From the NCBI GenBank assembly GCA_027858145.1, contig JAQIDF010000097.1, positions 1 through 35,005 on the forward strand: a DNA stretch of 35,005 nucleotides. The letters are read 5' to 3'. The stretch's first letter is position 1. Every line of letters begins with the position of its first letter. This DNA comes from Prolixibacteraceae bacterium. Lineage in GTDB: Bacteria > Bacteroidota > Bacteroidia > Bacteroidales > Prolixibacteraceae. This document shows positions 1 to 35,005 of this stretch, one piece after another. The notes below the pieces were generated by a model. That model had not been told where the DNA came from. It did no database searches and was given only the letters and a program-made list of their open reading frames with translations. The translations under genes and the position numbers were made by a program.

Positions 1-910
1 CAAACCATTTTTCAATAGCATTAAAAGGCGTTTTTACATTAAGTTCTTTTCTTAAACTTCCGTGTCTTCGATAAAGTATGTAATACATCAAAAACTTTAA
101 TAGGTCTTTTTGCATTTCATCCTTATTATTATATTCGGTTAGCTTAACCGTGTTATTTTTAATAGTTCCGTTTGCTCTTTCAACCATACCGTTTGTTTTC
201 GGAGTTGCAGGTTTGGTAAGTCTATGTTCAATATTATTTTCATCACATACAACATCTAATTTAGATGGCTTTTGACAATAATGTCCCGTTTTAGATTTTA
301 TCAATTTGTTAGTAAATTCAAGACCGTTATCGGTAAGAACATGTGTAATTCCAAACGGAAAAAAGTCTAAACATTTGACCATAAAATATTCAGCATTTTC
401 AGATGTCTTAGCATCATATACTTCATAATACAAGGTTCTTGTAGCCCTGTCTATTGCTACAAATAGATAATATTTTACACCGTCAAATTTCGGCAAATAA
501 GTTACATCTATATGCAAATATCCAGGTTCGTATTCCTTAAACTTTTTGGCTTTATCTTTCTCTTTTTCCGGTACTTTATTTATTCCTTCGTGAACAAAAG
601 TCCTGTAAACAACACTTCTTGAAATACTGGGATTAGTCAGCAGAACCATATCCAGCACTTCATCTAAAGGCAGCCATGTAGATTGTCTTATTGATGAAAT
701 AAGTGTTTTCTCAAAGTCATTTAATGCATAATGGATCGTATGCGGTCTTGAGCTTTTGTCTTCAAATATTTCTCTGTTTTTCCATTTACTAACCGTTGGT
801 TCAGAAATTTCAAATTTGTTTGCGAGCATCAAATTTGTCAAATTGCTTTTATTTATGTCCAAACGTGTATGTATATTTGTCGTCGCGTTTGAGTGGTATT
901 CTTGCTTCAT
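1..910 (-). mobile_element. IS481-family-like transposase, partial (runs off left edge)
   Basis: Reading the minus strand from the ATG at 908-910 gives an open frame of 303 codons with no stop before the window edge; the ORF track omits it because the end is missing. The N-terminal 60 residues form a helix-turn-helix of the type used by IS481 transposases (ISEPTVSKWK). This is followed by an rve-type DDE integrase core: first Asp in HIDVTYLPK, second Asp in LTDNGLEFT, and the catalytic Glu in NGMVERANGTIK. It would catalyse cut-and-paste or copy-and-paste movement of its own element. Only the last few dozen residues are likely missing. The reading frame is intact, so the copy may be active or recent. 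I could not define the terminal inverted repeats. Confidence 0.88.
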
Positions 911-931
911 ATTTTGTTTTTTAGAGAATTA

Positions 932-939
932 CAAAATTA
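932..939 (-). promoter_or_regulatory. Possible -7 box for the transposase
   Basis: On the minus strand this reads TAATTTTG, an exact match to the Bacteroidota -7 consensus TAnnTTTG, 22 bases before the transposase ATG. I see no TTG at the expected -33 distance, so support rests on the -7 box and position only. Confidence 0.3.
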
Positions 940-962
940 AGCAAGTTATCATTTATAGTGAT

Positions 963-1021
963 ACTTCCCCCTTCCTTTGCTTCGTTCCGCTACGCTCCAC
1001 TTCGCAAAGGAAGGGGGAAGT
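963..1021. repeat. Perfect 18-bp inverted repeat with 23-nt loop
   Basis: ACTTCCCCCTTCCTTTGC (963-980) is the exact reverse complement of 1004-1021. The loop holds TTCGTTCCGCTACGCTCC, itself partly self-complementary. The element is far more GC-rich than the surrounding DNA and lies between the IS transposase and carB. It could be a bidirectional terminator, a REP/MITE-like repeat, or lie close to the IS end; the sequence alone does not decide. Confidence 0.75.
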
Positions 1022-1112
1022 TTTTCCATTAACAACGTGGTGAAACTTTCTACATATAAGTACTATTTAAACAGGTTAAGAGCAAAAAATACGTCAAACA
1101 GCTAATAAATTT

Positions 1113-1120
1113 TATTTTTG
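1113..1120 (+). promoter_or_regulatory. Candidate carB promoter (-7 box)
   Basis: TATTTTTG matches the Bacteroidota -7 motif TAnnTTTG exactly and would give a leader of roughly 95 nt before carB. No clear -33 TTG is seen. The rest of 1022-1222 is AT-rich and shows no gene. Confidence 0.35.
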
Positions 1121-1222
1121 TGGTGATAAAAATCATATTTTATTGTTTTTCGGATGAAAAATGAACGTATTTATCAAAACCGAATAAAAATTTTCAATTC
1201 AAAATAATTTAACAACTTAACT

Positions 1223-4200
1223 ATGGCTAAACGTAACGACATCCACAAGGTACTAATTATTGGTTCAGGCCCCATAATAATAGGTCAGGCTTGTGAATTT
1301 GATTATTCCGGAACCCAGGCTTGTAAAGCGCTGAAAGCATTGGGGTATAAAATTGTGCTGGTTAATTCTAATCCGGCTACCATCATGACTGATCCATCAA
1401 CAGCCGATGTGACTTATATTGAACCCTTGAACGAATTTGCATTGACCAAAATTATTGAAAAAGAGCGTCCCGATGCATTGTTGCCCAACCTGGGCGGACA
1501 AACAGCATTGAACCTGTCATTAACGCTGGCCAATAAAGGAATTTTGGATAAATACAATGTGGAGGTCATCGGGGTTAACCTGAAAGCCATAGAAAAAGGG
1601 GAGGACCGTACCGAGTTCAAGAATTCCATGCTTTCTCTGGGCATCGATATGCCTGAAAGCAAGGCAGTGGAGACGGTGGAAGATGCGGAAGCGTTTGCTG
1701 CCGAACTGGGTTATCCGGTGGTGATTCGGCCTGCCTATACTATGGGGGGAACCGGTGGCGGACTGGTCTATAACCTGGAAGAATTGCGAACGATTGCTGC
1801 GCGTGGTATCGCGGCCAGTATGGTGAGTCAGATTCTGGTGGAAGAATCGGTCCTGGGTTGGGAAGAGCTGGAACTGGAAGTGGTGCGTGACTCCAAAAAC
1901 CAGATGATTACCGTTTGCTTCATCGAAAACGTGGATGCTATAGGTGTACATACGGGTGATTCGTTTTGTACGGCACCTATGCTCACCATCCCGGAAGAAT
2001 TACAGCAACGTCTTCAGGGATATGCTTACCGCATTGTGTCAGATATTGGCGTGATTGGCGGAACCAATGTGCAGTTTGCACACGACCCGGTGACCGACAG
2101 GGTGGTGGTCATCGAAATAAATCCGCGTACTTCGCGCTCATCGGCCCTGGCAAGTAAGGCCACCGGATTTCCTATTGCCTATGTTTCTGCTCTGCTGGCA
2201 GGTGGCCTCACGCTCGATGAAATTCCATACTGGCGAGATGGTTCGCTCGAAAAATATACCCCGGGAGGCGATTATGTGGTGGTGAAGTTTGCAAAGTGGG
2301 CTTTCGAGAAGTTCGACGGGCTTACCGATAAACTAGGCACACAGATGCAGGCCGTGGGTGAGGTGATGAGTATCGGTAAAACCTACAAAGAGGCTTTTCA
2401 TAAGGCCATCCGTTCGTTGGAGATAGACCGTTACGGACTGGGATTTGCAAAGGATTTTAATGACAAATCGCTCGACGAACTGATGGTGATGCTCAATGTT
2501 GCCACCAGCGAGCGTCAGTTTATTATGTATGAGGCTCTGCGCAAAGGTGCCGGTGTGGATGAACTGTTTGAAAAGACTTACATCAACCGGTGGTTCATCA
2601 CACAGATGAAAGAACTGGTTGAATTGGAAGAGAAAATATTATCGTTCAAAGGAAAGGAGCTGCCAGATGAGATCTTTATCCAGACTAAAAAGGATGGCTT
2701 TGCAGATAAATATCTGGCGCAGTTGCTCGGCATTACTGAAAAGGAAATCCGCGACAGGCGTAAAAAACTTGGGCTGAACGAGGCCTGGGAGCCGGTTCCG
2801 GTTAGCGGTGTGGCAGAAGATGCTGCTTATTACTACTCCACCTACAATGCTCCCAATAAAGTAAAGACCAGCGATAAGAAAAAAATCATGGTGCTGGGGG
2901 GAGGTCCCAACCGCATTGGTCAGGGGATTGAGTTTGATTATTGTTGTGTGCATGCCGCTTTTGCCCTCAAAGATGCCGGTTATGAGTCCATTATGGTCAA
3001 TTGTAACCCGGAGACAGTTTCTACCGATTACGATACGTCAGATAAACTTTATTTTGAGCCGCTGACTGCCGAAGATGTATTGAGTATCTATGAGCAGGAA
3101 CAGCCCGAAGGTGTGATTGTGCAGTTTGGCGGTCAGACCCCGCTGAACCTGGCCAAAGAATTGGAAGAAGCAGGTGTTAAGATCCTGGGTACGTCGCCGC
3201 ATACAATCGATTTGGCCGAAGACCGTGACCAATTCCGTCAGATTATGCAGAAACTGGAAATTCCGCAACCGGAGTCGGGTATGGCCAGTTCGTTGGATGA
3301 AGCACTCAAAATTGCCGACCGAATCGGTTACCCGTTAATGATTCGTCCTTCGTATGTATTAGGTGGTCGCGCTATGCGCATTATCCTCGATGAAGAAATG
3401 CTGGAGCAATACGTTAAGACAGCTACCATTGTGTCTCCTGATCGTCCATTGTTGATTGATAAGTTTCTGGAAGATGCCATCGAGGCCGAAGCAGATGCCA
3501 TTTCTGACGGTAAAGAAGCATTTGTTCCAGCAGTGATGCAACACATTGAATATGCCGGTATTCATTCGGGCGATTCGGCTTGTGTTATTCCTCCGGTAGT
3601 GATTCCTCAAAAGCACATCGACACCATGAAAGAATATACCCGTTGCATCGCGTTGGAGATGGATGTAAAGGGACTGATGAATATCCAGTACGCCATTTAT
3701 GATGATACGGTTTATATTATTGAAGCCAATCCGCGCGCATCACGTACCGTACCTCTGGTGTCTAAAGTTTGCGGGGTTTCAATGATACCCATTGCCACTG
3801 ATTTATTGTTGGGGAAAAACCTGAAATCATTTGCACTCAAAGAGAAAGTGTTTAAGCATTACGGAGTAAAAGAGGCTGTTTTTCCTTTTAATATGTTTTC
3901 AGAAGTGGATCCGCTGCTGGGGCCAGAGATGCGTTCTACCGGTGAGGTGCTTGGGCTGGCCGATAACTATGGAATGGCCTTCTTCAAATCTCAGGAAGCC
4001 ACCAAATCGGGACTTCCTATTGACGGTAATGTGCTGATTACCGTGGGTAACCGGGACAAAGACAAAGTTGTTGAGGTTGCCCGGGGTTTTCGGGATATGA
4101 ACTTTGGTATCCTTGCCACAAAAGGAACCTCTGCATTCCTGAAAGAGCATGGCATTGATTCGAAAAAAATCAAAAAAGTCCATGAAGGACGCCCCAATAT

Positions 4201-4426
4201 TGTAGATGCCATCAAAAACGGGGAGATACAATTGGTTGTGAACACCCCGGAAGGCAAGGAGAGTGAATACGATGATTCATACATCCGCAAAAATGCCATA
4301 AAGTATAATATTCCCTATATTACAACTACTTCTGCTGCTTTGGCTGCTACCGAAGGAATTCGTGAGCGGTTGAAAGGTGAATACAAAGTGAAGTCATTGC
4401 AGGATTATCATGCAGAAATAGAGTAG
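1223..4426 (+). CDS. carB: Carbamoyl-phosphate synthase large subunit
   Basis: This cytoplasmic enzyme makes carbamoyl phosphate from bicarbonate, ATP and ammonia delivered by the small subunit CarA, feeding pyrimidine and arginine synthesis. At 1067 residues it has the full family length and the usual internal duplication. The first half starts with a preATP-grasp domain (VLIIGSGPIIIGQACEFDYS) followed by an ATP-grasp domain around residues 130-400. The second half repeats this (VLGGGPNRIGQGIEFDYCC near 560) with an ATP-grasp around 680-930. The last roughly 130 residues are the MGS-like allosteric domain (ILATKGTSAFLKEHGI). No carA lies between it and the IS at the left edge, although carA often sits next to carB; it may be beyond the IS or elsewhere. 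A strong terminator follows directly. Confidence 0.97.
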   Translation: MAKRNDIHKVLIIGSGPIIIGQACEFDYSGTQACKALKALGYKIVLVNSNPATIMTDPSTADVTYIEPLNEFALTKIIEKERPDALLPNLGGQTALNLSLTLANKGILDKYNVEVIGVNLKAIEKGEDRTEFKNSMLSLGIDMPESKAVETVEDAEAFAAELGYPVVIRPAYTMGGTGGGLVYNLEELRTIAARGIAASMVSQILVEESVLGWEELELEVVRDSKNQMITVCFIENVDAIGVHTGDSFCTAPMLTIPEELQQRLQGYAYRIVSDIGVIGGTNVQFAHDPVTDRVVVIEINPRTSRSSALASKATGFPIAYVSALLAGGLTLDEIPYWRDGSLEKYTPGGDYVVVKFAKWAFEKFDGLTDKLGTQMQAVGEVMSIGKTYKEAFHKAIRSLEIDRYGLGFAKDFNDKSLDELMVMLNVATSERQFIMYEALRKGAGVDELFEKTYINRWFITQMKELVELEEKILSFKGKELPDEIFIQTKKDGFADKYLAQLLGITEKEIRDRRKKLGLNEAWEPVPVSGVAEDAAYYYSTYNAPNKVKTSDKKKIMVLGGGPNRIGQGIEFDYCCVHAAFALKDAGYESIMVNCNPETVSTDYDTSDKLYFEPLTAEDVLSIYEQEQPEGVIVQFGGQTPLNLAKELEEAGVKILGTSPHTIDLAEDRDQFRQIMQKLEIPQPESGMASSLDEALKIADRIGYPLMIRPSYVLGGRAMRIILDEEMLEQYVKTATIVSPDRPLLIDKFLEDAIEAEADAISDGKEAFVPAVMQHIEYAGIHSGDSACVIPPVVIPQKHIDTMKEYTRCIALEMDVKGLMNIQYAIYDDTVYIIEANPRASRTVPLVSKVCGVSMIPIATDLLLGKNLKSFALKEKVFKHYGVKEAVFPFNMFSEVDPLLGPEMRSTGEVLGLADNYGMAFFKSQEATKSGLPIDGNVLITVGNRDKDKVVEVARGFRDMNFGILATKGTSAFLKEHGIDSKKIKKVHEGRPNIVDAIKNGEIQLVVNTPEGKESEYDDSYIRKNAIKYNIPYITTTSAALAATEGIRERLKGEYKVKSLQDYHAEIE

Positions 4427-4448
4427 CATCTATAAGAATTAAAACCAG

Positions 4449-4482
4449 AAGGGAACACCATTAATGTGGTGTTCCCTTTTTT
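4449..4482 (+). terminator. Rho-independent terminator after carB
   Basis: AAGGGAACACCA pairs perfectly with TGGTGTTCCCTT across a 6-nt loop, and six T residues run from the end of the stem. It lies 22 bases after the carB stop and closes that transcription unit. Confidence 0.93.
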
Positions 4483-4612
4483 AATTTTGCAAGAGGTGTT
4501 ATCGTAATCCGTATTTTAAAAAAAAATAATGCATTTGTGGTTATAGGCATGTGACCTTTCTGTGATTGAAAGCTAAAATGGTAAATATTGCTAAAATAAA
4601 TCACACTTTTAC

Positions 4613-4643
4613 TTGCTATTTGAATTTAAAAGTGCTTATTTTG
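4613..4643 (+). promoter_or_regulatory. Candidate promoter of the rpmB operon
   Basis: TTG at 4613-4615 and TTATTTTG at 4636-4643 are separated by 20 bp, the spacing of Bacteroidota -33/-7 promoters; the -7 box differs from TAnnTTTG at one position. The leader to rpmB would be about 35 nt. The rest of 4483-4684 shows no gene. Confidence 0.42.
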
Positions 4644-4684
4644 CGTTCTGTTTGAAAAAAGTGTTCGGAGTAAATCAATAAGAC

Positions 4685-4927
4685 ATGTCAAAAGTTTGTC
4701 AAATAACCGGAAAGAAAGTTGTAGTGGGAAATAATGTTTCTCACTCAAAACGAAGAACAAAGCGTAGGTTTTATCCTAATTTGTTCAAGAAGAAATTTTA
4801 CCATCCCGAAGAAGACCGTTGGGTTACATTAAATGTATCTGCAGCCGGTATTCGAACCATTAATAAAATTGGTTTAACAAAAGCACTTAAAAGTGCACGG
4901 GAAAAGGGTTTAGTTGCTAACATTTAA
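4685..4927 (+). CDS. rpmB: 50S ribosomal protein bL28
   Basis: An 80-residue basic protein with the bL28 signature at the N-terminus ([20 protein letters not shown]), similar in length to the E. coli protein. It binds 23S rRNA in the large subunit near the E site. It has a single cysteine instead of CxxC pairs, so it is the zinc-independent form. It is first in a three-gene ribosomal operon with rpmG 14 bp downstream, the usual Bacteroidota arrangement. Confidence 0.96.
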
Positions 4928-4941
4928 AAGAAGTACAAGCA

Positions 4942-5130
4942 ATGGCTAAGAAATCAAAAGGGAACAGGATTCAAGTTATTTTGGAGTGCACAGAGCACAA
5001 AAATAGCGGTTTACCCGGTACATCACGTTATATTACAACTAAAAACCGTAAGAATACAACTGAGCGGTTAGAGTTGAAAAAATATAACCCGGTATTGAAA
5101 AAAGTTACAGTGCATAAAGAAATAAAATAA
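4942..5130 (+). CDS. rpmG: 50S ribosomal protein bL33
   Basis: A 62-residue lysine-rich protein matching bL33 ([14 protein letters not shown], then [21 protein letters not shown]). Only one cysteine is present where zinc-binding paralogs have two CxxC pairs, so this is the zinc-free type. It lies between rpmB and the 50-aa DUF4295 gene with 14- and 7-bp gaps, so the three are very probably co-transcribed. It is a large-subunit protein near the E-site tRNA. Confidence 0.96.
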
Positions 5131-5137
5131 GTAAGAT

Positions 5138-5290
5138 ATGGCTAAAAAAGCAGTTGCATCATTACAAAAAGGAGCTGGTAGAGGTCACGCTAAAGTGATT
5201 AAAATGGTTAAATCCGAAAAGACCGGTGCTTATACTTTCGAAGAAAGTATTGTAACAAATGAAGAAGTTCAGGATCACTTTAAAAAGTAA
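5138..5290 (+). CDS. DUF4295 small ribosome-associated protein (bL38 type)
   Basis: A 50-codon gene too short for the ORF track: it starts MAKKAVASLQKG at 5138 and ends DHFKK with TAA at 5288-5290. It is basic, glycine- and lysine-rich at the start, and follows rpmG by 7 bp; a terminator follows 20 bp later. This rpmB-rpmG-small gene order is typical of Bacteroidota, where the third gene is annotated DUF4295. From memory, the Flavobacterium ribosome structure identified a Bacteroidota-specific large-subunit protein, bL38, of this family. The position supports a ribosomal role; the exact name is recalled, not verified. Confidence 0.88.
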   Translation: MAKKAVASLQKGAGRGHAKVIKMVKSEKTGAYTFEESIVTNEEVQDHFKK

Positions 5291-5310
5291 TTCCTGCAGA
5301 TGATATTTTA

Positions 5311-5350
5311 CAAAAAAAGCTTTTGCCATTTATGGTGAAGGCTTTTTTTG
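5311..5350 (+). terminator. Terminator of the rpmB-rpmG-DUF4295 operon
   Basis: AAAAAAAGC and GCTTTTTTT form the outer stem, with inner pairing of TTTgCCA to TGGtgAA around a TTTA loop, ending in a T-run. It sits 20 bp after the DUF4295 stop. The following 180 bases to ftsY hold no gene. Confidence 0.88.
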
Positions 5351-5531
5351 TATGTTAAGGGCGTGAAATATAATAAATTGCTTGAATGTATTTTATATAT
5401 TGCTGTATATGTGTGGTTTGTGTGTGATTTTCATCTGAATTAATTAATTTCACACCCTAAATATTTATTTGTGATATATTGCATGGCTAATTTTTTAATT
5501 TCATTGAGTATATTGCAGCAAAATTAAAATC

Positions 5532-6485
5532 ATGGGTATTTTCGGAAGTTTTACATCGAAGAAAAAAGAGCGGCTCGATGAGGGATTGAGCAAAACCAAA
5601 GAAAACTTCTTTGGTAAATTAACACGTGCCGTTGCCGGTAAAACAAAGGTTGATGATGATGTGCTGGATAACCTGGAGGAAGTCTTAATTACCTCCGATG
5701 TAGGGGTTAATACAACCATCAAAATAATTGGACGTATCGAAGAGCGGGTATCACGTGACAAATACATGGGCATTAATGAGCTCAATGAAATTCTGAAGGA
5801 AGAAATTGCTTCGATGCTCGAAGAAAATAATACCGAAGATGTTTCCGGTTTTGATTTACCACAAACTGATGGCCCTTATGTAATTATGGTGGTTGGTGTT
5901 AATGGTGTTGGTAAAACCACCACCATCGGAAAATTAGCCTATCGCTTTAAAGAAGCCGGCAAAAATGTTGTTATCGGTGCTGCCGATACATTCAGAGCCG
6001 CTGCTATCGAGCAACTCGAAATATGGGCTCAGCGGGTTGATGTACCAATTGTCAAGCAAAAAATGGGCTCCGATCCCGCATCTGTTGCTTACGATACCGT
6101 TGCTTCGGCAAAGTCGCAGGGTGCCGATGTGGTAATTATTGACACTGCAGGACGTTTGCATAACAAAGTGAATTTGATGAACGAGCTATCTAAAATCAAA
6201 CGGGTTATGCAAAAAGTTGTGCCCGATGCCCCTCACGAAGTGCTTCTTATCCTCGATGGATCTACCGGACAGAATGCCTTTGAGCAGGCAAAACAGTTTA
6301 CAGCAGCTACCGAGGTTACGTCTTTGGCACTCACTAAGCTCGACGGAACAGCCAAAGGTGGCGTGGTTTTGGGTATATCCGATCAATTTAAAATTCCGGT
6401 TAAGTATATTGGTATTGGTGAAAAAATGGAAGATCTGCAAATCTTCCGACGCAAAGAGTTTGTAGAGACTTTCTTTAATAAATAA
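5532..6485 (+). CDS. ftsY: Signal recognition particle receptor FtsY
   Basis: FtsY is the membrane-associated GTPase that docks SRP-ribosome-nascent chain complexes at the Sec translocon. The 317-residue protein has only the NG core: a helical N domain (about 20-100) and the G domain, with G1 GVNGVGKTTTIGKLA at 122-136, DTFRAAA at 152-158, DTAGR at 204-208 and TKLDG at 268-272. It lacks the long acidic A domain of E. coli FtsY, as is common outside Enterobacteria, and starts with a short basic amphipathic stretch (MGIFGSFTSKKKERL) that probably supplies membrane affinity. rimO begins 4 bp after its stop, so the two form an operon. Confidence 0.96.
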   Translation: MGIFGSFTSKKKERLDEGLSKTKENFFGKLTRAVAGKTKVDDDVLDNLEEVLITSDVGVNTTIKIIGRIEERVSRDKYMGINELNEILKEEIASMLEENNTEDVSGFDLPQTDGPYVIMVVGVNGVGKTTTIGKLAYRFKEAGKNVVIGAADTFRAAAIEQLEIWAQRVDVPIVKQKMGSDPASVAYDTVASAKSQGADVVIIDTAGRLHNKVNLMNELSKIKRVMQKVVPDAPHEVLLILDGSTGQNAFEQAKQFTAATEVTSLALTKLDGTAKGGVVLGISDQFKIPVKYIGIGEKMEDLQIFRRKEFVETFFNK

Positions 6486-6489
6486 AAAT

Positions 6490-7776
6490 TTGAAATCTAA
6501 AACGATAAATATAATAACACTGGGGTGTTCCAAAAACCTGGTCGATTCAGAACGCCTGATGCGACAACTTGAAGCTGCAGGATACATTGTTATATTCGAT
6601 AGTAACGAACCTTCTGATGTTGTTGTAATTAATACCTGTGGTTTTATCCTCGATGCCAAAGAAGAATCCATAGGGATGATTATGGATTATGTGGCTGAAA
6701 AAAGCGAAGGGGCAATTGAAAAACTTTACGTTATGGGTTGCTTGTCGGCACGATATCGTGATGATTTGAGTTCAGAAATACCTGAAGTTGACCGCTTTTT
6801 CGGAAAATTTGATTTCGATGATATAATCCAGGAGCTAGGTGTTCAAAAACGAAAGGATTTACTTTTCGACCGAAAGTTAACAACTCCTTCTCACTTTGCC
6901 TACCTTAAAATTGCTGAAGGCTGCGACCGCACCTGTGCCTTTTGTGCCATACCACAGTTTACCGGGAAACATAAATCAGTGACAATTGATGACCTTGTGA
7001 CAGAGGCTCGTATCCTTGCTCAAAAAGGAGTGAAGGAGCTGTTACTCATATCGCAGGAGCTCACATATTACGGCATTGATATCTATAAGTCACGTAAATT
7101 AACGGAACTGATTCGTGAGTTATCAAAAATTGACGGCATAGAGTGGATACGGTTGCATTATGCATATCCGGCAGGGTTTCCGCTTGATTTACTTGATGAA
7201 ATTGCACAAAATCCTAAAGTTTGTAACTATCTCGATATTCCTCTCCAGCATATTTCAACTTCAGTGCTGAAAAGTATGCGTAGAAATATTACAGAAGAAG
7301 AAACCCGTACGTTGGTTCGCGAAATACGTGAACGTGTTCCCGGAATCGCTTTGCGTACAACATTTATGGTGGGGCATCCGGGTGAGACAGAAGAAAAATA
7401 TCAAAAGTTGATTGATTTCATTAAAGAAGAAAAATTTGATCGTCTGGGGGTTTTTCCTTATTCGCATGAAGATGATACCCCGGGATATAAAAATGAAGAT
7501 ATTATTCCTCGGGAAGTTAAGGAAGAGCGGGCAGAAGAACTGATGAATATTCAACAGGCAATATCAGAGGAGATCGCTGCTAAAAAAGTTGGTTCAATTC
7601 AAAAAGTGCTTATCGATCGTCTCGAAGGAAATTATTTCGTAGGTCGTACACAGTTCGATTCGCCTGAAGTTGATGGAGAAGTACTTATAGAAGATGCAAA
7701 TCTTGAAATTGGTGCTTTTTACGATGTGACCATTACCAGTTCCGATATGTTTGATTTATACGGAATTGTGCAGTAA
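6490..7776 (+). CDS. rimO: Ribosomal protein uS12 methylthiotransferase RimO
   Basis: RimO is a radical-SAM enzyme that adds a methylthio group to a conserved Asp of uS12. The 428-residue protein has the three N-terminal cysteines for the auxiliary 4Fe-4S cluster (C13, C50, C84), the radical-SAM triad CDRTCAFC (C145, C149, C152), and a C-terminal TRAM domain from about residue 365. It starts with TTG at 6490: this puts LGCSKN at the family's usual distance from the N-terminus, and no in-frame ATG precedes it. It follows ftsY by 4 bp. The close relative MiaB is less likely, because MLGCxKNxVDSE plus the ftsY context favours RimO. Confidence 0.95.
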   Translation: MKSKTINIITLGCSKNLVDSERLMRQLEAAGYIVIFDSNEPSDVVVINTCGFILDAKEESIGMIMDYVAEKSEGAIEKLYVMGCLSARYRDDLSSEIPEVDRFFGKFDFDDIIQELGVQKRKDLLFDRKLTTPSHFAYLKIAEGCDRTCAFCAIPQFTGKHKSVTIDDLVTEARILAQKGVKELLLISQELTYYGIDIYKSRKLTELIRELSKIDGIEWIRLHYAYPAGFPLDLLDEIAQNPKVCNYLDIPLQHISTSVLKSMRRNITEEETRTLVREIRERVPGIALRTTFMVGHPGETEEKYQKLIDFIKEEKFDRLGVFPYSHEDDTPGYKNEDIIPREVKEERAEELMNIQQAISEEIAAKKVGSIQKVLIDRLEGNYFVGRTQFDSPEVDGEVLIEDANLEIGAFYDVTITSSDMFDLYGIVQ

Positions 7777-7841
7777 TTAAACCATTCCTGTTTCTGCGTT
7801 GTTTAAGGTTCGTTCTTCGATGAAAATTAATCTTTCCTGAT

Positions 7842-8426
7842 ATGAACTTCTCGTTGGCTGGAAAATATTTTTATGGTTTGTACAGGAATTCACTTTGTGA
7901 CCTGTACATTAACACTTTCTCACAAAAGCCGGTAAGTCAGTATCACAATCGTAAAACTACATTGATATATTTCGACTCATTGTTTGAACATGGTTTTGGA
8001 GTGTTTGCCACGAAGGATCATCGTTTGTGCGGAGCATTATTAGCTGTACCTTTATCTTTAGATAAAAACCTGCCTGAAAAAATTGCAAAGAATTACGATG
8101 TTAATAAATCATTCTATATAGCTGAGATGATGGTCGATGAGTTATACAGGGGACAGGGTATTGGTCGTAATCTTATCATAAAATATTTCAATGAGTTAAA
8201 CACAAATTGCGTTACGCATGTTTTTATTAGAGTGTGGGGTAAGAATGCAACAGCTATTAAATTATATGATAAAATGGGATTTAAACCCGTAACCTCTGTT
8301 GTTCAGGCGGCATTAAGGGCCGATAAGAGTGGAATGCGTGATTTTAGAAAAACATATATGGTTAAAGAAAGCCAATACTACCTCAGTGCTTTTATCGTTT
8401 CTATGATAAATCAACTATATTTGTAA
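7842..8426 (+). CDS. GNAT-family N-acetyltransferase
   Basis: A 194-residue protein with a GNAT fold. The acetyl-CoA pyrophosphate loop RGQGIGRNLI (motif A) follows the strand IAEMMVDELY, and the C-terminal motif KLYDKMGFKPV is the usual GNAT strand-helix. The substrate cannot be read from the sequence. It lies 65 bp after rimO and its 3' end overlaps a -7-like box for the next gene. Confidence 0.82.
   Translation: MNFSLAGKYFYGLYRNSLCDLYINTFSQKPVSQYHNRKTTLIYFDSLFEHGFGVFATKDHRLCGALLAVPLSLDKNLPEKIAKNYDVNKSFYIAEMMVDELYRGQGIGRNLIIKYFNELNTNCVTHVFIRVWGKNATAIKLYDKMGFKPVTSVVQAALRADKSGMRDFRKTYMVKESQYYLSAFIVSMINQLYL
8416..8423 (+). promoter_or_regulatory. Possible -7 box for the SPOR-like gene
   Basis: TATATTTG matches TAnnTTTG exactly, is embedded in the last codons of the GNAT gene, and would give a leader of about 15 nt before the ATG at 8446. 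No matching -33 TTG is seen. Confidence 0.3.
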
Positions 8427-8445
8427 CTTCATTTAATTGAATAAA

Positions 8446-8964
8446 ATGGGTTTTAATAGATTCATATTAAAGGTGTTAGGGGTGGTTTTTTTTGTTGCTT
8501 TTGTTAGTATAGTGACAGTAAGTGCACAAAATCCCTATCAAAATGAGCTTTCTGTTCACGCTGACGACTCCATATCGACCGTTAAAAATGACAGTTTGTT
8601 CATGGCTTCCGGAACTTTAGATGGCGAGTGGTCGCATTTAACAATTAATTCAGATAAGCGGATTAACAAACTTCTGGAAATATCAGAAGAAGAAAACAAA
8701 CGCCGCGGAGGCATTTCGGGTTACAGGGTGCAGATATTTCAGGGAGAAAAAGATGAGGCATACAGTTATAAATCTGAATTTCTGAAGGGATATCCAGATT
8801 ATAAAGTGTATGTTCTTTTTAAAACACCCGATTTCAGGGTTCGCGTAGGAGATTTTAGGTCGCGTAGTGAAACTATCAAATTAAAATATCTAATAGAAAA
8901 AGATTTTCCGAATTCGTTTATCGTTGAAGATTTTATAAATTTTCCTGAGTTAAAAACGAATTGA
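8446..8964 (+). CDS. Exported SPOR-domain-like protein
   Basis: The ORF track starts at a TTG (8437); the ATG at 8446 is preferred because it places a clean signal peptide at the N-terminus: a basic start, a hydrophobic run VLGVVFFVAFVSIVTV, then a cleavage-like SAQ. After a linker of about 60 residues, the C-terminal part (GYRVQIFQGEKDEAYSYKSE ... YKVYVLFKTPDFRVRVGDF) has the pattern of a SPOR domain, a fold that binds denuded septal peptidoglycan. The protein is probably periplasmic and may act at the cell wall or septum. It could instead be a Bacteroidota-specific SPOR-fold protein with another ligand. Confidence 0.75.
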   Translation: MGFNRFILKVLGVVFFVAFVSIVTVSAQNPYQNELSVHADDSISTVKNDSLFMASGTLDGEWSHLTINSDKRINKLLEISEEENKRRGGISGYRVQIFQGEKDEAYSYKSEFLKGYPDYKVYVLFKTPDFRVRVGDFRSRSETIKLKYLIEKDFPNSFIVEDFINFPELKTN

Positions 8965-8996
8965 GGTAAAATCAAAGATTGAGGGGTTGAGTTGTT

Positions 8997-10898
8997 ATGA
9001 GTGAATTGATAAAACACGAGTGTGGTGTGGCAATGATACGTTTGCTAAAACCACTTGAATACTACAAAGAAAAGTACGGAACCTGGATGTATGGGTTGAA
9101 CAAGCTCTATCTTCTGATGGAAAAGCAACATAACCGGGGGCAGGATGGCGCCGGTGTCGCTTCTCTAAAAATAGATAATACACCGGGGCAGGAATATCTT
9201 GACCGTTACCGTTCGGTAAAGCCGAACCCGATTAAAGATACATTCGACCATATTTTTAAACATTACAAAAAGGCTGAAAAAAAGCATCCTGATGAGTTTG
9301 CTAACCCACATTGGGCAAAGGAAAACCTTGCGTTCGCGGCTGAGGCATATTTGGGGCATCTTCGCTATGGTACATTTGGCCGTAATTCGGTAGAGTTTGT
9401 ACACCCGATAATGCGTCAAAACAACTGGCGGTCACGAAATCTGGTGTTGGCAGGTAACTTCAATATGACCAATACCGATGAGCTGTTTGAGCGTCTGGTA
9501 GAGCTGGGGCAACACCCTAGTGCATATACCGATACCGTAACCGTGCTTGAAAAAGTAGGGCATTTTCTCGACCAGGAAAATGAACTGCGTTTCAGGCAAT
9601 ATAAAAACGAAGGATATTCAAACAGCGAAATATCACCGCTGATTGAACAAAACCTTGATGTTCAGCAGATACTTGAAAATGCCTCGCGCGATTGGGATGG
9701 TGGCTATGCTATAGCGGGTATGGTTGGCCACGGCGACTTATTTGCTACGCGTGATCCATGGGGAATACGACCAGCATACTACTATCATGATGATGAGATT
9801 GTTGTGGTTGCGTCTGAACGTCCGGTTATTCAAACAGTGATGAACGTGAAGCATGATACTGTGGAAGAAATTGAGCCGGGGCAGGTAATTATTGTGAAAA
9901 AGAATGGTGAGATTCGTAAAGAAATTGTTCGTGTGCCTCATCAACGAAAATCATGTTCGTTTGAGCGTATTTATTTTTCGAGGGGTAGCGACAGGGATAT
10001 ATATAAAGAACGCAAACAACTTGGCCGCTTATTATCGCCTTCCATACTCGAAAAAGTCAATTACAACTTCAATGATACTGTTTTCTCTTACATTCCGAAT
10101 ACAGCCGAGACGGCTTTTTATGGAATGATGGAAGGGGTGAGGGAGCATTTGCTCGATTGGAAAAAAGATCAAATCAAAGCCCTGAACGGAAATCTAACTG
10201 AAGAAAAAATTGCCGATATTATTGCTGTAGAACCACGCATGGAAAAAATAGCAATCAAAGATGTGAAACTCCGAACTTTTATTTCTGACGATAGTGGACG
10301 AAATGATTTAGTAGCACATGTTTATGATGTAACCTATGGCGTGGTTAAAAATAATGTGGATACCCTGGTGATAATTGATGATTCAATAGTTCGAGGCACA
10401 ACGCTTAAGCAAAGTATCTTGAGAATACTGGACCGCCTGAAGCCCAAAAAAATAATAATTGTGTCTTCAGCTCCGCAAATCAGGTATCCCGATTGTTACG
10501 GAATTGATATGGCAGAACTGGATAAATTTGCCGCTTTTAATGCCGCTATCGAACTAATCAAAGAAAAAGGCAAAGAGAAAATAATTGAAGAAGTATATGA
10601 AAAATGTAAGGCGCAGCGTAATTTACCAAAAGAAGAAATTGTAAACTACGTTAAAGAGATATACAAACCTTTCACTGCCGAAGAAATTTCTTCAAAAATG
10701 GCTCAGATTCTTAAGCCAGATGATTGTAACGCTGATGTTGATATTGTTTATCAAACCATCGAAAATCTCCATTCAGCATCACCAGACCATACCGGAGACT
10801 GGTATTTTACAGGAAATTACCCTACACCAGGCGGAAATAAGGTTGTAAACACTTCATTTTTAAATTATTACGAAGGGAAAGATGGTAGGGCGTATTAA
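8997..10898 (+). CDS. Long PurF-type amidophosphoribosyltransferase
   Basis: The N-terminal half is a class II (Ntn) glutamine amidotransferase: Cys9 in HECGVAMI would be the nucleophile after removal of a short propeptide, and KQHNRGQDGAGVA and GHLRYGTFG are the family's Arg/Gly motifs. The C-terminal half carries a phosphoribosyltransferase PRPP loop, IIDDSIVRGTTLKQS, followed by RYPDCYGIDM. PurF makes phosphoribosylamine from PRPP and glutamine, the first step of purine synthesis. At 633 residues it is well over 100 residues longer than ordinary PurF, with extra sequence in the amidotransferase domain and at the C-terminus. I recall such long paralogs in Bacteroidota alongside a standard PurF, so whether this is the housekeeping enzyme is unknown. 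It is convergent with the next gene, stop codons abutting. Confidence 0.85.
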   Translation: MSELIKHECGVAMIRLLKPLEYYKEKYGTWMYGLNKLYLLMEKQHNRGQDGAGVASLKIDNTPGQEYLDRYRSVKPNPIKDTFDHIFKHYKKAEKKHPDEFANPHWAKENLAFAAEAYLGHLRYGTFGRNSVEFVHPIMRQNNWRSRNLVLAGNFNMTNTDELFERLVELGQHPSAYTDTVTVLEKVGHFLDQENELRFRQYKNEGYSNSEISPLIEQNLDVQQILENASRDWDGGYAIAGMVGHGDLFATRDPWGIRPAYYYHDDEIVVVASERPVIQTVMNVKHDTVEEIEPGQVIIVKKNGEIRKEIVRVPHQRKSCSFERIYFSRGSDRDIYKERKQLGRLLSPSILEKVNYNFNDTVFSYIPNTAETAFYGMMEGVREHLLDWKKDQIKALNGNLTEEKIADIIAVEPRMEKIAIKDVKLRTFISDDSGRNDLVAHVYDVTYGVVKNNVDTLVIIDDSIVRGTTLKQSILRILDRLKPKKIIIVSSAPQIRYPDCYGIDMAELDKFAAFNAAIELIKEKGKEKIIEEVYEKCKAQRNLPKEEIVNYVKEIYKPFTAEEISSKMAQILKPDDCNADVDIVYQTIENLHSASPDHTGDWYFTGNYPTPGGNKVVNTSFLNYYEGKDGRAY

Positions 10899-11858
10899 TT
10901 AATGATTTACAATCAGCGAATTATCGTTCTTATTTAAAAGGTACGTTTCGATATGCCTGTCTTTTTTGGCTTCATAGATGTCGGCAATGGTTAATATGAT
11001 ACCGGTTTCTTCTACATTTCCAAAGTGATCGTTTACAGCAGTGCCAAAAGTTTTCATTGTTGGTGAAAGATTCATGTATGCATTAACAAGCGGCGGGATA
11101 TTTTCGCCATAATCACGTACAATTTTTGACAGGGTCTTGTAGTCTTTCTTAAAATTGTCGCCTTTGTATGAATCTTTAATCTCTGAGAAATCAATTTCCA
11201 GTCGATAGTCAGATTTTGGAAAAACCAATTCTTCATTGTCGAAAAAATGTTTTCTCAAGAAATATAAAATGTGGTTGCGGGCCGTTACATTAAAATGTGT
11301 GTACATGGTCACTTTCCCGAAGAAATATTTTATTTCAGGGTGGTCAACCGTGAGTGCACCTAATCCATCCCAAAGATTATCGAGGGCAAACAAGGCTTTT
11401 GCTCCGGCCTTGCTCGACTGGTATTCAGGCTGAACAAATGAGCGGCCAAGCTCCATGGTGTGTGGTAGATACTCTTCATTAAATTTGTCGGTAAAATGAA
11501 ACATGCGTGCCGTGGCCAGATTAGGCTCACCATCTTCATTGTAGCCAAGTTCGTTGCATAAGATATAACGGTATCCACCCAGAATTTCTTTAGAATCAGG
11601 ATCCCATACAATTAATTGTTTATATGGAGTTTGTGAAGTGTCGTATATATCAATGTCAATATCCTTTCCGGTGCCACCACCTGCCTGTCTGAATGTAATC
11701 TCTCTTAGCCGACCAATTTCTTTCATTGTGTTGGGCGAATCGTGTGCTGTGATGATGTATATTTTGTTTCCGCCTTTATTGGTGTCGCGCATGAACTTGT
11801 TGTCAGTTAGCTCAGCTTCAATAAGTTCTGTTGGTATTTTTGATATAATTTCTTTCAT
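10899..11858 (-). CDS. GlsB/OlsB-like N-acyltransferase (aminolipid synthesis)
   Basis: This has the GNAT-related fold of ornithine/glycine lipid N-acyltransferases, which move a 3-hydroxyacyl chain from acyl carrier protein to the amino group of an amino acid. Visible features are the strand IYIITAHDSPNTMKEIGRLRE, an acidic segment, GGYRYILC, ELGRSFVQPEYQ and a C-terminal GNAT-like region. The ORF track begins at TTG 11864; the ATG at 11858 (MKEIISKIP) is a better start. Just upstream on the same strand is a PlsC-like O-acyltransferase. The same pairing makes glycine lipids in Bacteroides thetaiotaomicron (GlsB then GlsA), so a glycine or related aminolipid product is inferred. The amino acid substrate is not determined. 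Confidence 0.8.
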   Translation of the reverse strand: MKEIISKIPTELIEAELTDNKFMRDTNKGGNKIYIITAHDSPNTMKEIGRLREITFRQAGGGTGKDIDIDIYDTSQTPYKQLIVWDPDSKEILGGYRYILCNELGYNEDGEPNLATARMFHFTDKFNEEYLPHTMELGRSFVQPEYQSSKAGAKALFALDNLWDGLGALTVDHPEIKYFFGKVTMYTHFNVTARNHILYFLRKHFFDNEELVFPKSDYRLEIDFSEIKDSYKGDNFKKDYKTLSKIVRDYGENIPPLVNAYMNLSPTMKTFGTAVNDHFGNVEETGIILTIADIYEAKKDRHIETYLLNKNDNSLIVNH

Positions 11859-11919
11859 GATCAATTTTCTTCAAAGAGTGCAAATATATAGCTAAATCAT
11901 CTGTATTGATACGTTTATT

Positions 11920-12756
11920 CTATTTTTTTGCCAATTCGTATGTTTGTTCTTTTATGTACTGTGCCCATTCTTTTGGGCGTTTTGTTTTATCGAAATTAGT
12001 AAAAGGTAAAGGCTTTCCAAAACGTATGGTAAAGGTTTTATTTTTATGTTTAAACATTTCGTCAACTAAAAACAGCATTTCAATATTGAATTTTATTTTT
12101 AAGAATTTACGTATGTTAGCCAGGTTGTAAAAACGATTGGTGTTACGACCACCAAAATGAATGGGCACTATGTCTAATTTATATTGAACAGCCTTTTGTA
12201 CAAAGTGTTTTTGCCATTCCAGATCTTTTATAATGCCATTTGTTTTACGTGAACATAATCCGGCCGGGAATATCAAAACCTGGTCGTCCGATTCATATAA
12301 TTCATCAACATGTTTTATAGAATCCCGGGCCTGGCCGCCAACCTTATTTACCGGTACAAACCAATCATTAAGCGGGGTGACAGCCATTAAAAAGTCGTTT
12401 ATTAAAACACGGGTGTTTCCGAATTTTTCGTTCAGTATTTTTAAAAGTAAAACACCATCAAGTCCACCAAGGGGGTGGTTCGAAACAAACATGTACCGAC
12501 CATCGGAAGGCAGATTTGCTTCGCCTTCAATATTGAATTTGATATTGAGCAGTTTTATGGCCTCTTCTACAAAATCGAGCCCTTTGAGGTGCCCGTGTTG
12601 TTGAAGAAAATCATTCAGCTCATCAATATGGAGAAGTTTTTCGAGCCAGCGATATACAAATTTGGGAAGCCTGTCGGCGAGCTTTTCGTTTTTGCTCCGT
12701 ACAAGTTCCTTAACATCAATTGGCTCTATTATACTCCCCAGTGTTTCCCCGGCCAT
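11920..12756 (-). CDS. GlsA-like lysolipid O-acyltransferase (PlsC superfamily)
   Basis: A 278-residue acyltransferase with the PlsC-type block order: NHPLGGLDG (the His/Asp motif, here with five residues between His and Asp), a middle FVPVNKVGGQAR block, and FPAGLCSRK (equivalent to the FPEGTRS motif). It would esterify the hydroxyl of an N-acyl amino acid, completing a two-chain aminolipid at the inner membrane. It precedes the GlsB-like gene with a 61-bp gap, so they are likely co-transcribed. Its 5' end is 193 bp from mraZ, in divergent orientation. Glycerolipid acyltransferase activity is the alternative. Confidence 0.78.
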   Translation of the reverse strand: MAGETLGSIIEPIDVKELVRSKNEKLADRLPKFVYRWLEKLLHIDELNDFLQQHGHLKGLDFVEEAIKLLNIKFNIEGEANLPSDGRYMFVSNHPLGGLDGVLLLKILNEKFGNTRVLINDFLMAVTPLNDWFVPVNKVGGQARDSIKHVDELYESDDQVLIFPAGLCSRKTNGIIKDLEWQKHFVQKAVQYKLDIVPIHFGGRNTNRFYNLANIRKFLKIKFNIEMLFLVDEMFKHKNKTFTIRFGKPLPFTNFDKTKRPKEWAQYIKEQTYELAKK

Positions 12757-12865
12757 TTTTCAAAATTTAGCTTCGAAATGTAGTAATTTTTTTAAAAACA
12801 TGATAATTGTTGCTGTAAAATACACCCTTATAAACAAATTGTTGATAAGTTTTTTGGTTTTAATG

Positions 12866-12911
12866 GTGGAATAGAGTGGAATAAAGTGGAATAAAATTGT
12901 AATAAAGTGGA
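12866..12911 (+). promoter_or_regulatory. MraZ-type operator: 10-bp-phased GTGGA repeats
   Basis: GTGGA starts at 12866, 12876 and 12886 (exact 10-bp steps) and again at 12907; the unit is roughly AGTGGAATAA. The slot between the third and fourth copies holds AATTGTAATA, a degenerate copy that contains the -33 TTG. MraZ is known to bind direct repeats with 10-bp period (TGGGN boxes in E. coli, GTGG-type boxes in mollicutes) upstream of its own gene, so these are most likely the autorepression boxes of this dcw operon. Confidence 0.8.
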
Positions 12912-12927
12912 ATAAGTTATATTTTTG
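12897..12927 (+). promoter_or_regulatory. mraZ/dcw promoter (-33 TTG, -7 TATTTTTG)
   Basis: TTG at 12897-12899 and TATTTTTG at 12920-12927 are separated by exactly 20 bp and match the Bacteroidota promoter consensus. GTGGA repeats flank the -33 element and one lies within the spacer, so MraZ bound there would block the polymerase. The leader would be about 15 nt. Confidence 0.72.
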
Positions 12928-12948
12928 AATAAAATTTATAACAAGCAT

Positions 12949-13416
12949 ATGCCGGATTTCTCTAATCAATATCATGCAACTGTAGACGACAAGGGGCGCG
13001 TAGTGCTTCCTGCTGCCTATAAGCGTGAGATGGGAGAGGCTTTCAACAGGGTTTTTTCAATTGAAATAGACCCTTATGAGAAATGCCTGAACCTCTATCC
13101 GCTAAGTTCATGGGAGAAGCGACTGGCGTTTATTCGTTCACGTTTGAATGCGAATGATCCGCGGCATAGCAGGCTTCTGGATAAATTTTACCAAAGTTTT
13201 GTGAAGACAAATATAGCTGAAAACGGGCGGGTAAACATACCAAATTCGTTTCTCGATAAAATGGGAATCGACCGCGAAGTGGTTTTTACAGGACAGGGCG
13301 ACCGGATTAGGCTTTGGGAGGCTAAAGCATACGAAGCTGCCATGTTACCAGACGAAGAATATCCTGCATTATTCGAAGAGTTACTCGGTGGTGGCATGAA
13401 CCCCAACGAAACATGA
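12949..13416 (+). CDS. mraZ: Transcriptional regulator MraZ
   Basis: MraZ is the first gene of the dcw cluster and a DNA-binding repressor/modulator of it. The protein has two SpoVT-AbrB-like swapped-hairpin repeats, DDKGRVVLPAAYKREMG near the start and ENGRVNIPNSFLDKMG in the middle, each carrying the conserved GR..(L/I)P core. The ORF track starts at TTG 12925, but that TTG is part of the -7 box, so it cannot be in the transcript. The ATG at 12949 gives a 155-residue protein starting MPDFSNQYHATVD, close to the family length of about 150. Phased repeats upstream fit autoregulation. Confidence 0.95.
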   Translation: MPDFSNQYHATVDDKGRVVLPAAYKREMGEAFNRVFSIEIDPYEKCLNLYPLSSWEKRLAFIRSRLNANDPRHSRLLDKFYQSFVKTNIAENGRVNIPNSFLDKMGIDREVVFTGQGDRIRLWEAKAYEAAMLPDEEYPALFEELLGGGMNPNET

Positions 13417-13451
13417 ATAAAGCCTTTGGATTGATTTTTCAATACAAATGC

Positions 13452-13496
13452 ACTAATGACCAATGACTAATTGACTAATGACTGTTGACTTATGAC
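13452..13496 (+). repeat. Degenerate TAATGAC tandem repeat running into the rsmH start
   Basis: CTAATGACCAATGACTAATTGACTAATGACTGTTGACTTATGAC consists of about six short units ending in TGAC; the last supplies the rsmH ATG. It creates three mini-ORFs of 3-5 codons, from ATGs at 13456, 13463 and 13478. The last one (MTVDL) stops at 13493-13495, overlapping the rsmH start as ATGA. Function unknown. Confidence 0.7.
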
Positions 13497-14391
13497 TACA
13501 AACTACCACATACCGGTTTTATTAAACGAATGCATCGATGGTCTTGCCATTGAACCAGACGGGGTATATGTTGATGTAACCTATGGAGGCGGCGGTCATT
13601 CGGCAAAAATACTTGAAAAGCTTACTACGGGTAGGCTTATTGCTTTCGACCAGGATGTGGATACATTGGCAAATGTCCCTGATGACGAAAGACTGATATT
13701 TGTTCAGCATAATTTCAAATACCTGAAAAACTTTCTTGCGTATTATGGGATTGACCAGGTAGATGGTATTTTGGCCGACCTGGGGGTTTCGTCACACGAT
13801 TTTGATGAAGCAGGGCGAGGGTTTTCGTTCCGGTTTGATGGTGCATTGGATATGCGTATGAACCAATCAGGAGGGTTGACAGCTGCAACGGTTGTTAATG
13901 AATACGACGAAGCTGATTTGATACGGATTTTCAGGCAGTATGGCGAGCTGAAAAGTGCGCGAAGGGCTGCGGCTGAAATTGTTAAAGCCCGTGAAGAGAG
14001 TCTGGTTGAAACGACGACCGGTTTAAAAGAGGTGCTTGAAAAACTGGTGCCTCAAAAGGCATCATCAAAGTTTTTGGCAAAGGTGTTTCAGGCACTCCGT
14101 ATCGAGGTGAATGGCGAACTTGATGTTCTCCGCAATCTTTTAATCGATTCGCATGAAGTATTAAAGCCCGGAGGGCGTTTTGTTGTGATGAGTTATCATT
14201 CGCTTGAAGACCGCCTGGTGAAAAATTTCTTTCAGCGTGGCGGATTTGATAAGAATGTAGAAAAAGACTTCTATGGTAATCCGAAAACTAAGTTTAACAT
14301 CGTTGATAAGCTAATTGTGCCCGGCGATGAAGAAGTAGAAATGAACTCGAGGGCACGAAGTGCAAAACTGAGAATTGCAGAAAAAATATAA
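13492..14391 (+). CDS. rsmH: 16S rRNA (cytosine1402-N4)-methyltransferase RsmH
   Basis: RsmH (MraW) methylates C1402 of 16S rRNA using SAM. The 299-residue length is typical. The N-terminal HIPVLLNECIDGL, SAM-binding DVTYGGGGHSAKIL, GILADLGVSSHDFDE and the C-terminal SYHSLEDRLVKNFF are all signature motifs. It is the second gene of the dcw cluster and overlaps the ftsL-like gene by one base (TAATG). Confidence 0.97.
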   Translation: MTTNYHIPVLLNECIDGLAIEPDGVYVDVTYGGGGHSAKILEKLTTGRLIAFDQDVDTLANVPDDERLIFVQHNFKYLKNFLAYYGIDQVDGILADLGVSSHDFDEAGRGFSFRFDGALDMRMNQSGGLTAATVVNEYDEADLIRIFRQYGELKSARRAAAEIVKAREESLVETTTGLKEVLEKLVPQKASSKFLAKVFQALRIEVNGELDVLRNLLIDSHEVLKPGGRFVVMSYHSLEDRLVKNFFQRGGFDKNVEKDFYGNPKTKFNIVDKLIVPGDEEVEMNSRARSAKLRIAEKI

Positions 14392-14729
14392 TGACAAAAA
14401 AAGGTAAACATAAAAAAGTAGGATTCCGGGAAGTGATTCTCGGAAGCGTGTTTCTTAATAAAGAAGTTATGCGCTGGTTGCCTTTTGTTGGTATGCTTGT
14501 GCTGATGGGGCTTGTAATGATATCGAACCGGTTTAAGGGTGAGAAAATATTACGTGAGCTTGTTGTGGTGCAGGAAGAAGTAAAAGAATTACGTTCAGAG
14601 TCATCCACTATTGAGGCTGAGCTTATGAACATGAGTCGTTATTCTGAGATTTTAAAAAGTGTAAATCGAAAAGGTTTGGGGCTAAAACAGCCAACCGAGC
14701 CACCGGTGAAAATAAAAATAGAGGAATAG
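14391..14729 (+). CDS. FtsL-like cell division protein
   Basis: A 112-residue bitopic protein: about 28 basic cytoplasmic residues, one membrane segment (WLPFVGMLVLMGLVMISN, about 29-46), then a heptad-rich segment (KILRELVVVQEEVKELRSESST) typical of the FtsL/DivIC periplasmic coiled coil, and a short tail. The position between rsmH and ftsI is where ftsL sits in dcw clusters. FtsL partners FtsB and FtsQ and activates FtsWI. Sequence similarity to E. coli FtsL is low, so the call rests on topology and position. Confidence 0.82.
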   Translation: MTKKGKHKKVGFREVILGSVFLNKEVMRWLPFVGMLVLMGLVMISNRFKGEKILRELVVVQEEVKELRSESSTIEAELMNMSRYSEILKSVNRKGLGLKQPTEPPVKIKIEE

Positions 14730-14732
14730 TAT

Positions 14733-16850
14733 ATGGATTTACGTCGTATCATATTAGCACGTTACTCGTTGGTGCTGGCCTTTGTGCTGGTGTTCTCGGT
14801 TATGGTGGTAGGTCGTATTGTTTATATACAAATGTCAACCGGCGATAAGTGGGAGGGTAAATTGCAGACCCTTGAAAATAAAACCGAGGTGATTTATGGC
14901 GACCGGGGAAATATTTGCAGTGTCAATGGCCGGGTGTTGGCTACTTCGGTGCCGTTTTACGAAATACGTTTCGATCTTGCAGCCCCCGGGGTTGGCGAAG
15001 TGTTTAATGAACAGGTTGGTGCTTTGGCCGGTGAGTTGTCGAAAATTTTTGCTGACCGCACTGCCTGGCAGTTTAAATCTCAGCTGAAAAAGGCTTATCA
15101 GAAAAAAGAGCGTTACCATCTGGTTCATCCCCGAAAGGTTAATTACGATGAATTGAAACGAATTGAAGAGTTCCCGATTTTTAAGCGGGGGCCGTACAAG
15201 GGTGGGTTTATTGCCGAGCAGGAATACATCCGGTTTACCCCTCATGGAAACCTGGCTTATCGTACCATTGGACTGATGAATAAAGGGGCCTATGGCGGAA
15301 TGCTTGGGAGTATCGGTATTTCAGGTATCGAAGCCCAGTTTGAAGGGTACTTGCGGGGTGAAGAAGGGATAGCTGTCAGGCAAAATCTTTCAGGTCGTTG
15401 GGTGAATATCAGTACTGTTGAGCCGGAAAACGGGAATGACATTATAACGACAATCGATATTTATTTACAGGATGTAGTTGAAAATTCGCTTCGTAAGCAA
15501 TTGGTGAAAAGTGACGCGGAATATGGTACGGCAATATTGATGGAGGTTGAAACCGGTAAAATCAGGGCTATTTCTAATCTTACCCGCCAAAACGGTAATT
15601 ATGCCGAAACCTATAATTGGGCTATCGGCCACCAGGGATGCACTGAACCGGGCTCTACGTTTAAGCTTGTTTCATTAATGGTGGCGATGGATGAAGCAGG
15701 CGTTGATACTTCTGATGTGTATGATATTGGTGATGGTAAGTGGAAAATATACGACCGTACTATATATGATAGTGATTACGGATATGGTGAACATGGCGAT
15801 ATGACCGTGAAAGAGATTTTTGAGCATTCGTCTAACGTTGGACTGGCAAAAATAATTGAAGATCAATATGGGGATCGTCCGCGCGAATTTGTAGACCGGC
15901 TGTATAGCCTGGGGCTAAACCGTCCCTTGGGTTTGGGTTTCAGGGGTGAAGCTAATCCATCAGTTAAGTATCCTACCGATAAAAACTGGTGGGGAACTTC
16001 ACTTGCATACATTGCTCATGGTTATGAGGTTAAGTTATCTCCATTGCATGTGCTTTCGTTTTATAATGCAGTGGCCAATAACGGCAGAATGATGAAGCCG
16101 ATGTTCGTTGAGTCGGTGCAGGCCAACGGGAAAACAGTAAGTACGTTTAAGCCCGAAGTTGTTCGCAATTCAATATGTTCGGACGAAACCACCCGAAAGC
16201 TGCAGAGCATGCTCGAGGGGGTTGTTCTTAGGGGAACAGCCAGTCGGTTGCAGTCCGAATTGTATTCGTTTGCCGGTAAAACCGGTACAGCCAAAGTGCT
16301 GGATTCAGAATTGGGTTATGCGCACCGAAAATACAGGGCTTCATTTGCAGGGTATTTTCCGGCTGATAACCCAAAGTACTCATGCATTGTTGTGATTGCT
16401 GAGCCCCAAAAAGGCTCATTCTACGGCGGTTCGGTTGCAGGGCCGGTATTTCGCGAGATTGCTGACTGTGTTTATACTACCGATTTATCGCTTGATATTG
16501 CACAAAACAATGATAACGAAGATATAGAATTACCAAATGTTTTAAATGGTGATGCTAATCAAACTGTGAATGTTTTTAAAGAATTGAATATTCCGTATTC
16601 CGGAAATATAAAACAGGCCGACTGGGTTAAAGTGAACGAAAATAACCATAAAGCCGGTCTTGAACCTCATAGTGTTGAGAAAAACAAAATGCCCGATGTT
16701 TTAGGGATGGGGGCTGCCGATGCCATCTATCTTATCGAGCGGTCGGGTATGAAGTCAAAACTTAAAGGTGTGGGGAAGGTGCGGAAGCAATTTCCGTTGC
16801 CGGGAGCAAACTGCCGCGATGGACAGTTGGTATATCTTGACCTTGGATAA
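14733..16850 (+). CDS. ftsI: Septal peptidoglycan transpeptidase FtsI/PBP3 with PASTA domain
   Basis: A class B penicillin-binding protein that crosslinks septal peptidoglycan with FtsW. One N-terminal membrane anchor (about 8-32) precedes the pedestal domain. The transpeptidase domain has the serine tetrad STFK (308-311), SSN (366-368) and KTG (516-518), all intact. The last 55 residues (MPDVLGMGAADAIYLIERSG ...) look like a PASTA domain, so the protein is 705 residues, longer than E. coli FtsI; this layout is common in Bacteroidota and Gram-positive Spo/FtsI proteins. It lies 3 bp after the ftsL-like gene. Confidence 0.95.
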   Translation: MDLRRIILARYSLVLAFVLVFSVMVVGRIVYIQMSTGDKWEGKLQTLENKTEVIYGDRGNICSVNGRVLATSVPFYEIRFDLAAPGVGEVFNEQVGALAGELSKIFADRTAWQFKSQLKKAYQKKERYHLVHPRKVNYDELKRIEEFPIFKRGPYKGGFIAEQEYIRFTPHGNLAYRTIGLMNKGAYGGMLGSIGISGIEAQFEGYLRGEEGIAVRQNLSGRWVNISTVEPENGNDIITTIDIYLQDVVENSLRKQLVKSDAEYGTAILMEVETGKIRAISNLTRQNGNYAETYNWAIGHQGCTEPGSTFKLVSLMVAMDEAGVDTSDVYDIGDGKWKIYDRTIYDSDYGYGEHGDMTVKEIFEHSSNVGLAKIIEDQYGDRPREFVDRLYSLGLNRPLGLGFRGEANPSVKYPTDKNWWGTSLAYIAHGYEVKLSPLHVLSFYNAVANNGRMMKPMFVESVQANGKTVSTFKPEVVRNSICSDETTRKLQSMLEGVVLRGTASRLQSELYSFAGKTGTAKVLDSELGYAHRKYRASFAGYFPADNPKYSCIVVIAEPQKGSFYGGSVAGPVFREIADCVYTTDLSLDIAQNNDNEDIELPNVLNGDANQTVNVFKELNIPYSGNIKQADWVKVNENNHKAGLEPHSVEKNKMPDVLGMGAADAIYLIERSGMKSKLKGVGKVRKQFPLPGANCRDGQLVYLDLG

Positions 16851-16886
16851 AAGTGAACACAAATTGCAACAGTTGAACAAGAACCT

Positions 16887-18344
16887 ATGATTAAATTAAA
16901 TGAATTAACGAATGAGCTGACGGTAACAGAGGTAGTTGGAAATGAAGAGGTGGAAATTACAGGCCTTGAATTTGATTCACGCGAAGTGGGCAAGGGGTCG
17001 TTGTTTGTTGCCGTGAAAGGAACCAATACCGATGGGCATCAATATATCAACAAGGCTGTTGATGCGGGCGCCGTGGCTGTTTTGTGTGAAATTATTCCTG
17101 ACGGGAAGGCCGAAGGCATAACGTATATAAAAACCAAAGACACTGCAATAGCATTGGGCCGGATAGCTTCAGCTTTTTATGGTTATCCGTCACAAAAAAT
17201 GAAACTTGTGGGTGTAACGGGTACCAACGGGAAAACAACCATTGCATCGCTTCTGCATCAAATGACCCTGAATATGGGGCACAAAGCCGGGCTTATTTCT
17301 ACCATAACTTACAAAGTGGGCGAAAACGAATATCCATCGTCGCATACCACTCCCGACCCATTAACCCTTAACCGGTTAATGAAGGAGATGGCTGATAGCG
17401 GCTGTGCGTATTGCTTTATGGAAGTGAGCTCTCACGCTATCCACCAAAAACGGATCGCGGGGCTTGATTTCGACGGCGCTGTTTTTACAAATATATCACA
17501 CGATCATCTTGATTATCATAAAACATTTGACGCTTACATAAAAGCCAAAAAGTATTTTTTCGATGAGTTGAAACCTCAAGCGTTTGCCTTGTCCAATATT
17601 GATGATAAAAACGGTTTGGTAATGCTTCAGAATACAAAAGCATGCAAGGAAACGTATTCTTTACGGAGTATGGCAACCTATAAAAATAAAATACTTGAAT
17701 CGTACTTCGATGGTACCCTTATGGCTATCGATGGTAAAGAGGTATGGACACATTTCGTTGGAAAATTTAATGCCTATAACTTACTTGCTGTGTACGGTGC
17801 AGCTTTATTGCTAGGGTTTGAACAAACCGAAGTATTGGTTGAAATAAGCAAACTGAAACCGGTAGCCGGGCGTTTTGAGGTGGTTCGCTCAACTGATGAA
17901 AAATTTGCAATAGTTGACTATGCACATACGCCCGATGCGCTTGATAATGTACTTTCAACAATTGCCGGTGTCAGAACCCGTAACGAAAATCTTATTTGTA
18001 TAGTTGGAGCCGGTGGTGACCGTGATAAAACAAAACGGCCCAAAATGGCGGCTCTGGCATGTAAATATGGCGATAAGATTATACTTACATCAGATAATCC
18101 GCGAAGCGAAAAGCCCGAAGATATTATTGAAGATATGAAAGCCGGGGTAGATGCTTTGAGCAATAAAAATACACTTGTAATTGTTGACCGCCGTGAGGCA
18201 ATTAAAACAGCTGTAATGTTGGCCCTGCCGGGGGATATTATTTTAATAGCCGGCAAAGGGCACGAGACATACCAGGAGGTCAATGGTGTAAGGCATCATT
18301 TCGACGATAAAGAAGAAGTGCAAAAAGCAATGGGAATCATTTAA
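16887..18344 (+). CDS. murE: UDP-MurNAc-L-Ala-D-Glu:meso-diaminopimelate ligase
   Basis: This Mur ligase adds the third residue to the peptidoglycan stem peptide. The 485-residue protein has the N-terminal uridine-binding region, the ATP loop VGVTGTNGKTTIA (108-120), the central domain with HTTPDPLTLN and SHAIHQKRI, and the C-terminal domain with DNPR at about 403-406. DNPR is the diagnostic motif for meso-diaminopimelate specificity, so the wall is of the DAP type. It sits 36 bp after ftsI and 12 bp before mraY. No murF follows, as expected for this phylum. Confidence 0.97.
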   Translation: MIKLNELTNELTVTEVVGNEEVEITGLEFDSREVGKGSLFVAVKGTNTDGHQYINKAVDAGAVAVLCEIIPDGKAEGITYIKTKDTAIALGRIASAFYGYPSQKMKLVGVTGTNGKTTIASLLHQMTLNMGHKAGLISTITYKVGENEYPSSHTTPDPLTLNRLMKEMADSGCAYCFMEVSSHAIHQKRIAGLDFDGAVFTNISHDHLDYHKTFDAYIKAKKYFFDELKPQAFALSNIDDKNGLVMLQNTKACKETYSLRSMATYKNKILESYFDGTLMAIDGKEVWTHFVGKFNAYNLLAVYGAALLLGFEQTEVLVEISKLKPVAGRFEVVRSTDEKFAIVDYAHTPDALDNVLSTIAGVRTRNENLICIVGAGGDRDKTKRPKMAALACKYGDKIILTSDNPRSEKPEDIIEDMKAGVDALSNKNTLVIVDRREAIKTAVMLALPGDIILIAGKGHETYQEVNGVRHHFDDKEEVQKAMGII

Positions 18345-18356
18345 TAAGCAAAAGCC

Positions 18357-19610
18357 ATGTTGTATCATTTATATGAATTAATAGAACATTTGGATATACC
18401 GGGACTGGGAATTATGCAGTATATTTCTTTCCGGGCTGCCGCGTCAATCATTACTTCGCTTATCATTACACTGGTTTTCGGTAAAAAAATTATTCGTTTG
18501 CTTCAGCGCATGCAAATTGGTGAAGAAGTACGCGATTTAGGACTCGAAGGCCAATTGCAGAAAAAGGGTACTCCAACAATGGGGGGGCTCATAATTCTTG
18601 CTTCAATTCTTATTCCCACATTGCTGTTTGCGCGTCTCGATAATATTTACATCTGGCTAATGATAATTACTACCGTATGGCTCGGAGTTATTGGTTTTAT
18701 AGATGATTATATAAAAGTGTTTAAAAAAGATAAAGAGGGGCTTGCCGGCAAATTTAAAATTCTGGGGCAGGTATCACTGGCGTTAATTGTAGGTGCTACA
18801 CTCTTCTTTAACGACGATGTTGTTGTACGTGAAAAGGTAAAAGATGCCGATGGTAAATATATAACCGAAGTCGTGGTTGACAACCTAACCGGACAGCGAG
18901 AGGTGCATTATAAAACCGAAGATGTAAAGTCGACACGCACAACAATCCCGTTTGTGAAAAACCAGGAATTTGATTATCGTTTTTTCGTAAGTTTTCTGCC
19001 TGACAGTTGGGAGGATGTTGCGGTCTGGATTTTTTATATACTGATAATTACATTTATTATCACTGCCGTGTCTAATGCTACCAATCTTACCGATGGTCTC
19101 GATGGCCTGGCGGCCGGTACTACCTCGATAAGCGGCCTTACTCTTGGTATTTTGGCTTATGTGAGCGGTCACGTTATTCTTTCCGATTATCTGAATATTA
19201 TGTATATCCCAAATATTGGTGAACTTACCGTGTTTGTGGCGGCATTTATTGGAGCAACAGTTGGTTTTCTTTGGTTTAATGCGTTTCCGGCACAAGTATT
19301 TATGGGCGATACCGGAAGTCTTGCGCTGGGCGGTATTCTTGCGGTATTTGCCATCATTATCCGTAAAGAAATAATGTTGCCAATTTTCTGCGGTGTACTG
19401 GTGGCCGAAAACCTGTCGGTGGTGTTGCAGGTGAGTTATTTCAAACACACTAAGCGAAAGTATGGTGTTGGGAAAAGAATTTTTTTGATGTCGCCATTGC
19501 ATCATCATTATCAGAAAAAAGGATTCCACGAATCAAAAATAGTAACCCGGTTTTGGATTATCGCCATTTTATTGGCTGTAATTAGTATTGTAACATTAAA
19601 AGTACGATAA
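18357..19610 (+). CDS. mraY: Phospho-MurNAc-pentapeptide translocase MraY
   Basis: MraY is an integral membrane enzyme that transfers phospho-MurNAc-pentapeptide to undecaprenyl phosphate to make lipid I. Visible motifs are [30 protein letters not shown], the metal-binding [12 protein letters not shown] and the histidine motif [15 protein letters not shown]. At 417 residues it is about 55 longer than E. coli MraY, because of a charged insertion of 60-70 residues between transmembrane segments ([19 protein letters not shown] ... YRFFVSFL). Such an insertion is usual in Bacteroidota MraY. It lies between murE and murD with short gaps. Confidence 0.97.
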
Positions 19611-19615
19611 AAAGA

Positions 19616-20956
19616 ATGAGCGAACGATTGGTCATATTAGGTGCAGGTGAAAGCGGTGTTGGTGCTGCCATACTCGGTAAAGCAAAAGGCTTCGATGTCT
19701 TTGTGTCTGATATGGGAACCCTGAAAGACAGATACCGCGATGAGCTTAATGGTGCAGATATTTCCTTTGAAGAAGGCCGTCACTCAAAAGAGCTTATACT
19801 GAATGCATCGCTTGTGGTTAAAAGCCCGGGCATTCCCGATAACGTGTTCCTCGTTCGTGAATTGAAAAATAAAAGCATACCGGTAATATCGGAAATAGAA
19901 TTTGCCGGGCAATATACATCGGCAAAGTTAATTTGCGTAACAGGTAGTAATGGTAAAACAACCACGGCTACCATGATTTATGAGATGCTGAAACTTGGTG
20001 GGCTTAATGTTGGGCTTGGCGGCAATATCGGAGAAAGTTTTGCACGTCAGGTGGCCACTAAGAACTATTCGCATTACGTTCTTGAGCTAAGTAGCTTTCA
20101 ACTCGACGGGATGTTCGAATTTAAAGCGGATGTGGCTGTTTTGATGAATATTACACCTGACCATCTCGATCGTTACAATGATAATATGCAGGAATACATC
20201 AATTCGAAGTTCAGGATTATTCAAAATCAAACTGCCGATGATGTGTTTATATTTTTTGCCGATGACGAACTGATAGCACAAGAATTGAAAATGCGTGAAG
20301 CAACACAAATGCTGGCGCCATTTTCTTTCAACCCGGTTTTAACACAAAATGGAGCCTGGGTGGATAACGATAAAATGAAAGTAAAGTACAATAAAAATAA
20401 ATTTGAAATGACGATTTACGATTTAGCCCTTCAAGGCAAGCATAACCTTTCCAATTCTATGGCAGCAGCTATTGTTGGAAAAGTAGCGGATATCCGGAAT
20501 GAGTTCATACGCGAATGCCTCACAGGGTTTGCTGGTGTAGAACATCGTCTTGAGAAATACATTTCGGTGCATGGCATCGAATTTATCAACGATTCAAAAG
20601 CTACTAATATTAACTCTGCGTGGTATGCACTTGAGTCGATGGACAAACCTACAGTATGGATTGTAGGGGGTGTTGATAAAGGAAACGATTACAGCGAACT
20701 GACCGATCTGGTTAAGGATAAAGTAAGGGCAATAATCTGCCTGGGCAAGGACAATACGAAAATTGTAAATGCATTTTCAGGTGTGGTGCCTGATATTGTT
20801 GAAACGAATAGTATGGAACATGCTGTAAAATCAGCCTATTTTCTGGCCGAAAAAGGTGATGTTGTTTTGTTGTCGCCGGCATGTGCAAGTTTCGATTTGT
20901 TCAGCAATTATGAAGAACGTGGTAAAATGTTTAAAGAAGAAGTTAGGAATTTATAA
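19616..20956 (+). CDS. murD: UDP-MurNAc-L-alanine:D-glutamate ligase
   Basis: MurD adds D-glutamate to the stem peptide in the cytoplasm. The 446-residue protein begins with a Rossmann-like uridine-nucleotide domain (VILGAGESGVGAAILG), continues with the ATP loop CVTGSNGKTTTATM, the central TPDHLDRY motif and the ligase C-terminus with FINDSKATNINS and LSPACASFDLFSNYEERG. It begins 5 bp after mraY and ends 3 bp before ftsW. Confidence 0.97.
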   Translation: MSERLVILGAGESGVGAAILGKAKGFDVFVSDMGTLKDRYRDELNGADISFEEGRHSKELILNASLVVKSPGIPDNVFLVRELKNKSIPVISEIEFAGQYTSAKLICVTGSNGKTTTATMIYEMLKLGGLNVGLGGNIGESFARQVATKNYSHYVLELSSFQLDGMFEFKADVAVLMNITPDHLDRYNDNMQEYINSKFRIIQNQTADDVFIFFADDELIAQELKMREATQMLAPFSFNPVLTQNGAWVDNDKMKVKYNKNKFEMTIYDLALQGKHNLSNSMAAAIVGKVADIRNEFIRECLTGFAGVEHRLEKYISVHGIEFINDSKATNINSAWYALESMDKPTVWIVGGVDKGNDYSELTDLVKDKVRAIICLGKDNTKIVNAFSGVVPDIVETNSMEHAVKSAYFLAEKGDVVLLSPACASFDLFSNYEERGKMFKEEVRNL

Positions 20957-20959
20957 CAT

Positions 20960-22171
20960 ATGAATAAGATATTTGGCATATTAAAAGGCGACCGTGTTAT
21001 CTGGTTTGTGCTGGTGCTACTGTCAATGTTTTCGTTGCTTGTAGTTTACAGTTCAACGGGTTCGTTGGCATACCGGCAAATGGAGGGAAATACCTTTTTC
21101 TACTTGTTTAAGCAGTTTGGTATGACACTGATCGGGTTTTTTGTTATCGCGCTTGTTGTTAATGTAATCCCGGTAAAGTTTATGTCGATATTTTCACCAC
21201 TGATGCTTATTGTGTCGCTCGTGTTTATTTTTATAGCACTTGTGTTGAATGTAGGAACGGAGGCAACAGGGCGTACATTTAGCCTGGGACCCATATCGTT
21301 CCAGCCTGCCGAACTTGCCAAAATATCGCTGGTGTTGTTTGTTTCGCGAATGCTGGCTAACAATCAGGATCAGGAAAAAAAACCATCGCGCCGGACTTTT
21401 TACTGGGTGTTAGGGGTAAGTGGTGTTACTTGCCTGGCAATTTCAATGGCGAACTTTTCAACGGCAGCTATTTTATTTGTTACCATTATGATTGTGATGT
21501 TTGTAGGCCGGGTGCCCATGAAGTATCTTCTCGCTACAATTGGCGCAGGTATAGCAGTAGTGGCGCTGTTTTATGTATTGGCATCGCATGTCGACCTTGG
21601 CCGTATCGATACTGTAAGGGGACGAATAGACCGTTTTTTTTATGGCGACCCGAATTCTGAAATAGGAATGACTCAGGCCGATTATGCCGAGATGGCTATA
21701 TATAATGGGGGGCGCTTTGGAACAGGCCCGGGTGGCAGCGAGGTTCGAAACCACATGGCAGCGGCATACAACGATTTTATTTTTGCCATCCTGATTGAAG
21801 AATATGGTTGGTTCAGCTTTTTAGTTGTGTTGGGTTATGTGATAATTGCAGCACGTTCGGGGGTAATTATCAATCAGAGCAAGCGAACCTTTCCGGCGTT
21901 TATGGTTGCCGGCCTGTCTTCGATGTTGCTATTGCAGGCTATGACCAACATGGGGGTTGCAGTAGGGTTGCTTCCTGTAACCGGACAAACACTACCGTGG
22001 GTCAGCATGGGAGGAACATCAACGATTTTTACCGCTGTGGCTTTTGGGTGCATCCTAAGAGCAAGCTATCAGAATAAAATTGAAAAAACAAACAATAAAC
22101 CACTTGTTGACCCGGCCGATGAAGTGCCTGAAGAGGATCAGGCTTTTGCCGAAGTAGGGGCTATTGATTAA
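20960..22171 (+). CDS. ftsW: SEDS peptidoglycan glycosyltransferase FtsW
   Basis: FtsW polymerises septal glycan strands from lipid II in complex with FtsI. It is a multi-spanning membrane protein of 403 residues with SEDS-family features: YSSTGSLAYRQ after the first helix, the FQPAELAKISLVLF block, GPGGSEVRNHMAAAYNDFIFAILIEEYG, and the C-terminal LPVTGQTLPWVSMGGTS. The soluble C-terminal tail is acidic (PADEVPEEDQAFAEVG). Adjacent to murG and in the same operon as ftsI, so it is the divisome rather than elongasome (RodA) copy. Confidence 0.95.
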   Translation: MNKIFGILKGDRVIWFVLVLLSMFSLLVVYSSTGSLAYRQMEGNTFFYLFKQFGMTLIGFFVIALVVNVIPVKFMSIFSPLMLIVSLVFIFIALVLNVGTEATGRTFSLGPISFQPAELAKISLVLFVSRMLANNQDQEKKPSRRTFYWVLGVSGVTCLAISMANFSTAAILFVTIMIVMFVGRVPMKYLLATIGAGIAVVALFYVLASHVDLGRIDTVRGRIDRFFYGDPNSEIGMTQADYAEMAIYNGGRFGTGPGGSEVRNHMAAAYNDFIFAILIEEYGWFSFLVVLGYVIIAARSGVIINQSKRTFPAFMVAGLSSMLLLQAMTNMGVAVGLLPVTGQTLPWVSMGGTSTIFTAVAFGCILRASYQNKIEKTNNKPLVDPADEVPEEDQAFAEVGAID

Positions 22172-22182
22172 AAGGAGTTGGT

Positions 22183-23292
22183 ATGGAGCAGAAATTAAAA
22201 ATAATAATAAGCGGCGGAGGTACCGGGGGGCATATTTTCCCGGCATTGTCGATTGCAAGTGCCATAAAAGAACTGGCACCCGATACCGAATTCTTGTTTG
22301 TGGGCGCCGAAGGTCGTATGGAGATGGAACGTGTGCCGGCAGCCGGGTACGATATTGTAGGACTTCCTGTAATGGGGTTTCCGCGTAAACCCGGGAGCAA
22401 GATGCTTACTTTTTTTCTCAAGTTACGGCAAAGCTTGAAAAAAGCACATGCAGTTCTGCGCGATTTTCAGCCCGATGTAGTAGTAGGTGTAGGTGGTTAT
22501 GCCAGCGGACCCGTTTTGCGGGCAGCGGCTAAAACAAAAATACCGACACTCATTCAGGAGCAGAATTCTTACGCGGGAATTACGAATCGCTTGCTGGCGA
22601 AAAAAGCCAGAAAAATATGTGTGGCTTACGATAATATGGATAAATATTTCCCGGCAGCCAAAATTGTTTTTACGGGTAACCCGGTCCGCAAAGAATTGCT
22701 CGAAGGGTTATCAAAGGTTGATGAGGCCCGCACTTTTTATAAGCTTGACCCGCATAAAAAAGTCTTGCTGGTAGTTGGTGGCAGTCTGGGGGCACGTACC
22801 ATCAACCAAAGCATGATGCACGGTTTGGAACAATTGAAAAATAGTAATATCGAAGTAATATGGCAAACAGGTAAGTTTTATTACGATTCGATTACAAAAG
22901 AGCTCGAAGGGAAAGAACTGCCCAACATTCATGTGCACCAGTTTTTATCGCGTATGGATCTCGCTTATTCTGTGGCCGATATGGTTATTTCGAGAGCAGG
23001 GGCCGGTACAATTTCCGAATTGTGCTTAATGAAAAAGCCTTCTTTTCTGGTGCCTTCACCCAATGTGGCCGAAGATCATCAAACCAAAAATGCACTGGCT
23101 TTAGCCGATAGAAATGCGGCAATAATGGTAACCGATAGTCAGGCTGTGGGGAAATTAGTACCCGAAGCTGTTGAGGCAATCCAAAAAGATGATTTACTGA
23201 TAGAATTATCACAAAATATTGAAAAAATGGCAAAGCCCGATGCGGCTGCCGATATTGCAAGAATGGTTATTGAATTAGCAAAACAAAAATGA
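22183..23292 (+). CDS. murG: Lipid II synthase MurG (UDP-GlcNAc transferase)
   Basis: MurG transfers GlcNAc from UDP-GlcNAc to lipid I on the inner face of the membrane, giving lipid II. The 369-residue GT-B protein has the N-terminal glycine-rich loop SGGGTGGHIFPALS, the second GVGGYASGPVLRAA loop, GGSLGARTIN, and the C-terminal SRAGAGTISELCLMKKPS donor-sugar site. The start follows ftsW by 11 bp; its stop overlaps the murC start (ATGA). Confidence 0.97.
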   Translation: MEQKLKIIISGGGTGGHIFPALSIASAIKELAPDTEFLFVGAEGRMEMERVPAAGYDIVGLPVMGFPRKPGSKMLTFFLKLRQSLKKAHAVLRDFQPDVVVGVGGYASGPVLRAAAKTKIPTLIQEQNSYAGITNRLLAKKARKICVAYDNMDKYFPAAKIVFTGNPVRKELLEGLSKVDEARTFYKLDPHKKVLLVVGGSLGARTINQSMMHGLEQLKNSNIEVIWQTGKFYYDSITKELEGKELPNIHVHQFLSRMDLAYSVADMVISRAGAGTISELCLMKKPSFLVPSPNVAEDHQTKNALALADRNAAIMVTDSQAVGKLVPEAVEAIQKDDLLIELSQNIEKMAKPDAAADIARMVIELAKQK

Positions 23293-24680
23293 TTGATTTT
23301 AACAACATATCGAACCTGTATTTTTTGGGCATTGGTGGCATAGGCATGAGCGCTTTGGCCCGATTTGCCAAAGCTCAGGGCAAAAATGTGGCCGGGTATG
23401 ATTTAACCCCGAGCCAGCTGACCAAAAAGCTTGAAGAAGAAGGTATTGCAATTCATTACTCCGATGATATCAATCAATTACCCAATACATATCAATCAGT
23501 CAATTCGCTGGTAGTCCGTACTCCGGCTGTCCCCGAATCACTTAACGAGTTTAAGTGGCTCTCCGACAGGGGTTACCATATTGTAAAACGGAGTGAATTA
23601 CTGGGATTTCTGACTACCGGCCACTATTGTGTGGCGGTAGCCGGAACTCACGGTAAAACATCGGTATCGACTATGATTGCTCATTTGTTGCATGAATCGG
23701 GTGTTGATGTAGGAGCTTTCCTTGGTGGAATTTCTCGTAATTTCGATTCCAACCTGGTATTGCCCCGGTCGCGAAACAGCATTATTGTAACTGAGGCCGA
23801 TGAGTATGACCGTTCATTTTTACAACTTAATCCGTCGTTATCGGTAGTTACATCGGTCGACCCCGACCACCTCGATGTTTATGGCGATTACAGCGCGGTG
23901 AAAGCCGCATTTGCCGAATTTGTGATGAAAACATGGAAAAACGGAAAGGTGCTGTTTCACAAAAAGGTGAATATTATGCACTACTTTTCGCATGATATTG
24001 ATGCTTGTTTTTATTCAATTGATGAAAAGGCCGATTATTGTATCAATAATCTAAAGATTGACAATGGTTCTTATGTTTTCGATTTGCTCACACCTTACAT
24101 GATTATTCATGATGTAAGAATGAACTACCCCGGAAGGGTAAATCTAGAGAACATGGTAGGTGCTGCCGCCGCAGCAATTATGGCCGGAGCCGACCCCATG
24201 GAGGTGCGTAAGGCTGTGGCTACGTTCAAAGGTGTTACACGACGGTTTGATGTGCGGGTTATATGCGGGGATGTTGTTTACATCGATGATTATGCACACC
24301 ATCCAGGCGAATTGAAAGCTACCATAGAATCGGTTCAGGAATTGTACCCTGATAAAAAAGTACTGGGTGTATTTCAGCCACATTTATACAGCCGCACAAA
24401 CGATTTTGCTGATGGATTCGCTGAAAGCCTCGATTTGCTTGATGAAGCTATTGTGCTCGATATTTATCCGGCACGCGAAGCGCCTATCGATGGGGTTAAT
24501 GCTGAAATGATTCTTGATAAAATGAATTTGAAAAAGAAGCGTACTGCCTCTTTAGATAATATTGTCGGTGTACTGAAAGAAAAAGAATTTGATGTGCTCC
24601 TGACCATGGGAGCCGGAAACATCGACCGCGTTGTTGGTGATGTTGAAAATATGTTGAATGCTAAATACAGAAAGCAATGA
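23289..24680 (+). CDS. murC: UDP-MurNAc:L-alanine ligase
   Basis: MurC adds the first stem-peptide residue, L-alanine. The 463-residue protein has FLGIGGIGMSALARFAK at the start, the ATP loop VAGTHGKTSVSTM, TEADEYDRSFL, TSVDPDHLDVYGDY, and the C-terminal IDDYAHHPGELKATI with FQPHLYSRT. These distinguish it from the related Mpl ligase, which lacks the cluster context. It overlaps murG upstream and ftsQ downstream by 4 bp each, so translation is probably coupled. Confidence 0.96.
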   Translation: MIDFNNISNLYFLGIGGIGMSALARFAKAQGKNVAGYDLTPSQLTKKLEEEGIAIHYSDDINQLPNTYQSVNSLVVRTPAVPESLNEFKWLSDRGYHIVKRSELLGFLTTGHYCVAVAGTHGKTSVSTMIAHLLHESGVDVGAFLGGISRNFDSNLVLPRSRNSIIVTEADEYDRSFLQLNPSLSVVTSVDPDHLDVYGDYSAVKAAFAEFVMKTWKNGKVLFHKKVNIMHYFSHDIDACFYSIDEKADYCINNLKIDNGSYVFDLLTPYMIIHDVRMNYPGRVNLENMVGAAAAAIMAGADPMEVRKAVATFKGVTRRFDVRVICGDVVYIDDYAHHPGELKATIESVQELYPDKKVLGVFQPHLYSRTNDFADGFAESLDLLDEAIVLDIYPAREAPIDGVNAEMILDKMNLKKKRTASLDNIVGVLKEKEFDVLLTMGAGNIDRVVGDVENMLNAKYRKQ

Positions 24681-25429
24681 ACCGGGGGATGATATTGAAA
24701 ATATCTGGATTGATTGCAGTGGCCATATTTATTTTTGTGTCACTGGGGTTTGTGTCGTCCGAAAGGGAAAAGATTGCATGTAACAGTTTGCAGGTTGTTT
24801 TTAACGACCCGTATCAGTTTGTTACCAGTAATGCGGTTAAAGAACTTGTGCATGGCAGTGTGAAAGGTTTAAGCGGGTCGTTGATGGATACCATCGATTC
24901 GGAGCTGATTGAGGAAAAAATTGAGGAATTGGCCTGGATAAAAAATGCCGAGGTTTTTAAAGGGTATGGCCAAAGTGACAGCATACGTTTTGTTGGTGGG
25001 CTGAAAATATATTTAGAACAGGAAGTGCCGGTTTTAAGAGTTGTTGATGGTGCCGATGGTTATTACCTGAACAGCTTTGGTAAAAAAATACCGTTTTCGC
25101 TCACACATACCATGAATGTGCCTGTTTTTACAGGAGCAGTAAGTGATAGTCTGGTTCAAAAAGACTTGCTTCGATTTGTTGACGTAATATCACAAGACGC
25201 ATTTTTGTCTTCATTATTTCAGCAGGTTGATGTGCAAAACGATGGCGAACTGGTGCTGGTGCCACGTGTGGGAGACCATCTCATTATGTTCGGGAAGATT
25301 GAAAATATGGAAAAAAAATTCCGTAACCTTCAGGCAGTTTATAAAAAAGGCATGAACAACGGGAAGTGGAATAAATATAAAAGTATAACGTTGAAATATG
25401 AAAACCAGGTTGTTTGTACACTCAAATAG
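24677..25429 (+). CDS. ftsQ: Cell division protein FtsQ
   Basis: A 250-residue bitopic protein with a short cytoplasmic start, one membrane helix (ILKISGLIAVAIFIFVSLGFV, about 6-26) and a periplasmic domain. The family's POTRA-like first part is degenerate, but the FtsQ-type segment IEELAWIKNAEVFKGYGQSD, EQEVPVLRVVDGADGYYLNS and a late NGKWNKYKSITLKYENQVV are recognisable. FtsQ joins FtsB and FtsL to regulate FtsWI. It overlaps murC by 4 bp and precedes ftsA, the conserved order. Confidence 0.88.
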   Translation: MNRGMILKISGLIAVAIFIFVSLGFVSSEREKIACNSLQVVFNDPYQFVTSNAVKELVHGSVKGLSGSLMDTIDSELIEEKIEELAWIKNAEVFKGYGQSDSIRFVGGLKIYLEQEVPVLRVVDGADGYYLNSFGKKIPFSLTHTMNVPVFTGAVSDSLVQKDLLRFVDVISQDAFLSSLFQQVDVQNDGELVLVPRVGDHLIMFGKIENMEKKFRNLQAVYKKGMNNGKWNKYKSITLKYENQVVCTLK

Positions 25430-25452
25430 CCCGGGGACTAAATTAATACCCT

Positions 25453-26727
25453 ATGAGTGAACGAAATATTGTTGCAGCAGTTGATATTGGAACCAACACC
25501 GTGATATGCATAGTCGGGAACAAGAACGAAGAATGGAATAAAATTGATATTCTCGGACATTCGATGGTTGCTTCGGCCGGAGTGCGGCGTGGTGTGGTAT
25601 TTAACATCCGCGAGGTAGTAGCTTCGGTGAAAAATGCCGTTGATAAAGCAACGCGTGACCTCGATGTTAAGGTTCGTAAACTATATGTAAATGTTGCCGG
25701 ACAGAAACTACGTACCGTAGAAACCCGTTTGTCAAAAAACTTCGGGGAAAACAAAATAATACAAAGGGAAGATGTTCGTGAGCTTTTTCACAAGGCGAAG
25801 CATACCGAACCTGGTAATAATGAAAAAGTTTATCATGTTATTAACCAATCGTACACGGTTGATGGTGAAACCGGCATTCATAACCCTTGTGGGGCACCGG
25901 GAGCTGAGTTGGTGGCCGAGTACCGGCTGGTAATTGGGCCCAAAAGTTACGAAGAGTTGTTGCGTTCAGGGCTCGAAAAGGCCGGCTTTGAACTGGTACG
26001 GTGCATTGTCAACCCGGTGGCAGCTTCGGAGGCTGTTCTTTCTGCCGATGAAAAAGAGGCCGGGGTGGTTCTGGTTGATTTTGGTGGCGGTACAACATCT
26101 GTTTCGCTTTATTACGACAGTGTTTTGCGTCACCTCGGTATGATTCCTTTTGGAGGAAATGTGGTAACACACGATATTAAAGAAGGGTGCTCGATTGTAT
26201 TGCGCCAGGCTGAATCGCTTAAAGTGCAGTATGGCGCTGCAATGGGTGAGCAGGTGTCTGAAAATATGGTTGTTACAATTCCCGGTATTAACGGCTGGGA
26301 GCCTAAAGAAATATCATTCAAAAGCCTGGCATACATTGTTCAGGCCCGAATGGAAGAAATTGTTGAGAGTGTTTGTTACCAGATAGAAAAAAGTGGTTTT
26401 GTCGACACCCTTGGTGCCGGTATTGTGATTACTGGTGGAGGTGCAAAACTCGACAGTCTTACGAACCTGGTAAAATACAAAAGTGGCATGGATGTGCGTA
26501 TTGGCATCCCTGCAAATGGGATAGTCGATGAAAAAGACATGCCCGTGATGACCCCTCAGTATGCAACTGCATTTGGCTTATTGAAAAAAGCGGTATTCGA
26601 CACTAATGCGAACAACGACGAAGTGATTGTAAAGAAACCAAAACGGAAACTGTTTAAAGTTCAATCCGAGTCGATAATGCAACGTTTATCTTTGTTTTTT
26701 AACGAAGAAGAGGATTCAGAATTATAA
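25453..26727 (+). CDS. ftsA: Cell division protein FtsA
   Basis: FtsA is the actin-like ATPase that tethers FtsZ to the membrane and recruits the divisome. The 424-residue protein begins AAVDIGTNTVICIVGNK (phosphate 1), has VVLVDFGGGTTSVSLYYDS (phosphate 2) and GIVITGGGAKLDSL (adenosine motif), plus the FtsA-specific 1C domain in the segment after residue 80. The last residues, SESIMQRLSLFFNEEEDSEL, follow a basic linker and look like the amphipathic membrane-targeting helix of this family. FtsZ1's tail resembles it (see findings). ftsZ1 starts 11 bp downstream. Confidence 0.96.
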   Translation: MSERNIVAAVDIGTNTVICIVGNKNEEWNKIDILGHSMVASAGVRRGVVFNIREVVASVKNAVDKATRDLDVKVRKLYVNVAGQKLRTVETRLSKNFGENKIIQREDVRELFHKAKHTEPGNNEKVYHVINQSYTVDGETGIHNPCGAPGAELVAEYRLVIGPKSYEELLRSGLEKAGFELVRCIVNPVAASEAVLSADEKEAGVVLVDFGGGTTSVSLYYDSVLRHLGMIPFGGNVVTHDIKEGCSIVLRQAESLKVQYGAAMGEQVSENMVVTIPGINGWEPKEISFKSLAYIVQARMEEIVESVCYQIEKSGFVDTLGAGIVITGGGAKLDSLTNLVKYKSGMDVRIGIPANGIVDEKDMPVMTPQYATAFGLLKKAVFDTNANNDEVIVKKPKRKLFKVQSESIMQRLSLFFNEEEDSEL

Positions 26728-26738
26728 AAACGACCGTT

Positions 26739-27974
26739 ATGTCAAAAGAATTACTCAATTTTAACAACGAGCCCGGAACAGCGGCTCACATCAAAGTTAT
26801 TGGTGTGGGCGGCGGTGGTGGTAATGCCGTAAACTACATGTGTCATCGGGGTATTACTGATGTAGGGTTCATGTTATGCAATACCGATTCACAAGCGCTC
26901 GATAACAGCCCCGTTGAAACATGTGTCAGGCTTGGCAATACCCTCACCGAAGGTCGTGGGGCCGGTAATATGCCTGAGCTTGGCCGTGAAGCTGCCGGTG
27001 AAAGCATTGATGAAATTCGTGCTTTGCTCGAAGGTACTACCGATATGGTTTTTATTACCGCCTGTATGGGTGGCGGGACAGGGACCGGTGCTGCACCTGT
27101 GATTGCCGAAGTTTGCAAAGAATTGGGTATCCTCACCATTGCCGTAGTTACGGTTCCGGCTAAATCTGAAGGTCGTAAGCGGTATAATCAAGCCATCGAG
27201 GGGGTAAATCAGATAAAGGAGCATGTTGACAGTCTTTTGGTTATCAACAACGATAAAATACGTGAAATTTATGGCAACCTGCCGGCTTCACAGGCTTTCT
27301 CAAAGGCCGATGAAATACTCGCAACGGCTGTTAAAGGTATTGCCGAGATTATTACTTTGCACGGCAGTATCAATATCGACTTTGCCGATGTGAGCACAGT
27401 GCTTACCGGAAGTCGTGTGTTTATTATGGGCACCGGATTTGCAGAGGGTGAAGGCCGTGCATATAAGGCTGTGGAAGAGGCGCTTGAATCGCCATTGCTC
27501 GATAGTAACGATATTTACGGAACCGATGAGATATTGCTCAATATAACTTCAGGCACCGACGAAATTACTATTGGCGAAATTGGTGATGTTATTGAATACT
27601 TACAGGAAAAAGCCGGTGACGATGCCAACATTATTTGGGGAAATGGTTTTGACGATTCCCTGGGCTCAAAAATTAGTGTGACCATTGTGGCTACAGGGTT
27701 CAAAACTAATCCTTCTGAAATATTACAGGAACAGGAAAAAGAACCCGAACAAAAAGTTGAACTCGAAATGCCTGAAGACAAAATTTTCATCAACGAGGAA
27801 GAAGAAGATGCCCCGGTAGCAAGTCGTGATGAAACGAAAGAAACTGGTAAGAAGAATAATGAAAAGAATAATCCTGTGCGAAAAAAATCCCGCAAAGATT
27901 CAAAGAAAGACGGATGGCTCAAACGACAATTTGAACTCTTTTTTGAAGAAAAAAGCGCCGATTTTGATGCTTGA
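26739..27974 (+). CDS. FtsZ paralog 1 (divergent, FtsA-like C-terminal tail)
   Basis: A 411-residue tubulin-like GTPase. The core is complete: T1 [13 protein letters not shown], tubulin signature GGGTGTG (111-117), and the T7 catalytic loop NIDFAD (N212, D214, D217), so GTP hydrolysis at filament interfaces looks possible. Differences from ordinary FtsZ: the T4 loop reads ACMGGG (Cys109 for Gly), and the usual PF..EG after the sixth strand reads PAKSEG. After a charged linker (about 325-390), the protein ends in [21 protein letters not shown] and has no IPAYxRR-type C-terminal peptide. It lies between ftsA and a second ftsZ and is likely co-transcribed with both. It probably co-assembles with or modulates FtsZ2; that role is inferred. 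Confidence 0.93.
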
Positions 27975-28038
27975 TTTTATGACCTCAAAGTGAATAGCTT
28001 AAACAAATGACAACACAACGATTTAAAAGAAATCAAAC

Positions 28039-29442
28039 ATGGAAAACAACGATATTTTAACCAATTTTCAACTGCCGGTAAACGAAGGTGGTATTATAAA
28101 AGTGATTGGTGTTGGTGGTGGCGGCGGTAACGCCGTTAACCATATGAGCCGTCGGGGTATTACCGATGTCGATTTTATGATTTGCAATACCGACTCGCAA
28201 GCACTGGCAAATAGTACGGTGCAAACAAAGGTTCAGCTTGGTTCTTCGCTTACCGAAGGTCGTGGAGCCGGAAACAAACCCGAGATAGGGCGTTGTGCAG
28301 CTCAGGAGAATATCGAAGATGTAAAAGCTGCCATTGGTGAGCGTACTAAAATGGTGTTCATCACTGCCGGAATGGGTGGTGGAACGGGTACCGGTGCCGG
28401 TCCTGTAATTGCCGAAGCTTGCAACGAACTTGGGTTGCTTACAGTGGGTATTGTTACCATTCCTTTCCGTAACGAAGGAAAACGCCGCATACAACAAGCC
28501 ATTGAAGGAATACAGGAAATGGAAAGGCATGTTGATTCGTTGCTGGTGATTAACAACGAACGCATTCGTGAAATGTATGGCGACTTTAAACTTTCGGAGG
28601 CTTTCTCGCGTGCCGATGATGTACTGGCTACAGCTGCTAAAGGTATAGCTGAAATTATTACTGTTCATGGTTATATTAATGTTGACTTTGCCGATGTTGA
28701 AACAGTAATGCGACAGAGTGGGGTGGCACTTATGGGCTCGGCTGTTGGTAAAGGCGAAAACCGTGCACTGGCAGCGGTTGAAGAAGCGTTGAATTCTCCT
28801 TTACTAAACAACAATAATATTGAAGGCGCTCAAAATATACTCTTAAATGTAACCTCCGGAGAGGAAGAAATTACGATGGATGAAATCGGGCAGATTACCG
28901 ACTATATTCAGGCACGTGCCGGTTACGACGCCGACCTGATTTGGGGTAATGGCATTGACGAATCGTTTGAAGGCGAAGTGTGTGTTACAGTTGTAGCGAC
29001 CGGGTTTAGCACATCTTCAATTCCTGAAGTGCTGGCCAATAAAAAGGTTGAAAAAACATATCATACCCTCGAAGATGAAAAGAAAGCCCAGTCGCGTGAA
29101 AACCTGAAAAAAGAGAAACCTGTTCAGGAAACATTTCAGTTCGACACACCAAAGCCGTCCGATGAGTTTGACAGTTTGTATAAAGGAGCCGGGAAAGCAC
29201 GTGATGAAGGAGTTGATGACCAGCCGGCACGCAAGGTGGAGTTTAATGTCGATTTTGCCGGTACAGAAGAGGAAGAGATTGAAAACCTTGAAAATATACC
29301 AGCCTATAAGCGACGGCAGATTAAAATGAAATCGAAACAAAAGAAAGAGCGCGAAGTTTCACGTTTCAGGCTTGAAAACGATGAGAATGATGAAATATTT
29401 TTAAATGAAAACAATAGTTATTTACACGATAATGTTGATTAA
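28039..29442 (+). CDS. ftsZ: Cell division protein FtsZ (canonical copy, paralog 2)
   Basis: FtsZ polymerises into the cytokinetic ring. The 467-residue protein has a canonical GTPase core: [28 protein letters not shown] (tubulin signature), IPFRNEGKRR and the T7 loop NVDFAD. A variable linker follows from about 330 to 410, then a conserved-looking C-terminal peptide ENIPAYKRRQIKM (419-430), the expected FtsA-binding site, and a further basic then acidic tail. It begins 64 bp after ftsZ1 and shares most core residues with it, so the pair arose by duplication. Having both the normal T4 loop and the C-terminal peptide, this copy is the likely main FtsZ. Confidence 0.95.
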   Translation: MENNDILTNFQLPVNEGGIIKVIGVGGGGGNAVNHMSRRGITDVDFMICNTDSQALANSTVQTKVQLGSSLTEGRGAGNKPEIGRCAAQENIEDVKAAIGERTKMVFITAGMGGGTGTGAGPVIAEACNELGLLTVGIVTIPFRNEGKRRIQQAIEGIQEMERHVDSLLVINNERIREMYGDFKLSEAFSRADDVLATAAKGIAEIITVHGYINVDFADVETVMRQSGVALMGSAVGKGENRALAAVEEALNSPLLNNNNIEGAQNILLNVTSGEEEITMDEIGQITDYIQARAGYDADLIWGNGIDESFEGEVCVTVVATGFSTSSIPEVLANKKVEKTYHTLEDEKKAQSRENLKKEKPVQETFQFDTPKPSDEFDSLYKGAGKARDEGVDDQPARKVEFNVDFAGTEEEEIENLENIPAYKRRQIKMKSKQKKEREVSRFRLENDENDEIFLNENNSYLHDNVD

Positions 29443-29476
29443 AAAGCCCCCTAAATCCCCCAACGGGGGACTTTTG
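29441..29476 (+). repeat. C-rich palindromic repeat after ftsZ2
   Basis: AAAAGCCCCC pairs with GGGGGACTTTT (one bulged base) around the loop TAAATCCCCCAAC; a shorter alternative stem CCCCC-AAC-GGGGG is also possible. It starts at the ftsZ2 stop codon. Similar CCCCTAAATCCCCC repeats are, from memory, common between genes in Bacteroidota. It may attenuate transcription into yqeY. Confidence 0.6.
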
Positions 29477-29532
29477 GAGCGTTGTTTTCAGTGTTATACC
29501 CTTTTTACATAAAAACGAATAAAATTAATATT

Positions 29533-29982
29533 ATGAAGATTTTTGACGATGTAAACAATGGCATAAAAGAGGCTATGAAAGCCAAAGACAAAGTGAGGCT
29601 TGAAGCCTTGCGCAGTATAAAAAAGGTAATGCTTGAGGCCAAATCGGCAGCCGGTGCTTCGCATGAAATGAGCGACACCGATGCCATAAAAATCATTTCC
29701 AAACTGGCGAAACAAGGCAGTGATTCGGCCGATATTTATAAACAACAGAACCGGGAAGACCTCGCTCAGGAAGAACTCGATCAGGTCGCAGTTTTTGATG
29801 AGTTTCTGCCCGAAATGATGTCGGACGAAGATATCGTAACAGCAGTTAAAGCAATAATTGAAAAAACCGGTGCATCCGGCATGAAAGATATGGGAAAAGT
29901 GATGGGTGTTGCCACCAAAGAATTGGCCGGAAAGGCCGATGGCAAAGCCATCTCCGAAAAAGTTCGTTCACTGTTGCAATAA
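29533..29982 (+). CDS. YqeY/GatB-domain protein
   Basis: The ORF track starts at a TTG inside the upstream repeat region; the ATG at 29533 (MKIFDDVNNGIKEAMKAKD) matches the family start and gives 149 residues, the usual YqeY length. The sequence is a helical YqeY-type domain related to the tail domain of GatB (RLEALRSIKKVMLEAKS ... QVAVFDEFLPEMMS ... GMKDMGKVMG). That tail domain binds tRNA in the amidotransferase, but the role of the stand-alone protein is not established. It commonly follows ftsZ in Bacteroidota and ends the dcw transcription unit here. Confidence 0.9.
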   Translation: MKIFDDVNNGIKEAMKAKDKVRLEALRSIKKVMLEAKSAAGASHEMSDTDAIKIISKLAKQGSDSADIYKQQNREDLAQEELDQVAVFDEFLPEMMSDEDIVTAVKAIIEKTGASGMKDMGKVMGVATKELAGKADGKAISEKVRSLLQ

Positions 29983-30007
29983 ACAAAAGTTTTAAACTTT
30001 TGGGTAG

Positions 30008-30036
30008 GCGCCACCGGGTTTTCCGGCGGCGCTTTT
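30008..30036 (+). terminator. Terminator at the end of the dcw cluster
   Basis: GCGCCACCGG and CCGGCGGCGC form a 10-bp stem with one A-C mismatch and a GTTTT loop, followed by TTTT, 25 bp after the yqeY stop. The 170 bases that follow to the zinc-ribbon gene hold no gene; they contain short inverted repeats (CCCG-GAGAG-CGGG at 30117-30129; TGCTTAG/CTAAGCA at 30097-30103 and 30197-30203) and mark the border between core and accessory DNA. Confidence 0.82.
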
Positions 30037-30206
30037 GCGTTATAAATCTAATTGCTGTTTAGTGCAAATAACGTCCGGTTCAAAATATTTCTTACCTGCT
30101 TAGCCTGACTTTACTTCCCGGAGAGCGGGCGGAGCTTATTTTTGACTAGTCCGCGATAGCTATCCTTTAGATTTTCCTAAAATATTGCAAAGCCCGACTA
30201 AGCATT

Positions 30207-30584
30207 CTATTCCATGTAGTTTTGCCATTCAACCAAAATGTATTTCGTTTTGCCATTTTCTGTTCTTTTAAGAAAGCCGTATTCGTAGCAAAATAGATAC
30301 ACATCGTTTTTCTTGTTTTTCCAGTAGTGGGTGAAAAACCCTGGATTGAAACCTTCCCTCTGTATTTTTTCAGCTCTGACCGTTGATTTGCCGGCCTTGT
30401 TAAAATCACGAAGTATTCGACGGTTCAATTTGAGTTGTTTGTCGATCTTTTTGAACAGCGAACTTTCCTTTTCTTTGTTGCGCAGGTAGTGATAATTGCT
30501 TTTACAATAGTCGCTACAGAATTTTTTATCTATTCGACCTTCGATGTTCTCTTTGCAGTTAAGGCATTGTTTGGTTTCGTTCAT
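30207..30584 (-). CDS. Zinc-ribbon protein of unknown function
   Basis: A 125-residue basic protein with an N-terminal treble-clef/zinc-ribbon: CLNCKENIEGR then FCSDYCKSNYH, giving a C-x2-C and C-x3-C pair. The middle is lysine-rich and helical, and the C-terminal half (FFTHYWKNKKNDVYLFCYEYGFLK) looks like a small beta domain that could be a winged-helix-like fold. DNA or RNA binding is a reasonable guess. It is transcribed away from the recombinase gene with only an 86-bp gap containing a perfect palindrome, so the two may be co-regulated. I cannot name the function. Confidence 0.75.
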   Translation of the reverse strand: MNETKQCLNCKENIEGRIDKKFCSDYCKSNYHYLRNKEKESSLFKKIDKQLKLNRRILRDFNKAGKSTVRAEKIQREGFNPGFFTHYWKNKKNDVYLFCYEYGFLKRTENGKTKYILVEWQNYME

Positions 30585-30618
30585 AGTCGTAGATTTAAAC
30601 GTATAAATCTACGACTAT
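30583..30618. promoter_or_regulatory. Perfect 15-bp palindrome in the divergent promoter region
   Basis: ATAGTCGTAGATTTA (30583-30597) and TAAATCTACGACTAT (30604-30618) are exact reverse complements with a 6-nt AACGTA centre. One arm runs into the start codon of the zinc-ribbon gene. The other overlaps TATTTTTG (30616-30623), an exact TAnnTTTG -7 box for the recombinase gene. It could be an operator shared by both genes, a start-codon-masking hairpin, or a recombinase binding site. Confidence 0.8.
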
Positions 30619-30623
30619 TTTTG
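30616..30623 (+). promoter_or_regulatory. Candidate -7 box of the recombinase gene
   Basis: TATTTTTG matches the Bacteroidota -7 consensus and would give a leader of about 40 nt to the ATG at 30671. The -33 position falls in the palindrome and lacks a clear TTG, which might mean activator dependence or a weak promoter. Confidence 0.45.
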
Positions 30624-30670
30624 CGTTTGGCAACAATCTTATAGTAATTGGCATAAAAAACTCATTTATT

Positions 30671-31798
30671 ATGAAATCTTCCAGGCACATTAACTTAAAG
30701 CATTTGCTTATTGATAGTCAAAAATTTATTGGTTTGCAGTTTTATCAGGATCAGGCTCTTGAGGCAATGACAAAACAGTTGCCCAATGCTCAATGGAGTG
30801 AGGATTACCGAATGTATTATATCGCGAACAATCCATCAAATGTCAATTTAATCTTTAAAACGTTTAGAGGAACGGCATGGATTAACGGGAAATATTTTTT
30901 CACAAACAAAGCCATTCATAAAGGTGTAGAAGAGCCTAATCTTGAGAGTCTTAAGAAAAGAAAAGCGACTCCGGATGTGCGTTACTGCCCGGATTCATAT
31001 ATTCAGAAATTAGAAACTTGCCGTTACGCAGAAAACACAGCAAGAACCTACGTTTGCTGCTTTGAGAGATTTATTAACTATTACAAAGAATACGAATTGT
31101 TAAATATTGATGAGAAGATGATCAGGGATTATTTGTATTCCCTATTATCTCTCGGAATTTCTGACTCTTACCTGAACCAATCAATTAATGCCATTAAGTT
31201 TTACTACGAACTGGTAGAGGGTATGCCCAACCGTTTTTATTCGGTAGACCGGCCTCGAAAAAAGCAAAAGCTACCCAACGTATTGTCAAAGGAAGAGATA
31301 AAAAGTATGATTTACAATACACCAAACATTAAACACAAATGCATTGTGAGTATTTTGTATTCGTCGGGGCTGCGCAGAAGTGAAGTGATTAATCTGAACC
31401 TGCAGGATATTGACAGTAAGCGAATGGTTGTTTTTGTTAAAGGAGCAAAAGGAAACAAAGACAGATTAACGATTTTAAGTGAAAACGTTCTAAAAGATTT
31501 GCGACTTTATTATATGAAAAACAAACCCAGGGAGTTTTTGTTTGAGGGGCCCAAAAACAGACAGTACAGTGTTTCCAGTGTAGCTAACATTGTTGAGAAG
31601 GCAGGCAGGCAAGCAAGAATAAAAAAGAAAATTACTCCACACATGCTACGTCACAGCTTTGCCACCCATTTGCTTGAGGCGGGTGTCGACCTTCGCTATA
31701 TACAAAGTTTACTGGGTCACAGCAGTTCAAAAACCACAGAAATATATACTCATGTAGCCACTAATATAATAAAAACAATAAAAAGCCCGCTCGACTAA
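30671..31798 (+). CDS. Xer/integron-integrase-like tyrosine recombinase
   Basis: A 375-residue site-specific recombinase. Residues 1-100 form an extra N-terminal domain (QLPNAQWSEDYRMYYI) seen, from memory, in a Bacteroidota group of integrases. Residues 105-190 are the SAM-like core-binding domain (CRYAENTARTYVCCFERFINYY). The catalytic domain has R235 (SSGLRRSEV), a Lys in the beta-hairpin (GAKGNKDR), H324 and R327 (TPHMLRHSFATHLLEAG), H350 (LLGHSS) and the nucleophile Y359 (EIYTHV); it ends KSPLD as many integron-type integrases do. The segment FLFEGPKNRQYSVSSVANIVEKAG has Xer length, so the extra helix typical of IntI is not present. It lies directly upstream of two cassette-like modules in the same orientation. 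Confidence 0.9.
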   Translation: MKSSRHINLKHLLIDSQKFIGLQFYQDQALEAMTKQLPNAQWSEDYRMYYIANNPSNVNLIFKTFRGTAWINGKYFFTNKAIHKGVEEPNLESLKKRKATPDVRYCPDSYIQKLETCRYAENTARTYVCCFERFINYYKEYELLNIDEKMIRDYLYSLLSLGISDSYLNQSINAIKFYYELVEGMPNRFYSVDRPRKKQKLPNVLSKEEIKSMIYNTPNIKHKCIVSILYSSGLRRSEVINLNLQDIDSKRMVVFVKGAKGNKDRLTILSENVLKDLRLYYMKNKPREFLFEGPKNRQYSVSSVANIVEKAGRQARIKKKITPHMLRHSFATHLLEAGVDLRYIQSLLGHSSSKTTEIYTHVATNIIKTIKSPLD

Positions 31799-31841
31799 CA
31801 ATAATTATTTATAAATTAGTCCCGACATAAAAGGAATAAAC

Positions 31842-31870
31842 ACAATTGTTTTTACCCAAATGTTACCCAC
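31842..31870 (+). other. Candidate attI-like insertion site
   Basis: Just after the recombinase gene, TTACCCA occurs at 31852-31858 and again at 31863-31869, 11 bp apart, preceded by the palindrome ACAATTGT (31842-31849). The second copy is part of GTTACCCACA, whose exact reverse complement closes the next module at 33487-33496. The inferred crossover is between G31862 and T31863. Assignment as attI is by position only. Confidence 0.5.
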
Positions 31871-33614
31871 AATAAAAATTTTGATACTGCAAGAATGATT
31901 AGACTTTTAAAAAAAAGGAGAAATAAAGATTCACAAAACACTTTCGGCGATCTAAAAAATGACTCGTTCGATTTTGAGCAGATTAAAAAATATTTTGGTA
32001 AAAAAGATCATTCAAATTCGTTTCAATTATTAAGTGATAAAACTTGTAATGACCTAGATTTTGAGGAATTATTCATGTTCGTTGACAGAACAGAATCCAG
32101 GATTGGACAACAATTTTTATATGGCAAATTAAGGTCTATTCCTTATAGAAAAGAAGACAATTCTAAAAATGAATGGTTAATTCAAAAATTAAGTGAGGAT
32201 CTGGATTTTAGACTTTTCGTTCGAAAACAATTAAAAAAACTAAATAATCAAGATGCTTATTATATAACTTCAATCTTCCAAGAGGATCATGTAAAACCAC
32301 CAAAATGGTTTTTTGTTACAAGACTTCTGTCTTTTGCAAACATACTTTCATTACTCCTGTTATTTGTGACTGTTGATATGGTTTTCGTTATTGGAATTGT
32401 ATTTATAATCAATTTGATAATTCATTATTGGAACAAAAGAAACCTCTATCAATATTTAAATTCAATACCTCAGCTACTCAGGCTTAATAAAATTGCGAAA
32501 GAGTTGTTTAATAACAATCGGCTAAAAGACATTAATCCCGATCTTCTCAAATCTATCAGTATTCTGGAAAAAGTCAAACGAAGAATGTCGTTTTTCAATA
32601 TCGAAGCTAAATTCCAAGGAGACTTTGAGGCTGTATTTTGGGGAATAATGGAACTTTTTAAAATTCTATTTTTAATAGAACCAATCATATTATTTGGTGT
32701 ATTAAAGCAACTTGACTCAAAAAGAAAACAAATTGAAACGATCTTTCAATTTGTTGGTTATATCGATTCGTCACTTTCAATTGCTTCACTAAGAAAAGGT
32801 ACAGGTAGCTTTTGCTTACCGACAATTATTGAAACTAAAAAAACAATAAATGCACTCGAAGTTTATCATCCTTTAATCCCTGAGTGTATAAAAAACAGTA
32901 TTGAAGTCAAGAAAAAATCAATTCTTCTTACTGGTTCAAATATGTCTGGCAAAACTTCATTTATTCGAACAATAGCGATCAATGCAATAACTGGACAAAC
33001 ATTAAACACTTGTTTTGCAGATCAATTCTCAATGCCCAGAATGAGCATCTCTTCTGCTATAAGGATTAGTGATGATTTATTGAATGACAAAAGTTATTAT
33101 TTTGAAGAAGTACTCACAATCAAGGAGATGATTGACAAAAGCAATAATGAAATACCAAACTTATTCTTACTTGACGAGATTTTTAAAGGTACTAATACAA
33201 TTGAGCGAATTTCTGCTGGTAAGGCAGTCTTGTCTGCATTGACTAAAAATGAAAATATTGTATTTGTATCCACTCACGATATAGAATTAGCCGATTTGCT
33301 AAAGGATGAATTTGACTTGTTTCATTTCAGTGAGAAAGTAGACCATAAAACCGTTGATTTTGATTATAAATTAAAAGAGGGTAAATTAAAAAACAGAAAC
33401 GCTATCAGGATCCTTCAGATTAACGACTATCCTGAAAAGATTATAAACGAAGCTATTGAAATATCAAAAAAATTAGATGAAATTACTGTGGGTAACATTT
33501 TGCAAATTCCATAAGGGGTTCAGTGGTATGCCAGCAGCGGTTTTCCGCTCATTCTCTCGTCATTACCATGACAGAGAATCACACGCAAACCCTTACGTAA
33601 CTTGCAATTTACCG
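31863..33614 (+). mobile_element. Integron-like cassette 1 (MutS-like ATPase gene plus attC-like site)
   Basis: Bounded by G^TTACCCACA at the start and the G^TT of the following module at the end. It contains one gene on the same strand, only 32 nt after the boundary, with its recombination hairpin overlapping the gene's 3' end. One-gene content, short leader and complementary ends are integron cassette hallmarks. The DNA is clearly richer in A/T than the dcw genes. Confidence 0.62.
31895..33514 (+). CDS. Membrane-associated MutS-family ATPase
   Basis: A 539-residue protein whose C-terminal 200 residues are a MutS-type ABC ATPase: Walker A GSNMSGKT (347-354), a following SSAIRISDDL segment, Walker B LFLLDEIFKGTN (423-434) and the STHD switch histidine (H461). 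The N-terminal part resembles the helical lever/clamp of MutS, but there is no mismatch-recognition domain. Two adjacent hydrophobic stretches (about 143-177) and another near 250-270 suggest a membrane protein, a type found in Bacteroidota without a known role. The last eight codons are part of the attC-like site, so the 3' end is constrained by recombination. Function unknown; it is not the housekeeping MutS. Confidence 0.85.
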   Translation: MIRLLKKRRNKDSQNTFGDLKNDSFDFEQIKKYFGKKDHSNSFQLLSDKTCNDLDFEELFMFVDRTESRIGQQFLYGKLRSIPYRKEDNSKNEWLIQKLSEDLDFRLFVRKQLKKLNNQDAYYITSIFQEDHVKPPKWFFVTRLLSFANILSLLLLFVTVDMVFVIGIVFIINLIIHYWNKRNLYQYLNSIPQLLRLNKIAKELFNNNRLKDINPDLLKSISILEKVKRRMSFFNIEAKFQGDFEAVFWGIMELFKILFLIEPIILFGVLKQLDSKRKQIETIFQFVGYIDSSLSIASLRKGTGSFCLPTIIETKKTINALEVYHPLIPECIKNSIEVKKKSILLTGSNMSGKTSFIRTIAINAITGQTLNTCFADQFSMPRMSISSAIRISDDLLNDKSYYFEEVLTIKEMIDKSNNEIPNLFLLDEIFKGTNTIERISAGKAVLSALTKNENIVFVSTHDIELADLLKDEFDLFHFSEKVDHKTVDFDYKLKEGKLKNRNAIRILQINDYPEKIINEAIEISKKLDEITVGNILQIP

Positions 33615-33623
33615 TTATGGGCT
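33487..33623 (+). other. attC-like recombination site 1
   Basis: Arms in order: TGTGGGTAAC (33487-33496, complement of the cassette start at 31862-31871), TTGCAAATT (33500-33508) pairing with AACTTGCAA (33599-33607, one mismatch), AAGGG (33513-33517) pairing with CCCTT (33590-33594), and the boundary GTTATGGGCT (33614-33623). Between them are AGCGG-TTTT-CCGCT (33536-33549) and a 12-bp stem ATTCTCTcGTCAT/ATGACAGAGAAT (33551-33579) with one unpaired C at 33558. This matches the R''-L''-L'-R' plan with an extrahelical base that defines integron attC sites. Confidence 0.65.
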
Positions 33624-33628
33624 ATAAT
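33602..33628 (+). promoter_or_regulatory. Sigma70-style promoter-like sequence across the cassette junction
   Basis: TTGCAA (33602-33607) and a perfect TATAAT (33623-33628) are 15 bp apart, resembling a proteobacterial promoter rather than the local TTG/TAnnTTTG type. The -35 half lies in cassette 1 and the -10 half in cassette 2, so it exists only at this junction. The leader would be very short. Could be chance. Confidence 0.3.
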
Positions 33629-33642
33629 AAAAAAATACACAT

Positions 33643-34875
33643 ATGATAGAATCTTACTTAATAGAAAGCGTACTTTCTTCTTTGTTTGACTTTTTGAAAA
33701 AGAAAGTTATAACAACACCTGCTGACAGAGCCAAATTTGATTTCATTATTAAAGATGATGACGGTAAAAAAATTGCAATCGAGGTAAAAGGACAAAATGT
33801 AACAATAAAAACACTTTTAAATATCGAACGTGCTCTTCAAGACTATAATGATATTGATGAGTTTTATTTAATCACTCCTGAAGAACCTCCCAAAGATTTT
33901 GAAAAACGGATAAAGAGCGTTTTCAAAGACTTCAAGATTGTAGTTCATTGGATGGGTATTAATCAATTCATTCAAAAACAGAATTTAGGCATTGAATTAA
34001 ATGATGATATTAGAAGTTCACTTTTAAATTTACAAGTTGCAGCTGTTACTTCCAAATTTGAGGATTATGACAAAAAGTTTATTGGTTCACATATAGGAAC
34101 CACAAACCTTACAGAGCACTTAAAACATAATATCCAGAATGTTAAAGAAGGGAAAGTTGATAGAACTAGTATTCTTTTTGGATTAAGAAGACAATTCCCA
34201 TATAGTACTATAGTTGAGCTAGAAAAAAAACCTGAAGAATTATCAAAGACTTTAAAGTTCGGTAAAAAATATGACGATGCAATTATCGTCCTAACTGACA
34301 TAAAGAATTTTTCGACATTGGTTTCCGTTTCCGACCCTGAGGAATTGAATGACCTGATGAGTAAATACTATACTAATGCACGAGAGTTAGTTTTTAAATA
34401 TGGGGGGATACTTGACAAATTTATTGGAGACGCAGTTTTGGCAATTTTTAATTATCCAATAAAGAACAAAATATCGTTTACACATGCGACAAAGTTTTGC
34501 GCCGAACTTATATTAATGGGTGAAAATATATTAAATGAATTTCAACGAAAACTTGACCAAGAGATTGAGACTGGAACCCGTGTAGGATTGGCAACCGGTC
34601 CTATTTATGCATTGAATATTGGAAAGGAAGATTTTGAAGTCACATTTATTGGAGACAAGATTAATTTTGCTGCTCGTCTAGAGAAAAACTGCGATGTAAA
34701 TGGAATTCTTATGAGTAATAGATTTTTTCATAAATTAGACGACAGCAATCACGATTTTATTGACAGAATTGAGAAGACTGAAAAAAAGATAGACCCTAAA
34801 GATGCAAAAGGACAAGTTGGTATTACAACAGCTTGGCAAATTCAAAGAAATCAAATGGAAAAGATTGTAGAATAA
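33643..34875 (+). CDS. PD-(D/E)XK-like domain fused to class III nucleotidyl cyclase
   Basis: A 410-residue protein with two recognisable parts. Residues 1-110 fit a restriction-endonuclase-like fold: D33 in KFDFIIKDDDG and E47-V-K49 in IAIEVKGQN make the D...ExK pattern. Residues about 210-400 are a class III adenylyl/guanylyl cyclase domain: metal Asp D219 (VLTDIKNFSTL), D263 with K259 (LDKFIGDAVLAIF), T334 in VTFIGD, N341 and R345 in INFAARLE. Lys plus Thr at the base-selecting positions is the pattern of bacterial adenylyl cyclases. No membrane segment or signal peptide is visible, so it is cytoplasmic. The combination and mobile context suggest an anti-phage or signalling role, possibly related to Pycsar-type cyclase systems; that is inference. 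Confidence 0.82.
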   Translation: MIESYLIESVLSSLFDFLKKKVITTPADRAKFDFIIKDDDGKKIAIEVKGQNVTIKTLLNIERALQDYNDIDEFYLITPEEPPKDFEKRIKSVFKDFKIVVHWMGINQFIQKQNLGIELNDDIRSSLLNLQVAAVTSKFEDYDKKFIGSHIGTTNLTEHLKHNIQNVKEGKVDRTSILFGLRRQFPYSTIVELEKKPEELSKTLKFGKKYDDAIIVLTDIKNFSTLVSVSDPEELNDLMSKYYTNARELVFKYGGILDKFIGDAVLAIFNYPIKNKISFTHATKFCAELILMGENILNEFQRKLDQEIETGTRVGLATGPIYALNIGKEDFEVTFIGDKINFAARLEKNCDVNGILMSNRFFHKLDDSNHDFIDRIEKTEKKIDPKDAKGQVGITTAWQIQRNQMEKIVE

Positions 34876-34882
34876 AAATTAC

Positions 34883-35005
34883 AGCCCATAACAATTAGGT
34901 ACCAATCACACGTATGATCCCAGGGACTCTACTGTGATTGTGCCTGTGTTGCACCAAACCTAAAGGGGAATCGGAGCTGTGTAGTTTCAATCTTTTTGTT
35001 TTTGG
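34883..35005 (+). other. attC-like recombination site 2 (partial)
   Basis: After AGCCCATAAC (34883-34892) come TTAGGT (34895-34900) pairing with ACCTAA (34958-34963), and inside it CAATCACAcGTA/TACTGTGATTG (34903-34914 with 34930-34940), an 11-bp stem with one unpaired C at 34911. The inner TCC-CAG-GGA can also pair. The layout parallels site 1 although the sequence differs. The closing GTT is expected beyond the right edge. Confidence 0.55.

Follow-up and report, generated by a model that had tools for sequence, protein, structure and literature searches.

Cyclic-nucleotide immune systems normally use several genes, which share out sensing, synthesis and effect between them. In Pycsar, a class III cyclase-fold enzyme (PycC) is encoded in a compact accessory locus together with an effector that joins a cyclic-nucleotide-binding domain (CNBD) to a TIR or TM part. 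To our knowledge, phage sensing by the Pycsar cyclases is still unexplained. A different set of relevant proteins comprises PD-(D/E)XK sensors and nucleases, such as NOV_C (DUF3883), SfsA, EcoT38I, the Avs4 nuclease domain, NucS/EndoMS and Shedu; we know of none of these that is joined to a nucleotidyl cyclase. Of the V. cholerae integron cassettes that have been tested, about 10% confer protection from phage, and defence genes in integrons stand out as unusually compact (PMC12409362). The anti-phage cassettes described so far (Darracq 2025; Kieffer 2025; Getz; PMC12409362) are small single-gene cassettes, each with its own attC.

Here we analyse a 35,005-nucleotide stretch of DNA from a Prolixibacteraceae bacterium (the window), which encodes a predicted nuclease-like domain and a nucleotidyl cyclase in one chain. 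We computed the fusion reading frame and its conservation, the family and active site of the cyclase, the likely fold of the N-terminal domain, and the integron-type cassette that carries the gene in two Bacteroidota. Both parts of the protein are known; their combination appears new within what was searched.

Reading frame and conservation of the fusion

The reading frame is open from the ATG at 33643 to the stop codon at 34873-34875, and no long competing frame accompanies its 410 codons (Table 1). The gene is single-copy in the source genome. A peptide-pattern scan of 84,980 species genomes found a single full-length homolog, in an uncultured Maribacter (contig of 3,425 bases); the scan used exact 8-residue peptides, which diverged copies would escape. 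The homolog is of equal length (410 aa), has an intact frame and is 70% identical. Comparison of the two genes gives dN of 0.21 against dS of about 2.6 (saturated), and thus the fusion gene is under purifying selection. The fusion is genuine, as supported by the open reading frame and its conservation. For the helical linker, a family assignment was sought and none matched.

Table 1. Features of the fusion gene and of the cassette array, in window coordinates
Feature	Position	Strand	Remarks
Tyrosine recombinase (XerA-like)	30671..31798	+	Directly upstream of array, co-directional with cassettes
First cassette, MutS domain V ATPase gene 31895-33514	31862..33614	+	Start complementary to attC R'' over 14 bases
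attC between MutS-like and cyclase cassettes	33487..33622	+	Bottom-strand fold z -4.4
Cyclase cassette start, R' core G^TTATGGGCT	33614..33623	+	Complementary to 34883-34892
Fusion protein: PD-(D/E)XK-like N-domain, helical linker, class III adenylate-cyclase-like domain	33643..34875	+	410 aa
Predicted PD-(D/E)XK fold, residues 1-~110	33643..33972	+	Weak NOV_C (PF13020) and SfsA RE-domain matches
D33...E47-V-K49 motif, codons 33-49	33739..33789	+	Conserved in homolog
Helical linker, residues 121-205	34003..34257	+	53% identical to Maribacter homolog
Class III nucleotidyl cyclase catalytic domain, residues 208-375	34264..34767	+	D219, K259, D263, T334, N341, R345
R'' end of cyclase cassette attC (AGCCCATAACAATTAGGT)	34883..34900	+	

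Cyclase domain and comparison with Pycsar

The C-terminal part matches Guanylate_cyc (PF00211) of Pfam at residues 208-375 with 58 bits (E 1.3e-15), well past the curated cut-off of 21.9 bits. An earlier note, made from the DNA sequence alone, had placed a D...EVK motif (D33, E47, K49) and a class III cyclase in one chain; given the open frame and this match, and with the residues located as claimed, that description holds. The best match among solved structures is CyaB of P. aeruginosa (PDB 3R5G; 1.9e-13), and in the alignment to CyaB all of the expected active-site residues find counterparts. Thus, D219 and D263 pair with the metal aspartates of CyaB, K259 with the lysine four residues ahead of the second aspartate, T334 with the CyaB threonine, and the transition-state residues N341 and R345 with the CyaB Asn and Arg. 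All six are kept in the Maribacter homolog, in agreement with the suggestion of the earlier note that the metal, base-selecting and transition-state residues are intact. The Lys/Thr pair is that of class IIIb adenylate cyclases, so the predicted reaction is the conversion of ATP to cAMP. The fusion protein therefore shares its catalytic domain and six active-site residues with the CyaB-type class III adenylate cyclases (3R5G). Where the cyclases retrieved for comparison carry a GAF, PAS, receiver or membrane sensor as N-terminal partner, however, it carries a PD-(D/E)XK-like domain instead.

It should be noted that the PycC profiles of PADLOC also match the cyclase domain (best 1.3e-15). The match spans residues 195-400 only, with the N-terminal domain unmatched, and was rejected as a sign of Pycsar membership because it is confined to the core that these cyclases share and does not exceed the Pfam Guanylate_cyc match in strength. 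In EaPycC the base is contacted by F100, R142 and Q144, and in BcPycC by Y50, D94 and R97 (PMC11224242); by residue comparison, these pyrimidine-recognising residues are absent from the fusion protein, which has the adenine-type K259/T334 instead. AnPycC has a lysine, K104 (PMC11224242), which we infer to occupy the same position as K259. No gene for a CNBD effector (TIR or TM) is adjacent, either in the window up to the contig end at 35005 or on the Maribacter contig. The fusion protein thus resembles Pycsar in having a class III cyclase-fold enzyme in a compact accessory locus, and differs from it in the base pocket, in the extra nuclease-fold domain and in the lack of a linked effector gene. 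On present evidence it is not a Pycsar member, and the contrast with the Pycsar layout drawn in the earlier note is fair.

N-terminal domain

The D...ExK motif alone is within chance. Its loose form, D-x9-22-[DE]xK, occurs in 83% of shuffles of residues 1-120 and in 48 of the 124 tiles of other ORFs of the window, while a strict hydrophobic form occurs in 17% of the shuffles; counting of the loose motif was for this reason dropped as evidence for a nuclease fold. Profile matches, predicted fold and local conservation raise the motif above this background.

In the full-length Pfam scan, NOV_C was found sub-threshold at residues 3-59. When residues 1-102 were scanned alone, it reached 21.6 bits (E 2.4e-4), 0.5 bit below the cut-off of 22.1, and in the Maribacter homolog it was found at 1.7e-3. 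The SfsA RE domain matched at 0.03-0.04 in both sequences. The two matches both lie over the D...ExK segment, in the same place in both sequences. We take NOV_C (PF13020, DUF3883) and SfsA to be PD-(D/E)XK-like families, and the SfsA model's own name reads "RE domain". Weak matches to pre-PUA_NIP7, Csn2, DUF2207, HYExAFE, beta-lactamase and GST were judged to be chance or partial.

A fold search with a full-length AlphaFold2 model, built on two sequences, was uninformative (pLDDT 37), and the N-terminal domain was refolded alone. The resulting model of residues 1-130, also built on two sequences, has a pLDDT of 62 (70-79 over residues 41-110) and a pTM of 0.62. Its order is helix-strand-strand-helix-strand-helix-strand (H3-17, E34-37, E43-48, H55-66, E73-78, H84-93 and E100-105), in which the two consecutive strands bear D33 and E47/K49. 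In the model, D33 lies just ahead of strand 34-37, and E47 and K49 at the end of strand 43-48, as expected for the strand positions of the motif. The best Foldseek matches in the PDB include EcoT38I (prob 1.00), Avs4 (1.00) and the repair endonuclease 2VLD (0.99), with RPB5 chains, SfsA, EndoMS and Card1 further among the best-ranked; no PDB match reached E <= 0.001 (best 3e-3) with this model of pLDDT 62. In the viral library, restriction endonucleases, Mrr, endonuclease I and RPB5 were among the best, and the single match beyond E 0.001 was to an RPB5-like subunit (7e-4). RPB5 is an example of a PD-(D/E)XK-like fold without an enzymatic role. The profile and fold support for the N-terminal domain is all below formal thresholds. 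We regard the predicted fold, with moderate confidence, as PD-(D/E)XK-like, as the earlier note had proposed. The predicted fold and the D...ExK motif are those of the sensors and nucleases listed above, to which the fusion protein shows only marginal sequence similarity.

Conservation within the domain is uneven. D33, E47 and K49 are all kept in the one known homolog, and so are the glutamates E3 and E8 of helix 1. Between the two sequences, 45 of 52 positions are identical in residues 1-52, 79 of 153 in residues 53-205 and 142 of 175 in residues 206-380. The presumed active-site block 1-52 is thus 87% identical in the sole full-length homolog, compared with 52% for the remainder of the N-terminal part (Fisher p 6e-6). 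Constraint on this block is thus similar to that on the cyclase core, with drift in the remainder of the domain, a pattern that within these two sequences favours a working active site rather than a dead fold.

Cassette context and distribution

From 30671 to the contig end at 35005, the genes, all on the forward strand, encode a XerA-like tyrosine recombinase, a MutS domain V ATPase and the cyclase fusion. The latter two each begin just past a GTT core. The cyclase cassette starts at 33614 (GTTATGGGCT) with 10 bases that are perfectly complementary to the post-gene sequence at 34883-34892, a degree of complementarity matched in 4 of 5,000 shuffles. A start core complementary to post-gene sequence is the signature of an integron cassette with its attC, which bears out the word "cassette" used in the earlier note; the lack of a partner gene, also claimed there, is found in both the source and Maribacter, where the gene forms a single-gene cassette. 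The cyclase cassette's own attC, cut by the contig end at 35005, showed no folding above background.

Two other contigs of the source genome carry copies (84% and 82%) of the attC that precedes the fusion gene (33487-33622). One of these contigs (C262) carries a second cassette with the same GTTATGGGC core. The product of this cassette, at 111-1051, is 273 aa long and matched nothing in Pfam or PADLOC; for the stretch downstream of it, reading by eye points to a reverse-transcriptase-like gene and to FISUMP-like repeats. On the other contig (C456), homologs of IetA and IetS (PADLOC 2.8e-129 and 5.4e-179) lie beside the 84% copy. IetAS is a known defence pair. Within this pair, at 1836-5279, IetS is split by a frameshift near 2783, which may be an assembly error or mark a decayed gene. 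No defence gene was found on the contig of either copy of the fusion, where the neighbours are the MutS-like ATPase (source) and an M24 peptidase (Maribacter).

The recombinase passes the XerA_Arch model and falls below the integron-integrase cut-off, its match to the latter model being split. Between its first Arg box and HxLR lie about 93 residues, which suggests that the IntI-specific insertion is missing. This enzyme may be the one that serves these arrays; a recombinase with 35% identity is encoded close to the end of a Maribacter contig. The fusion cassette is like the anti-phage integron cassettes in being small and single-gene with its own attC, and the source genome has IetAS beside a related attC, but the array recombinase does not look like a canonical IntI.

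Several other observations concern the surrounding genes. The MutS domain V ATPase (31895-33514) has a hydrophobic, possibly membrane-spanning segment and a weak match to PtuA-like ATPases (PADLOC 5.5e-6). An 18-base inverted repeat at 30583-30618, with adjacent arms that are 94% complementary, lies between a divergent small zinc-ribbon-like gene (30207-30584, reverse strand) and the recombinase, and is a possible operator or terminator. Further upstream, tandem ftsZ-like genes (26739-27974 and 28039-29442; family by eye from the translation) follow ftsA. Such a duplication of ftsZ is uncommon and might be specific to the lineage.

The Maribacter copy follows an M24 peptidase cassette. Its cassette shows start/attC complementarity (GTTGTGCACA), and its attC folds well (z -4.3) and differs in sequence from the source attC. 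The apparent presence of the same gene in two Bacteroidota orders, in differently marked cassettes, points to horizontal movement. It also places one homolog in a cassette array, so homologs are not confined to housekeeping signalling loci, a possibility that the earlier note had raised against its own reading. Profile searches of about 1,900 further Bacteroidota genomes, and searches of viral contigs, phages and plasmids, found no other fusion. Other cyclases found in those searches (receiver-cyclase proteins, large sensor or membrane proteins and cyclase-first plasmid proteins) have different architectures; two matches to the N-terminal domain at about 6e-4 (G152 and G238), with stop codons and partial coverage, were treated as chance. 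We found no paper on this fusion in the open-licence literature.

Discussion

Our leading interpretation, held tentatively, is that the gene is mobile and encodes, by itself, an accessory protein whose domain of PD-(D/E)XK fold binds, and probably cuts, DNA and controls the cyclase in the same chain. The active sites of class III cyclases form between the two chains of a homodimer, and DNA binding as a dimer is common among PD-(D/E)XK proteins. Upon meeting DNA that is damaged or comes from an invader (ends, or DNA that is unusual or modified), the N-terminal domain would bring two chains together, and since the cyclase active site lies at a homodimer interface, dimerisation on DNA, or a rearrangement, would switch on cAMP synthesis. 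Raised cAMP would then act via host CRP-like receptors, or via an effector outside the cassette, and so protect the cell; direct damage to the invader by the nuclease fold may come in addition. CRP-like cAMP receptors are encoded in both the source and Maribacter genomes, so the receiver need not be cassette-encoded. These host proteins could receive the signal, in which case the fusion would not have the self-contained layout that the earlier note offered as one possibility. A point against our interpretation is that a cAMP alarm would mix with host cAMP signalling and so would make a poor dedicated alarm.

On this interpretation, the fusion is an accessory and probably anti-phage protein, with phage or plasmid defence as its most likely selective role. 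The share of tested V. cholerae cassettes that are anti-phage, together with the compactness of integron defence genes, makes defence a reasonable prior, and a defence role of the fusion is plausible. A narrower proposal, that the PD-(D/E)XK domain detects the ends or modifications of foreign DNA and directly triggers a cAMP immune alarm, we consider doubtful at present. Of the overall interpretation in the earlier note, the fusion, at the level of predicted fold, and the contrast with Pycsar stand, while DNA cutting or an effector role by the N-terminal domain, and an anti-phage role, are retained as proposals.

Alternatively, the protein might be an accessory cAMP signalling enzyme outside defence, in which a catalytically dead fold that binds nucleic acid or a ligand tunes the cyclase, with output to host CRP. 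The high rank of RPB5-like non-enzymatic folds, the generic nature of the class III cyclase, the neighbouring cassettes, which are not defence genes, and the CRP-like receptors are all consistent with such a role, but the motif residues are all kept, in a block whose conservation greatly exceeds that of the other parts of the N-terminal domain, and the rare, mobile distribution is unlike that of core signalling; we regard this explanation as rather unlikely. It is also unlikely, in our opinion, that the protein is a self-contained effector whose nuclease domain cleaves or kills, with the cyclase domain or cAMP regulating it in cis and no outside receiver. The one-gene cassette without a partner in both genomes and the strong constraint on D33, E47, K49 and the helix-1 glutamates would fit this model, as would the fold match to Card1, a PD-(D/E)XK nuclease activated by cyclic oligonucleotides. 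However, the chain has no cyclic-nucleotide-binding domain and hence no obvious receptor in cis, and it retains a fully intact cyclase active site, something that a domain with a regulatory role alone could do without. A Pycsar variant that makes cyclic pyrimidines, with its effector elsewhere in an array that is incomplete at the contig end, is very improbable: the PycC match reflects the cyclase core, the base-recognising Lys/Thr pair is that of CyaB, and no effector that combines TIR or TM with a cyclic-nucleotide domain lies next to the gene in either genome.

Returning to the proposed DNA-responsive cyclase, the union of a DNA-handling fold and a cyclase in one chain would make the sensing step directly testable in purified protein. 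Integrons favour small cassettes, and the fusion would show how they could compress a signalling defence into one gene. If the narrower proposal is true, a DNA-gated cyclase would be a bacterial DNA-to-cyclic-nucleotide sensor that follows cGAS-like logic with unrelated parts.
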